From: Chrysophaeum taylorii
Lineage: Eukaryota; Sar; Pelagophyceae; Pelagomonadales; Pelagomonadaceae
Assembly (NCBI GenBank): GCA_029834535.1
Contig: JAQMWT010000358.1
Span: 1 to 64,000, forward strand
Length of the DNA: 64,000 nt
Reading direction: 5' to 3'
Below, in pieces: positions 1 through 64,000 of the stretch (positions within the stretch are counted from its first letter, which is position 1; each line of letters starts with the position of its first letter). The notes under the pieces were generated by a model. It saw nothing but the letters and a program-made list of their open reading frames with translations. It searched no databases and was not told the origin of the DNA. The translations under genes were made by a program, and so were the position numbers.

Positions 1-86
1 TCGGGTACTTAGTGAGTGAGCCCGTAGTGAGGGAGGGAGGGAGGGAGTGAGAAAATGAGTGAGAGTTCGAAAGGGAAACAAAGTGG

Positions 87-2603
87 TCAGTCGAACAAGA
101 AGCCGGCGACGGCGAAGTAGACGGTGCCCACGGCGAGGATAGCGAGATTGAGGAGGCCCAAATATGTGCGGAAGCTGGCGATGGTGTCGAGGCGGTCCAT
201 GGGAACGCTGTAGACGGTGTTTTCGAAGCGCTGGTGTTCTGGGTGTTTTTCGAGCGCGAAGGTCCGAAGGGCGTGCGACTTGAGATGGAAGAGTTCGAGG
301 CGCTGGCGTTCCTTGAGGTCGGCGAGGTGACTGGAGTCGACGAGGTCGTCGTCAACTTGGAGTACGAAGTAGAGGGCGAGGGCGTTGAGGACGACGTCGA
401 TCGAGGTGTCGGAGGAGAGGAGCAATGCGATGATGCCGCAGGAGACGAAGACCCTGCAGACGGTGTTGGCGATAACGCCGAGCTCGATGATGTTGACGCG
501 CAAGTGGGGGAGGGTGACGAAGTCGTTCCGGAAGTCGGGAAGCGCGCAGAGCCACATCGAAAGGCGGTTGTCGTCGGCTCTGCCATTGAAGGCTCGGTAT
601 TCGAACAAAAGGGCGTACAAGCCAAAGACGACGCGCAGGATGGTGAGAGTGAAGTTGTTCTTTGGTTCCACGCCGGCGAAGGAGGCGATCACGAGGATGA
701 TCGGGGCGCCGACCTGGACGACCAAGCAGACGGCGGCGGTCGCGTGTAATCTAGTCTTGTTTCCGCCCATGGCAGAAAAGCCGGCCGCGACATTGTAGAT
801 GTCCCAGCCGAGCGTGTCGTCGTTGGGGTCGAAGATCGCCTCGTAGGAGACCTGGCGGAGGCCGGCGAGGACCAAGAAGTCGACGATGCGCTTGGCGCTG
901 GCGGCGGGGGCGTAGCCCGTAGTGTAGAGCGGGACTTCGTGGCGGAGGTCGTCTAGTTCGCGCGGCGTGGGTCGGTTTTCGTCGAACACGGCGAAGCGGA
1001 CGAGGCCGAGGTTAAAGATAAGTTCGGAGTCCTTGAGCGAGGTCGCGAGCGCGAGGGCGAGAATCGCGTTCCGGCACTCGCGAAGCGTTTCGTAGTCTGT
1101 CGTCGAGTCGAAGGTCGCGTTTTGGATGTCGTACTGCACGCCCTCGACAAAGAGCTGGGTCTGTATCTGATTGTCTCGCGTCCGCACGATCCAGATCGAA
1201 AAGACGTCGTAGGCGACGTGAACGTACCCGTACGTTCCGAACACGAGGCCCGACGACCTCGGGATTGGCTTGCGCCCCCCAAACGACTCGACGAGGTGGT
1301 CGAAGAGCGGCTGCATCCGAGACCTCGTCACCTCGATCGAGGAGCCGCCGCCGTCGCGCGGCGCCAGGTCCGCGTCTCTGCCCGCGTAGTCGAAATGACG
1401 CGTGACGTGCTTGACCTCGACGAGCCAGTCCCAGAAACTCGCGAACTCCTTTTCGTTAAACTTCAGCTCGGGATCCGCCGACAACGTGAACCCATACCGA
1501 TAGATATCATCGCATTCGGATTTGGCGACCGAGGTGATCCACAGATTGAGGCCGAGTCGCTTTCTCGAGAATTGCCACTGCTTGACGCTCGGATGAAATT
1601 CGCATCCCACTTCAACACTATGGCCTTGCCCAAACGCGAGGTCCCGAAAGGCGCAGCACAAGTTGGCTCCCGCATCGGCCCCGCCGTACCGACTGATCCC
1701 GATCGTCACTTTCGATATTCTATCTTTTTCCCCGATAGGAAACGCCTCCGTGATGTTGTCCCGGCTCGTGATCGCGTTCCCGAACCTCACGCTGTCGACG
1801 TAGATGGCGCTGTGCGCCCACCCGCATCTAAACGACACCATTTTTCCACCCAAACACAAGTCCAACACCTCGACATCGTCGCCGTCGCACGTTCCGAGTT
1901 CGAAACTGAATGTTGTCAGCATTCGACTTCGATCGTAGTCGATCTCGTCGTCTTCGGGAACGACGACATCCTCGTCTAAGTCGTCGTCCTCCTCTTCCAT
2001 AAACCCCACCGGAACGAGCCGAAACCTCGCGATGTGGGGCAAGTATTGGTGCGCCTGGAACCCTATTCTCGCCGTGCCGGGTTCGTCGCCGAGCGCGATT
2101 CGCGCTTCCTTACGAAACCAGTGCAGACCTTTCGGCTCGAAGGTCCCGGTGCACTTTCCGCCCACGCTCTCGGCGACGATCTCTTCGCCCACCCGCACGC
2201 GGAGCGGCCGCGAGTCCTCTGTCGTGAGATAAATGTCCAAACGATGCTGGCCCCCTTGGTGCTCCACGTCGAACTCGATCCACTCCGAGGCCTCCATCGG
2301 GCCCGAGTGGAGCGCGTAGCTTCCCACAACCTCGAACTCTGGAGGAGCACGAGCCGGCTCCCGAAAGTCGACCACAATCGCGCCCTCCAACCTCGTCCTC
2401 GGCATCTTCTTATCTGTGGCAGCACCTAAGCGGCGGAAGACTCGTCGAATGTTTCGCACCACGACAAGACTACTTCTTCTTGTGAAACCGAACCCACGAC
2501 CGTTGAGTAGTTGAAGAAGGGTAGAAAAACGACGTCGTCTCCTCGTCCGAACAAGCTCGTCGTCGGAACCGCCACCAGCTGGCTCGATGCGTGCTACCGT
2601 CAT
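87..2603 (-). CDS. Large hypothetical multidomain membrane protein (838 aa)
   Basis: Single uninterrupted frame starting at the ATG at 2603-2601. I do not recognise the family. The first ~80 residues are rich in Arg and Ser. Residues ~85-195 look like a beta-rich, carbohydrate-binding-like domain (GSYALHSGPMEASEW, ending near AHQYLPHIARF). An acidic linker (EEEDDDLDED) follows, then a second beta-rich block with a Gly-rich segment (ISRYGGADAGAN) that is faintly jacalin-like. The last ~220 residues carry about five hydrophobic segments: AAVCLVVQVGAPIILVIASF, the stretch around VVFGLYALLFEY, two around FVSCGIIALLL and VLNALALYFVL, and a final one ending AVAGFLFD. This suggests a large soluble N-terminal region anchored by C-terminal membrane spans. 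The domain resemblances are inference; the membrane segments are directly visible. The gene is convergent with nothing inside the window. Confidence 0.75.
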   Translation of the reverse strand: MTVARIEPAGGGSDDELVRTRRRRRFSTLLQLLNGRGFGFTRRSSLVVVRNIRRVFRRLGAATDKKMPRTRLEGAIVVDFREPARAPPEFEVVGSYALHSGPMEASEWIEFDVEHQGGQHRLDIYLTTEDSRPLRVRVGEEIVAESVGGKCTGTFEPKGLHWFRKEARIALGDEPGTARIGFQAHQYLPHIARFRLVPVGFMEEEDDDLDEDVVVPEDDEIDYDRSRMLTTFSFELGTCDGDDVEVLDLCLGGKMVSFRCGWAHSAIYVDSVRFGNAITSRDNITEAFPIGEKDRISKVTIGISRYGGADAGANLCCAFRDLAFGQGHSVEVGCEFHPSVKQWQFSRKRLGLNLWITSVAKSECDDIYRYGFTLSADPELKFNEKEFASFWDWLVEVKHVTRHFDYAGRDADLAPRDGGGSSIEVTRSRMQPLFDHLVESFGGRKPIPRSSGLVFGTYGYVHVAYDVFSIWIVRTRDNQIQTQLFVEGVQYDIQNATFDSTTDYETLRECRNAILALALATSLKDSELIFNLGLVRFAVFDENRPTPRELDDLRHEVPLYTTGYAPAASAKRIVDFLVLAGLRQVSYEAIFDPNDDTLGWDIYNVAAGFSAMGGNKTRLHATAAVCLVVQVGAPIILVIASFAGVEPKNNFTLTILRVVFGLYALLFEYRAFNGRADDNRLSMWLCALPDFRNDFVTLPHLRVNIIELGVIANTVCRVFVSCGIIALLLSSDTSIDVVLNALALYFVLQVDDDLVDSSHLADLKERQRLELFHLKSHALRTFALEKHPEHQRFENTVYSVPMDRLDTIASFRTYLGLLNLAILAVGTVYFAVAGFLFD

Positions 2604-4020
2604 CTGCTTACCAAAGGCGAAGGGAAGACAGTAGTATTCAAACGTCGAGTGTAATCATAGTGCGCGCGTGAGCAGCACGTCGTCGAGTGCTTCGAGACTC
2701 TAATCTATCCATTTGTGGTATTTGTGGTATTGATGAGAGGTTGTGGCAAAAGAGATTATGTTTTCTTAGCTTCTTCACACGTTGGTTGTCGTCACTCGAG
2801 GTGGCGAACGAGCTGCCTTGGAAAGCGCGCTGGGGCCGAGACGCAAGTCCACAGGTAGATGGAACGGCTGGAATTTTTAGTGGTGCTGATCAAGAAGAAC
2901 GCTCGTTGATCCACGGGCGGGAGAGCGACATGCAAATTCCGAGCCATCGACGCCGCGAAGGGTGACGTTCACTCGCGCAAATAGTTGGGTACTCCGTGCG
3001 TGAGCACCGGGTGGCTCGAGACGGCGCCTCAATTCGTAGCGGCGGGGCGTGGCGACGGGTGCGCCATCGAACGTTCGAGCGGCTGCGAGATGATTCGAGG
3101 TCTGCGGCTCCCACCAAAGGCGCCGAGGCCAAGAACAAAAAGAGAAGCCCTCCCTTAAAGAGGCCCACTCCAAGTCGTCAAGCCTCTGCCTCCGACACCT
3201 ACGCCAGATCAAGACGAGCCCGCGGGCAAACCAACCGCCGTCCCCCAAAGATGAGCCCGTCGAGTCCGCACTGTCGACGCCGGCCAATATCGACGTCGCT
3301 GGTTGCTTCGACGGTCTTGGCGATGGCTCCACTCTAGATGTTTAACTCCTGCTCGCGCGCGAAGGCCCCATCACCTCGATCCCGACCGCGGACAGCTCGA
3401 AGTCGACACTCTCGACACACAACACCCCATACGCCGTCCGTCCGGCGTCGCTGGCGGGTCTTCTCGTGGCCTTTCCCATCCTCCATCAACGCCCACCCCG
3501 TCTCGATCGTCCGCTTGACCGCATCGTCTCAAGAAAAAACCATTTTCGCACGCACGCAATGTGGTTCAACATTAAATCTCGCCTCGAAAAGACCGACTTT
3601 GGCGCGGCGCCTTGTAGCGGCAGCGATTCCTACGGTCCACGTTTTTTCTTTTCCGACGCGTGGGCGCATAAGATATGTCGAGACAGTGTCGCCAGCTCGG
3701 CTGTGTCGCCTGATGATGGGTCGACATCTTGCGTGTTTCCGCGGGGTCGGGCGAGATCGCGAAAATACGGCAATAGGCCGGATAATGTAAAGTTTGGTTC
3801 TTGTGACCAACACCGCCGCATCATCGCGTTTGGGGGACGGTGCCTTCTGATCCTGCGCATTGCGAGGGCATCTGTCCTCCCGGCGTAGGATTCGCTTTCC
3901 GAACCGGCCGGTTAGGAGCCGGAACGAAACTTCGCAGTGGATCGGCGTTCACATGGCAGGGTTCCTCAGAAGGAAATTGACGACGAAGTCGATAGCAAGT
4001 CAGAATATTTCCGGTCTCAA
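2604..4020. other. Intergenic; no supported gene
   Basis: Only short frames on both strands. One on the minus strand (3168-2890) begins with a signal-peptide-like stretch (MGLFKGGLLFLFLASAPLVG) but then becomes Arg-rich and has no recognisable continuation. Another minus-strand stretch near 3340-3450 reads codon-like (VLCVESVDFELSAVGIEVMG). I cannot tie these together with convincing splice sites, so no gene is called. Confidence 0.5.
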
Positions 4021-4764
4021 AATAATGGCCAAGTTGGAGGCGTTGGAGGCGAATATGCGGAGGCGTCGCATAGTCATAACAGGAAACTTGCCCCTCTGGC
4101 AGTCAGTCAATCAATCATTCGCTGGAGGAAGAGGACAGACTCGCGTTGGTTTGTTCGGGTCGTTCTGCTGAATGACAAAGTTTCGCTGAGCTCAAAAAAG
4201 CGTGGCCGTGGCTCTCAGCCCTTCGGCGGCGAGAGCGCGAGGCAAAGAAATACTTTGGCTCGCGTCATGGCTTTTCGACTATTCGCGGAAAACACAAAAT
4301 TTCGCGATGTCGGGATCATCGTCAGTGCCAATGCGCCGGTCGGTAATGCCTCTACAGAGCCGCGAACCTCTCTATATGATCATGTGGACACCGATCTGCG
4401 ACTGAAACGGCGTCGCGACACTCTTAGCTTTGCGTGGTGATGGATGGGAACGTTAGCATTGACGTTTGGGCTGCTGATATGGTTGAGCGACATATGTGTG
4501 GTCTACATGGGGTCCGGGACGTGAATGACGCGGGTCGCCGGATGTACAAATTTCCCGCTACGTGGTGAACCTTCATTCGTGTTCGTCCACCAACTCGACC
4601 ACGTCGTCGTGGACCGTCGCAAGTTGGGTCGGATTATGGATTTAGGCGTCACTGCGTTCATTCCCGATTCTGATCACCGTGCGCTCGAGTGCATCGTGCG
4701 AATGCAGACGCGACTCGCGCGGCCTAACGACACTCTGCAACCCAACCCACCCCAACCCGCCTAG
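4021..4764 (+). pseudogene. Endonuclease domain remnant of the LINE
   Basis: AP-endonuclease-like part of the element. The N-terminal stretch near 4024, the central APVGNA block near 4330 and the C-terminal QLDHV...SDHRA block near 4590-4700 lie in different frames, so several frameshifts separate them. The SDH motif of APE-type nucleases survives. Confidence 0.75.
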
Positions 4765-5779
4765 ACTAGTCTACGCTGAAAACTCCAGCTGGTGCTGCCA
4801 GTTTTTGTCACGCCGTGCATGAGAGCTACCGCATGATGAAAACGACACCGGACACAAGTTCTGTGCATTCCATGTTGGAGAGAACGGCACGCACAACGGC
4901 TTCTGCCACGGTCAATCACACCCGAAGCAACGAGCCGAGATGGTTTGCAGCTGCAGCGCAGAGTCTATCACCATTAATTCAAGCGCGCAACTCGGCTTTC
5001 GCAGCGTTCACGGCAGCATCCACGGCCGTCGCGCGCCGCTTGCTCCAATGAGATTACTAGTCGTGCCGTTTCCACTCTCGTGGTGGTACAGGTAAAGGAA
5101 CGATGGGTCTGCTCGATGTGTGACAGGTTGAATTCCGGCTGTGAGTTGCTCGGTGGTGGCACGCGGTATTGGGAAATTATCGGCCGTGTTTAGATCGGTT
5201 TGTCCAAGAATAGGTGGCCACATCAGACGGTTACTTGATGGTACTCAATGTTCATCGCCTCAGGAGAATGGCGACGTGTGCTGTGCCACGTCGCGAAACT
5301 ATATTGCTGTCGGCGCAGGAGTCATTGAGGATATAGCAGCACAGTGGCCAATTCGTGATGACCTTGGTGTCGTACCATCAGATGACGAAATAAATCGTGG
5401 TGTACGGTTGCTCAGTCTTTCAGCTGCTGGAGCACCGGGCGTTCGTGCGGAGACATGTTGGATGCTCGCTGGTCGTCAGAACACGTTCGGGATCCTCAGA
5501 CCTGTAGTGCATGATTCTTGTGGTCGCCCCAGAAACAATAGGCCTTGTCGGTATTTCAACGAAGTAAGTTAGCGTTTCTTTGCCAGGTAGATATCGCACC
5601 GTGATGATGCTCGAGGCTGCGCAAAAAAATGTCTCCAACATCATACGAGAGCGCCTCGGCGCATTTCCGCTGAGCTAGAACATGTATCGCGTTGCGGCTT
5701 TCGGCCGGATCGGGGAACTACCGACGCAACCTTCAGCCTGAAGATGGGGATTGAAGAAGCGTCGCGAGCTTGGAATGGA

Positions 5780-6990
5780 ATCGTGGGGTTCTATTCATTA
5801 ATTTCGTCAAAGCTTTCGACAGGGTCCTGCAGGAAAGGAACTACTACTATGGTAAGTGCTATCTAAGTTCGGCGTTCTAGCGAAAATCGTGCGCCTTAAT
5901 ATAGCGCTCCACAGTACGCGACCACGGTTCTCCGTCCCCGGCGCTACCGCCTCGATCGACTCAATCGTCGGCGATAAGCAGGTTGATGTCCTAGTTCCGG
6001 TTCTTTTCGTTCTGTACAAGGCGGTCTTGACCTTATTATGGCGACGACGTGAAGATCGGAAGCCAATATGCGCGTTCAAGACGAAGCAAGACGATGTACT
6101 CACCGGGCGACGTTACAAAGCAAAACGCCGCACTGAGGACGTTGCATTCGAATAGTCAGCGTGTGCAAATGATGTGGCGTTTCTGTTTCGACGACCGTCG
6201 CACTATGCATGAGGAGACGTCTTGTCTCATCAGGCAGTTTTGCCAGGTGGGGTATGGAAGTCCGCGTGGGCGACCGTAAGGCAGGGAAAGAAGAATCGAA
6301 CTCGAGATACTTTAAGTTGCCAATCCAGGCATTCTCCACTATGACTCGGCAACCTACGATGATGATGCCGACGTCTAGGACTTTTTAGGCATAGGTGACC
6401 GTCGTCATATCCTGGTTGTGGCGACGTTTCAATATCTAGGCTCGGTACTCTCTTACAGCACAGTGTATTATTGACTCTGAGGACGTTGTCTCTCGTTTGA
6501 AGAAGGCGGCAGCGGCCTATTGGTAGCTGGCTCCATCATAACGTTTTCGCCTCGAGATACGTCTCTGGTCGAGCCAAGCGAAGTGCCTACGTCGGTCTCG
6601 TCCTCTTGCCGTCTTTCTCAACACCTTGTGCGGAATCATGGTGCCTAACCGAAGTTGCCTTCAGTCGTCTACAATACTTTTTTCACGCACGGTGTGTGTG
6701 TGCGATGTGCCGCGTTGCAGGACGTGGAAACATTATGTCAAAACTTCAACCCTCCTTCAGCGCCTTGGCCTGGACTAACGATACCTACATCTCTCCCCGC
6801 CGACAACTCAACGGGGCAGGCCACGTTGCTCGCACGTCCTGGGACCATCTCCCTCGGAGGATGCTCTCTTCCTGGTGCGCCTCCAATCGCCTCCGCGGGT
6901 CCCCACAGTTCACATACGGCCGGAGTCTGAACATGGCACTCCGAAAAATTCACCAACTAACGAAAACCCAGTACTCCTTCGCCCAAAACC
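5780..6990 (+). pseudogene. Reverse transcriptase and C-terminal domain remnant of the LINE
   Basis: RT motif A (FVKAFDRV), the fingers/palm block before the catalytic site (VDVLVPVLFVLY), a mutated catalytic block where YADD reads CAND, and the downstream thumb and C-terminal blocks (FQYLGSVLS, ESWCLTE, RRMLSSW, FTYGRSLNMALR). In-frame stops and frame changes are frequent, so this copy cannot encode a working enzyme. Confidence 0.75.
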
Positions 6991-6999
6991 ACGGCAAAT

Positions 7000-7580
7000 A
7001 ACGAGAGACAATCAACCCGCCCTCAATGCTTCTTTTGCCTGAGCGCAGTGTGATTGTGGTTCCGTACGCCACGGCGCTGGGATTAGCCTACGCCTCATGC
7101 ACTGGGCTGGCCTCTGGTCAGTTCAAATTTTGTTGGACAAACCTTCGTCGGCAGGATGGATGGTGGTGTTGGTTTTCTTCGCGTCGCCCGCGGCTTCGCT
7201 TCTTTAAGTTGGAATCGCAAAAAATCGAAGCTTCGCCTGGTTTGGTTTGTTTTGGCCTCTGCGCGACAAAGCGCATGGCCTCTTATTTTTTCGTTTGGTC
7301 TCTTCGCCGACGCATATGGACGACGCAGCTTGAGCTGCGCGACAACCGTCGCAAACGGACACCTCCCTCGGCACACCTAAAGATTTCCCCATTCCATCTC
7401 GTCCCTTCCCTTTCAAGCCAAGGCCACCTACGCGCAAGGCGCATCCGTCGCATTTGATGAAAGGAGGGGGCGAGTTATTACGCTGCGCTCCTGCGACCGA
7501 GATCATCTCGCTGTGTATTATCAGGTGTTGGTCATAGGAAAAAGAAAGCTAAAAAGCGTTGGAAGGGTTCGGTTTCAGGA
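7000..7580. other. Intergenic; no supported gene
   Basis: Lies between the LINE remnant and LTO1. Short frames on both strands lack recognisable domains; part may be the 3' untranslated tail of the LINE. Confidence 0.5.
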
Positions 7581-8015
7581 ATGCGTTCCGAGGAGGCGGC
7601 GGCGGCGGCAGAGGTAGATGTCGAGGAGGATCTGGAAGGGCGCTTCGCCGACGTCGGTCGCGCGGCGGGCGTGAGTGCCGGGCTAGCGGCGGGGATCGAA
7701 GAAGGACGTCCCGTCGGGTGCGTAGCGTATGTCGCGTGAATGGTAGTAGGTGTTGGCAGGGTTGCCAAGGGTTTCGAGGTCGGGAGCGAGATCGGGTTCT
7801 ACATCGGGGCTTGTGCGGTGCTCCGAGCGAACGGGTCGTCGCGGGCGGTGCGGGCCATCGAGGCCGTCGAGGAGGAGATTCGGGTTGTTCTCGCGGGGTC
7901 GCTGCACGAGCTGGACGTCGAGACGTTGCGGTCCAAGTTCCGGCTGGCGGCGTCAAAGGCGCGCGTTCCGGGACTGTCGTTTCTTCGAAGAAGAAAAGAG
8001 ACCGTCGAGTTTTAA
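7581..8015 (+). CDS. LTO1: LTO1/ORAOV1 homologue, spliced (130 aa)
   Basis: Two exons, 7581-7717 and 7760-8015, joined across a 42-nt intron (GTGCGT...GGCAG). Joining restores an unbroken series of glycines every fourth residue (GVSAGLAAGIEEG then RPVGVAKGFEVG and SEIGFYIG). This is the deca-GX3 signature of LTO1 and Yae1, ending in the family's GxEIGFY block. The C-terminal helix LRSKFRLAASKARVPGLSF matches the LTO1 C-terminal region. In yeast and humans LTO1 pairs with YAE1 and acts as an adaptor bringing ABCE1/Rli1 to the cytosolic Fe-S assembly machinery. The protein ends in Val-Glu-Phe, close to the [LIM]-[DES]-[WF] C-terminal tripeptide used to bind the CIA targeting complex. Exon lengths sum to a multiple of three. 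The stop codon directly abuts the next gene's ATG. Confidence 0.88.
7718..7759 (+). other. 42-nt spliceosomal intron in LTO1
   Basis: GT at 7718, AG at 7758-7759, splitting a Gly codon. Without splicing the first exon hits a stop within about 20 nt. Removal restores the four-residue glycine periodicity, which is strong internal proof of the splice. Confidence 0.88.
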
Positions 8016-9380
8016 ATGTTTCGAGGGGTGATCCGGCGAGCGGTGATGGACCAGCGGTCGCACAAGTGCCTGGAGCTCGACGCGCGCGGGCTGCTCCGGG
8101 TCGGGTGGATGGACGTCCGGCGGCTGCGGGAGACGACGGGCGCGCCGCTCCGCGACCTCCTGCAGCTGGGGCTCTTGGGTCCCCTCGGCGACGAGCCGGC
8201 CATCGTGCTGCCGCGCGAGCGCGCCACGCTGGTTCACTTCGGCGGGATCAAGGCGGTGATCGGGCCGCGGACGGCCTTGTTCTTCGACGCCGACGTGCTG
8301 CCCGTACGACGGAGCGTTCGCCGCATCGCCGAGGCCGTCGAGACGCCCGCCGACGAGGCGCTGCCCTTCGAGCTCGTGGTCCTCGAGGGCGTCCTCCGCG
8401 AGGCCTGCGCCTCGTACCACCGGCGGTGCCGGCTCTACGAGCCGGTAATTCGCGCGACGGCGACCGAAACTACGATCTCGAGCGAGGACGCTTTTATCGC
8501 CGATCTCCACCGCGCCTCGGCCCTCGACGGCGCGCTCTCGAGCTTCGAGGCCGAGACGCGCGGCGCGGCGGCGGTTTTGGTTGATCTCCTCGCCTCGGAC
8601 GAGGATATGCTCGGGCTTCTGGTGAGCGAACGGGAGCGCGAGATCGCCGATCCCGACTTTTGCGTCGACGCCGCGCGTCACGCCGTCGTCGAGCTCCTCC
8701 TCGAGTCCTACCACCGCCGTTTGGTCAAGACGATTTCCTCCATATCCGAGCTCCGCGCGAGGCTCGCTTCGTCGCGCGAGATCGCAAAAGTCGCGATCGA
8801 CCTCCGCCGCAATCGCATCATCAGGTTCAACATTTATCTCTCCATATCGAGCGTCGGATTATCGACGACCACGGCCGTCGCGGGCCTCTTCGGCATGAAC
8901 CTCGTCACGGGTCTCGAGGATGCCATCGGCGCCTTCGCGGTGGTCGCGGCCGCCTCGGGCGTCCTCGGCGTTTCCGTCGCCGCCGTCGCCACCGCTTCCC
9001 TCGACCGTTGGTTCGGGCGCGTCGACGTCTCCTCGGCGGCCGACGACCGCGCCGCCCTCGCGAAGCTCCTCTGCCACATCTCCAGCCTCGAGCACCTCTT
9101 CTTCGACAGCAACAAGCCACCACCCGGCTCCTCCTCCTCCTCCTCCTCCTCGAGGCTTCACGTCCTCGACCGCGCCGCCGTCGCCGCGCTCCTCCGGGAC
9201 GCCTCGGGCCGCGCCCCCTCCCCCCGCGAACTCGACCTCGTCTTCGACATCTTCGACGGCACCGGCCAAAACACCATCAACGTCGAGGAGACCCGACGCG
9301 CCCTCTACAACGATGCCGAAATCACCACCGCCACCACCGATGATGCCTCTGATCCCCAAGCTCCCAAGCCAGACCTCTAA
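8016..9380 (+). CDS. MRS2: MRS2/CorA-type Mg2+ transporter with C-terminal EF-hand-like extension (454 aa)
   Basis: Residues 1-270 form the cytosolic/matrix helical domain: an opening DARGLLRVGWMDVRRLRE, then ERATLVHFGGIKAVI and long helices. Two closely spaced membrane segments follow, around residues 275-292 and 305-328. The first ends with the diagnostic Gly-Met-Asn (FGMNLVTGLED, ~292-296), which forms the selectivity filter of CorA/Mrs2/Alr1 channels. Mrs2 proteins feed Mg2+ into mitochondria (or plastids in algae). After the channel comes a poly-Ser linker (TCC repeats) and a segment with a canonical-looking EF-hand loop (DGTGQNTINVEE, ~413-424). That extension is not usual for the family and could give Ca2+/Mg2+ sensing (inference). 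The start is either the ATG abutting the LTO1 stop or the in-frame ATG at 8046 (MDQRSHKCLEL). A clear targeting peptide is not obvious. Confidence 0.88.
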   Translation: MFRGVIRRAVMDQRSHKCLELDARGLLRVGWMDVRRLRETTGAPLRDLLQLGLLGPLGDEPAIVLPRERATLVHFGGIKAVIGPRTALFFDADVLPVRRSVRRIAEAVETPADEALPFELVVLEGVLREACASYHRRCRLYEPVIRATATETTISSEDAFIADLHRASALDGALSSFEAETRGAAAVLVDLLASDEDMLGLLVSEREREIADPDFCVDAARHAVVELLLESYHRRLVKTISSISELRARLASSREIAKVAIDLRRNRIIRFNIYLSISSVGLSTTTAVAGLFGMNLVTGLEDAIGAFAVVAAASGVLGVSVAAVATASLDRWFGRVDVSSAADDRAALAKLLCHISSLEHLFFDSNKPPPGSSSSSSSSRLHVLDRAAVAALLRDASGRAPSPRELDLVFDIFDGTGQNTINVEETRRALYNDAEITTATTDDASDPQAPKPDL

Positions 9381-9556
9381 CCCCCTTTCTTCTCACCAAC
9401 ATGGCTCTGGTTTTATAGCGCGAGCTCTAGAAATTCTATTGTTTTTTTTGGTGTGCGAAAAGACAGAAGAAGGAAGTTCGTCCTCGTCTCGACGCTGATG
9501 GGCCGAGCTCGCACCTCGCACTCCCGCGCCCTATCTAGCTCGCGCACATTGTATCT

Positions 9557-10613
9557 TCAGTCAAGGCGGCAAGCGCGAGCATTAGCACTAAGTGTCGCTC
9601 GTTGCGAGCGCATACATAACCAGGCTGCGGGTAGCCATCTATGTGCTGTGATGGCAGCCTGCTCTAGTTCGACGCTTACACAGGATGTGTAGTGAACTCC
9701 GCCGTCGTGCTCAAATACCAGGTCATCCAGACTCGGTGTCCAGCGACTGATCGGCACGTCTTCGAAGGTCCTATCAGCGTTGAATCTCGGAACAGCGATG
9801 TCCAAAAGCGATGTCGAGTAAACATTGGCCTGGGACTAGACCTTCCATCGAGTCGGTGCCGCCGAACCAGTAGTGGCGGTCGCAGGGCTGAGTGCAGTCG
9901 ACGGGTCCACGAAGATCCGATGGCCTCCTTGCAACGTGCTCCGCGAAGAAGTCGGGGTCGAGTGACAGCTTGACGATGGCGTCAGGGTTGTCCTCCAATC
10001 CTCTTGCAACCACATCGCGCGACATCTCGACGTGCGCACCAGTGATTGAGTCGACGCAATTACCGCGCTTCAGGAGAACCTGCCGCACGCTACCGCGGTA
10101 GCCACAGTGCCCGTCGCCCACCTCGTTCTGCCATAGGCGTGCGCATTTCGTCATTTGCTCGTCGTCGATAAGACTGCGCATCACGTCGTCGGCGAAATCT
10201 ACATTGCGTACGATCCGAAACCAATTGGGCGGTTCCGAAGCCGCGACGCCAAGCCCATCCCTGTAGTACGACGGGGCCAACAAGAGATCGACTACCGAGT
10301 TGCCCATTCGCACCGAACAGAGCGTCGTGTCGGCTTCCGCAGGACAGAGGACAATTCCTTGGGGCCAAGAGCGACCGATCTCAGCCGAACGAGACATAAT
10401 TGTCCATCCGCGCAGGAGCTCGCCCGGGATGACGCCTTCGCGATCGAGTGCTGTCGGTACAAAACCCGACGCTAGAGCTCTGTACTCTTGCAGGTCGAAG
10501 GCACCGAGTCCACACAAAAAAATGCTTGGATTCACATCGGTCGCGTCGACGCGGAGGTCACTCGGGTCGGTACTTCTGACAGGAGTTGGCCTGACCGGTT
10601 CTGCTTCTGACAT
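9557..10613 (-). pseudogene. OTU-like cysteine protease gene, frame-broken
   Basis: The upstream frame (10613-9774, from the in-frame ATG at 10613) contains GDGHCGYRG, matching the OTU catalytic-cysteine block (DGxCxxR), and later HYWFGGTDSMEGLVPG, resembling the HWM...DM block of OTU proteins. It ends soon after LLDIAFGHRC. An overlapping frame continues with LLDIAVPRFNADRTFEDV and then LVFEHDGGVHYTSC, which looks like the OTU catalytic-histidine strand (G.HY). The Cys and His blocks are thus in different frames, so the copy is broken or needs an unseen splice. The N-terminal ~100 residues match nothing I know. OTU domains occur in host deubiquitinases and in cargo of mobile elements; I cannot tell which. 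Confidence 0.55.
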
Positions 10614-10976
10614 CACCTCATTGTGCACGTCGTCCTCGTCGTCGCGCACTCCACCGTTGTCCCTGACGGACTTGGCTCGTTTCCTCGCAGCTGGTCGCGG
10701 CTGGAAGAAGGCCCTTCGACCTTCCTCTGCAGCGTCGCCTTTGTTTCACAGACAGCTCTACCTGCTGTTCCTCAGCACGCTTGTCGCGATGCGCTTTCGC
10801 TGCTGAAGGTCCCTCCCCCGAGGCATCGTTCGGTCAGGGTCAGGGTGTTCGGCCGATGTTGCTTGCGCTCGTCGTTCAGAAATCTTGAGGAGCGCGCTGC
10901 AAAATGACGACGTATGATGACGCGTGACGACCTATTCTGGCCTCTCATTTGCTGGAGCTGAGTCACTGCTGACGTG

Positions 10977-11019
10977 TGACTAGCTAAACGAACCAATCAG
11001 CGTTCAGATTAGCTAGTCA
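10977..11019. promoter_or_regulatory. Perfect 11-bp inverted repeat with a CCAAT box in its loop, upstream of the HODM gene
   Basis: Arms TGACTAGCTAA (10977-10987) and TTAGCTAGTCA (11009-11019) are perfect reverse complements around a 21-nt loop that contains CCAAT (~10992). The ATG of the next gene lies 45 nt downstream. This could be a cruciform or dimer-binding promoter element; function is inference. Confidence 0.5.
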
Positions 11020-11063
11020 TAGAGCTCGCTCGCAGTACCAAAATATCAGGGGCCCAGCAACAT

Positions 11064-12119
11064 ATGGTAGGAGGGGCGATGTTCGTCAAGAGCAGCATCC
11101 GACGATGCAGCAGCAGCACTAATCATCATCAGAGTGTGGCGCCCGGGCTCCGGTGGCTGGAGGCCGCGCTCTCGCAGTCGCCGGTCGCTGCGCGCCGCGG
11201 ACCCAAGCTGCATCCGGGGCTCCACAAACTCGACGTCGCAAGCGAGTGGCTGCGTGTCGAAGAGGATAGGTACGCGGTCGACATGCAGCTCAAGGAGGCG
11301 GCGTTCGCGACGGACCCCGAGGTCCTGGTCGCGGGCGCGCACCCCGAGGCCGAGCGCGAGACCTGGACCCTCGTTTCGCGCTTCCTAACGTCCCGGCACC
11401 CGACGCTGTTCGAATTTGAGACCGATGGTTCAGTCGCGGTCCGCGTTCCCGGCTACCAACGTCTCGTCAGGCCCGACGAAAATTACTTGGAGGCCGCGGC
11501 ACGCCTCGCCCAGGAGGACCTCTTCCTGCTCGAGCGCGACGCCGACGCGGTACGGTTAGTCGCGTCGAGCTGCTGCTTCTCGTTTGGCGCCGCCGGCACG
11601 CGGACGCGCGAGCGCCAGTCTCTAGACCAACTCCACGCCAAGGTGGGGGGATACCCCAAAGATCTCGGAAGGGCCGTCAACCGCCTCATTCTCAACCTCG
11701 ACGCGCCCGTCTGGCGTACCAATTGGTCTATCTCGCTCGCCAACGATCTCCGCCCCCGGCCGGATCGCGACTTTATGAACCCAGAAAAGCAGCACCGCGT
11801 CTTCGGCTTGGACGCGCCCTCGGACCCCGCCGACGACGCCCTCCGAAAGTTCGAAGCTCTCGGCGTCGGATCTGCGTGCTTCTGCAAGTCCGAGTATCAA
11901 ACCCTCCGACGACTCCGAGCTGGCCCCGTCCTTTTTACTGTTCACACCTACGTCGAGCGCTTCGACACCTTACCGCCAAAAGCCGCCGCGAATCTCGCCG
12001 AAAACATCACCCTTGCCGCCCAACACGACATCCGTCACTACAAAAACCTCTCCGATCCCCGTGTCACTGACCAACTCCTCGCTTACCTCCACGACCGAGC
12101 TCTCCTCTCATCAGCATGA
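11064..12119 (+). CDS. DUF3445 / heme-dependent oxidative N-demethylase (HODM)-like protein (351 aa)
   Basis: The family pattern is clear. It includes EEDRYAVDMQLKEAAF near the N-terminus, then ETWTLVSRFLTSRHPTLFEF, and the characteristic AARLAQEDLFLLERD followed by VRLVASSCCFSFG. These are followed by LNLDAPVWRTNWSIS and the C-terminal block SEYQTLRRLRAGPVLFTVHT plus YVERFDTL. DUF3445 includes the alpha subunit of heme-dependent oxidative N-demethylase, which strips methyl groups from amines such as dimethylamine using O2, and related fungal proteins. The first ~25 residues (basic, Ser-rich, FVKSSIRRCSSST) could be a mitochondrial presequence, with an alternative start at 11079. Length fits the family. 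Substrate unknown; the other HODM subunits are not in this window. Confidence 0.8.
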   Translation: MVGGAMFVKSSIRRCSSSTNHHQSVAPGLRWLEAALSQSPVAARRGPKLHPGLHKLDVASEWLRVEEDRYAVDMQLKEAAFATDPEVLVAGAHPEAERETWTLVSRFLTSRHPTLFEFETDGSVAVRVPGYQRLVRPDENYLEAAARLAQEDLFLLERDADAVRLVASSCCFSFGAAGTRTRERQSLDQLHAKVGGYPKDLGRAVNRLILNLDAPVWRTNWSISLANDLRPRPDRDFMNPEKQHRVFGLDAPSDPADDALRKFEALGVGSACFCKSEYQTLRRLRAGPVLFTVHTYVERFDTLPPKAAANLAENITLAAQHDIRHYKNLSDPRVTDQLLAYLHDRALLSSA

Positions 12120-12125
12120 TGAAAT

Positions 12126-12235
12126 GACGGCGCAGACACCTCTTCCTGTCTAATTTTTAAGTGCTGCACATATCTCCCCAGACGGCGCAGACACATCTTC
12201 CTGTCTAGTTTTTAAGTGCTGCACATATCTCCCCA
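12126..12235. repeat. Two tandem 55-bp direct repeats after the HODM gene
   Basis: Units 12126-12180 and 12181-12235 begin GACGGCGCAGACAC and differ at only two positions. They lie just past the HODM stop codon, so probably in its 3' UTR. Recent tandem duplication. Confidence 0.9.
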
Positions 12236-13576
12236 GTTCCGCTACACACAATGTCGTGATTTCCTTCCTAATATCTCGCTTTTGCGTTCGTGTCACACCA
12301 CCCCCGCGTGCTTGTGGATCGTGGTGTTGTCATCTTTTTGCTAACCCACACCGAGCGCCCGCAGCATGAGCAACAACAGCGCCGCCTTTATTCTAATCTC
12401 TCTTTATTAAGCGCCGAGAAGAAGGGTTGTATAATACGAGAGTACCGTCCGTCTCGTCTGTCTTTAAATAATGATGTCGACTGCTAAGAGGGGGGTGTGT
12501 GGGGGGAGCATGAAGGATGTGGGTGGTGTGCGTCTCGTCTGTCCCCCGTATGTCTGTATTCTCTATTCTCTATTCAGCTGCCTGCTGCTGCTGCTGCTGC
12601 GAAAGACAGAACCACTGTCGTCCGTCCAGTCTGCGTGTGGAGGGCCAGGCGTGGACTTTTTTCATGCAGCTGGGGGTCATGGCCCTCGCTCGATTCAAGG
12701 AGATAAGCGGAGGTTGGGCGCGCGCGTCCAAGATGAAGCACGATAAGACAGGCCTGCTGGAGATCAGGTGGTGATTCTCTCCAGCAGGACACTTCGAGAG
12801 GGAAGAAAGCTAACTTGGCGTGTCCGTGTGGCGTACACAGAGAAAGAAAGTCATGATCATCATCTCACGAAAATCTTGAAATTACTTGTTGTTGCACGTG
12901 TTGTGAAAATGTAAAGCAGTTTTGAATAATAACACGACAGTCCACCGCGCGTGTCTTTACGACGCCGCGAGTATCACGCCGCAGGCCGTCGGGCAGGCGT
13001 CTTCCGCACTGATACCGCCCGAATCCTCGCGCGAACAACGACCTTCTGGAAAAGCGGCCTAAAAACGAACGAGAGAGCCGGTTACAAGCAAGTCAAGATG
13101 ACTTGAACGAGGAACGCACAACCCAAGCGCAGTTATTCGATGGAGAGCCAGCAAGGTACCAGGATGTCGAGTCGAAGCATTCCGTGTCGCAAGCGTCCGG
13201 ACACGAGTAGTTGGCTAGGGTCCCGTCGGCACCCGTGCGCGAGCAGCGCCCACTCGGGAACAGACCGACCTTTGACAAGAACGAGATCACGGCCGTTCGA
13301 TGATCTCAAAAGGCGGGTACGCACCCAAGTGCAGTCTCTGCTCGTATCATTACGAATGGACCACGTTGTCGAATCCCTTGCGAAGTGTTCTTAGAGACAC
13401 CAGCACACAGTGTCGGTTTCCCACTCACTCGCATTCGCAGTCGGAGCCGTCGTCCGTGAGCTCAGCGTTTGCTTCTTCGCAGACGTTGTTGACCGGGCCA
13501 TCGTAACGATCGATCGCTGCATTTTTTTCGCGTGAGTTTCGCACGCGCACGTATCGAGCAATTCACACAACACGAA
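12236..13576. other. Intergenic; simple repeats and one short dispersed element, no gene
   Basis: Contains a (CTG)n run at ~12582-12600 and the GT-rich dispersed element at 12450-12543. Short frames on both strands show no domain. It separates the converging 3' ends of the HODM gene and katG. Confidence 0.55.
12450..12543. repeat. Copy A of a short dispersed GT-rich element, flanked by 13-bp direct repeats
   Basis: The 13-mer CGTCTCGTCTGTC occurs at 12450-12462 and again at 12531-12543. Between them lies a block running GTCGACTGCTAAGAGG (from 12476), then a G/T run, then CATGAAGGATGTGGGTGGT. The same block occurs inverted at 27222-27273. Flanking repeats look like a target-site duplication. 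Confidence 0.6.
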
Positions 13577-15980
<2,404 letters not shown>

Positions 15981-17268
15981 CTTCAGATCACTTCCTGACA
16001 CCAAAAGCCTTAAGCACCACCAATCAGCCAGGATTCGACAGGATTGGCATTTCAAGAACAACTCTCATCCACCATTCTTGAATTTCTAGGAAGATCAATG
16101 CATGTTCGTTTAGAGAGCAGACTTCTTCGAAAATCACAATTTTTGTATCCGAAACTTTCAAGAACTCTTTGGTACCGGGAAGTACAACGACCCTAAGAAT
16201 AGTCTTTTCAGCAATTCCTCCACGACCCTGAGAATTATGACCCACACGGATGGTAGTTCAATACCCTTTCTTCTTCTTCTCTCTGTGCTCCCCCCTGTCA
16301 CATACCCTTTTCTCCCGTTAGCACAAACTTCGAATCAAATCTTGGATGATATATGATAGAATCTAGACTCGGCTGGCGTTTTAATCAAGAGTGGGTGAGT
16401 CACAACATGACGCTGCGGATTCGGAACTCTACAATGGACGAGGAGCTGTGCCAACACTAGAAAAGTGTTGAACCAAGAGGCGCGGTTGGTTTCGAATAGA
16501 ATATTCCAAAAACCGACTCGGCTGAGACATGGCCGCCGCAAGTGACGTCTCTTGACTTCCTGTGCTTTTGGCGCTACACAGTGCTACTGAGTCGGGCAGC
16601 TTGGTGTTTTGACGTGGATCTCGACGCAGAGATTCGCAGCTAGCGTATGCTATTGCACCACTACCCCCATAACATTCTCGAGCGTATGTGCACATGGACT
16701 AACACGCGTCGCCACGCGCGTGCACGTGTGTACTACATTCCCACCCCCTCTGACATTTATGTACCTTCGCTACCCGCTTCCCTCTGATGAATAACGGAGC
16801 CGACACCCCGGAGTGCCGCGGCATATTCATTGTCGAGTATGTAGCTTGCCGCGCAATTGGGCGCTCAAGATGCATGCTGGTAGGTTGTTGTAGGCAGCTT
16901 CTGTCCACCCTTTCATCAGAGCCCAAGTCAATAAAAAACGGTGCCGGATGCGGCGCGGGACGTTGTTCTTGACGTTTTCGAGTTGTGTGGCACCCGGGCG
17001 GAATCGAAGTAGCGTCGATACGTATACTGGCGGCTGGTTTGAATCCGATCAAAAATGCCCGGAACGCAGATTGTGAGTGCGACTGTGCGCAAGCAGCATA
17101 TGGTACAGCTACATTCCGGATACAACGTCGAGCGTGTTGTACGGGGCTGCTCGCTTGCAATCAGCCAATCGGAATGGACGTAAATGGGTTTGAACGGCTT
17201 CGATTAGGTGCCTCGTCAGGCCTGGTCCACGCGTCGCCGCCGCTCGCTCGGCGCTCGAAGCACGGGAA
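15981..17268. other. Intergenic between two minus-strand genes; no supported gene
   Basis: Upstream region of katG and downstream region of the glycosyltransferase-like gene. Pyrimidine runs near 16265-16310. Short frames on both strands lack domain signals. Confidence 0.55.
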
Positions 17269-18266
17269 CTAGAAGCCGCAGTGACGAGGAAGGATGCCAG
17301 GGAGCGAGCCGGAGGGAACGCCCGGGCGGCGGATGAGTTTGAGTGGCGTGTCCTTGCGGCGGCAGAGCGGACATATTATGCCCTTCTTACATTTCTGACA
17401 CGCCTCGTCGGGGCGGCCCATATCCTCCTTGAGTTCCTTGCCCATGCCCGAGGCGCGGACAATGATTTCCGCGATCTTTGTTTTATTGCGATTCATGATG
17501 GTCCGGCACATTTCGAACTCCTCGTAGCCGCGTTTGAGTGCCTTGACGGCGACCGAGCCGGGGAGCATGAAGAGCCAATCTCGCGCCGTGCAGGCCTTGG
17601 TGTCGTAGTCAAAAGCGCAGTACGGTGGCGCGGGCCCGGCGAACGTCACGTCGGGCCTCGATTTGATTACGACGTCGAATTTGACCCCCGTGTCGCGCTC
17701 GTACTGCTCGATCGAGACCCCACACCAGTACTGGTTGTAGAGCTGGCCGACGAGCATCTGCCACGTCTCTTCGGTTCGCCACGCCGTACCGCTCTTGTTG
17801 TCCACGCGAAACTCGCGCGACTTCTGACACGGCGGTTGCCGAAACACGACGTCATCCTCGATCAACGCGAGCCCCGACACATTCGGCATCCGATGTGCCA
17901 TACGTCGTACGTCCTCCTTATGCTTGTCGCCGACCCGCATGTCGACAGCTAGCTTGAGATTCTCCAACCGGTCCTTGCCCTTTGTCGAGTGGTCGTGGAG
18001 CTTGAGGTAAAGAAAGGTTGTGACGTTGGCGCCGAAGCTAGCAACCAAGTTCGTCAACAGGCCGTCCACGACGCGCGGATCGCCAAACGTCCCTTTGTCA
18101 AGCGTGATATGTGCCAACAATGCGTAGGATTCTTACGTGCGTGGCCCGCCAAGCACAGGGCGAGGTTCGGCGGCACGGTCGCGCCGCCGCACTGGGTGAC
18201 CGACGTCAGTGGCCCGTTGATGATGCCGAGGGCTACCGGTAGCAGCGCCCATGCCCAAGACGTCAT
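17269..18266 (-). CDS. Secretory-pathway glycosyltransferase-like protein, spliced (317 aa)
   Basis: Exon 1 (18266-18137) encodes a signal peptide or anchor (MTSWAWALLPVALGIINGPL) and ends in LCLAGHA. A 44-nt intron (18136-18093, GTAAGA...ACAAAG) follows, then exon 2 (18092-17269). Joining gives LAGHARTFGDPRVVDGLL, resembling the conserved start (VGxxRTF...V) of a glycosyltransferase-like family common in algae. Later motifs are FDVVIKSRPDV and ACTARDWLFMLPGSVAVKAL, matching the 'yD.v.R.RpDl' and 'RDW.f.lpR' blocks of such proteins. The C-terminus has a CxxC cluster (DEACQKCKKGIICPLCRRK), possibly disulfide- or metal-bound. Donor and acceptor are unknown. It resembles the 23855-24898 gene in layout rather than sequence. 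Confidence 0.75.
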
Positions 18267-19261
18267 CGTCGTCTTCGCGTTGTCCCCATTTTGCTACAGC
18301 GCTAACGCCGGCCGCGTAATAAATTCGAAAAAAAAAGTCGAAAAAAAAAAAAAAAAAAGTGCAAAACGAAAATAATGCATCGAGTCCACGTCGGATTCCT
18401 TAAGGACGAAGGCCGAACTGCGGATCTCGAGACCTTGGCTTGGTCTCCCCACAACACAAGACTGCGGCCTCCTGCCAATTCAACAACGGACGCCGCGCTG
18501 TCTGTTACCGCGCGTTCCTCGATTTTTGCGCCCCACCACTCGTCATACCCACGATCTTGACGCTCATGCCTGCCTTCCTGGCAAATCAATCCCGCCCCCC
18601 TCATTGCACAGAGAAATAGCCGATCACGATTGGCGACGGATTTGCGCTCGCAATATCGCCGATGCACACTCTGCAACTGTGACACGCCTCTTCCGCACCC
18701 TCAGCATCACCATCCATCGCGGTTGCGCCCGCGAACTCCTCGCCATGTGTCCCATTGCTAACCTCACCAGAGTACCTCGAGCTGCTGTGATCGATGGACA
18801 CGTCGCGACGCGCAAAGGGCCATTCTCTCCCTCTAGGCTTTCTCTACGCTCAGCGCTCTGGAGAGTGATGATGGTCTCTGAGCCATGGCATCCCTCCGCC
18901 TTTCAGCCCCTCTTCTACCCCGCCGTCTTCTTCTCTTCTTCCTTCTCTTGCTTCGCTTTACCCCGTGGAGAAGCTCTTTGACATGTCCGTCGTCTGCATC
19001 CTTACATCTCTACGTTAACTGTTTCGCCGTCGTAGACTTCTCTGCCGCCCACATAGGCCCTCCTCTTCTGGCCAGGTCCTTCTAACCTGGTCCCTTCGTC
19101 ACCTTCCTCGATGCCAAAAATGAGAATTAATAAAACGTGACGAGCGAGAGGAAAGGGCTCTGATGGTGGAGGATTCTGAGGGGGGGCATTCGGGCATCGT
19201 CATCGTCATCGTCCTCGCGATGTGAGGGAATAATATTGAACATAGTGGTAAAAAATGTGGA
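18267..19261. other. Intergenic with A-rich run; no supported gene
   Basis: Upstream of the glycosyltransferase-like gene is an A-rich tract (18328-18358) containing runs of 6 and 18 A. Further right are pyrimidine-rich DNA and AATAAA-like signals (~19128). The part next to 19262 is the 3' flank of the phosphodiesterase. No domain-bearing frame seen. Confidence 0.55.
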
Positions 19262-20611
19262 TCATGTTTCGCGCTTCTCCATCGGCAGCTTGGAGCGCTT
19301 GACCTTAGCGTTTAAGCGCCTTGCCTCGTCGGTTTGGTGCGCGCCGTTAATACCAGGGAGTTTGGATGCAGCTCCCGACGAGTCGAGTCCTTCTCGGAGA
19401 TCCTCTGGGAAATTTTGAAGCTCGATGTCCTCTTCATCTTGGTCGACGAAATCGCCGTCGGCTTGTTTTTGATAGCGCTCCTTGTTCTTGTGAAGGAAAA
19501 CGAGGCATTCCTCGACCGCACGCGCGTCGATTTGGTCGTCGAGCTGCGCGCAGCGTTTCATGATCGCGACGTAGTTTTCGTAGAGCGGGGCGACGACAAA
19601 GCCGATGAATCCGACGGTGGATTTTGGGATTTGATTGGAGCGGCGGTCTAAGAGAGGCGCGACGTCGCGGCCCGAGTCCCGGTCGAGGTCGCCTTCGTGG
19701 TAGAACTCCTTGTAGACGGCCTCGTTCCATCGGTTGGCGACCTTCCAGGGCCTCGCTTGGTTGGAGATGTCGGAGCACTTGAGGGCAATTTGCAGGAGGA
19801 GGTTGACGCCGTCTTGGGTGTGGAGGGGGTTGAAGCTCGGATCCTCGAGCTCGGCTTTGATCTTTTTCATGAGGAAACCGTGCTTTGCCATGTCGGTTGC
19901 TAGGATCATGTGGCTCACGACGTCGTCGAATCGGCATTTGTCTTCTTCCGACTCGACGTGCGCGAGCAAGCCGTGTTTGTCGCGAAGGCGCTTGTACATC
20001 GTAAGGTGGTGGTTCTCGAGCGGCGACTCGCCGTCGTATTGTCGCGACAGCGCCGTGTGTTCGCTGTTTTGATACGCGTTGGACAAGCCGGGATGGTCGA
20101 GGTCGTGGCAAACGGCGCCGACGTACGTCGCGGCGAGCTCGATTGGCCGAAGCCGTCCAGCGACGTTCGTCGCGAGGATGAGCGTGTACATGTACTGGGT
20201 CACGTCGGTCACGTGGCAAAAATTGTGGTAGGGATTTTCGTGCATGAGTTGCTTGACGTCGAAGATGAACGGGACGAGTTCGTCGGCCGGCTTCTTCAAC
20301 GTCTGTGGCACCTTGAGGTTCTCCATCATTCTGACCATATGGGAGACGCGCTCGTCGTCCTTCAGACTCAGCCCGTCGTAGTTCATCGTGCATAGTTCGG
20401 TATGTACGAGGAATTGGAACCACGGCAAACCCGTGAATTGGTGCGCGCCCGCGGCGAAGATCTCTTTCATCGTGTCCTCGGAGAGGGGTTTCTTTTGGTA
20501 GAACGACAGCCTCCGGTTTCCCGAGGCCCTCGACTCTCCGTGTTGCTTCTGAACGCCCGGATGCAATATGGGAGACACCGGTGCGGGCTTGGACAGCAGG
20601 GACCCCCCCAT
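19262..20611 (-). CDS. Class I cyclic-nucleotide phosphodiesterase (449 aa)
   Basis: Hydrolyses cAMP and/or cGMP. The catalytic domain carries the metal-binding HD signature: PYHNFCHVTDV (~127-137), AVCHDLDHPG (~165-174), a middle helix with the metal-site Asp region (LQIALKCSDISNQARPW), and the downstream GFIGFVVAPLYENY region with the purine-clamp Gln position nearby. The N-terminal ~80 residues are short and Ser/Pro-rich, with no GAF, PAS or membrane segment. I chose the ATG at 20611 (MGGSLLSKP, AAAAGCAATGG context) rather than continuing upstream, where the frame stays open but reads like non-coding DNA. A Gly at position 2 makes N-myristoylation possible but not compelling. The C-terminal ~70 residues are acidic then basic and probably disordered. 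Confidence 0.88.
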   Translation of the reverse strand: MGGSLLSKPAPVSPILHPGVQKQHGESRASGNRRLSFYQKKPLSEDTMKEIFAAGAHQFTGLPWFQFLVHTELCTMNYDGLSLKDDERVSHMVRMMENLKVPQTLKKPADELVPFIFDVKQLMHENPYHNFCHVTDVTQYMYTLILATNVAGRLRPIELAATYVGAVCHDLDHPGLSNAYQNSEHTALSRQYDGESPLENHHLTMYKRLRDKHGLLAHVESEEDKCRFDDVVSHMILATDMAKHGFLMKKIKAELEDPSFNPLHTQDGVNLLLQIALKCSDISNQARPWKVANRWNEAVYKEFYHEGDLDRDSGRDVAPLLDRRSNQIPKSTVGFIGFVVAPLYENYVAIMKRCAQLDDQIDARAVEECLVFLHKNKERYQKQADGDFVDQDEEDIELQNFPEDLREGLDSSGAASKLPGINGAHQTDEARRLNAKVKRSKLPMEKRET

Positions 20612-21498
20612 TGCTTTTCTTCTCAGACCACAAACTATGATGACGACCGAGTCCCACCAAAAAACGTCGCTCGTCCCCAAGCGCAGCCAGGTGCCGCGGT
20701 AATTACATCGGATGTTGACACCCCATCCTTGGTTGAGCTCTCGAGTTCGTCGTAGGATTTGCGCGACACGACCCGAGAGCGCGTTACTACTACAGTGTGG
20801 TCCTACTACAAAAACCTCGCTATGTCTGACCAAGGGCGCTTTTGTAGGGTTTTGAAAGGTTGACTGCTAGTATAGCAAGGGGGGTGGGTTGGATGATGAG
20901 GGGTTGTGTGGAGACATGAGGGATGCCACGGAACTAAAGGCGGAGGAATCCCGCCGCTCTTCAGGTATTTGGGGACTAACTATAGTGTGGAGACGTGAGG
21001 GGTGCCTGCCTGCCTGCCTGAAAGGCGGGATCATCGCCGAGCGTCGGGGCAGGCGAAGAGAAGGGGGCGTCCGTAGGTCATACGCGCGTATGTGCGACGA
21101 AGCGTGACGTCCTGCTGGGCGCGGGCGGCCTGGGTGATGGGGGTGCGCGAGGCGGCGTCATGGCTGAGGGCGGTGAGGGCAGGCCGAAGGCGATGTAGGG
21201 TTTTTGAAAGGCGGCTGCTTGAAGGGAGGTGGGTGCGAGCGGGCGTTGTTGAGGGGCCTCGGTGGAATGTGCGGAGACGCGAGGGATGCCTTGGAGGCGG
21301 CGGGGGCATCCCGTTCTGAGAGGTTTGGGGGATTGCGCGAAGACGCGAGGGGTGCAGAAGGACTATCGCGCGCGAGGCACCACGGCGGCCTGCCTGAGCT
21401 TTGTGCTTTAGGCAAGAAAGAAAGAAAGAAAGAAGAGAAGAATCGAGCGGCGCCGTCCACCGCGTCCGCAAAAAGAGCCCTACCCCGAAAAAAGATTG
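20612..21498. other. Divergent intergenic region between phosphodiesterase and SELENOO
   Basis: Holds the diverged direct duplication, a CCTG-repeat (~21005-21020) and a GAAA-repeat (~21414-21436) close to the SELENOO start. No clear TATA box. Confidence 0.5.
20830..21354. repeat. Diverged direct duplication (~160-170 bp, two copies)
   Basis: Copy 1 (~20830-21003) and copy 2 (~21186-21354) share collinear blocks: TGTAGGGTTTTGAAAGG near the start, GTGTGGAGACATGAGGGATG versus GTGCGGAGACGCGAGGGATG in the middle, and GGAGACGTGAGGGGTGC versus GAAGACGCGAGGGGTGC at the end. They lie head-to-tail between the phosphodiesterase and SELENOO. Neither codes for a recognisable protein. Confidence 0.65.
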
Positions 21499-23424
21499 AT
21501 GCCCCCGGTGTATCGAAGAAGGTCCGTCGTCGTCATCACGTTGCTCGGGTTGGGCGCGCGCGCGCTGCGAGTTCCGCGGTTGATCGCGCGAGGGTGGGCC
21601 GTCGGAGGAGGGAGCGTCGTAATGGGTGCGTCGACGACGACGACCGCCGCGGCGGCGGAAAAAAGCGATGTCGCACTGGATCGGTTCGCGCAGCGCGCTG
21701 ACCTTTCGTGGCTGAGTCAGCTGAGCGAGGACCCCGAGGCGAAGGCTTACGAGCCGAACCGGTCGTCGCGCGAGGTGAAGAGTGGTCACTACGTGCGGGT
21801 GGCGCCGATGGCGTTGCCCGGGCCCGAACTGCTCTTGTACTCGGAAGAACTCGCCGGCGAGCTGGAGTTGTCTCAGGCCGTCGAAAACCCCCGGTTCGCC
21901 CGGTTCTTGTCGGGGGACGTCGAGGCGTTGGACCTCGGGGGGACCTGGGCGACGCCCTACGCGTTGAGCATCATGGGGGAGGAGATGGTGCACAACTGTC
22001 CTTTCGGGACGGGTAACGGCTACGGCGACGGGCGGGCCGTGTCGATCGGCGAGGTCGTCGTGGAGGATCGTAGGTACGAGCTGCAGCTCAAGGGGGGCGG
22101 GCAGACGCCGTTTTGCCGGGGGGCCGACGGGCGCGCCGTGCTCCGGTCGTCGCTCCGCGAGTTCCTCGCGTCGGAAGCGATGCACTTCTTGCGCGTTCCA
22201 ACGACTCGAGCGCTCAGCCTCGTCGCGAGCCGCGAGCTCCGGATCCGGCGGCCGTGGTACTCCAACAGGGCTGCCCCTATCTCGGAGTCAGACCCGCGGC
22301 TCGCGCACCTCCCCGTCGAGCTGCGGCGGCAGCTGATTCGCCAGAGCGCGTCGAATCCCGACGTCGCCGTCGAGGAACCGGCGGCGATTACGTGTCGCGT
22401 GGCGCCGTCGTTTCTTCGCGTCGGTCACCTCGACCTCTTCGCGCGCCGGGCCGCGAGGGACCCGGCTCGCCGACCCCAACACCGCGCGATGGTGGCCCAC
22501 GCGATCTTCCGCGAGTACAGAGACCTCTGGACGCCGACGCTCGTCGACGACGACGAGGCGCTCCGCGCGGCTGCTTTAGAGATGACGCGCCGCGCGAGAG
22601 CTAATCTCGCGGCCCTCGCTGCCGACTGGCTCCGCGTCGGCTTCTGTCAGGGTAACTTCAACGCCGACAACTGCCTCGTCGCCGGCCGCACGATGGACTA
22701 CGGTCCCTTTGGTTTTATGGACCGCTACGACCCGACCTTCGCGAAGTGGGTCGGCTCGGGAGCCCACTTTGCCTTCGCCGCCCAGCCGCGCGCTGCCCAG
22801 GTCAACTTCGGGACCCTCGTCAAGGCGCTTCTCCCGCTTTTTGTTGATGATAACAAGGGTCGAGACGACCTCCGCGCCCTCGTCGCGGGCTCGGACCGGG
22901 TCTTCCGGGAAGCGGTCGATTCGTGCTACGCGGCGAAACTCGGCTTCGATTTGCCCTCGGAGGCTACGACCCGCATCTGGCACCGCTTCGAGGAAATCCT
23001 CAGGGACGCCGCCCTCGACTATACGATCGCCTTCCGCGAGTTGTCGGCCTTCGACGCGACGCGAATCCTCGACTTGGCCCGCTACCGCGACGACGAAAAC
23101 GACGACGAGAAGGAATCACGCTTGGATACTCTCGCCGCGTGGATCAAAGACTGGCGCGCAGCCCTCGCCGATGCCGGCGTCGACGAGGACCGAGCCGTCG
23201 CCACCATGAATTCCAACAACCCCAAGTACGTCCTCCGCGAGTGGATGCTCGTCCGAGCCTACGAGGCCGCCTACCGGGGGGACGCGTCCGTCGCCCGCGA
23301 CCTCCACCGCCTCATTAAACGCCCCTACGACGACCAGCCCGAGTTCGACGAAGCCTACTATCGCCGCGCCGACAATGCCGACCTCTCCAGACCGGGGACC
23401 GCCTTCATGACCTGATCATCGTAA
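21499..23424 (+). CDS. SELENOO: Selenoprotein O (SelO/YdiU protein AMPylase) with in-frame UGA near the C-terminus
   Basis: SelO is a pseudokinase-fold enzyme that transfers AMP to Ser/Thr/Tyr of proteins, mainly in mitochondria. Visible family blocks are LKGGGQTPFCRGADGRAVLR (~198), SLREFLASEAMHFLRVPTTR, GNFNADNCLVAG (~386) and MDYGPFGFMDRYDP (~399). The C-terminal tail NNPKYVLREWMLVRAYEAAY also matches the family. The frame reaches TGA at 23413-23415, followed by TCA TCG TAA, giving a predicted ending Met-Thr-Sec-Ser-Ser-stop. Known SELENOO proteins end Sec-Ser-Ser, so I read TGA as selenocysteine. The usual Cys three residues before Sec is Phe here. The N-terminus (PVYRRRSVVVITLLGLGARAL plus a Ser/Thr/Ala-rich stretch) looks like an organelle-targeting peptide. 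The start is the ATG at 21499. I found no convincing SECIS by eye in 23425-23854. Confidence 0.88.
23413..23415 (+). other. Predicted UGA selenocysteine codon of SELENOO
   Basis: TGA followed by TCA TCG TAA reproduces the Sec-Ser-Ser ending seen in animal SELENOO. A plain stop here would give a protein ending AFMT, three residues short of the family end. Confidence 0.78.
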
Positions 23425-23579
23425 CCGCGCGCGCGATCGCGCGCGCGACTTCCCCTCTTGGCTGCTTCTGCTGCTGGCCGAGTGACACCGTGATTTTTTT
23501 TTTGCGGAAAATGAACCTCGCCACTCATGACGCGCCGCGACGCGACCTTTGTGGATCGTCTCGGCTGCCGACACACCTT

Positions 23580-23580
<1 letters not shown>

Positions 23581-23626
<46 letters not shown>
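23581..23626. repeat. (CAG)n microsatellite, about 15 units
   Basis: Uninterrupted CAG/GCA run in the SELENOO 3' region. It lies in the non-coding gap, so it is probably part of a 3' UTR. Confidence 0.95.
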
Positions 23627-23627
<1 letters not shown>

Positions 23628-23818
23628 CTCGCACCTCCTCCTTCTTCTTTTGGTGATTGATAACTCCCATACACTCGTTCCTGACACCACCCTCTATAGG
23701 TAGCGGTGTCTTTCGGAATTTCTCTCCCGCTCGCTTGCGTAGGGGACAATGAAGGGCTTTCCGCCTGCGGAGGTTTTGGATTGGCACATCGGTGGTATTA
23801 TTTGCAACAACATAATTG

Positions 23819-23826
23819 TATAAATA
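23819..23826 (+). promoter_or_regulatory. TATA box of the downstream glycosyltransferase-like gene
   Basis: TATAAATA, starting 36 nt before the ATG at 23855, in an A/T-rich pocket of an otherwise GC-rich region. The leader would be only a few nucleotides long. Confidence 0.5.
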
Positions 23827-23854
23827 GGCATTCTTTCTGCCTCACCCCTATCCT

Positions 23855-24898
23855 ATGACATTGTTGTGGGCGCTGTGCGCGCTGTTGGTGGACGCCAAGC
23901 CACGTTGCCCGCAGGTGGAATGCTCGGAGTACATCTCTCGGGCGCAGTGGACGGGTCGCGTCGCCATCATCGTGAGCGGGTTTATTCGCACGGCGACGGC
24001 CACGGGACGAGACCTGGAGAACATCCGACTGCTCAACAGTCCGGGGACGCGCGTCGAGATTTACTACCACGTGTGGTACAACGCCACGGCGCCATGCGAC
24101 GTGGAGGCTTTGGAGTCGTTATCGCGGTTCGCCGATGGGATCTCGGTCGAGCCGATTGAGTGCGCGTGGTCGTGGGGGAAGACGGGGTTTCAAGGGCACT
24201 GGCACGGCGTTTTCAACGCCTTTCGCGCATTGACAGTCGTGTTCGGTTTGAATCCGCAAAAGTACGGCCTCGTGATGCGCACGGGGACCGACGTGAGTTA
24301 TGGCGGGCCGCTGTTGGATGTGTTCAACTTTTCCAAGTTGTGGGACGCGTACTCGGGCTTCGGCTACGACAACTTCATCCTGGTGGGGTATGCCAACGGC
24401 TTCGACCGCCACGCCATCGGCACGCCCTCTTTGATGCGCGCCTACTCGCTGTACGGCCCGGACGACGGGTTCGGGTGCGATTCGGCGATGGACTCCTTTC
24501 CCTTCCAGCGCATGCGGCGCTACGGCGTCACGACTGTCCCGGGATGGACCGACCTCCCCCACGGGGTCAAGCCCGCCGAAGATCCCCCGCGCTGCGGTGC
24601 CTTTTTTATCTCGAAGCACGGCATTTTCCGCGGGAGCCTTCTCCGGCCGACCGACCGTCTCGGGTGTCGGGAACACGCCAAAGGGCGACGGCTGTTGTGG
24701 TCGCCGCGGCGCCTCGCGATCCGGCCGCCCAAGGGCATCCTCAGAGGGCCCCATGCTTACTGCTCCAAGCACCAGCTTGACCGCTTCAACGCGACCACGG
24801 CGAGCCTCACCTCCATGTCGGGGCCCTGGCACCACAGGAACCCCCCCACTGTACGGACGCGTAATGGTGGAGGCGAGACTCGTCAATATCACAACTAG
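23855..24898 (+). CDS. Secretory glycosyltransferase-like protein (347 aa)
   Basis: Signal peptide MTLLWALCALLVDA. A globular domain opens with GRVAIIVSGFIRTATATGRD, the 'hhhhhG..Rt' start seen in glycosyltransferase-like algal proteins. Next are VEIYYHVWYNATAPCDVEAL, WSWGKTGFQGHWHGVFNAFR and YGLVMRTGTDVSYGG (the 'y..v.R.R.D' block), then FGYDNFILVGYANGF. Fold and pathway position resemble the 17269-18266 gene: ER/Golgi or secreted sugar transfer. The exact reaction is unknown. Cysteines near the ends (PRCPQVECSEY, AYCSKHQLDRF) suggest disulfides. The last ~35 residues (GNRNPPT-type, Gly/Arg-rich) may be beyond the domain or belong to an unseen exon boundary. Confidence 0.68.
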   Translation: MTLLWALCALLVDAKPRCPQVECSEYISRAQWTGRVAIIVSGFIRTATATGRDLENIRLLNSPGTRVEIYYHVWYNATAPCDVEALESLSRFADGISVEPIECAWSWGKTGFQGHWHGVFNAFRALTVVFGLNPQKYGLVMRTGTDVSYGGPLLDVFNFSKLWDAYSGFGYDNFILVGYANGFDRHAIGTPSLMRAYSLYGPDDGFGCDSAMDSFPFQRMRRYGVTTVPGWTDLPHGVKPAEDPPRCGAFFISKHGIFRGSLLRPTDRLGCREHAKGRRLLWSPRRLAIRPPKGILRGPHAYCSKHQLDRFNATTASLTSMSGPWHHRNPPTVRTRNGGGETRQYHN

Positions 24899-25789
24899 AG
24901 ACCGGCACGCAGTGCGGTGTCGTATTTCAAAAACTACTAAACACTGTGCGTGCGTTTCATCTTTAGGCCCAATGTGGACGACGTTCGCGACGTCGCCAGG
25001 CATTATGGCGCGAGCACGTGCTGACGCGGGGAGAATGGTGAGGAAGGAGCCCGATGTCGTGGGCGCTAGTCGAACGATGATAGGGTGTGTCTTTGTTCTT
25101 GTATCAGTAAGAGGAGGGATCAGGCATGGCGCAGACATCGAAGGAACTCTGCACGAGGGGGCCGGGACGAAAAAGTATAGGAGCTGTGTTGGGTGGGAGG
25201 TCATGTGTCGTCAAAGCAGGAGAGGCCTTTCTTTATTCCATCGTGCAACGCATGTCGTCCATGTAGGGGAGGCCTTTGTATGTTTCAGTGTGCAACGGCG
25301 ACGCGTACAAGAGCTCGGGCTTTGTTGATTGTGTGGGCACGAACGAGGCGGACGGGGAATTGGCAGCGGCTCCGCGCAAAGCCTCGGTCTTCTTCTCACC
25401 ACTGCCAAAATTCGATTGAATGGCTCGAGACCGTTTGAATCTTTAGCTTGCTTCGAATAAACTCCTGCGGAGTACACTGTCACGGTTCGCCTCGCCGTTC
25501 GGTCGCCGGGAGCCAAGAAAAGCAGGGAAATCACACGCGGGATTAACGATTCGCCTGACCCTCTTGTTTTCCAGAGGCAAAGAAGAAAGGAAGGAACACA
25601 GTCCAACGATGGCGGCCAAAATCCAATATTCTAAGACCCGACTGCTTCACACGGGAGGTGATGGGGGCAAGGTGAATGCCGACACCGCGCGGCTGCGTCC
25701 TCGGGATGGTGCTTCGACGATGCCGCCATTTTCCTTTTGTTTAGGATCCTCTGCGCTCATCCAATCTTAAGCTCTTTTCTTCGAGGCAC
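24899..25789. other. Intergenic; no supported gene
   Basis: A near-duplicate stretch around 25200-25300 repeats GAGGCCTTT...GTGCAACG. No frame with a recognisable domain on either strand; the long minus-strand frame overlapping 24119-25204 mirrors the gene on the plus strand. Confidence 0.5.
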
Positions 25790-27148
25790 TATTTGAAGAG
25801 CCTATGAGCTCTGACCCGAGAGCCGGGACGTGCCCTAGTCCGTGCGCACGGTTGTGGGCACAAGCGTGTCGTGCACCGTGAAGTGCCCGTGCCGCGACGC
25901 AATTGAGCGTAAGTGCACCAGCACGAGGATGCCGTAGTGCATCGTCGTGCCCGAAGCCATATGCGCGAAGAACTCGATACGCTCGTCGTACGCCGCTTTG
26001 ACAACGAGTTCATCAAATGGACGTGCGCGAAGTACAGGCACTTCCCGCCCCTAGCGCGCGTCGCAGATTTCCTCGGAGGAGAACGAGCGCCCTAACGATT
26101 TTCTTACATAATGCGCGTGACCGTGCCATGCCGTTTTCGGGAGGGCCACGCGGTTCGTGCCTGCATAGCCTTCGAGGCGGCGGCATATATATGAGAGGAC
26201 GGTAGAGGACTTTTTTTTTCTACTTCAGGATGCACAAGGTTGACGGAGGGGGGTCGCTCCTGCTGGCGGTGCCATCACTGCGGCAGTTGAGGTTGAACAA
26301 CATCTCCTTCGTCTAGCAGGAACTGCACAACCGGAAGCTCGTCTCAGATATCAAATATCTGCCGCACCTCAAATAGTTCTTCACTCCGCTCTTCCTGATG
26401 GTGCTGCCATGCGCGACGAAGTAGGCTCCGCCCTCGTTCGCCATCAAGGTTTTTTTTAACCACGCGCGGCCATCGTCGTCGCCGAGCGTCTGTCATCCTG
26501 TTCGCCGCGGTGCCAGCGGGTGCCCAGTACCGGCAGGTAGGATCTGGTCGCCAGGGTTGAAGTCCAGGGCCGACGTCAGGTCCACCAGAACACATCGGAC
26601 TCAGACAAGCCGTAGCCTAAGGCGATCACGCTCTAGTTTTTCCTCGACATCGGTGGCGAATGTGCTACCCTCGAGCTCCGAGTCGAGCTCGGAACGACCG
26701 AGGCCCGCACCGGAGCCAAGCGTGGACGACATTAGAAACAGTTTGGGTGGTCATTACGCTTGCAAAAGTCGTCGAGCCAATTGTTTGCTGGGCTAACGTC
26801 GACCGGAAACAACCGGAAACGAGGACGAAATGCTGGTCGTAGAAGTTGTCGTCGACGGCCAGCCAGCCAGCGGCCCCTCGGCGCGTGGTTAAAAAGAATC
26901 TGAAAGTCGAGTTTGTCGTTGACGTCGAAGTACTGCCCACGCTGAGATACCTCGTCCTCGTTCGTGCCATCAGCTGGCCCAAAATCCACGTCTAGGTCCA
27001 TCGTATAGCCCCACTCAGGCCTCCGAGCGCTCGGACGAACAAGGGAAGTAGAGGCAGTCGACAGCGCCGAACTAATCCTAAACAAATCGCAAGAGGAGGT
27101 CTCGATCAAGGGAGACTTCCTCGGATTCGTGCGGCTTTGGTCGACCAC
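25790..27148 (-). pseudogene. Degenerate unknown gene (minus strand)
   Basis: Protein-like segments follow each other in shifting minus-strand frames. In order they are MDLDVDFGPADGTNEDEVSQ, FDVNDKLDFQILFNHAPRG (~26900), WLAVDDNFYDQHFVLVSGCF (~26850, other frame), FATDVEEKLERDRLRLRLV (~26640), VDLTSALDFNPGDQILPAG (~26560), LMANEGGAYFVAHGSTIRKS (~26420) and FDELVVKAAYDERIEFFAHM (~25980). The amino-acid composition looks like real coding sequence, but stops and frame changes separate the blocks and no GT-AG pairs bridge them convincingly. I do not recognise the family. Confidence 0.4.
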
Positions 27149-27149
27149 A

Positions 27150-27295
27150 CAGTGTGGTGACCCCGACTAGGTCCCGCATACTTATCTCCGTCCGTCAGGC
27201 ACATCCCTCCTACCCCACAAAACCACCCGCATCCTTCATGCCCCCCCCACACACCCCCCTCTTACCAGTCGACCTTTACAGACGCAGTGTGGTGA
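27150..27295. repeat. Copy B of the short dispersed element, flanked by 11-bp direct repeats
   Basis: CAGTGTGGTGA occurs at 27150-27160 and 27285-27295. Between them, 27222-27273 read on the minus strand repeats the GTCGACTGGTAAGAGG / G-T run / CATGAAGGATGCGGGTGGT block of copy A (12476-12527). Different flanking direct repeats at the two copies fit independent insertions. Confidence 0.6.
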
Positions 27296-27412
27296 GCGTG
27301 GCTGCACTGAACCACGACAGATCTACGTGGTAGTACCACCAGTGAATCAAATTGTGCTCAATGGATGCGCAAGTGACGTCAGGTTTTTGGGCTCGACGAC
27401 ACGCGCGACACA

Positions 27413-28570
27413 ATGGTAGCGAGAGTCAATATCATTTGCGGGCCATTGGGGTCCGGGAAGAGCACCGCGATCCTCGCTATGCTGCAGCAGCAGCCCAAGG
27501 ATGAAACCTGGGCCGTGCTCGTAAACGAAATCGGTGCGTCGCACAGCAGCAGCAGCACGGACTGACGCCCCCGACTGCCAGGCGACGTCGGGATCGACGG
27601 GGTGGCGATGGGCCGCGAGGTCTTCGTGCGCGAGCTCGCGGGGGGGTGCATGTGCTGCGCCAACGGCCTGCCATTCCGCGTCGCGCTGACGGAGCTCCTT
27701 CGGCGCAAGCGGCCCGACCGCGTGCTGGTCGAGCCCTCGGGTCTCGGGCGCATCTCGGAGATCTTCAAGTTGTTGCGCGAGGCTCCCCTCGCAACGGCCA
27801 TCAACCTCGCCGCGACGATCTGCGTCGTCCCGGCCGACAAGCACGACGCGCTCTGGGGGGCCTCGGACGTCTACGCCGACCAGCTCTACGGCGCCGACGC
27901 GCTCGTCGTCAACCGCCGGGACACTGCAGTCCCCGACGCTGCCGCTGCCGTCGAGGGATTTTGCCGCGCCTTTTACCCCCCCAAGCACGTCGCGCTGGCG
28001 ACCCGCGGCCGCTTTGACGCGAAACTCCTCGACGCTACCCCTACCGATCGGGTGATCGTCGAACCGACAGGGCTGGTCCCGGCGGGCGGGACGACGCGCG
28101 TCGACTGCGGCGACGGAGCGTGAGACATGTCGCATCGTCCTCGATGAGATGACCACCACAGGACGCGCATCGAGTCGGAACGCGAGGGCAGGCGACTCGT
28201 AGGCTGGCTCCTCCGCGGGTGGCGCTTCGATCGCAAGCGACTCGAGAATGGCCTCGCCGCCTTGGCCACGCCACCGCTCGACCGGGCCAAGGCCGTTTTC
28301 CTCACTCGAGGCCAGGGGGTCTTCCTGGCGCATTGGTGGGGCACTGCCGCGGTCGACCTCTCTACGATCCCGGCTGTTGCCGGCGACAGCCGGGTCCAGC
28401 TCATCTTTGAACAACAAGACGACACACAGTCCGCCACCCACGGCACCTCGGCGGTGCCCTTCTCCTTTCCGTCGTTGCGACTGTCGGCGACTGCGAACCA
28501 GGAGCGTCTCGATTACGTGGAACGATTCCAGTCCTTCCTGCACGATGCCCGTCTATCTAAGGGGAATTAA
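27413..28570 (+). CDS. CobW/ZNG1-family metal-chaperone GTPase, three exons (355 aa)
   Basis: Exons 27413-27533, 27582-28119 and 28162-28570, with introns of 48 and 42 nt. Each junction keeps frame, and the exon sum is divisible by three. Walker A is GPLGSGKST (10-18). Splicing intron 1 joins VNEIG to DVGIDG, the switch region of the family. The CxCC metal motif is GGCMCC (~63-66). EPSGLGRI is the Walker B/switch equivalent, and the guanine-specificity region follows VYADQLYGADALVVNRRD (usually NKxD, here NRRD). After intron 2 the CobW C-terminal domain continues (VGWLLRGWRFDRKRL, AKAVFLTRGQGVFLAHWWG, DSRVQLIFE). Family members load Zn2+ or Co2+ into clients such as methionine aminopeptidase; the client here is not known. 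Confidence 0.88.
27534..27581 (+). other. 48-nt intron 1 of the CobW-family gene
   Basis: GTGCGT donor, TGCCAG acceptor, splits a Gly codon. Contains an in-frame TGA; removal restores NEIG-DVGIDG. Confidence 0.85.
28120..28161 (+). other. 42-nt intron 2 of the CobW-family gene
   Basis: GTGAGA donor, CCACAG acceptor, splits an Ala codon. Contains an in-frame TGA; removal restores the C-terminal domain frame. Confidence 0.85.
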
Positions 28571-28638
28571 GGGAGTTGAGGTGCTCTTGCTGGGACCAGC
28601 GTGGCGTCGCGGCGAAAATTCTTGGGGCAGATGTCCCA

Positions 28639-28686
28639 ATACATACTTGATGACGTGTGCAGATACATACTTGATGACGTGTGCGG
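28639..28686. repeat. Two tandem 24-bp repeats upstream of the elongase
   Basis: Units 28639-28662 and 28663-28686 begin ATACATACTTGATGACGTG and differ by one base. Each carries TGACG (half a CRE), 70-120 nt upstream of the elongase ATG, so they may be a duplicated activator site. Confidence 0.7.
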
Positions 28687-28758
28687 TGAGCTTTCGTCAT
28701 TCGAGGTAGCAATCGGCGGTCGACCGCGACTCCGATTGAGCGTTTGAGTTCAAAGCAT

Positions 28759-29604
28759 ATGGGCCTCGCGGAGACCATAGATGGCTACGGCCAAACCGTC
28801 ATTGACTGGGCACTCGTTGGCTCCAAGGTTACCGACGAGCCTGTCAAGGTGCGCATCTAAATTTCGTGAGTTTCGGAGGTAACAACATCATCGTGTCAGG
28901 ACTATCCGCTCGCCTCGTTGAGCTCTGCGATGTTTGTGGTCGCAGCGTACTTGGGATTCGTGCTCGTTGGGTCGATCGTTGGGCGTCTCACACCGGGTGC
29001 GGGCGTCAAATTCTACGGCCTCAGCTTCACGTACAACATCGTGCAAGTTATGTTGTGCTCATACATGTGCATCGAAACAGCCTTCGTCGCCTCCCGCAAC
29101 AACTACTCGGTTGTGTGCAACGCTTTCAGCCCAACGTCCCCGCCTATGGCCCACGTCTTGTGGTTATTCTACATCTCCAAGGTGCTGGATTTCGCCGACA
29201 CCGTCTTCATTATTCTTGGAAAGAAATGGAAACAGCTCAGCTTTCTCCACGTCTACCACCACTCCACTATATTCTTGATGTACTGGCTTAACCTCCACGT
29301 CAACTACGACGGCGACATCTACCTCACGATCATCCTCAACGGGTTCATCCACACCGTCATGTACACGTACTACTTCGTCTCCATGCACACAAAGGACATC
29401 TGGTGGAAGAAATATCTCACCCTGGCCCAGTTGACGCAGTTCCTCTGCATGAATGCGCAGGCGATCTACATCCTCGTGACGAACTGCTCCCAGTCGCCGC
29501 CGAGGGTGACTGCTATCTACTTCGCGTACATCGTATCGCTCTTCGGCCTTTTCCTTCAATTCTACATCGCCTCCTACACCAAGAACAAGCCCAAGCGCGC
29601 CTAA
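28759..29604 (+). CDS. ELO-family (PUFA-type) fatty acid elongase, two exons (264 aa)
   Basis: Condensing enzyme (3-ketoacyl-CoA synthase) of the ER, adding two carbons to acyl-CoA. Exon 1 (28759-28848) encodes MGLAETIDGYGQTVIDWALV through EPVK. A 51-nt intron (28849-28899) follows, then exon 2 from 28900. Joining gives VTDEPVKDYPLASLSSAMFV, like the N-terminus of algal PUFA elongases. Diagnostic blocks are SKVLDFADTVFIILGKKW, the histidine box FLHVYHHSTIFLMYWLNL (~147-151), NGFIHTVMYTYYFVSMH and LTLAQLTQFLCMNAQAIY. About six or seven hydrophobic spans. The C-terminal KNKPKRA is a dilysine-like ER retention signal. The pattern is of the delta-6/delta-5 C18-C20 PUFA elongase group; chain-length preference cannot be read from sequence alone. 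Confidence 0.92.
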
Positions 29605-30741
29605 ACTAATCTCGTTTTTTTTTTGTTGTCGCGACCTGCTCTTCTCGTCGCGACCCCCTCGCTTGTGCCGCCCCCAAAACCGCCCTCCTTATCTATGCGG
29701 CGACCCAGCACCACCGCCCTCACCGAGGAGTGTGCGGCCCGCGCCCCCCAGGAGGAACAACCAATCTGGTCGCACCATACTACGTACGTGTACGCACTTA
29801 CTGACTTACTTACTTACTATAGCTGCCGCCGCCGTCTCCGCCGCAGAGCGCGACGACCCACGGACAAAGCCCCGCCTCTCGGGTTGCTGACTAATGCGAT
29901 GGTGATAATGGCATTAAGCTGTGGTGGGTGTGGGGTCTGGGTGCGTGCGTGCGTGCGTGCAAGAGATCGCCAAGACGCAGGGACATGAAAATCGTTGTAC
30001 GCAGAGAGGACGGCGGACACGACATCGTCCCGAGCCCTCGACGACCGCTCCGTCGACGACAGAACACGGCATGCCATCGCGTTTAGGCGACAGCCGCCTG
30101 CGCGGCGTCGCCGGCGGACGCGCCGTAGCACGCGTAGGGGAGGGGGGACTGCCTTATTCACGCGGCCTTCGTATCGATGCATCGCGCATCGAAATGGGCG
30201 CGACAACGGCCCAATAGAAAGAAGGCCCGATTGGCGAGGGTCTTGGCACACGCCTGCGAGAGGTTGACCCGGAGGAGCTCGGACCCGTCTCTTGGGCGAG
30301 CGACGATCCGCCCTGTATCGGTCGTTCCGCGAGCGTCGCAGCAAGATCGGCTCGCAGGAGTATCGCGTTGACAGGCCCCGGCTTGGCTGTAGGGGGACCC
30401 AGCTTCGGCGAGGAGAGTCACCTCGTCCTTGTCGGCAAGACACCACCACCCAAGGCGGCGGCGGCGGCAACGGCGGCGGCGAAAGGGCGGCAGGCTGCAA
30501 TACAAGATACTTTTAGATTGTCGCAAAAAAAGAAATCCGTTACAAGTCTGCCCAACGGGGCTTTTGAGTTCTCAGAACCGGCTCTGGGTGAACTTCAACA
30601 ACGGTTAAAATTTGATGTAGTATTCCCTCTTGGTTGTTTGTTGTTTGTCGACTGAGGCTGAATTTGGAGCCATGATGACCATCTCGATGATGGCGATGGA
30701 TTTCGCGTCGAGGCGGCGAAGCATAAAGTTGTGAGAGGATA
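29605..30741. other. Intergenic; simple repeats, no supported gene
   Basis: Contains ACTT repeats (~29797-29818), TGCG repeats (~29940-29960) and a GGCGGC run (~30455-30482). A long minus-strand frame (30500-29817) is low-complexity, rich in Arg, Pro and Ser, and not credible. Confidence 0.5.
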
Positions 30742-31725
30742 ATGGATCGGGCGGGGTCTCTGGCGCTGGGGACGCCGACGGACATGAAGGGCGCCCCCCC
30801 GCCCATAGAGGAGGGTGAGGTAACGGCCGTGGTGACGCACCCCCAGGCGGAGGAGCCTCCGGTCGCGACGGCGCTCGCGGAGGTGGTGGACGCGACACCC
30901 GAGCCAACGTCGAACCACCAGAGCGAGGTGGTGACGGCCCCTATTGTGAACACGGCCGGAGGGTACGACGCGTCGAACGAGGACGTCAACGTGGACCTAT
31001 CCGAGCGGCTGGCGACGATGAAGGAGACGCTCGGGCTCCCCGACCCGTACGTCGCCGATCTGCTCAAGTTGGTGGGTACCGACATCGTGGTGATCGCCGA
31101 CGACTCGGGGTCGATGAACGCGATCACGGATCCGCGGAAGATTACCGAGCCGGTGACGAGATGGGAAGAGCTTCAGCAAACGCTGCGCATGCTCGTTACG
31201 ATGCTGCTCGTCGTCGAGCACGTCGAGGGCTTTTGGCTCAAGTTTCTCAACGACCCCGAGTGGTACAAAATCACCGACAAGGACCAGCTCGAGCGTATTT
31301 TCGCGGCCAAGCCTCGAGCGCACGGCAAGACGCCCCTCAAGGCCAACCTCGAGCCCATCATGCAAGGCTACGGGAGCGAGGAGAAAGATACGCTCTTGCT
31401 CATCCTCACCGACGGCGAGCCCTCGGACTGTTCCTTCGAGGAACTCTCCCAAATTGTCCGCTCGAAGCGCCACGACGTCTTCTGCTCGTTTGCGATGTGC
31501 ACCGACGAGGGGGACGTCGTCGAGCGCTATAACCAGGTCGTCGACCCCATTCCGGGCTGCGACATCACCGACGACTACGCCTCGGAAAGGACCGAGGCTA
31601 TTCGTTTCGGCAACAAGCTCACGCCCTACCAGTGGCTCGCGAAGATGCTACTGGTCAAGTTCCCAAAGTACGACCACCTCGACGAGAAACGCCTCAACCA
31701 CCGCCCGTGCTGCCTCCTCTCCTAA
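30742..31725 (+). CDS. VWA-domain protein with C-terminal CaaX box (327 aa)
   Basis: Residues ~1-100 are low-complexity and probably disordered. A von Willebrand A domain starts at ~113 with a MIDAS motif VVIADDSGSMNAI (DxSxS, ~119-125). It continues through GKTPLKANLEPIM, which holds the MIDAS Thr, and LLLILTDGEPSD, which holds the MIDAS Asp. All three metal-contact loops look present, so divalent-cation-dependent protein binding is likely. The protein ends Cys-Cys-Leu-Leu-Ser: CLLS fits a CaaX farnesylation box, and the adjacent upstream Cys could be palmitoylated. There is no signal peptide, so the prediction is a cytosolic protein anchored to a membrane by lipid. Partner unknown. Confidence 0.8.
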   Translation: MDRAGSLALGTPTDMKGAPPPIEEGEVTAVVTHPQAEEPPVATALAEVVDATPEPTSNHQSEVVTAPIVNTAGGYDASNEDVNVDLSERLATMKETLGLPDPYVADLLKLVGTDIVVIADDSGSMNAITDPRKITEPVTRWEELQQTLRMLVTMLLVVEHVEGFWLKFLNDPEWYKITDKDQLERIFAAKPRAHGKTPLKANLEPIMQGYGSEEKDTLLLILTDGEPSDCSFEELSQIVRSKRHDVFCSFAMCTDEGDVVERYNQVVDPIPGCDITDDYASERTEAIRFGNKLTPYQWLAKMLLVKFPKYDHLDEKRLNHRPCCLLS

Positions 31726-32259
31726 AGAGCGCAGCGCGATGGGCGAGTTCTTCTTTTAATCCCAACCACTCCGTCATGCTTGGCTTTCGACCCTCGTTTC
31801 AAGCTGCTGCTGCTGCTGCTGCTGCTGGCGCCCGAGCAATGCGTATCGCGACCGACCGAGCGCCAGACGAGGAGTCCTCTTCGCACCACATATTTGCACC
31901 TCTTTTGCCACCCAAGAGTCGCCATATTACTACTACTTTGGGCCGCCGACGAAGAGCCCCTCCACTCCTCCTCCTCCTCTGCCCTTGGAAGCGACGGACC
32001 TTTATTCTTTTTAGTCTCCCTTCCACACTTTTACTCCGGCGGCGGCGGCGGCGGCGGCGGCGGCGCGACTCCCCCACCAACCAACACCATCGAGACCAAG
32101 GGCGAGTCGCGCCTTTTTTTTTTCCCCTCCCTCCTCCCGCTGCCTGCTCATTTTTTTCCGCACTTCACCATCATTCATAGCAAACGACTATTTAATAAAT
32201 AAAACTACCTTTGTACAACACGTCGTCGTCCAGGCATTTCTTTTCTAAAAGTATGTATG
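31726..32259. other. Convergent intergenic region with CTG, CTC and GGC microsatellites
   Basis: (CTG)8 at ~31804-31827, a (CTC)n run at ~31964-31980, (GGC)n at ~32040-32064, T-rich runs, and AATAAA-like signals near 32195. The open frame through it is made of these repeats and is not called. Confidence 0.6.
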
Positions 32260-33027
32260 TCACACTCTCCCGCTCAAAAGGAAAAGCCGGGCGTTCTCGT
32301 CGCAGCGGCGGTGCGCGTCGTCGGCGGTCCAACCCCTGGCGTCGGCGACGAGGGTCGCGGCGCGGGCGAGGTTGTCGTCAATGTCGGTCCCCTCCTCGAG
32401 ATCAGTCTCGAGGAGGATAGAATCGCCGTCGAGGCACTTGATGACGTCCGCTTGCTTCTCGGGTTTCCGGCGACCGTTGACGATCCACGAAAAGCCAAAA
32501 AAACAGGCGGAGCCGCGGCGTTCGAGGCTCGCCTTGAGATCCCGCGCAAAGTCGAAGGAGCCCCCGTACGAGTGCATCGCGAGCGCGGGCGGCAGGCTCG
32601 GAGCCTCGTCGAGGGCTTCGCGGAGGCGACCGTAGGCGCGGACGCAGTGCACGGTGCACGGCCTCCGGAGTTGCGAAGCGAGCGCGAGCTGCGCGCGAAA
32701 GACGTCGTCCTGCCGTGCCGCGTCCAACGCGCCGTGGGGACCGCCCCCACGCAAACCGTCGAGTCCGAGCTCGCCGCACAAGGCCTCGGGTTCGGCTTGG
32801 AGGTGCGCCCGCAGCCGCGCGAGCCAGTCGCCCTGCGCCGTTTCGGCCCACCACGGGTGCACGCCGTAGGCGCGCGCGGCGACCGGTCCGGCGTAGGCCC
32901 GCACGGCCTCCCAGTCCCCGGCGTGCGTCGAGGCCACCACGGCACGGGCCGAGTGCCTGCCGCCGGCACCAATGTGCGGGTGGCAGTGCGAATCGATCAT
33001 CATCCTCATCAGAACCACAAACACCAT
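32260..33027 (-). CDS. TatD-family metal-dependent hydrolase (255 aa)
   Basis: TIM-barrel nuclease of the amidohydrolase superfamily; TatD proteins are Mg2+-dependent 3'-5' exonucleases in DNA repair and turnover. Metal ligands in order: MIDSHCHP (HxH), YGVHPWW, GELGLDG (carboxylate), TVHCVRAYGRL, LAMHSYGG and LLETDLEEG (terminal Asp). Length fits the family. The true start is probably MMIDSH (ATG at 33003 or 33000) rather than 33027, because TatD proteins begin right before this motif. It is divergent from the PI3K-like gene with a gap of under 100 bp. Confidence 0.86.
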   Translation of the reverse strand: MVFVVLMRMMIDSHCHPHIGAGGRHSARAVVASTHAGDWEAVRAYAGPVAARAYGVHPWWAETAQGDWLARLRAHLQAEPEALCGELGLDGLRGGGPHGALDAARQDDVFRAQLALASQLRRPCTVHCVRAYGRLREALDEAPSLPPALAMHSYGGSFDFARDLKASLERRGSACFFGFSWIVNGRRKPEKQADVIKCLDGDSILLETDLEEGTDIDDNLARAATLVADARGWTADDAHRRCDENARLFLLSGRV

Positions 33028-33090
33028 TCCGTTCTTCGTCCCGTTGCGTTGCCGCAGAAACCTAGAAAGATTATTGAGTGATACGACGAG
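33028..33090. promoter_or_regulatory. Compact shared divergent promoter, TatD / PI3K-like
   Basis: Only 63 bp separate the two divergent reading frames (about 87-90 bp if TatD starts at MMID). Both promoters must overlap here. No TATA box seen. Confidence 0.5.
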
Positions 33091-35559
33091 ATGGTCTTCT
33101 CGTTTGTTACTGCTGCTGCTGCTGCTGCTAGTGGCGGGAGAGAAAGCGAGGAGGAGGCGGCGTTGGAGGCCGAGGCGTGGCTGCGCGTCGAGGAGAAGCT
33201 CGAATCGTTCGAGGAAGACGAATCCGAGTCGGTGCTACGCACGAGCGTCGAGGTGGTGGGGGGGCACGACGTCTACCGGTCGGTGCGCGCGAGCTGGACG
33301 GGGCCGCGACGGTCGCGGCCGCGATCGCGGGATTCTTCGATGAACGAGGCAGAAGCGAAACGCGACAAGGTGCGGATCGCGCTCCAGTGGGCGGGGCGAG
33401 CGGCCGTGGCGAGGCAACTGACGGCGTCGACCGCACTCCGAAAGTCGCTGTTCGGGCAGATCGCGCCGTCGCCATCGTACGTGGCGCGGTGCGCGCCGCA
33501 GGCCCTCTGCGACGTCCTCCCGCTCTTTCTCGCCGCAGTCTCGGACATGCCCTACTGGCTCGAGGGGTTGAGATCCGCGCTCCTCGCGGAAGTCGACGCG
33601 CGCGCGGCTTCGAACTGGTGTGTCGCCCAGTGCCTCCACTTCTTGAGGCAGGCAAAGTGGTGCGAGGAATCGGTCTTCGAGGCGCTCGATGCGATCGAGG
33701 CCGAGCGCGAGGCGCGGCAGCTCCACAGCTCTTCGACGACGACGACGACGACCGAGGAGTCGACTCGGCCCGCGTATTCCCGCGATAAGCCGCAGTTCCT
33801 TGACGAGAGCCGGTGGGAATCGATCGCCAAGACCCTCCTCGCGTCGCCCGCGGGCTTCAAACTCCAGTTGCCCAAGCGCACCGCTCTGTACGACCCGTTC
33901 CGGCCCGACTGCGCCGTAGGATTCGTGCGCGTCGAGCGAGTTTTCGCCTCGAACACCCGGCCGCTGCTGCTGTCGCTCCACGGAAAAAACGGAAAACGGC
34001 CGCCGTCGCGGCTCATCTACAAGGCGGGGGACGACCTCCGCCAGGACCTCGGGGTCATCCAGGGCTTCGCGGCCATGAATTTCGTCTTCTCCAAGCGCGC
34101 GACGACGACGCCCGGCGACGACGCGCCTATATTCATAGGAACCTACGGCGTCTGCGCCTTTAGCACGCGGGTCGGCTGCATCGAGCTCGTCCGCGGGGTG
34201 CGCGCGCTGACGGATGTCCGAGCCTCGGACACCTTCACCGAGCGCCAGATGACGCGCCTCGTCGCGAGCGCGGCCGGCGCGTACGTGGGCGCGCACGTCC
34301 TCGGCGTCCGCGACAGACACTCGGACAACATCCTCCTGGCAAGCGACGGCACGCTCTTCCACATCGATTTCGGCCACATCCTCGACGATAAGGTGGCTCT
34401 CGACACGGCCTCCTTCGCCACGACGCCCTCGCTCCGCGCGACGATGGGGCCTGCGCGCTGGGCCCAGTTCGTCGACGCTTGCGCGATCGCTTTCCTCGCG
34501 CTCCGCGCCGACGCCGACCTCGTCGTCGAGACGGCCAAGAACGTCATGCGCGCGGTAGCCCCGCGCGACCGCATCGAGGCCTGCGTCCGCAGGGGCCTCA
34601 TGCTCGACGCACCGGACGCGGCGGTCGCCGAGAAAAAGCTCCGCGCCCTCGTCAACGCCGGCCCCGACGCCGTCCTCACCCGAATCAAGAACCAGGTCCA
34701 CGCCCTCGCCGTCAAGCGCCTCGTCAGCAAGACCTCGGCGCCCCGCCGCCCGTCCCCGGCCCTCGCCACGGGCACCCTCTCCAAGCGCGGCGAGGGCGCC
34801 GGCAGCGGCTGGCGCCGGCGCTTCTTCGCGCTCCTCCCGCCGCCGCCCGACGACGAACGAGACGCCACTTCCACCTCCAGCAAGAAGCCCACCGGCCACC
34901 TCCTCTACTATTTTGCCACGAGGAAAGCTTGGAGCGCGATGCGCGACACCGGCCAGCCGACCCATAAGGGCGTGATCGAAATGGACGCCGTCCGCGCCGT
35001 CCAACGCGTCCACGTGACCTACGACAAGAAGCGATCTATCTTAGAAGATCCCCAGGACTGGCAGGACTCGGCGAGCTGTTCGACCCCCCAGACCAAGGAC
35101 GAGGCCGCCGCCTCCAAGCTCCAGACCGTCACCTACCGCTTCTCTTCACCCCTCCTCAGCCTTCGCCAAGTCCCGTCGCCCATCAGACCGAGCTTGGGAA
35201 ACATCTCCGTGCCGCCGAATTCACCCAAGCAGACCACTCCCCCGGCCGACTCGTATCGCCTCGCCCTCGTCACCTCCACGCGCGTCTGGCATCTCCGTGC
35301 GGACAACGAAAAGGACTTTTACCGCTGGGCCGCGCTCCTCTTGCCTTACCACCAAGAAGACGATGCCTCTGTCGTCCGCGACGTTGCGCCAGACGACGAC
35401 GACGACGACGACGACGCGTCCTGCAACATTCCGGCAACCCCCGACGACGAAGGCCTGTCGAGCGAACTCCAGGTCTCTAAGATGGGCAGCTTTGATGCAG
35501 ACGACGAAGACGGCGAAGAAGATGACGATAACGAGGAAGAACAGACGCGACAGCAGTAG
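33091..35559 (+). CDS. PI3K-like phosphoinositide kinase with C-terminal PH domain (822 aa)
   Basis: Residues ~85-215 are helical and resemble the PIK accessory domain (ALCDVLPLFLAAVSDMPYWL, CVAQCLHFLRQAKWCEES). The lipid-kinase catalytic domain follows: RLIYKAGDDLRQDLGVIQGF (~310-330, ATP-binding Lys/Asp), catalytic loop GVRDRHSDNILL (~406-417) and activation loop HIDFGHIL (~424-431). DRHxDN and HIDFGH look more like PI3K than PI4K. Past ~555 a PH domain begins LSKRGEGAGSGWRRRFFALL, continues with LLYYFATRKAW and KGVIEMDAVRAV, and closes RVWHLRADNEKDFYRWAALL after a disordered insert. The C-terminus is poly-acidic. Family members phosphorylate the inositol 3- or 4-OH at membranes. The first ~80 residues include an Ala run from a CTG microsatellite. 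Confidence 0.82.
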   Translation: MVFSFVTAAAAAASGGRESEEEAALEAEAWLRVEEKLESFEEDESESVLRTSVEVVGGHDVYRSVRASWTGPRRSRPRSRDSSMNEAEAKRDKVRIALQWAGRAAVARQLTASTALRKSLFGQIAPSPSYVARCAPQALCDVLPLFLAAVSDMPYWLEGLRSALLAEVDARAASNWCVAQCLHFLRQAKWCEESVFEALDAIEAEREARQLHSSSTTTTTTEESTRPAYSRDKPQFLDESRWESIAKTLLASPAGFKLQLPKRTALYDPFRPDCAVGFVRVERVFASNTRPLLLSLHGKNGKRPPSRLIYKAGDDLRQDLGVIQGFAAMNFVFSKRATTTPGDDAPIFIGTYGVCAFSTRVGCIELVRGVRALTDVRASDTFTERQMTRLVASAAGAYVGAHVLGVRDRHSDNILLASDGTLFHIDFGHILDDKVALDTASFATTPSLRATMGPARWAQFVDACAIAFLALRADADLVVETAKNVMRAVAPRDRIEACVRRGLMLDAPDAAVAEKKLRALVNAGPDAVLTRIKNQVHALAVKRLVSKTSAPRRPSPALATGTLSKRGEGAGSGWRRRFFALLPPPPDDERDATSTSSKKPTGHLLYYFATRKAWSAMRDTGQPTHKGVIEMDAVRAVQRVHVTYDKKRSILEDPQDWQDSASCSTPQTKDEAAASKLQTVTYRFSSPLLSLRQVPSPIRPSLGNISVPPNSPKQTTPPADSYRLALVTSTRVWHLRADNEKDFYRWAALLLPYHQEDDASVVRDVAPDDDDDDDDASCNIPATPDDEGLSSELQVSKMGSFDADDEDGEEDDDNEEEQTRQQ

Positions 35560-36439
35560 AGACCACCGCGCAACGACGTGGTGCTCGTTGCTCTGGACTC
35601 ATACCACCATAGGCACGGTGATGATGATGATGATGATGATGATGATGCCTGGCACTCGCGCCCGCAAAATGCCCACAACTGCCGTATGTTCGCGTCGTGC
35701 GGCGGCAAGCTCATTGATACCGGTCGACGGGCACGCGCGCATTATCTAGCTTCCCGAGGTCCGATGCCGCCCATAAGAACGGGGGAGTCCTGGTGGAAAC
35801 ACACTAATAATCTAGAATAAAGGGCCGGCTCTAGAGTCTCTCTCGAGACATTGTGTGGTCGTGAAATTATTGTTCAGCGGAAGAGAGGGGGATGTCGGGG
35901 AGCTGGCAAGCGCCGTCACAATTTTTGGCGCGACGGTTCAAGAGTACCTGCATTTTGTGGTCGCGCACGAGGTCACCTCGGCGCTAAAACGTCATCTACA
36001 CCGAACCCCTCCGAGGGCACATCCACCTACCTACCAGGCACCACCCACCCATGGGGTACCTCTGACCTATCCAGCCGCTCACACCTTCCCGAACCCCTCG
36101 CGCGCACACCTCGCTAGGGGATATAAACTACTCTGGGGGGGACGTCCGCGGTGACGTAGTGCACGGTCTTCCTGTCGTAGACACCTTTGATTGATCGAAG
36201 CGGGATGCTATGTGCAGCGCGGTGGATCAGCTCCTGGGCGATCAACTTGGAGAGCTTGTTGACATACCACCAGTCACGTGGTAATCGGCGGTTGGACGTT
36301 GCTGGCGGAACACGACATTCACTTTTGACTAAGAACATCACGAGCGACCACAAGTCTCGACCGACGACAGGGCCAGGAACAACGCCGATGAGGCCGGGGA
36401 GAAGTAGCTAGGCCCAAACGAGCACCTTGGAACACATAT
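35560..36439. other. Intergenic; GAT microsatellite, one small minus-strand coding-like fragment
   Basis: (GAT)n at ~35619-35645, an AATAAA signal at ~35816. A 79-codon minus-strand frame (36353-36114) contains WWYVNKLSKLIAQELIHRAA and VYDRKTVHYVTADV, which reads like real protein but matches no family I know; it may be a gene relic. Confidence 0.45.
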
Positions 36440-37949
36440 GTGGCCGGAGATCACACCAGCTCGACACACGAGGCCGCAGATGACGTGGTACAGGCTGGTC
36501 GGCGCGTCCTCAATATCCTCAAGTTCCTCCGGCTCCTCGCGCAGCGTGTTGACGAGTTAATCCCGGAATCAATAATACTCGAGGTGCGTGCGGCGATGGA
36601 AGACATCATGCGGCTGCTCAAGTCGGCTCGTTCGAACGATTCTGGAAGCTGCGCAAGTACGCAGGGACGCTCTCACGCCTCGACGGTGAGATCCGCGACA
36701 AGCTTGAATTCCTGACGAATGCGTACGGCCTTGCGAATGACGCTCATGTCGAGTGCTTGCTACGAGCTATTCCGTACAAACTTGAGGAGGCGGTGAAGAA
36801 ATACGCAGACGAGCGCCACGACGATGACAAAAGGGCGATCGAGGATGCGGCCAAGGAGGGCGGCGTCGACCCAGAGGAGACCACGACGGCGCTCGTGGCG
36901 TTGCACCAAAAGTTGGACAAGCTCGTAGTACTCGAGAAGGAGAACTATTTTCTGCTCAAGGAACGAATTGCCCTATTGAAGCGCGCCATTGAACGCTTCG
37001 ACGACGCTGCTGTTCGCAACGCTAGCGGGAAGGTGACGGAGGTGATAGCCGAAACAAGTTCACTTCCATCACATGAAAAAGGCCTCGTCTTGCAGCTGCT
37101 CGTGGCGAGCTTCGCTGACAACACCATGACGATCGAAGGACGTCTGGAGAAAGCGCCAAATATCATTCACGAGCAGTTGTCTGATGTCGGCGGTGCCTGT
37201 TGGGCGCCTCCGCGCTTCACGCCTCAGCATTGCGCGGCAACTTATAATGGCCATCATTAAACTGAAAACTATGAACGGCGACTTCACCGTCGCCGATGCG
37301 CACAAGCGGACGCCATTACATCACGCCGCTGCTCGCGGGCACGTCAAGGTTGCCTCGTACTTGCTAAGCCACTGCGGTGTCGATGTCGACGCCAAGGACC
37401 GCAACGACCGGACATCCTTGATGCGCGTCAGCTGCAAAGAATTCATCGACGTCGACGTTGTCTTGCGAACATGGGCAATGCCGATGTGAATGCCGGATTG
37501 GATGACGACGACGGCATCGAAACAGCCATCGACTTTGCTCTATGTAGAGGTCACACGGACGTCGCGACACGGACGTCGCGAATTTCCTGGAGGAGCGTGG
37601 GGCACGCCGACTCTCAGAACCAATTCCGATGAATACCAGCGGCGACCCGTTGTTTTCGCGGACTCTTCTTCGCCGGGAATCTGTGTTCGTCGGCAGCGTG
37701 GGTCCGACTGCAAGCGCTCGTCTACCGCCCCTTATCCCAGAAGAACGGAGCGACCTGAAAAACTCGGACGTCATCGTCATGTCGAGTTGCTGTGATTGCA
37801 CCGGGTTTTTCGTCGACCAACCTGTGGACGAAAAAAAAGATGCCGTTGCTGCTGATATTCTTCGGAGCACGCGCGAACCGTGTTCTGACGAGTATGACGA
37901 CAACGTCAATTCTCTTCCTATGAAACCCACCAAACCCCAGCGTTCTCTC

Positions 37950-38790
37950 GGCGTCGGCAACCTCGACGTAGGGCACCTCATTTGCTTGCCTACGACGGGC
38001 CGGCCCGTGTTTGAAGTCGTCGACTTCATCGCACAAGGGGCTCATGGACAAGTCTACGTCGCTCGATCGACGACTCGAGCCGCGGCGTCGTATGCGATGA
38101 AACGCGTCCGATCTGACAAGCTTCGAGGGCCTTCGGTCGCCGTGAAGAAAAAAAATATTGATAAGGAGATTCGACTCTGTCGCGAGGCCTTGCTCACGGC
38201 CCAGCTCGGCAACCACCCTCGACTCTGTCGCGAGGCCTTGCTCACGGCCCAGCTCGGCAACCACCCTCACATCGTTTCGCTGCACTACTGCGTCGTGTCA
38301 AGCAATTATGCGGAATTCTTGCTCTTCATGACGCTCGTCGACGCCGCCCGCGACTGCGAGCGACTCGTCTCGAGCGGCGACCTTTATGACGGAGACAAGC
38401 GTGCCGTGCTGGCGTCGATCTTTTTAATACTTCGGCAGCTGGCCTCTTTAGCATGCGTTTTGTCAATCGCGAGGCGTCCTGCATCAAGACGTCAAGCTCG
38501 AAAGCGTTTTAGTCCACAACTCCGGCAACGCCTATCCGGGGATTATGGCCTCGCGAGCCACGGTGAGGGAGTCGACGCCCAGCTCCGTGCCCAGCTCGAA
38601 GGTTGCACGTAGGCATCCGCGTCTCCCGAAGTTGTCGCGGCACTGGACACACCGTTGGATCGAGCTTGCGGGGTTGTTCGGAATCTTTCTCCCGCTGAGA
38701 CTGACGTTTGGGCGATTGGAGTTGTCGTGCTACTCTTGTACCATGCTGACGAGGAGGATTTCCCGAAATGAGGACGGCGCTCGAGAGTAT
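37950..38790 (+). pseudogene. Protein kinase domain within the broken NLR-like gene
   Basis: Gly-loop FIAQGAHGQVYVARS, VAIK-like Lys in ASYAMKRVRSDK, then helix C interrupted by an exact 48-bp in-frame duplication. The catalytic loop reads LHQDVKLESVLVH (HRDxKxxN-like) and the DFG position reads DYG (GDYGLASH), but these lie in different frames. Probably a serine/threonine-type kinase ancestor. Confidence 0.6.
38172..38267 (+). repeat. Exact 48-bp tandem duplication inside the kinase region
   Basis: Units 38172-38219 and 38220-38267 are identical and in frame, so 16 residues (starting RLCREALLTAQLG) occur twice. Identity indicates a recent slippage event. Confidence 0.92.
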
Positions 38791-39689
38791 TGTCGAGATG
38801 CAGCCACCAGACGCGAGCTGGGGGCAGCTAGAAGTTGGCGCTTGGTTGTGGAATCATGCGCTCTCCATTCAGAAGGACACGCTCGACGGTGAAGCGCTGT
38901 TCAATTTGTCGCCGAACAACCTCTGCGATGCTTTACCGTTGGTTCCGAAGAAACGTGCTCGAGTAAGATTGCGTCAAATGCTCTTGGCGCCACCTCCCGC
39001 CATGAGCATTAGTGTCTCGCGGTTGACGTCACCCAAATGTCCCACGTGCGGCGCACATTTGCTTGAAGTGATGCAAATTCCCGCCACGTCGACAGCTTAT
39101 CATCTTATAGCGGATGCCGCAGAGACGATGCTCAACATTGGCCGAGCAGTATTCGAGCTAGACGATGTCGGATTAGCGTCCAAGGCACTTGAGGCTGCGG
39201 CAGCGAACGGCGGCGACGCGGGAGAATGTCATTGCGTGCGCACACGTGCCCGCCGGTAACTGCGAAGAAGCATGGGTGGCGTGCGACCAGGCTTTGAGAT
39301 ATGACACAGAGCACGGCGGTGCGCTTTTTGCCAAAGCGGAGGCAGCGTATCGCCACGATTCTTCAGACTCACTATTTCTCGATTCTCGTACTCCGGGCAC
39401 GGGTGTATGATGCGAAGAACCTCTTTCCCGCGTCGCGCACGGAACAGGGCGCCGTCGCCTACCTCGAGGTCGTCAAAGACGAGGCGAACTCGGCACGCGA
39501 TCCCGTCACCAACGACCGCGTCTCGGTGTCTGAATGTGTGCGAGACCTCCCTCCAAAATTCGTCCATCGACGTCAAGACAGATTTTTGGTCTTCGCACCC
39601 ATCCACGACGGCGGATTTTCGAGCGTTCGAGGGTCCCAAGCCGACGTCGTGCACACCGGCGAAGGTGTCGAGGCGGTGATGCGCACGTG

Positions 39690-40489
39690 TTGTGATCGAT
39701 GGTGACACGGGCTCGGGTAAGGGTTGGATTCTGAGTGCTGGTTGCGCTGTGCAAGAGAGCAATCCTTTGCAAATTCGACATAACCAAGGGTGAATCGAGT
39801 GAGTCGGGATTGTGCTTCCTTTGATCATCACTCTTTCAAGCATCGACGATACCGAGGGCGACTGGATCGGCCACGCGATCAACAACGTTCGAGACGGTGG
39901 CGACGCTCTGCGAGGAACGCGGATCGACCAACGTCTTGTTCTATGTCTCGACGGCCTCGACGAAGTTGCGCCGGCAACTCGGCCATCGCTCGTCGATAAG
40001 ATTGTCGAGTGCGCACGAGGTGGTGCTCTGACTGTCATCACCTCGCGTCCAGCGGCTGGTAATGTCGGCGATCTCTCTCCACATGGCTTCGCGTTCCTCA
40101 GCATTGCCCAAGTCGATCGCAGGCACGTCAAGCCCCTCGGTATTCCTCCCGACATCGCGAGTTTCGTCGAGACTCCCTTATCCCTCCGGCTCGCGTTGCT
40201 TGCATTGTCTTCTCCTGGAGAATTGCAATTGCCACCAGTTCTTCACGATCTTTCCGCTTTGTGCCGCATCGCGATCGATGGGTTCGTGGCTCGTGCTGTG
40301 GTACCGACGCGACAGGATGGAGCGCTCACACTTTCGCATGATGTTCTTCGGGATTGCGGCGGTTTGGAAGTTCGCGAGGTCTTCGAGCGGCTTGCGCTCG
40401 TGGGGCACCAGAATCGACGGACTTTGTTTCAACGCGGCGACCTCGAGGGCCTAGTATCCCCCGCTTGCCTGCGGCGGTCTGGAGCTTAG
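39690..40489 (+). pseudogene. NACHT/STAND NTPase domain within the broken NLR-like gene
   Basis: A Walker A-like GDTGSGKG (~39701-39724; the usual Ser/Thr after Lys is Gly) precedes Walker B RLVLCLDGLDEVAPATRP (~39928-39981). ALTVITSRPAAG (sensor-like strand) and DIASFVETPLSLRLALLAL (NACHT winged-helix region) follow. The order and spacing fit NACHT proteins. Confidence 0.65.
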
Positions 40490-40879
40490 CGCGGTCCGGG
40501 CTGTTGCCTCCATTGGTGCCGCGCGGGCGTAGCTCTGTTCCTCCCTTTGACCTGACGTTCCCGGATTTTTATGTCGCGCGCGTCCTCGGTTTGACAGTTT
40601 GCTTGTTGGCGACTCGTACGACCTCGGCGACCCGTGGTGGCAATCACCCGCGCTCTGTGCTTTCCAGCTCGCGGATACGCGTGGACGCGAGCGTGCGATC
40701 GCTGCCCTCGCTTCGAAGATTCCAGCCGTGTGAGTCGACGAGACGGTCGAAGTCTTTTTGAAGATATCTGGTCTTATTCCCCACGCACTGTCGTTTCCTT
40801 TGACGGGATCGATCGCAAAATTTGTGTCAAAGAACGTTCGTGGTCCGGAACAAAAGTCGTCTCCATAGAACGCGTGCGG

Positions 40880-42804
40880 CGAGACGGAGCAGGAGTTACC
40901 GGGCTTGCACGGCGTGCGGCTGCAGAGGGCGATAGTGCGCTCGTGAAAGGACTCCTGGATCGTGATGCCGACCTCATCACGCCAGTCGATTCCACAACAA
41001 TAGATAGCGCACTGCATGCGGCTGAGCGGTCTGGCAGGCCCGAATGTGCCCGACTGTTGCTTCGCGCCGGCGCGTGCGTCCGCCTGTTCATCGAGAGGGG
41101 CGTCGATGTGGACAAAGTGAAGACCGACACTGGCGCGTCCCCGCTTTACATGGCATCTGCAAACGGCAAAGTCGAGTGCGTCCATTTGTTGATCGAAAAG
41201 GGCGCCGATGTTGAAAAAGCACAGACCGACACTGGCGCGACCCCGCTTTTTTTGGCGTCTCAGAACGGCCACGTCGAGTGCGCCCGGCTGTTGATCGAGA
41301 AGGGCGCCGATGTCGACAAAGCGCGGACCAAGGATGGTGCAACCCCGCTTTACATCGCGTCTCAAAACGACCTCGTCGACTGCGTCCATCTGTTAATCGA
41401 GAAGGGCGCTGATGTCGACAAAGCGCGGACCGACGATGGCTGGACCCCGCTTTTCGTGGCGTCTCTAAATGGCCACGTCAAGTGCGCCCGACTGTTGATC
41501 GAGAAGGGCGCCGTTGTCGGCAAAGCGCAGACCGACATTGGCGCGACCCCGCTTTACGTGGCGTCTGAGAACGGTCACGTCGAGTGCGTGCAGCTCTTGA
41601 TCGAGAAGGGCGCCGATGTAGACAAAGTGGAGATTAACCCCGTCGCGAACTAGCTTTACATCGAGTCTCATAATGGCCGCGTCGAGTGCGTCCGAACGTT
41701 GATGATCGAGAAGGACGCTGATGTCGACAAAGCACGTAACGACACTGGCGCGACGCCGCTTTACGTCGCGTCTCAGAACGGCCACGTCGACTGCGTCCAG
41801 CTCTTGATCGAGAAGAGCGCCGATGTCGATAAAGCCCTTATCATGGCGTCACTGAACGGAACCGTCGACTGCGCCCAGCTCTAGATTGAGAAGGGTGCCG
41901 ATGTCGGCAAAGCGCTAATCATGGCGTCTCCGTACGGCTACCTGGAGTCTGTGCGGCTCTTGCTCAAGATGAGCGCCGATGTCGACTATTCGCGGACTAA
42001 CGATAGCGTGACCCCGCTTTACATGGCGTCTGAGAACGGCCACGTCGAGTGCATGCAGGTCTTGATCAAGAAGGGCGCCGATGTAGACAAAGTGAATATT
42101 AAAACCGGTGCGACCTCGCTTTACGTCGCGTCTTATAATGGCCACGTCGAGTGCGCCCGGATTTTGATCGAGAAGGGCGCCGATGTCGACAAAGCACGCA
42201 ACGACAATGGCGCGACCCCGCTTTACGTCGCGGGCGCTGATGTCGATAAAGCCCTTATCATGGCGTCACGGAACGGCCACGTCGACTGCGCCCAGCTCTT
42301 GATTGAGAAGGGTGCCGATGTCGACAAAGCGCTTTTTCATGGCGTCTCAGAACGGTCACCTGGAGTCTGTGCGCTTCTTGATCGAGATGGGCGCCAATAT
42401 CGACAATTCATCAATGGCGTGACCCCGCTTTACGTTGCATCTGAGTACGGTCACATCGAGTGCGTGCAGCTCTTGATCGAGAAGGGCGCCGATGTCGACA
42501 ATTCGCGAACCAACGATGGCATGACCCCGCTTCACATGGTGTCTGAGAAAGGCCACGTCGAGCGCATGCAGCTCTTGATCGAGAAGGGCGCCGATGTCGA
42601 CAAGCCTCGACCAAAAATTGCGTGACGCCGCTTCACAAGGCGTCGCAGTACGGCCACGTCGAGTGCGTGCGGCTCTTGATCAAAAAGGGTGCCGACGTCA
42701 AGGCAAAGACAAGAAACAATCTCACGCCTCTTCGCATTGCGAGAATGCCGGAAGTCCAAAAGATTCTGTTGGAGGCCGAGGCGATGTTGCGCACCGGCGG
42801 CTGA
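40880..42804 (+). pseudogene. Ankyrin-repeat array, about 16 units of 99 bp
   Basis: Repeats of 33 residues with the theme ATPLYVASQNGHVECVQLLI followed by EKGADVDKARTDTG. Units are 70-95% alike by eye, pointing to expansion by tandem duplication. Some units are shortened (for example ALIMASLNGTVDCAQL), and the reading frame is broken several times. The last unit runs into LTPLRIARMPEVQKILLEAE and a stop at 42802-42804. Confidence 0.8.
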
Positions 42805-44196
42805 TGCGCGCAATGCTGAAGCTGCGAGTGAACCGTTGTTAATAATATGCGCGCATTTCGTGCTTTTGCATTCTCCATTCGCTCCGCTGGTCACTCTCGA
42901 CCTGTAGTCAATTATATGAGCAGCATTTCGTGTTTTTGCCCTCTCCTTTGAAAGTACTCTGCTGGCCAGGCCACTCTTGTGTTCGTTGCGCCCGCAATTC
43001 CTCTTTGAGCACGTCGCACGGTGGGCCACATCTAACTAACCAACGTCACGCTTGATAATGCTTGGATGGTTGGGCTTGGTCCTCGTTTATGTCGTGAAGA
43101 GCGGGTTCTCTTCGTTTGCGCATGACTCGAGTGGCGCCTCGGCTTTCGTCGCGCACCGTCTGTCTGCGCGGTTATTCGCGTCAGGTTGCAGTTTTGTCCT
43201 GTTGTCACCGGCTGTTGTCCTGCTACTGCTGTCCCGCCAGACGCTCAACATTTTGCTCATGGGGGTCTGCTGCGAGTCCCTGCGCCAATAGCGACGTCGC
43301 AAGCGTCTGGAAATGTTCAAATCGTAGATGTCCTAATTGCCATAATTATGCAACATCACGAGGAAGACGTCAAGATGACGCGTGCTCTTGCTACGGCGCG
43401 TTCTCCTGGTCGCGTTTTCTCGTGGCGGTGTTCGGGCTCCTGTGAACGTGACGCGATGCAAGCGGCGTCCCACATTCACCGGTGAAACGGTTGGCGTGAG
43501 GAGGCAAGGCTGTGTCGATCTCGTCGACGATCTCGAGGGTATCCGCGCCGACCGAAGGATCGCTAAACTGAGAGGACAGGTCGGGGAGATGTGGAACGCC
43601 ACCCACCGTGATCTCAGCCGCTCGCTCTTGTGCCCGCCCGCTGGATGGCCCTTGAGGACTACGTAATTTCTATCACGCGCGGTCGCGACGTGGCGCTAGG
43701 ATAGTCTCGAGTCCAGACGATGATGTGCTGCCTGGTGCGTTTGCTTGCGGTGTGCCTTGGCCAGGTGGTTGTTCAGAGAAACGAGGTGAAGCAGCGAGAA
43801 GGCGACGATCGTCGCTGCGGAGCTGAAATGAAAGCTAAGGCGCGAGCCGTTTGATTAGGAGGCAGCCCTTCGACGAGATCGCGAGGCGCTAGCGAGAGAA
43901 TACGCGCGTTTTCCCACCTCGAAACGTCTTAGGCGTCGTCAGCGAGTGCCGCGACGCGGCGATCGCGAGTTACCATCGCAGCGGCTCGGGAGTTGCTGTG
44001 AATGATGACTCGAGTGTCTCTCGTGCACGATCAGCGTGGTGCCTCGCGCTGTCGTGCCAATTTTTCGCTGTGGTATCGCGCCCGCGAGTCCATGAAGCGC
44101 CCGGCCGCCGGTCAGGCATATCGCTTCGGAGGTGTCATCACGCGCCTCCTCGTGCGATCAAGAGCTGCCATACGCCCGGCTACCAGCACCTCTCTC
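42805..44196. other. Intergenic; no supported gene
   Basis: A 42-bp-scale partial repetition near 42850-42960 (GCATTTCGTGCTTTTGC / GCATTTCGTGTTTTTGC) is visible. Short frames near 43052 and 43382 have hydrophobic or charged stretches but no domain. Confidence 0.5.
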
Positions 44197-44643
44197 CTAG
44201 CCGTTGAGGATGACGATGGCCTGGGTGACGTGCTCGTCTTGGAGACCGGTTTTCGAGTCTATGAGAATCGCATGGTCGCGAAAATCTGCCGAGTGTCGCC
44301 TGTTCTCGGGTCCTGCGACGAGCTCTTCGTCATCGAGGGCGACCCATCGCTCGGGCTCGTGCTCCCGGAGCCACGCCGCGATTTCCCACTGCCGCAGCGA
44401 GTGATCCCCCCCCGTTTCCTCAAAGTCCGGCAGTCCGAAGGACCGGAAGCAGTTCCGGAGCATTTCCTTCGCGGTCGCCGACGAGCGCCACGTCGACGAC
44501 AACACGATCTTTGCGCCAGTTCGCGAGATGATCCTGGCCAACCGCCGCACGCACTCGTCGTCAAATGGCGCCGCGGGATCCGCGACGGTCAGCCCACCGA
44601 ACGGGACAAGAACGCCGTCGATGTCCAAGAACAGGACCTTCAT
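44197..44643 (-). CDS. HAD-fold protein of the RNA-repair-associated (HAD_SAK) type (148 aa)
   Basis: Starts MKVLFLDIDGVLVPFGG: the DxDG catalytic loop of HAD phosphatases follows directly on the ATG at 44643 (a further ATG at 44685 adds 14 unconserved residues). Motif II is AKIVLSSTWRSSATAKEML. The C-terminal acidic motif is RWVALDDEEL followed by HAILIDSKTGL. The compact cap-less layout with SSTWR and a conserved R-x-x-EI-x-x-WL helix (LRQWEIAAWLREHEP) matches HAD domains found alone or fused to RNA-repair enzymes. Predicted Mg2+-dependent phosphatase; the substrate could be nucleic acid ends, which is inference. Confidence 0.8.
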   Translation of the reverse strand: MKVLFLDIDGVLVPFGGLTVADPAAPFDDECVRRLARIISRTGAKIVLSSTWRSSATAKEMLRNCFRSFGLPDFEETGGDHSLRQWEIAAWLREHEPERWVALDDEELVAGPENRRHSADFRDHAILIDSKTGLQDEHVTQAIVILNG

Positions 44644-44740
44644 GACCGTTAAATCCGTTACGAGAGGATGAACCACCGTGCTCACCGAAGGCGAGCCAAA
44701 TTAAGGCGGATGATGCGTCATTGATGACTCGAAAGGACGT

Positions 44741-45285
44741 GTGGTGTTGCGGATGCTTATCGATATGGACGTGCTCGCGCTTCTCAACGGCGTCGACGAC
44801 GACGAGGCCGACGATCTGAAGACGAAGCGCGCCCGGCATTCGTCGACGCGAACGAGGAATGGGACTACGGTTTTCTCGACGACGGCACAATCTAGGAGGC
44901 CGCCCTCGAAGCGCTGGTTCAGAAGTGCATCACAACGCAGACCCAGGTCGTCGAAATCTCCAGACTCTTCGATAAGGTCGGGGTCGACGAGGACCAGCGC
45001 GCGCACGAGGTCGCGAAGATGATACGATCTCAAGATCGACGTTTCTCCTAGTTTGAAGGGCGCGGCGTGGCCGAGGTCGCCGCAGAGAGAAGTAAGTCCT
45101 CGCAGGTGAGGGGAGGGAGGTTATTCGTGCGAAAATACCCGCGACTCGCACGCTTCTTCTCGGAGCTCGCGCGACTAAAACGCAACGCTTTCTCCGCGGC
45201 CGACGACGACCTCGACCTCATTTTGCTGGGTGATTATGGCAGCCGCGACGACGACGACGTCCAAGCAGAGAGTCATCAATATTGA
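44741..45285 (+). pseudogene. Small degenerate gene, unknown family
   Basis: MLIDMDVLALLNGVDDDEAD is followed in another frame by ARPAFVDANEEWDYGFLDDG, then past a stop EAALEALVQKCITTQTQVVE and FDKVGVDEDQRAHEVAKMIR, and then RLFVRKYPRLARFFSELARL. The pieces have coding-like composition and sit in the right order, but stops separate them. Family not recognised. Confidence 0.35.
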
Positions 45286-45332
45286 ACGACAAGCCCTGCA
45301 CACAGTGTGCCGCTTGTTTGATGGATTATTGG

Positions 45333-48300
45333 TCAACTGCCTCCCCCGCAGGTGATACGGAGGCCGCCGTCGGGGGCGTCGCGGACGCAGCACGCGCCGA
45401 AAATGGGGCGGCAGGGTCGATCGTAGAAGTCGCGATTCGTGGCGTCGGCCAGCGTGTCGAAGGCGACGTGGAGCGCGTGGGCGCGCATGGCGATGTCGGG
45501 GACGTCGAGGTCAAGGGCATCGAGGAGCGCCTCGGTTTCGTCGACGGTCGCGGTCGCGGTGGTGAGGAGGTCGCGAGCCAGCGCGGCGCGGCGGCGACAG
45601 TTGTCGAGGGTTCGGCGCAGGCCGGCCAAGGTCGCGACGAGCGCTCTCGCCCGCGCGACGAGGTCCGCGAGGGTGGGCCAGTCGGGCGGCGAAGGGGGGT
45701 TCGCGCGGAAGTCGAGGAGGTCGCGGCCGGCGAGCGTGATTTCGACCGTCGCGTCGTGTTGTTGGCGTCGCGCGCGTCTCTTTGGGGGTGGCGGCGGCTC
45801 GCGCCTCGAGGCGAGGCCGTCGGCGACGAGCTCGTCGAGTCGGTCGCGCGCGGGCGTCGCCGCCGAACGATCGTGCTTCTCGAGCGCCGAGAGGGCCTCG
45901 CGCTGCGTCACGGTCTCGGCGGCCTCGAAGACCGCCTCGAGCGCCGCCGCCGCCGCCGCCGAAGAGGCGTTGGAATCTGGGTTGAGGGAGGCCAACGCGC
46001 GGTTCTGGCGGCTGGCGAGCTCGGCGGTCGCGACTCGAGCGCGCTCTGCGGCGACCGCCATCGTCGCGTTGGCGCGACGCGCGAGCATCGCTGCGGCCTG
46101 GTAGTGTTCGGCGGCGCGGCGAGCGACGATTTCGGCGTGCTGCATGGTGTCGCGGGCGCGTTGGTATGGCTCGCTGAGATTGGCGGCGAGGCGCTCGTAG
46201 GCGTCGACGATTGTTTCGTTTGACGCGTCGCGCGGGACGCCGAGCGCGAGATAGAGGTCCGGCCCGTCGGGCGTCGCCGTGTCTGAGAACCGACGTTTCT
46301 GGACGGCTCCGAGCTGTGCGGCGATCATCTCGCCGAGGTCGGTCTCGCAGTCGCGCGGGTTGCCGAGGCGCTCGCAGAAGGCGCGCGCGGCGGTAGGCGC
46401 GTCGCCGAGGTCGGCGTAGTACCGCAGCGTGTGACCGAGGCCGCCGTAGGCGAGCGGCAGTTCGAAGAGCGGTTCGCGCGGCGCGTACGCGTCGCAGCCG
46501 GGCACTTTGTTGTCGACGAGGAATTCCGGGTAGGGTGCGCGACAAACGGCGGCGAGGTAGTCCCTTTGGAGGCCCGTCGCCGTGTAGTTGGGCTGGAGGA
46601 GCTCGTTGGCGCGACACGCCGCGTAAACGGCGTCCGAGGCGGTCGAGCCCTCGTAGACGACGACGCGACCCGGCAGCCACTTGTCGCGGTCGTCGACTAT
46701 CTGGAACGTGACGTTGAGCGGCGGCGGGGTCGCGTTGAGGAGGTGTCGCAGGTGTGCGGCGTCGGAAACGTCCTCGCCGTTGACGCGCCTCACCTTAAAA
46801 CCTCGTCCGACGCCCCGCGCGTCGGCCTCCGAGTCGTTCCGCACGCCCAGGACCTGGAGACTTTCGGGGCCGCCCCAGCCGACGATCCCAAAGTCGAGGA
46901 GTGAGCCGTTTTTCGGGAAGCGCCGCGTCACGTTGAACTCGGTCACGCGCGTCGCCTTGGGCGACTCGACGTCGGCCGCGGCGAGGATCTCCTCGGCGCG
47001 CGCGCAGAGCGCCGGCCGCGCGGCGCCAGACGAGCACACGGCCGACGCGAGTTTCCGGCGGGCCGCGCGGTCGTCGAGGTGCGGGGTGCGGCGGAACCAC
47101 AGCGACCGCACCCCGTCGACCACCTGCTCGCCCTCCCAAACTTGGAGGATTGCGGCGGTGATCTCGGACGATGGCGGCCAGCCAAATGCGTCGAGGTCGG
47201 CCGAGGCGATGCGGAGCGACCACGCGACCGCTCGGCGGCGCGTGCAGGTCGTCATCTCGCAAATCGACGGCGCGAGCTGATGGTAAAATGCGCAGCCCTC
47301 GCAGCCGCGGGCCGCGGCAAAGGCGTACGCGAGGTCGTACGCCTCGGCCTCGTCGACGACCTCGAGCTCGCCGACCAGCACCTCGCGCTTGTTTTCGCCG
47401 AAGGGACCTCTTATCGGGACGCGCCGGATGACCCCGCGCGTGCGGCCGCACGCGACCGCACCGCGCGGAGGCCGCGGTAGGTAAGCGTCGCTCGTCGCGA
47501 CGACGCCGCACGTCTCGTCGGCCAGACGCCTCGCGTAGTCGAGCGAGAGGCCGTAGGCGGTTGCGAACGCGTAAACCGCGTCGGCCGGCTCGTCGCCGTT
47601 CCAAACCTCCAAAGACGCTGGCGCGCCGCCGTCCACCAGCTCGACGCCGTCGGGGCCGCGCACCGGGGATGCCGAGAATGCCTTGGCTCGCCGACGACGA
47701 CACCGCGCGCGCGCGCACGCCGCGTCCAGCAGCGCCTGGTGGGCCGAGGCCTCGAGCCAGTGCAATCGCGCGAACGCCGCCACCGCGTCTGCCGGCTCCT
47801 GGCCGGCGACTATCTCGACAACTCCCAATTCTTTGTCGGCCATTGTGACGGGGATCCTCGCGGCAACCCGCGCGCACGCGGCCGGCCTGAGCGCCGCAAT
47901 AGCCGTCTCCTCGGCGGCGCGACACAATGCCGCTACGAGTGGCCCCGCCGTCGCACCGATCCCCGCCACGTACGCGGCGACGGCATCGTCGGCGGACTGT
48001 CCGTCCCAGAGCCGGAAAGTGCCCACGCTGCCGTCCGGAGCCTCGACCTCCCGCTCGTACAAAAGCGCTCGCCGCCGCGTGTATTGCGCCCCCGCCTCGC
48101 GCGCCGCGTTCACGAGCGTCGCGCGCTGCTGGTCGTCGACCGCGTGCCCGACGCCAAAGGCTGCGACGGCGTCCGCTGCCTCCTCGCCCCGACCAACCTC
48201 GAGCTGTCCGATCACCTCTCCGTCCTCGCCGCGCACCCGCACAGAGTACACCGCCGCCACCACCGAGCGGCTCGGCCGCGTCGTCAATTGCGCGACCGAC

Positions 48301-48365
48301 CCACCGCTGCGCTGCGCCAGCAGCACGACGACCCACAGCGTTATGGCCGTCGCACATGACGTCAT
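45333..48365 (-). CDS. Lumenal/secreted repeat protein with PDZ-like and split J-like domains (1010 aa)
   Basis: I start at the ATG at 48365 because MTSCATAITLWVVVLLAQRS then forms a clean signal peptide. Residues ~35-470 hold about six copies of a ~70-aa module whose core reads LEVWNGDEPADAVYAFA; a further copy follows the PDZ (VVVYEGSTASDAVYAACRA), seven in all. A PDZ-like fold lies at ~488-560 (LDFGIVGWGGPESLQVLGVR, then GRGFKVRRVNGEDVSDAAHL). At ~702 a J-domain start appears (DLYLALGVPRDASNETIVDA), but the HPD loop is missing. The helix IV-like end (HVAFDTLADATNRDFYDRPC) comes only at ~970, after a ~265-residue Ala/Arg-rich helical insert. Cys pairs in the repeats suggest disulfides. No ER-retention motif is seen. 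Function unknown; Hsp70 stimulation is unlikely without HPD. Confidence 0.78.
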   Translation of the reverse strand: MTSCATAITLWVVVLLAQRSGGSVAQLTTRPSRSVVAAVYSVRVRGEDGEVIGQLEVGRGEEAADAVAAFGVGHAVDDQQRATLVNAAREAGAQYTRRRALLYEREVEAPDGSVGTFRLWDGQSADDAVAAYVAGIGATAGPLVAALCRAAEETAIAALRPAACARVAARIPVTMADKELGVVEIVAGQEPADAVAAFARLHWLEASAHQALLDAACARARCRRRRAKAFSASPVRGPDGVELVDGGAPASLEVWNGDEPADAVYAFATAYGLSLDYARRLADETCGVVATSDAYLPRPPRGAVACGRTRGVIRRVPIRGPFGENKREVLVGELEVVDEAEAYDLAYAFAAARGCEGCAFYHQLAPSICEMTTCTRRRAVAWSLRIASADLDAFGWPPSSEITAAILQVWEGEQVVDGVRSLWFRRTPHLDDRAARRKLASAVCSSGAARPALCARAEEILAAADVESPKATRVTEFNVTRRFPKNGSLLDFGIVGWGGPESLQVLGVRNDSEADARGVGRGFKVRRVNGEDVSDAAHLRHLLNATPPPLNVTFQIVDDRDKWLPGRVVVYEGSTASDAVYAACRANELLQPNYTATGLQRDYLAAVCRAPYPEFLVDNKVPGCDAYAPREPLFELPLAYGGLGHTLRYYADLGDAPTAARAFCERLGNPRDCETDLGEMIAAQLGAVQKRRFSDTATPDGPDLYLALGVPRDASNETIVDAYERLAANLSEPYQRARDTMQHAEIVARRAAEHYQAAAMLARRANATMAVAAERARVATAELASRQNRALASLNPDSNASSAAAAAALEAVFEAAETVTQREALSALEKHDRSAATPARDRLDELVADGLASRREPPPPPKRRARRQQHDATVEITLAGRDLLDFRANPPSPPDWPTLADLVARARALVATLAGLRRTLDNCRRRAALARDLLTTATATVDETEALLDALDLDVPDIAMRAHALHVAFDTLADATNRDFYDRPCRPIFGACCVRDAPDGGLRITCGGGS

Positions 48366-48419
48366 TAGATATACATAGTGGATGATGTCGCTTATGACGT
48401 CATAACTGTAGGATATATA
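48356..48419. promoter_or_regulatory. Shared promoter with two perfect CRE palindromes and a TATATA box
   Basis: ATGACGTCAT occurs twice, at 48356-48365 (overlapping the start codon of the minus-strand gene) and at 48394-48403, 38 bp apart centre to centre. TATATA is at 48414-48419. TGACGTCA is the classical bZIP (CREB/ATF-type) binding site. The region lies between two divergent genes. Confidence 0.6.
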
Positions 48420-48678
48420 CATCGCGTCGATGCGCTCCGGTGCCGAGGGCCACCACCCTCACGCATGCAAGTGGAGGTACTGCTGCGAGGTGCGACGGTG
48501 TGCATCGGGGACGAGAGAATGACGAGGCGTGTGAAAGGACCGTGGCTTGGAGAATCATCATCGTTCTCCTCCTCCTCCTCCTCCTCCTCCGGAAAAAACA
48601 ACGCGGTTGCACCACCAGGAGGAAGAAGAAGAAGACGAAGAAGAAGAAGAAGAAGAAGGCTATAAGGCCTGGAAGAAA

Positions 48679-50160
48679 ATGTCACCGTACAGAACTGGGA
48701 GCAGCCACTTTATTAAAGAGCGACAGCCCTTTGGGGAGTGGGCAATTTGGTGGCTGTGCGCGAGCGCGTGCGGCGGGCGCCGCGACGTGGTCGAGAGCAG
48801 GCCGGTGCACGAGTACGAGCATCAAGACAGCGAGCTCGAGCAGGTGTGGACAAAGATTCAACGTCGGCGACGAGACGGAAGGGCGGAGGCCGAGCTGGCG
48901 TTTGACCCGATCCGTAGTCCGAGTTACGTCGAGACGGTACCGTCCGAACCCACGTTCGAAAAATTCAGTCCCGTGCCAAACGAGAAGCGCGCGACGCTCG
49001 GGGACGACGGCAAGCAAGCGAAAAGTAAGGTACCGCGCACCACTCGTCCGTTCTCCCCCGTGTTGTCTCGCGTTGTGCTTCGAACGTCGCCCGAGAGCCC
49101 GCGGCTCGGCGTTTCGATCGACGACTTTGAGATCGGGGAATGCGTGGGACGCGGGAGCTACAGTTTGGTGGTGGTCGCCGTCAAGCGCACCGAGCCCCAT
49201 CGAGGACGCGTTTTTGCCGTCAAGATGATCGAGAAGGTCGACGCGAACGTCGAGCGTCGCGCTCGCAAGGAGCGGATAATTATGGCCCGCCTGCGACATT
49301 GCGCGTTTACGCTTCACTGTCGCTACGGCTTTCAAGACCAGGAGACGAGGTACATCGCGACCGACTTTTACGCCGGCGGTTCGTTGGAGACGCAGCTCGA
49401 GCGCGAGGGATGCTTCGCGCGCGAGCGCGCCGTCTTCCACGCCGCCGAGATTCTGCTGGCGTTGCGGCACATGCACGCCAATACGATCTGTCACCGCGAC
49501 ATCAAGCTGTCGAACGTTTTGGTGGACGCGCGCGGTCACGTTGTAGTGGGCGACTTTGGGTTTGCAAGGACGGAAATCGAGCCGGGTCGCGCGTCGATGC
49601 GCACCTTCTGCGGCACCATCGAGTACCTCGCGCCCGAGGTTCTGCGCGGCGATGCCTACGGCCTCGAGGTCGATTGGTGGGCCTTTGGGGTTGTCATCTA
49701 CCAAATGCTCTGCGGCCGCACCCCGTTTTACCACCCGTCCCCGCGCCAAATGTTCGCCTGGATTCTCCGAGCGCCGCCGCCCGCCGACGACGAGCGCTGT
49801 CCCGTCGAAGCCCTCCTCACCGTCGGCGATTTGCTCGTGAAGCGTGCCAAGGACCGTCGAGGGTACGGCGACAAAGGGGCCGACAGTGTTATGAAAACGC
49901 CGCTCTTCGCCCGGGTCGACTTTCCCAAGCTCGAGGCCAAGCTCATCGACCCCCCCTTCGCCGTCGCGCTCCTCTCGTCGTGCGTCGATCGCGATGACGG
50001 CGACCACTTGTTCTTCGGCTTCGAAGAAGAAGAAGAAGAAGAAGAAGACGACGAAGCGCCAGGGCGGCGGCGGCGGCGGCGGCGGCGGGTTGAGGAGGGA
50101 GATCGCTCCGACAGCGACTGTCCGTCGCTCTTGGAGGGTGTCTTCACGCTAAAGTTTTGA
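48679..50160 (+). CDS. AGC-family serine/threonine protein kinase (493 aa)
   Basis: The N-terminal ~140 residues have no known domain. The kinase domain starts IDDFEIGECVGRGSYSLVVV (~145), with FAVKMIEK for the VAIK Lys, ICHRDIKLSNVLVD (~270-283), VVGDFGFARTE (~289) and an activation segment RTFCGTIEYLAPEVLRG typical of AGC kinases (AKT, PKA, S6K). The C-lobe has VDWWAFGVVIYQMLCGRTPF. In the C-tail, DHLFFGFEEEE (~443-451) matches the hydrophobic motif FxxF followed by Glu instead of a phosphorylatable Ser/Thr, then a poly-Glu run (GAA repeat) and poly-Arg. I use the ATG at 48679; upstream in-frame codons are repeat-derived and lack ATG. TATA-like CTATAAGG lies just before it, so the real start could be lower. 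Confidence 0.85.
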   Translation: MSPYRTGSSHFIKERQPFGEWAIWWLCASACGGRRDVVESRPVHEYEHQDSELEQVWTKIQRRRRDGRAEAELAFDPIRSPSYVETVPSEPTFEKFSPVPNEKRATLGDDGKQAKSKVPRTTRPFSPVLSRVVLRTSPESPRLGVSIDDFEIGECVGRGSYSLVVVAVKRTEPHRGRVFAVKMIEKVDANVERRARKERIIMARLRHCAFTLHCRYGFQDQETRYIATDFYAGGSLETQLEREGCFARERAVFHAAEILLALRHMHANTICHRDIKLSNVLVDARGHVVVGDFGFARTEIEPGRASMRTFCGTIEYLAPEVLRGDAYGLEVDWWAFGVVIYQMLCGRTPFYHPSPRQMFAWILRAPPPADDERCPVEALLTVGDLLVKRAKDRRGYGDKGADSVMKTPLFARVDFPKLEAKLIDPPFAVALLSSCVDRDDGDHLFFGFEEEEEEEEDDEAPGRRRRRRRRVEEGDRSDSDCPSLLEGVFTLKF

Positions 50161-50264
50161 TGTCTTGACCCTATACAGTCTATAGATCAGAACGAACGGA
50201 ATTCAGTGGCAGGGTCGAGGCCAACTGGACAGGGGCGACGGCTCAGGCACGATGCGAGCGTAGC

Positions 50265-51938
50265 ATGGCACGGCGGGTGTTGGCGGCGCTGTTGGCCGCA
50301 CGAGGACTGGAGGGGTCCGAGGATTTGGGTTCGTCGTCATCGTTGTCGTCTCTTCCTCCCAGACGGAAAAGTTGCGAGGCCTTCCGATGCGCGTTTCGGA
50401 ACGCGTCGCGGGCGTGCGTCGAAGAGCAGCCATTGCAGGAGGACGGCGAGAAGGTGGTGCGCGTGTATATATACTCCGAGCTGAGCCCCTCGTTGTACGA
50501 CGTCGGGTGGCGACCATCGGGCGAGTGGGACTGCGAGGAACCCGTGACGGGAAACGCGGACGACGTGATCGATCAGGTATTTGGGACTTTTGGGGTAACC
50601 AAGCACGCGACGTGCCCCGTAGTCCCCGGCGAGGCATGGCGAACCATGTTTGCGAGCCAGCAGTGGCGCGCCTCGGAGATGCTGCTGTTCCGGGCGGCGA
50701 CGTCGCTCCGGTGTCCGCGCGAATTCGATCCGGGCCGCGCCGACCTCTTTTTGGTGCCCGTGCTGCCCGCGAGCAAGTCGACGACGCAGTGGAACGCTGC
50801 GTGCACCCACGCCGACGCCTCGGAGCGCGGACTGCTGCGCGAGCTCAAGTACTTCAACCTCCGCACGGCGCACCGCCACCTTCTCGTCGTCGGTAAGGGC
50901 CTCGCGAACGCCAAGGAGTGCGAGTGGTTTCTCGAACCGCACACCCTCCTGCGGCGCGCGCAGCGCTTCGCCTACTCGGCGCGCGTCATCCTCCCAAAGG
51001 ACGACTACGACGCGCGGCGCGCCAAGCCCCGGTACGGCCCGGCACACCTGCCGTACGTCCCGAGTTCGGCCGCGGCTCTAGACCGCGCGCTCCCGAGGGA
51101 CGCCGAGCTCCGCGAGGAGCTCGAGATCGCGCCCAACCTCGTGTCGATTCCGTACCCCTCCTCGATCCACGCCTCCCGCGACACGAATCCCCGCGGCGCC
51201 CCGTGGCGCGTTCGCCCGCTCGCCGAGAGAGACATCTTGATGAGCTTCCAGGGTACGCTCCCCAAGGAGAAGGCCGTGCGAATCGGGGAGAACGGCACGC
51301 TCCTCCAGGACAAGCACTACGGCGCGAGCGTCCGCGAGCGCATCGTCGAGATCTGCGCTAATCTCCCGCAGTCCATCTGCCTCTTCGACAACCTCGACCC
51401 CGAAAAACACTACCACTATCGCCGCGTCGCTTCGCCTCCAGGCGAGTGCTTCGATCACCTCGGCCGCCGCGGCTTCCGTCCAGAGTCCCTCGAGCGCGTC
51501 AAGGGACGCAGCGTTTTTTGCCTCGAACCCATGGGCGACTCGCCCTACCGCAAGAGCATCTGGGATTCCCTCGCCGTTGGCTGCATTCCCGTCGTCTTTT
51601 CCCTCTACGCCGAAATTACCGCCCCCTGGCACTGGGGCTCGTGGCGAAACGACTCCCGCGTCTATATCCCCGAACAATTGCTCTTCGAAGACGACTTCGA
51701 CATCGTCCACCACCTTGCCTCCATACCCAACGCCACCGTCAGGAGGATGCAGGAGACAATCGCCTCCAATAATCACCGCATACAGTTCGCCATCGACGAC
51801 CTCCCCTACGATGCCTACGAGACTCTCGTACGACGCGCCGCCGCCGAGGCCAGCCACTTCGAGGCAACCTACCCGCACCGATTGAAGCACCACCACCAGG
51901 CCGAGACCGGCCAGTGGCTCGACGTTCGAACGTCCTAG
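50265..51938 (+). CDS. Exostosin-family (GT47) glycosyltransferase (557 aa)
   Basis: Family proteins transfer sugars in the Golgi: glucuronic acid or GlcNAc in heparan synthesis, or xylosyl/galactosyl units in wall polysaccharides. The N-terminal domain begins VVRVYIYSELSPSLYDVGWR after a weak leader (MARRVLAALLAARGLEGSED) and contains ADLFLVPVLPASKS. The C-terminal donor-binding domain has ERDILMSFQGTLPKE, GRSVFCLEPMGDSPYRKSIW (~410-430) and DSLAVGCIPVVFSLYAEITA, with an acidic pocket EDDFDIV. Several Cys residues. The leader is only weakly hydrophobic, so a membrane anchor is not obvious. Sits 104 bp after the kinase, same strand. Confidence 0.85.
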   Translation: MARRVLAALLAARGLEGSEDLGSSSSLSSLPPRRKSCEAFRCAFRNASRACVEEQPLQEDGEKVVRVYIYSELSPSLYDVGWRPSGEWDCEEPVTGNADDVIDQVFGTFGVTKHATCPVVPGEAWRTMFASQQWRASEMLLFRAATSLRCPREFDPGRADLFLVPVLPASKSTTQWNAACTHADASERGLLRELKYFNLRTAHRHLLVVGKGLANAKECEWFLEPHTLLRRAQRFAYSARVILPKDDYDARRAKPRYGPAHLPYVPSSAAALDRALPRDAELREELEIAPNLVSIPYPSSIHASRDTNPRGAPWRVRPLAERDILMSFQGTLPKEKAVRIGENGTLLQDKHYGASVRERIVEICANLPQSICLFDNLDPEKHYHYRRVASPPGECFDHLGRRGFRPESLERVKGRSVFCLEPMGDSPYRKSIWDSLAVGCIPVVFSLYAEITAPWHWGSWRNDSRVYIPEQLLFEDDFDIVHHLASIPNATVRRMQETIASNNHRIQFAIDDLPYDAYETLVRRAAAEASHFEATYPHRLKHHHQAETGQWLDVRTS

Positions 51939-51946
51939 TAAAAACC

Positions 51947-51984
<38 letters not shown>

Positions 51985-52275
51985 TTCGGCGCTGCATCCA
52001 TCCATCCACCCGTTTATTTATGCATTCAGTCTAGGAGGAACAACTAGGACCCTTTGTCTTTTCGTTTTTGCACAGCACAGCACAGCTCAGCACACGCCCG
52101 TCCGCCCGCCCGCTCACTCTATGATACTATATCCGCGCCCCCCCGCCGCGGGGAAGGGAGGGAATGGCACCCTCCTCCTCGTCGTCTCGGAATAAAAATA
52201 CCGTCGTCATCGTCCCTCGACATAAAAATAAATTAAAAGCGCACACACACCACAGAGTGAGCCAATAAAAATCAA
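51939..52275. other. Convergent 3' region with (GAC)n microsatellite
   Basis: A (GAC)n run of roughly 12 units at 51947-51983 directly follows the exostosin stop. AATAAA-type signals occur at ~52191 (plus strand) and several AATAAA/TTTATT motifs at 52200-52270, so both converging genes probably polyadenylate here. Confidence 0.75.
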
Positions 52276-53847
52276 TCAACACAAGCCGGCGGACTCCTCC
52301 TCCTTGGCATCGCCGCCGCCCTGGAGCTCGAGGCCACCCAGGTCTCCGACGTCAACCGGAGGTAAAGTGTCGGGAGCCTTACCACTGTTGTTGTTGTCGT
52401 CGTCGTCTCGAGGTGGTTGTTTGGTGGCCGTCGTCGTCGTCGTCGTCGTCGTCGAGAGCTCAATCGACGGAAGTTTAGCGATCTTCTTCGACGGGTTGAC
52501 CGACTTGTTTCGTATTCTTTCGAGGGCGCGGAGCGAGAGGTAGGAGAGGAGGGCAAAAAAGGAGAGCGCTACGCCCGGAAGCACGGGGTGGACCTCGGCC
52601 AGCGCAGTCTGGACGAGGGGCGCGGTTCCTCCGAAGAGGGCTTGCGAGACGTTGTAGGCTATGCCTGGGGCGTGGTAGGCGAAACAAGTCAAAAAGGACG
52701 TACCGATGGCCGCCACGCGGATCTCGGGCGGGAAAGAGCAGACGAGGAAGTAGGGCATGCCGGCGCCGAAGGAGGCGAGGCAGGGCGCGATCAAAAGCTG
52801 CGCGAAGATTGCGGCGGGCGTCGAGCGCGACGCCGAGACGATCGCGAACGCCGGCATCGAGACGAGGAGCATGCCGAGCTGGCCACGGACGAGGGCCCGT
52901 CGGGCCCCCGCGCGAGGGTCGTCGGTGCGCGTGGTGAGGGCCATCGGAACAAAGAGCATGCAGAGAACAGCGAGCATGGCCGCGTTGACGGCGTAGGCGC
53001 CCCGAACGGGGTCCGAGCCAGAAACGCGCTCGGCGTAGAAGAGGCCCATCCAAATAAACGAGGTGTAGAAGCCGCCGCACCAGAGGGCCGAAACCCCCGC
53101 GACGCTCGCGACCTCGGCCCGCCGCGTGCGCCAGACCTCGAGGAGCGGATTCCTCCCCGTCTCTTTGATCAGTTCCGGCTCGTGGTTTCCTATGCCTCGT
53201 CGCAAAGCGATTCCCGTCGCACCGAGCGGAAGCCCGAGGCAGAAACAGAGGCGCCAGCCGAGCCGATACAAATCGCGCCTGCTCAGCACGGCGCGCGTCA
53301 CGGCGACCATCCCGATGCCCAGCAGCGTCCCGCAGTTCGACCCGTCGAGGACCAGACCAGTCCACGCGGCAGCCCCTCGCCGGCTCGGAGCGTGCTCGGC
53401 GACGAACACGTAGGCGGTCACGAGCTCCCCGCCCACGGCGACGCCCTGGCACAGCCGGAGCACGACGAGGGCCGCCGTCGCGAACCCACCAATCGACGAG
53501 TACCCGGGCAAGAGGCCTATCGCCACGCTCGGGACCAGCATCATCGCGATCGACATCTCCAGGGCAATTTTTCGTCCGAGGGTGTCCCCGATCCACCCGA
53601 ACATCAGGCCCCCCACGGGACGCATCACGAACGCCGCGCCGAACACGGCGAGCGCCTCGAGCAGCGACGCGGTTCTCGTCGACGCCGGAAAAAAAACGTC
53701 CCCGAGCACGTCCGCGAGGCCGCCAAACACGGCAAAATCGTACCACTCGAGGATGTTCCCAATCGTAGACGCGGTGAACTTGCGCGCAAACGACACCCTT
53801 CGCGCCGACCCATCATCCTCAGACGCGCCGACGCTCGAGAACCTCAT
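52276..53847 (-). CDS. MFS transporter of the metabolite:H+ symporter (MHS, ProP-like) family (523 aa)
   Basis: Twelve hydrophobic spans. The opening GNILEWYDFAVFGGLADVLG is the MHS signature (GN..EWYDF.vyg). The MFS motif is FGWIGDTLGRKIALEMSIAM, and RLCQGVAVGGELVTAYVFVA matches the R.lQG...GGE block of TM4. Bacterial relatives import proline, betaine, ectoine, dicarboxylates or shikimate with H+ or Na+. The substrate here cannot be told. The C-terminal ~70 residues (Thr run from GTC repeats, Asp/Asn run, no domain) are cytosolic and unlike bacterial members. Bacterial-type family in a eukaryote suggests old gene transfer. Confidence 0.88.
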   Translation of the reverse strand: MRFSSVGASEDDGSARRVSFARKFTASTIGNILEWYDFAVFGGLADVLGDVFFPASTRTASLLEALAVFGAAFVMRPVGGLMFGWIGDTLGRKIALEMSIAMMLVPSVAIGLLPGYSSIGGFATAALVVLRLCQGVAVGGELVTAYVFVAEHAPSRRGAAAWTGLVLDGSNCGTLLGIGMVAVTRAVLSRRDLYRLGWRLCFCLGLPLGATGIALRRGIGNHEPELIKETGRNPLLEVWRTRRAEVASVAGVSALWCGGFYTSFIWMGLFYAERVSGSDPVRGAYAVNAAMLAVLCMLFVPMALTTRTDDPRAGARRALVRGQLGMLLVSMPAFAIVSASRSTPAAIFAQLLIAPCLASFGAGMPYFLVCSFPPEIRVAAIGTSFLTCFAYHAPGIAYNVSQALFGGTAPLVQTALAEVHPVLPGVALSFFALLSYLSLRALERIRNKSVNPSKKIAKLPSIELSTTTTTTTTATKQPPRDDDDNNNSGKAPDTLPPVDVGDLGGLELQGGGDAKEEESAGLC

Positions 53848-54265
53848 CTATATAGGTTTCGACCTAAAAAAACCCTTCGTCTTCTAATAACATGCTGTTA
53901 TGAGGTCTGTCGTTGTAGAAGTAAAACTGCGGCCCCGACGCGCGTGCACCAAGACATGAACGCGGCGTGCTGCTCGCACAAACCTCAGGTGCGTCGCCAT
54001 TCCTTTGACGACGACGACGACGACGACGACCTCTCATGATCTATCTGCCTCGGCTTTGTGCCCGCCTCCGGTCTGTCCAGACAAGTCAGCACCCGCCGTG
54101 TGTTCGGGTCTCTAATTGTACAGCAAGCTCAAAAAACAAGTCTGATAATGGGCGGCAAGCAGGAAAAGCCACGGGATGGGGGCGTGCGCGATGTTGGCGA
54201 ATCGAATCACACGCGCGCGCGCAAACATGATGCGTGGTGCTCGTTGGCGAGCTTCATCCATCTCC
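53848..54265. other. Intergenic; (GAC)n run, no supported gene
   Basis: Upstream of the MFS gene, with TATATAG immediately before its ATG (too close to serve as its TATA box), and a short (GAC)n run at ~54007-54030. Confidence 0.5.
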
Positions 54266-56272
54266 TTATAGTCGGTGGGAGTGGACGCTGCGGCCCGAGA
54301 TGTTGGTGCCCCGCGGGTGACGGCGAAAGGTCATCGTGACGGGGCGCGGGCCCTGTCTGATGCGGTTGACGAGGGCGGCGAAGTGCGCGACGCCGTGCTC
54401 GCCCTTGGCGAGGATGGCGGTGTTGGGAGCGTCGTTGTCGATCCTGAGGAGCTCGTCGTGGCGCTGGAGGAAGGGGGGTCCGGCGGCGTCGACGACGATG
54501 CGCATCACGCCCTTTTTGACGGCGCGGAGCGCGATCGAAAACCCTAAAACTTTTTCATAAAACGTGAGGTCAAAGTCGACGGCGTCATCTTTGTTTGCCG
54601 CCGCCGCATCGTCGTCGTCGTCGTCGTCGTCGACAGAATTCGCTTCTTTCGACTCCACACGGATCTCTTTTTTCGACTCGACGACGATCTCATCTTTCGA
54701 AGACTCCATCGAGGTCTCTTTTTTCGACTCTCCTCCAATATCGCCAACCTCATCGTGCGCGTGGAGGACCTTCTCGCGTTCTGCAGCGACATGAATATTT
54801 TCTTTTCGCTCTTCCGCGGCGAACTCGTCGTCTCCGCACTTGGTCTCGCTCCCGTCGAGCCACGAGGCGTCGGCGGCGAGATCGTCGTCGGGAACGCTCT
54901 CGGTGACGGCAACCTCGGGCCTCCCGGCTGCCTTGGCGGGAACCACGAGGTGTTCGGTCGTCGTCGTCGAGGGCGAGACAGTCCCCTCGAGGGGCTCCTC
55001 CTCGTCGATCTTTTCGAGGTGGGGGTCTGCGCTCGCCTCGACGTCGCGTCGGTCCTGTTTTTCGTATCGAGACGTCGGGCGCGGGCGGGTGTATTGCTGG
55101 TTGAAGTTTGTGATGTCGGGGGCGTAGAGAAAGAAGGGCTCGGCGAGGTCCGCGAGGAACTTGTGGGGCCAGTAGCCCGCGCCCAAGACGCACCACATGG
55201 GATGCTCGAGTTGGAGGTTTGGCCTGATGTTGACCTCGACGTAGCCCGTGAGCGGGTGGAACGGATTCCAGTAAGACAGGCTGATGGCGTAGGCCAACCG
55301 CGAGGCCTGCTGGCTGAGGGGCGGGGGCCGCGGGAGGAACTCGCTCCGTTTCCGCAGCGGGGCGTGGCCGACCCGCGATAAGTGGAGGCCGAGCGCGTAG
55401 TCGACGCCGATCGCCGTCGGGACCTGGATCCCGTCCTGCTCGCGGTAGAGCGGCGTCGAGGCACGCCGCGACCCCGGAGGATGCGGGTAGGCCGCCGCGA
55501 AGACGTCCTCGTCGACCCGCACGAGCGAGGCGTCGCGATGCAAGGCCCGCGATATGTTGTGGCGCACGAGTATCATCGCTTCGTCGGCCGTCGACGTGAA
55601 CTTCATCGGCTCGGTCCACTGGTTGCAGTGTCGCGTGGCGAGCTTGCCGATCCAAGGATTCGTCGCGAACAAGTACTTCAAGACGGGGTCGAACGCCAGC
55701 ATCCGGGGGTATCGCGTCGCGAAATCGAACGGACCTTGCCGATACGACGCCGAGACGATAGCGGCGACGAGGTCGCACCACGACGACGGCGTCGGACACA
55801 GCGTCGACGACGACAGAAAGGGCCACAGCCTGTCCCAGTTTTCGCACACCTGGGAGGCCCCGCGCACCAGCAACCCGGCCGGTGCGCACGCGATGTGTGC
55901 GACAACCAGGACGATTGCGAGGTACGCGACCTCGAAAAATATCACCGGCGAGTGCGCGACCAGCGCTATAGAGCAGAACACCCCGAACGGGATCGTCCGC
56001 TTCACGTCTTCCGACGGTCCCGACACCCACGCATAAAACGCGCACATCATCAAGAACGGAAAACTCGCCACCAGCGTCACGACGTACGTGATGAGACTTA
56101 GTGGGAGCAGCACCACACCCCACACCGTCGCGTACTTGTCCCCGAAATCCCACGCCTCCGGCTGCTCAACCACCCCGCCGTCCATGCTGATCATGGCCTG
56201 CGCCTCGTGGCTCTCGGTTGGACCCGAACACCCCGGGATCATCTCTTCGAGGTGCTCATCGGGAGGCAACAT
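54266..56272 (-). CDS. Paralogue A: membrane protein with C-terminal PDZ-like domain (668 aa)
   Basis: I start at ATG 56272 (MLPPDEHLEEMIPG) because homology with paralogue B begins just after it. Residues ~45-160 have four hydrophobic spans (VWGVVLLPLSLITYVVTLVA, VIFFEVAYLAIVLVVAHIAC). A conserved globular domain of ~280 residues follows, with NPWIGKLATRHCNQWTEPMK, HNISRALHRDASLVRVDEDV, YAISLSYWNPFHPLTGYVEV and HPMWCVLGAGYWPHK. Then an acidic, repetitive linker (KKEIRVESK repeats, Asp run). The end is PDZ-like: YEKVLGFSIALRAVKKGVM, DELLRIDNDAPN, and RQGPRPVTMTFRR. I do not recognise the central domain. PDZ assignment is moderate. Probably a membrane scaffold. Confidence 0.78.
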   Translation of the reverse strand: MLPPDEHLEEMIPGCSGPTESHEAQAMISMDGGVVEQPEAWDFGDKYATVWGVVLLPLSLITYVVTLVASFPFLMMCAFYAWVSGPSEDVKRTIPFGVFCSIALVAHSPVIFFEVAYLAIVLVVAHIACAPAGLLVRGASQVCENWDRLWPFLSSSTLCPTPSSWCDLVAAIVSASYRQGPFDFATRYPRMLAFDPVLKYLFATNPWIGKLATRHCNQWTEPMKFTSTADEAMILVRHNISRALHRDASLVRVDEDVFAAAYPHPPGSRRASTPLYREQDGIQVPTAIGVDYALGLHLSRVGHAPLRKRSEFLPRPPPLSQQASRLAYAISLSYWNPFHPLTGYVEVNIRPNLQLEHPMWCVLGAGYWPHKFLADLAEPFFLYAPDITNFNQQYTRPRPTSRYEKQDRRDVEASADPHLEKIDEEEPLEGTVSPSTTTTEHLVVPAKAAGRPEVAVTESVPDDDLAADASWLDGSETKCGDDEFAAEERKENIHVAAEREKVLHAHDEVGDIGGESKKETSMESSKDEIVVESKKEIRVESKEANSVDDDDDDDDAAAANKDDAVDFDLTFYEKVLGFSIALRAVKKGVMRIVVDAAGPPFLQRHDELLRIDNDAPNTAILAKGEHGVAHFAALVNRIRQGPRPVTMTFRRHPRGTNISGRSVHSHRL

Positions 56273-57916
56273 CCTTGCCTGCTCCTTCAGCCGCCCACAA
56301 GTAGTTGAATACAAACCCCTCTCAGGAAAAGAGAATCCTAGAAAAAACAAAGTCCGCAGAATCGGATACAATACAAAACGACTTTGCTGCCCATACAAAA
56401 TTTCATGAAAATCGCACTACTAACACACCTCGCCACCATATACTACTACGGACACATTCATTCCTTCAACCTTTCTACCGCGCGTGAATGTCGAACTTCA
56501 CGAGCACTTTTCTAGACACATCTTATGTATTTATATTTTTATTTATTTATATATTTATATACACATTAAGGCCCTGGTGGACGCGAGGATGGCTGGTTTT
56601 ACACAAAATCTCGATCGGTAGATAAATATGACGCTACTAATAAACAAACTCCAGACAACAACCACCGAACGCAAGGATAGTATTATGATCCTCCTCCTTG
56701 TCAACCCCATATTTTTTACTTTTTATGAACACAAAAATGTCGTCCACCCCAGCGGGATGGTTTCGCGGTTACACCAAAAGGCGACCAACGCCAAAAAAAA
56801 AAAAAGGCGCGGCTACTTTTTCGTCTTGGCTTGGCTTGTCGTCCTTACGCCGCCTCGCGGACAGCGAGCGACAACAACAACAACAACAACAACAACAGAG
56901 TTGTCGTGCCATCATCAAAATATCGTGCCTCAATCACGCACGGCGTCCGCCACTGTCGTCGGCATCACGCATCTTCTTCAAACGCTGCCATTTCTTTGCC
57001 TACAAATGGAGCTCACAATAACATCACTCGCGCTACCATTTTTTTTCCTCACGGGCTTGCGGTATCCGCCAAGGCCATTCAAGCGCCATCCGCTGCCTCT
57101 CGGCACGGACGCGACGCTGTAGCGCGCTTCCTGGATCCGAACACGCTGCGTCGGGTATTTTTTTAACACGAGCGATGTCGTCACGATGATAGATAGACTT
57201 CGCTTCATAAATTTCAATTCAATCTCTTCAGTTCCTCCCAGAGCTATTTTCCTTGACGTTATTTTTTACGCCGAAGTATTTTTTCTCTAACGGACGATAG
57301 ATTGGTGAGAGGAAAGGATCCAGAACCGCCGCCGTTATCTTCAATTTTAGACGTTCGTAAGTCCTTTCTCGTTTTTCTTAGGGACATTATTATTAGGGAC
57401 GTGGTTTGAGCAGCAGCTTGTTGGAAAAAAAATAGCAAAACATTTGGTGGTCTCGACATGCCGTAAGACGCGCGCGGTGCTCAGGGCAGCACGTTCACGG
57501 GCGCAGTACATTCACACAGAAAAGTAAATGGAGGCAGGCATGAAAGAGATGAAGTGTGGAGGCGCACACGTGCCTTGGCAATAAGGTGTATAATCCGCGA
57601 AGTCTGTGCCTCATGAGCGTACTCCAACCTGTGTGGTTTTCGTCGCCATTTCGCTCAGGCAGGTGATGGGTAGGGCAAACGTAGGGCGCAGACCTTATTG
57701 GTAAGATGCGATTTTCGGGGTGCGAAGACAATGTGCGTTGGCTGCAGGACATATGCACAACAAACATCACAAGCACAGGGCGGAGAGGAAATAAGGGCTA
57801 GTCATTAAGGAGATTTCGATACAGGCAAGTCGGCCGATCGTCGCCTTGCACGGACAATACGACAATGGCCCTTGACAATATTGGGGGGTGGCGGGGCCTC
57901 CTTTGAGTCCACACGC
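56273..57916. other. Intergenic between the PDZ paralogues; A/T-rich tracts, no gene
   Basis: Contains an A/T-rich repeat (~56524-56566, TTTATATATTTATAT-like), an (AAC)n run (~56874-56897) and poly-A runs. More A/T-rich than its neighbours. No supported frame. Confidence 0.6.
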
Positions 57917-59878
57917 TCAAAGTTCAAGGGTGTGCTTCAGTCGTTCGGACGCAGAGCCATCGTAGGTTATCGAATGGCGGCGGAAACCCATGGTAACGGG
58001 TCGTGGTCCCTGGCGTATGCGGTTCACAAGGGCGGCAAAATGTGCGAGCCCATGCGCATCCTTGGCAAGGATGAGAGCGTTGGGTACGTCGTCGTCGATC
58101 CGGATCAGTTCGTCGTAGATTTGGAGTTGGTGGGAATGATCGTGCGAGACGGAAGCAACGACGACACGCGTCGTTCGTCGCGTCGTTTTGTCGACCTGGA
58201 GCGCGATGCCGAATCCAAGGTCGCGGTCTTTGAAAATGAGCTCAAAATCGGACGTGGTCGAGGAGAGTATGTCGATATTGGTATGACTACTCAGGTCGGG
58301 CTCCTCTTTCAACGGATCGTCGTCGCGCGTGATTTCCACTTCAATTTCTCTCACGCGGACGCCTTCGTCGGGATACGCGTTGGTTTCCGAAACCTCTTCC
58401 CTGAACGTTCCCTCGCTGATTTCGTCCATGCTCGTGCTAGCGGAGCCGTCGGCGCGGGCACCGCATGTCGTCGCTCCCGCCTCGATGTCGCTTTCGGCTT
58501 CGCGTGGTTCGCACTTGATCTTGTCGCCGCTATCCTCGACGTCAACGGGAGGGACGTCCAGTGGCTCGGCCGAAAGGAATTGCTCGTGGTGGTGCTGGTC
58601 GATGAGACCTTGCGCGAGTTTTGCGCGCTGGCGCTCGACATTCGCTGCAGCTTCTGCCTCGATAGCGGCCTCGAGGAAGTCCTTCTCTTCTTCGTGGATC
58701 GGTCGGTGCTGGTTGAAGTGCGAGACGTCGGGCGCGTAGAGAAAGAATGGGGCTGAAAGGTCGGCAAGTGTCTTGTGCGGCCAGTAGCCGGCACCGAGGA
58801 CGCACCACATCGGGTGCTCGAGTTGCAGGCTCGGTCTAAGGTTGACTTCGACGTAGCCGGTCAACGGGTGGAGCGGGTTGAGGTATCCGAGGCTCACGGC
58901 GTAGGCTAGACTTGACGCCTGCTGGCTCAACGGTTGTGGTTTGGCCATGAGCTCGTTGCGCTTGCGCAACGGCGCGTGACCCACGCGTACGAAGTGGACG
59001 CCGACGGCGTACTCGACGCCGACGGCGGTGGGAAGCAACGGGCCGTCGTCGTCGCGGCGATAAAGCGGCACCTCGTGGTCACGTTTCTTGGGTGGGTGAG
59101 GATAGGCCGCGGCGAAGACGGCGTCGTCGACGCGAACCAATGACGCGTCGCGATGTAGCGCACGCGAGATGTTGTGGCGCAGCAGGATCATAGCCTCTTC
59201 GGCCGTGTCGACGAACTTCATCGGTTCCGTCCACTGGTTACAATGGCGCGTCGCGAGCTTGCCAATCCAGGGGTTGGTATTGAACAAGTACTTGTTGACA
59301 GGGTTGAACGCGAGCGTCCTCGTGTAGCGAACTGCGAACTCGAAAAACCCTTGGCGACAGCCAACCGCGACGACCGCCGCAACGAAATCGGACCACAGGG
59401 CGAACGACGGGCAACCGTCGACGGGCGACACGAACGGGCACAACTTCCTCCAGTTCGCGACGACTTGCATTGGGCCGCGAACGATTATCCCGACCGGCGC
59501 GCAGAGCGCGTGTGCGACGAGGAGGATGATTAGGACGTAGACGATCTCCAGCGCAATCACCGGTAAGTGGAGGACGAACCCCAGCGCGCAAAGGATGCCG
59601 AACAACGGCGTGCTCTGGACATCCTCCGTCGGGCCTGCGACTCGTGCGAACCTCGAGCAAAGCGCCAGAAATGGTAGGCTCGTGAGCAGCATCACGAGAT
59701 AAAAAGAGGCGCTCAATGGCATGAGGACGAGGCTAATGACCGTCGCATAGTAATCGCCAAAGTCCCACTCGGGCAGTTCGATGATACCACCATCCCTGCT
59801 GATGAACACCTGGGCCTCAGGGCTTTCGACTGGACCGGATGTGGCCGGGGGTGGGACGCTGGCAGCAAACTCGCTCAT
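57917..59878 (-). CDS. Paralogue B: membrane protein with C-terminal PDZ-like domain (653 aa)
   Basis: Same layout as paralogue A. A short N-terminus is followed by the shared segment EAQVFISRDGGIIELPEWDF. Four hydrophobic spans follow (VISLVLMPLSASFYLVMLLT, VIALEIVYVLIILLVAHALC). The globular domain is nearly collinear (NPWIGKLATRHCNQWTEPMK is identical to A, and GYVEVNLRPSLQLEHPMWCV is close). The acidic linker is different in sequence, and the PDZ-like end is DRDLGFGIALQVDKTTRR, DELIRIDDDVPN, RQGPRPVTMGFRRH. The linker evolves quickly while both end domains are conserved, which suggests the ends carry the function. Start ATG 59878. Confidence 0.78.
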   Translation of the reverse strand: MSEFAASVPPPATSGPVESPEAQVFISRDGGIIELPEWDFGDYYATVISLVLMPLSASFYLVMLLTSLPFLALCSRFARVAGPTEDVQSTPLFGILCALGFVLHLPVIALEIVYVLIILLVAHALCAPVGIIVRGPMQVVANWRKLCPFVSPVDGCPSFALWSDFVAAVVAVGCRQGFFEFAVRYTRTLAFNPVNKYLFNTNPWIGKLATRHCNQWTEPMKFVDTAEEAMILLRHNISRALHRDASLVRVDDAVFAAAYPHPPKKRDHEVPLYRRDDDGPLLPTAVGVEYAVGVHFVRVGHAPLRKRNELMAKPQPLSQQASSLAYAVSLGYLNPLHPLTGYVEVNLRPSLQLEHPMWCVLGAGYWPHKTLADLSAPFFLYAPDVSHFNQHRPIHEEEKDFLEAAIEAEAAANVERQRAKLAQGLIDQHHHEQFLSAEPLDVPPVDVEDSGDKIKCEPREAESDIEAGATTCGARADGSASTSMDEISEGTFREEVSETNAYPDEGVRVREIEVEITRDDDPLKEEPDLSSHTNIDILSSTTSDFELIFKDRDLGFGIALQVDKTTRRTTRVVVASVSHDHSHQLQIYDELIRIDDDVPNALILAKDAHGLAHFAALVNRIRQGPRPVTMGFRRHSITYDGSASERLKHTLEL

Positions 59879-60503
59879 GGCACCACCACCGCTCGAGGCC
59901 GAGGAGGAGCTTCGCTTTGAAATTAAGCAGAAAGCGACTACTAATCAGCTGTGCGACGGTCCAAACCTCTCTGCAACTTCTTTGAGAATGTACTCACAGT
60001 TATTAAAGTTGGGCAGAAAAACAGTGCAACTGCGGAGCAGGTCTCTGTGTGGGCCGGCCGTACTAGGGCAGTTTTTGTACTGGAATGAGTTTTCACTTCT
60101 GACGCTGCACAGAGTATGTGCGGAGTCACGAAAGGGCCCACGATAATAAATAAATAAAATGGATGTTTGAGAAGTAGTAGAAAAAATGAATACTTGACAC
60201 GTCCCAACGTTGATGATGTGCAGGCGCAACAAAATGTCATCGCGATATCCTGGCCAGGCGTACGTGCCTGAAGCATTGAGAATCTTTTATATATCCGAAC
60301 ATATCTAGCATCGATGCCCATCGGTGATGAGAAACTTTCGATCCTAATAAGATAGCCGTCGCAGAAATAGTCTCGTTTTGGGATGTATTATCGCGGAATT
60401 GCCGAAACATAGGACTGCAAGTTATGGGCAAGATCATGCATTCAGGCACGGAACGCGCGGCACACGACGAACGCGCGCGGGATGTAGTAGTAGTAGAAAT
60501 AAT
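59879..60503. other. Intergenic; no supported gene
   Basis: Promoter side of paralogue B and 3' side of MSH6. A/T-rich stretch at 60145-60190 with AATAAATAAATAAAATGG (plus strand). No domain-bearing frame. Confidence 0.55.
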
Positions 60504-63500
60504 TTATAGTTGGTGGGGGGTAGGGTTACAGGCCGCCTCGAACTCGGCACTCTTTTGCTTGGCGAGGTCGAGCACGGCAGCAGGGAGCCTGGCCATCCTC
60601 GCGACGTTAATGCCAAAGCTCCTTGGCGAAATGCCCGGGACGAGCTTGTAGAGGAAAGCGACCTGTGCATTCGCGCGCGCGAAGTCAAGGATAGTACACG
60701 GGGCCAGCCAAACACCCACACCGGGACTACTACTACAAAATCAACAGACAGACAGACAGACCGGCGAGGTCCCGACCTTGGTGTCCGATTCGACGATGCA
60801 GTCCATGTGACCGAGTTGGACGTTGGGGTGGTCGGCCCAGGACTTGACGAGGTCGTGGTAGTGGGTGGCAAAGAGGGCGCGGCAGCCCGGAAGGTTAGTG
60901 GCGAGGTGGTTGACGACGCTGTGCGCGATGGCGGCACCGTCGAAGGTGGCGGTTCCGCGGCCGAGCTCGTCGAGGATACAGAGGGACCGGGAGGTCGCGC
61001 GGTCTAGGATGGTTGCCGTCTCGAGGAGCTCGACCATGAAAGTCGACTGTCCATCGAGGATCCTGTCCGAGGCGCCGAGGCGGGTGAAGACGCGGTCGAC
61101 GGGTGTGAGAACGAATTCGTCGGCGCGCACGAAGCAGCCGGCCTGCGCGAGGATGGTGGAGACGCAGACGTGGCGGAGGAGCGTCGACTTGCCGCCCATA
61201 TTGGGTCCCGAGAGGAGGAGGACGGCGGGGTCGTCGCTTCCGCCGAGGGAAAGATCGTTGCCGACGACCTGGGTGATGTGGGAGGAGGTCTCCAAGCAGG
61301 GGTGGGCGCCGTTGGTGACGCGAAGGACGGGCGGCGCGGAATCGTCGTCGAGGATCTGGGGTTTGCAGAAGCCGTCGCGGCGGGAGACGTGGGCCAGGGA
61401 AAGGAGAGCGTCGAGGGTGGCGACGCACTTGACGGCGAGGTCCCAGCGGCTGCGGCGCGAGTCGAAGGCCGCGAAGAGGGACCGGAGCTGGTCGACCTTG
61501 GCAGCCTGGGCGCGCTTCTCCGCGCGTTCGAGGTCGGCGACGAGGTCTAGGACCTGGGGCACGGAAAACGAGACAAACTTCTGCGACTTTGACTTTTGGA
61601 CCCAGCCCTTGGGGAGCTTAAAGGTCGATCGCGAGACGACGTCGGCGGGGAGCTTGACGGCGTAGCGGTCGCGCGCGGTCTGGACGTAGGTAGCGCCCGG
61701 GCAGCGTAACTCCGTCTTTTTGCTAGCGAGCCACTTGTCGAGGGCCTCGCGGCTCGCCGCCTCGTCGTCCTTGGCCGCGTCGTAGGCGTCGTCGGCGCCG
61801 CGGCGCGCCTCGAGCACGCCCTCCCGCTTGGCGCGTTCGAGGTCGAACCCCGTCTCGAACTGCTCGAGATGCTCGGAGATGCTCGGAAACGCTCGCACGC
61901 AGCGCCGGAGCACTCCGCCCTCGTCGCCGCCGTCAAAGCGGTCGCGCGCGACGTCGATGGCCGCCTCGCAGCGGCGCAGGCCGTCGAGGGCCTGGCAGAG
62001 CTGTTGGACCTTTTTGCCGTTGAGCTTGACGGCGTCGAAGAGCACCGCCCTCGAGTCGGGATGGCGGGTTTCTAGGTTGTGGTCGTCGTCGTCGTCGTCG
62101 TCGTCGTCTTGGTCGGGGGGCAGCGGCGCGCGGCGCGCCGAGCCGAGGGTGTGAAGCTGCTGGAGGAGTCGTTCGAGGTCGGGGATCTTCGCGAGGCGCG
62201 AGCGGACGTCCTCGGCGTCGTCCCCGCGGTCGACCAGCTCGGAAACGGCGGCGGCGCGCGCCCGGATGTCGCTCGCGACGACGAGCGGCCGCGCGAGCCA
62301 ACCCTTGAGGCGTCGCGCGCCGCCTGCTGTCTTGGTGTGGTTGATTAGGGTCCAGAGGCTCCCCGTCTTGCCGTCGGCCGCCGCCGACTGCAGGACCTCG
62401 AGGTGCTTGAGCGTGGTCGCGTCGAGCGTCAGGCGACGACTCGAGGCCGCCGCCGCCGCCGCCAAAGTTTGATGGTCGTCGTCTCGGCCGTCGCCGTCCG
62501 CTCGGCGCGCGGCGTCCTCTCGGGCGAGGGCCAGCACCCCGCGCACCAAATCGGCTTCGTCGCTCGAAAGCTCCGCGGCAGGGGACTCCTCCTCCTCCTC
62601 CTCGCAGCCCGGCGGTACGTAGGCGTCGAAGTTGCCCATCGAGAGGAGCTCGACGTCGACGAGGGCGCGGCGGAGGCACCACGCGACGGCGCCCAAGGCC
62701 CGGATGGCGAGGTTTGCACCGCCATCGACCGCCTCCCTCAAGACGGGCGGCCACCGCGCCGTCCGGTGATGGTTCCCCGTCGTCTTGGAGGCGCGCGGCA
62801 TGATCTCCGAAAGAGCGTTTAGCGTCGTCTCGACGTCCCACGAATCGTCCGGTCCGAGGCTGTCGACGAGCACGGGCTGGCCCGGCCTCGCGCGGCGCGC
62901 AGCGCGCGAGACGAGGTCCTCGAGCTCCGCGTCCATCGCCGGGAGGACGAGCTCGACGGGCATCTTCTCGCCGACGAGAGTACGGAGGCGGGTCCGCTGC
63001 CGGTCGTCGTCGAACTCGGCGACCGAAAAAGATCCCGTCGGCGCGTCGAGCGAACACGCGCCGTACCTCGTGCCGTCGCGGACGACCGCGAGGAGCGGGC
63101 CGTCGTTGGTGACCGTCGCCTCGACATCGTCGAGGTAGGTGTAGAGCCGGGTCCCGGGGGTCGTGAGCGAACAGATCTCCCGCCGAAGACTCTTCTCGGC
63201 CTTGTCTAGCTTGCGGCCGCGTTTGGCCGCGCGAGAAACCCGCTCCTTCTGGCGCTCGGGCGTCTCCGTCTGCTCGACGCGCGCGACCTTGTATCCCCGC
63301 GCCAACAACATCTCGGCGTACTTGCCGTAGGCCGGCTCGGGAAACCCCGAGTGCGCTTGCTCGCCCTTCATGTACACCAAGCCCGCCTCCTTGACGCCCA
63401 CGTCGGCGTCGTCGTGGTACAGCTCGTAAAACCTCCCGATCTTGAAGAACAGGACGCAGTCGGCGTGCGTCGCCTTGATCTGCCACCACTGCTTCTGGAC

Positions 63501-64000
63501 CTCGCTCTTCGTCTCGTTGAGAAACTTTGGCGGGATCTGGAGCGTCTTGGGGTCGAACCCGGTCTCGCCTTTGCGCCGACCTTTGGCGTCGCGCCGCTCG
63601 GACGTCAAAAAAGCGTACGCCGGATCAACGTCGTGGAGGTGCGCGCCCGCGGGAAACACGCCAACCTTAGCGTCTCCGCTCGCCTCGAGCTGGCTCGCAT
63701 CCATTTCCACGGGCGACGACCTCGAGCTCCCCGACGACACGACCGCCGCGGGCGCGTCCCTCGACGTCGGCGTCATCTTACACGTCGGCGTCATCTTATA
63801 CCGCGTCCGGAATGCCGACGAGTCAAAGCTTTTTCGCCGCGAGTCAGTCTCGTCGCCGACGATGCGTCGCTTCCGCGGCGCCGGCGTCTTCTCTACCTCC
63901 AGCCTGGCCTTCTTCGCCGCGGGCTCCGGGTCTTCCGTCGTCGTCAACACTTGGTACTTTTCCGCGCCGAGGTCTACGACTTCGACGTCACCGTCGTCGT
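60504..64000 (-). CDS. MSH6: DNA mismatch repair ATPase MSH6 (5' end beyond window)
   Basis: Partner of MSH2 in MutS-alpha, which detects base mismatches and small loops. The mismatch-reading motif is VLFFKIGRFYELYHDDADVG (Phe-x-Glu). Connector, lever and clamp regions follow, then the ATPase: LLLSGPNMGGKSTLLRHVCV (Walker A), GASDRILDGQSTFMVELLET (signature), LCILDELGRGTATFDGAAIA (Walker B) and ALFATHYHDLVKSW. The long exon ends at 60777 after IVESDTK. A 114-nt intron (60776-60663) has a weak GTCGGG donor. The last exon (60662-60504) adds VAFLYKLVPGISPRSFGINV, which is the MutS C-terminal helical part. At the right edge the frame stays open (VEVVDLGAEKYQVLTTT), so the N-terminus with any PIP box or PWWP domain lies outside. 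N-terminal residues seen are disordered and basic. Confidence 0.92.
60663..60776 (-). other. Last intron of MSH6 (114 nt)
   Basis: Donor AAG|GTCGGG, acceptor GCACAG|GTCGCT, phase 0. A stop occurs inside the unspliced reading soon after the donor. The joined product restores the family's FLYKL...G.SFGINVA block. Exact donor uncertain because GTCTGT repeats lie nearby. Confidence 0.7.

Follow-up and report, generated by a model that had tools for sequence, protein, structure and literature searches.

A SelO gene of Chrysophaeum taylorii with a probable selenocysteine codon at the position of an invariant C-terminal cysteine

The window, that is, the whole 64-kb stretch of Chrysophaeum taylorii DNA that was analysed, is a nuclear eukaryotic locus, as the types of the neighbouring reading frames indicate (cyclic-nucleotide phosphodiesterase, MutS homologue, PI3/4-kinase, fatty-acid elongase and exostosin-type glycosyltransferase). 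A tRNA search of the 64 kb found none. On the forward strand, an intronless SelO coding sequence occupies positions 21499..23424. Its open reading frame extends over 638 codons from the ATG at 21499 to a TGA at 23413-23415, and the product has 641 residues if this TGA is read as Sec, and 638 otherwise. The Pfam SelO domain (PF02696) is matched over its whole length (E 6.5e-68, 230 bits versus a cut-off of 22.8), the sequence match in the PDB is YdiU/SelO (E 2e-49), and the G+C content at third codon positions is 0.83. The kinase-like ATP-site Lys (K198, 22090..22092, forward strand), the catalytic-loop Asn of the NxDN motif (N391, 22669..22671, forward strand) and the Asp of the DYGP motif, which is equivalent to DFG (D400, 22696..22698, forward strand), are invariant across the 53 rows of our alignment, the C. 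taylorii protein included. Since all three elements are intact, the gene is not an obvious pseudogene.

The first 45 or so residues (21499..21633, forward strand) form a basic extension without acidic residues, which is absent from the bacterial homologues in the alignment. In the structure model discussed below, residues 1-45 have low pLDDT. As the extension is both basic and missing in bacteria, it suggests organelle import, and it is probably a mitochondrial targeting sequence. A mitochondrial location has been reported for the studied eukaryotic SELO (PMC3281104). Downstream, the next gene-like ORF lies on the same strand as SelO (23855-24898, 347 residues, no Pfam match). Therefore, the SelO 3' UTR is at most about 430 nt long, unless the transcripts overlap. 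The presumed 3' UTR contains an (AGC)n microsatellite at 23581-23626, which gives antisense ORFs with long Leu/Ala/Cys runs; such runs do not count as evidence for genes.

The end of the SelO frame is unusual. Bases 23413-23424 are TGATCATCGTAA, or TGA TCA TCG TAA in frame with the ORF, and an earlier note on this DNA had read the same succession. The TGA (23413..23415, forward strand, residue 639) is the proposed Sec codon, and the remaining three codons (23416..23424, forward strand) would add Ser-Ser before the stop. All 52 other rows of the 53-row alignment have Cys, with no gap, at the place of the TGA, and 50 of the 52 have Ser-Ser in the two following columns. Sec/Cys pairs are classically recognised by such an exact replacement of an invariant Cys by TGA. 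If the TGA stands for Sec, the protein is predicted to end in FMT-U-SS, with Phe636 at position -3. From composition, the probability that Ser-Ser-stop follows a stop codon is about 4e-4, and only 2 of the 1443 TGA triplets on both strands of the window have this continuation, the SelO TGA counted. Coincidence is thus unlikely, as the earlier note had held. However, the low odds are compatible with an ordinary stop, because a nonsense mutation in a Cys-Ser-Ser tail leaves identical bases. An intron that skips the TGA was also considered, but is not supported, as the nearest upstream GT is 70 nt away and the tail aligns without gaps.

The closest relatives that we fetched are bacterial SelO proteins with a CPFGTGNGYGDGR motif, which share 38-47% identity with the C. 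taylorii protein over most of its length. Their hosts are cyanobacteria, gamma-, delta- and epsilon-proteobacterial groups, and others. In a tree that, like the alignment, was built from a comparison set without eukaryotic SelO sequences, C. taylorii SelO joins this subfamily (support 100/100, branch 2.4), far from other SelO, with an own branch of 1.22 changes per site. The scores against the classical YdiU/SelO equivalogs of NCBIfam are below the thresholds (192.7 versus 900 bits for NF040880, 222 versus 850 bits for NF045949). The protein belongs to a SelO subfamily that is separate from the classical equivalog.

With respect to the tail, the subfamily is uniform. The 84 members that match GTGNGYGD exactly all have Cys-Ser-Ser-stop as their end, and position -3 is occupied by His (80 members) or Tyr (4 members), but never by Cys. 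Cys at position -2 is found in a few members (four). The earlier note had stated that the Cys of the CxxU pair is replaced by Phe in C. taylorii. Phe is indeed found at -3, but the wording is misleading, since Cys is absent there throughout the subfamily. The Cys three residues before Sec that defines CxxU-type SELENOO of the animal branch is not present, Phe636 taking its place. If the TGA is a Sec codon, the tail is instead of the Uxx type without CxxU, with which the marine picoeukaryote branch of SELO usually ends (PMC3281104). The CPFGTGNGYGDGR subfamily is probably this 'marine picoeukaryote' branch of the literature.

Several other observations were made in the comparison. The Cys-Ser-Ser tail is not universal in SelO, as several ordinary cyanobacterial SelO proteins (five) end without it. 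In ten SelO sequences, DYGPF/Y is replaced by DYGPC or DFGPC; these proteins end in Cys-Gly-Thr and not in Cys-Ser-Ser, and both features occurred together in all cases seen. A scan of viral contigs found no relative with the single C. taylorii protein as query and one with the alignment, an IMG/VR contig that encodes a SelO of the CPFGTGNGYGDGR subfamily. Microcystis phages contain a partial SelO match, annotated as selO in one record. A sampled search among the SelO proteins of one bacterial phylum found no TGA-Ser-Ser-stop tails.

A SECIS downstream of 23425, for which the earlier note had suggested a prediction, did not emerge. The Rfam SECIS models had no match at E<=10 in 23000-25500, 23425-23900 or 23425-30000. 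Our purpose-made scan of the 430 nt that separate SelO from the next gene returned a single, weak SECIS-like hairpin (23527..23571, forward strand), with an ATGA, an interrupted 10-bp stem, a CC/AC apical loop that lacks AA, and a GA; by inspection, its flanks do not form a helix I. SelO SECIS elements with CC replacing AA have been reported in mammals only (PMC3316567). The candidate is not above background, as 15 of 100 dinucleotide shuffles were as good in a scan that is unchecked on known algal SECIS, and our own SECIS scans matched about as often elsewhere in the window or in shuffled sequence. All searches were run on genomic DNA, in which 3' UTR introns are invisible. Predicted algal selenoproteins without a detected SECIS are on record (PMC6627142).

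A perfect 9-bp G+C hairpin (23426..23447, forward strand) with a (CG)n stem and a GATC loop begins 10 nt past the TGA, and a single nucleotide separates it from the TAA. Its folding energy of -20.6 kcal/mol (z -3.6) was not reached by any of 200 shuffles. Counting this hairpin, the 64-kb window has four perfect stems of at least 9 bp. Sec redefinition elements are stem-loops located just downstream of UGA-Sec codons (PMC8704476), and the hairpin, which is placed like such an element, may be a similar stimulator of recoding. The placement is suggestive only, because the hairpin was noticed after the fact and one of the other gene ends examined likewise has a strong hairpin close to its stop. 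Going further, one may speculate that this hairpin and a SECIS that is degenerate or escaped recognition jointly help to insert Sec at the UGA. In this lineage, a large share of the recoding signal would then lie in the UGA-proximal structure, but we consider this scenario doubtful.

Taken as a whole, the data make it likely, with a probability of roughly 0.8, that UGA codon 639 is decoded as Sec, and that the protein carries a Sec-Ser-Ser tail where the bacterial proteins have Cys-Ser-Ser. Sec is the best reading because the TGA aligns without gaps with the invariant Cys of the nearest SelO subfamily. The earlier note had called the gene a likely selenoprotein, which is supported in part: homology speaks well for a Sec codon, but no SECIS was recognised within 6.5 kb downstream. 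Sec-containing SelO proteins with SECIS elements have been described in O. tauri and in a red alga (PMC2375036). The C. taylorii protein is probably a further representative of a selenoprotein type already known in algae.

The main competitor of Sec decoding is an ordinary stop. According to this explanation, a TGC or TGT Cys codon has mutated to TGA, the last three residues have been lost, and TCA TCG TAA is what is left, untranslated, of the old Cys-Ser-Ser tail. A single base change in the ancestral codon suffices to produce the exact sequence, and the failure of both the Rfam models (to 6.5 kb downstream) and the purpose-made scan to find a SECIS would be explained. SelO proteins without the tail exist, as noted above for cyanobacteria, so that termination at the TGA could be tolerated, and AMPylation reportedly does not need the tail residue (PMC13391479). 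However, the protein is highly diverged (1.22 changes per site on its own branch) and yet both Ser codons and the stop have been preserved, which would require a recent mutation. Moreover, Sec has been reported at this very site in the picoeukaryote branch (PMC3281104). On balance, an ordinary stop appears unlikely, but deserves to be taken seriously.

The TGA could also be a one-base sequencing or assembly error for TGC or TGT in an ordinary Cys-SelO. One wrong base would be enough, and the analysis covered a single sequence of the locus, but the remainder of the 1.9-kb frame is clean and Sec is reported in eukaryotic relatives, so that an error seems quite improbable. Programmed read-through by a near-cognate tRNA, stimulated by the strong perfect hairpin 10 nt downstream of the TGA, is less plausible still, since the extension past the TGA amounts to two Ser only, and the position of the TGA exactly in the Cys column is explained by Sec, but not by read-through. 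Genome-wide reassignment of UGA to an amino acid, for which we found no supporting point, was rejected as very improbable. We inspected 17 other gene-like frames of the window, some of which may end inside introns, and 10 of them close with TGA as an ordinary stop, among them the frames for the PDE, the kinase, MutS and the MFS protein.

If Sec is present in the tail, as we consider likely, the question arises what it may do there. An AlphaFold2 model of C. taylorii SelO was built with 47 homologues, plasmid sequences being left out of the alignment (mean pLDDT 79.5). In a Foldseek search of the PDB, the nine best matches of the model were all SelO/YdiU (E down to 3e-26), with YdiU-NAD complexes first. 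In the tail, residues 630-638 have pLDDT below 50, and an attempt to place Sec beside a partner Cys in the model was abandoned for this reason. As the model cannot place the tail, the conserved C167, C206, C383 and C392 are possible other partners of Sec. Because the Cys at -3 is absent in all members seen, the tail of the subfamily cannot serve in general to form a C/U pair.

SelO transfers AMP from ATP onto proteins (PMC12409994). The Sec/Cys-Ser-Ser tail of SelO has been reported to split NAD+, whereas the AMP transfer proceeds without need of the tail (PMC13391479). By analogy, C. taylorii SelO would be a nucleotidyl enzyme with a kinase fold that transfers AMP, and its flexible tail would bring the lone Sec to the nucleotide. 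Sec would then have a catalytic part, like the one reported for the human SelO tail when NAD+ is hydrolysed, and would not be one half of a CxxU pair. A lone catalytic Sec thus seems to be the better inference than a disulfide switch or a CxxU redox pair. The chalcogen residue of the subfamily does its work with no partner Cys of the CxxU type, which agrees with the NADase role recently reported for the residue in the tail, and the CPFGTGNGYGDGR SelO proteins are therefore a natural test case for a catalytic (NADase) role of the tail. As the earlier note had anticipated, gene callers that read the TGA as a stop drop the last three residues. Standard gene calling would hence shorten a probable selenoprotein by its functional tail.

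Among known systems, E. coli YdiU/SelO (PDB 6iii, 9jym, 9l29) provides the best solved structure (TM-score 0.83 by target length), and its catalytic residues are kept in C. taylorii SelO. However, the identity is only about 29%, and YdiU is shorter and belongs to a Cys-type family. A UGA codon in a SelO homologue has also been reported for the predicted bacterial Sec-SelO of Desulfosediminicola (PMC12013277), but there with a bacterial SECIS, and such Sec-SelO proteins were not found among the SelO loci that we sampled. The marine picoeukaryote SELENOO proteins (Ostreococcus, Micromonas, Aureococcus, Ectocarpus and diatoms; PMC3281104) have the SelO kinase-like domain and usually a Uxx tail, in which a single Sec is the third-last residue. 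The C. taylorii protein is placed with them by tail type and literature, not by the tree, and differs in that its SECIS was not found. The bacterial CPFGTGNGYGDGR SelO proteins, for example those of Leptolyngbya and Synechococcus RCC307, have the subfamily motifs and the Ser-Ser-stop in common with C. taylorii SelO, but have Cys where the TGA stands and lack the N-terminal extension. Finally, human SELENOO, with its CVTUSS tail (PMC3281104), likewise ends in Sec-Ser-Ser. It differs in having the Cys of the CxxU pair, where C. taylorii SelO has Phe.
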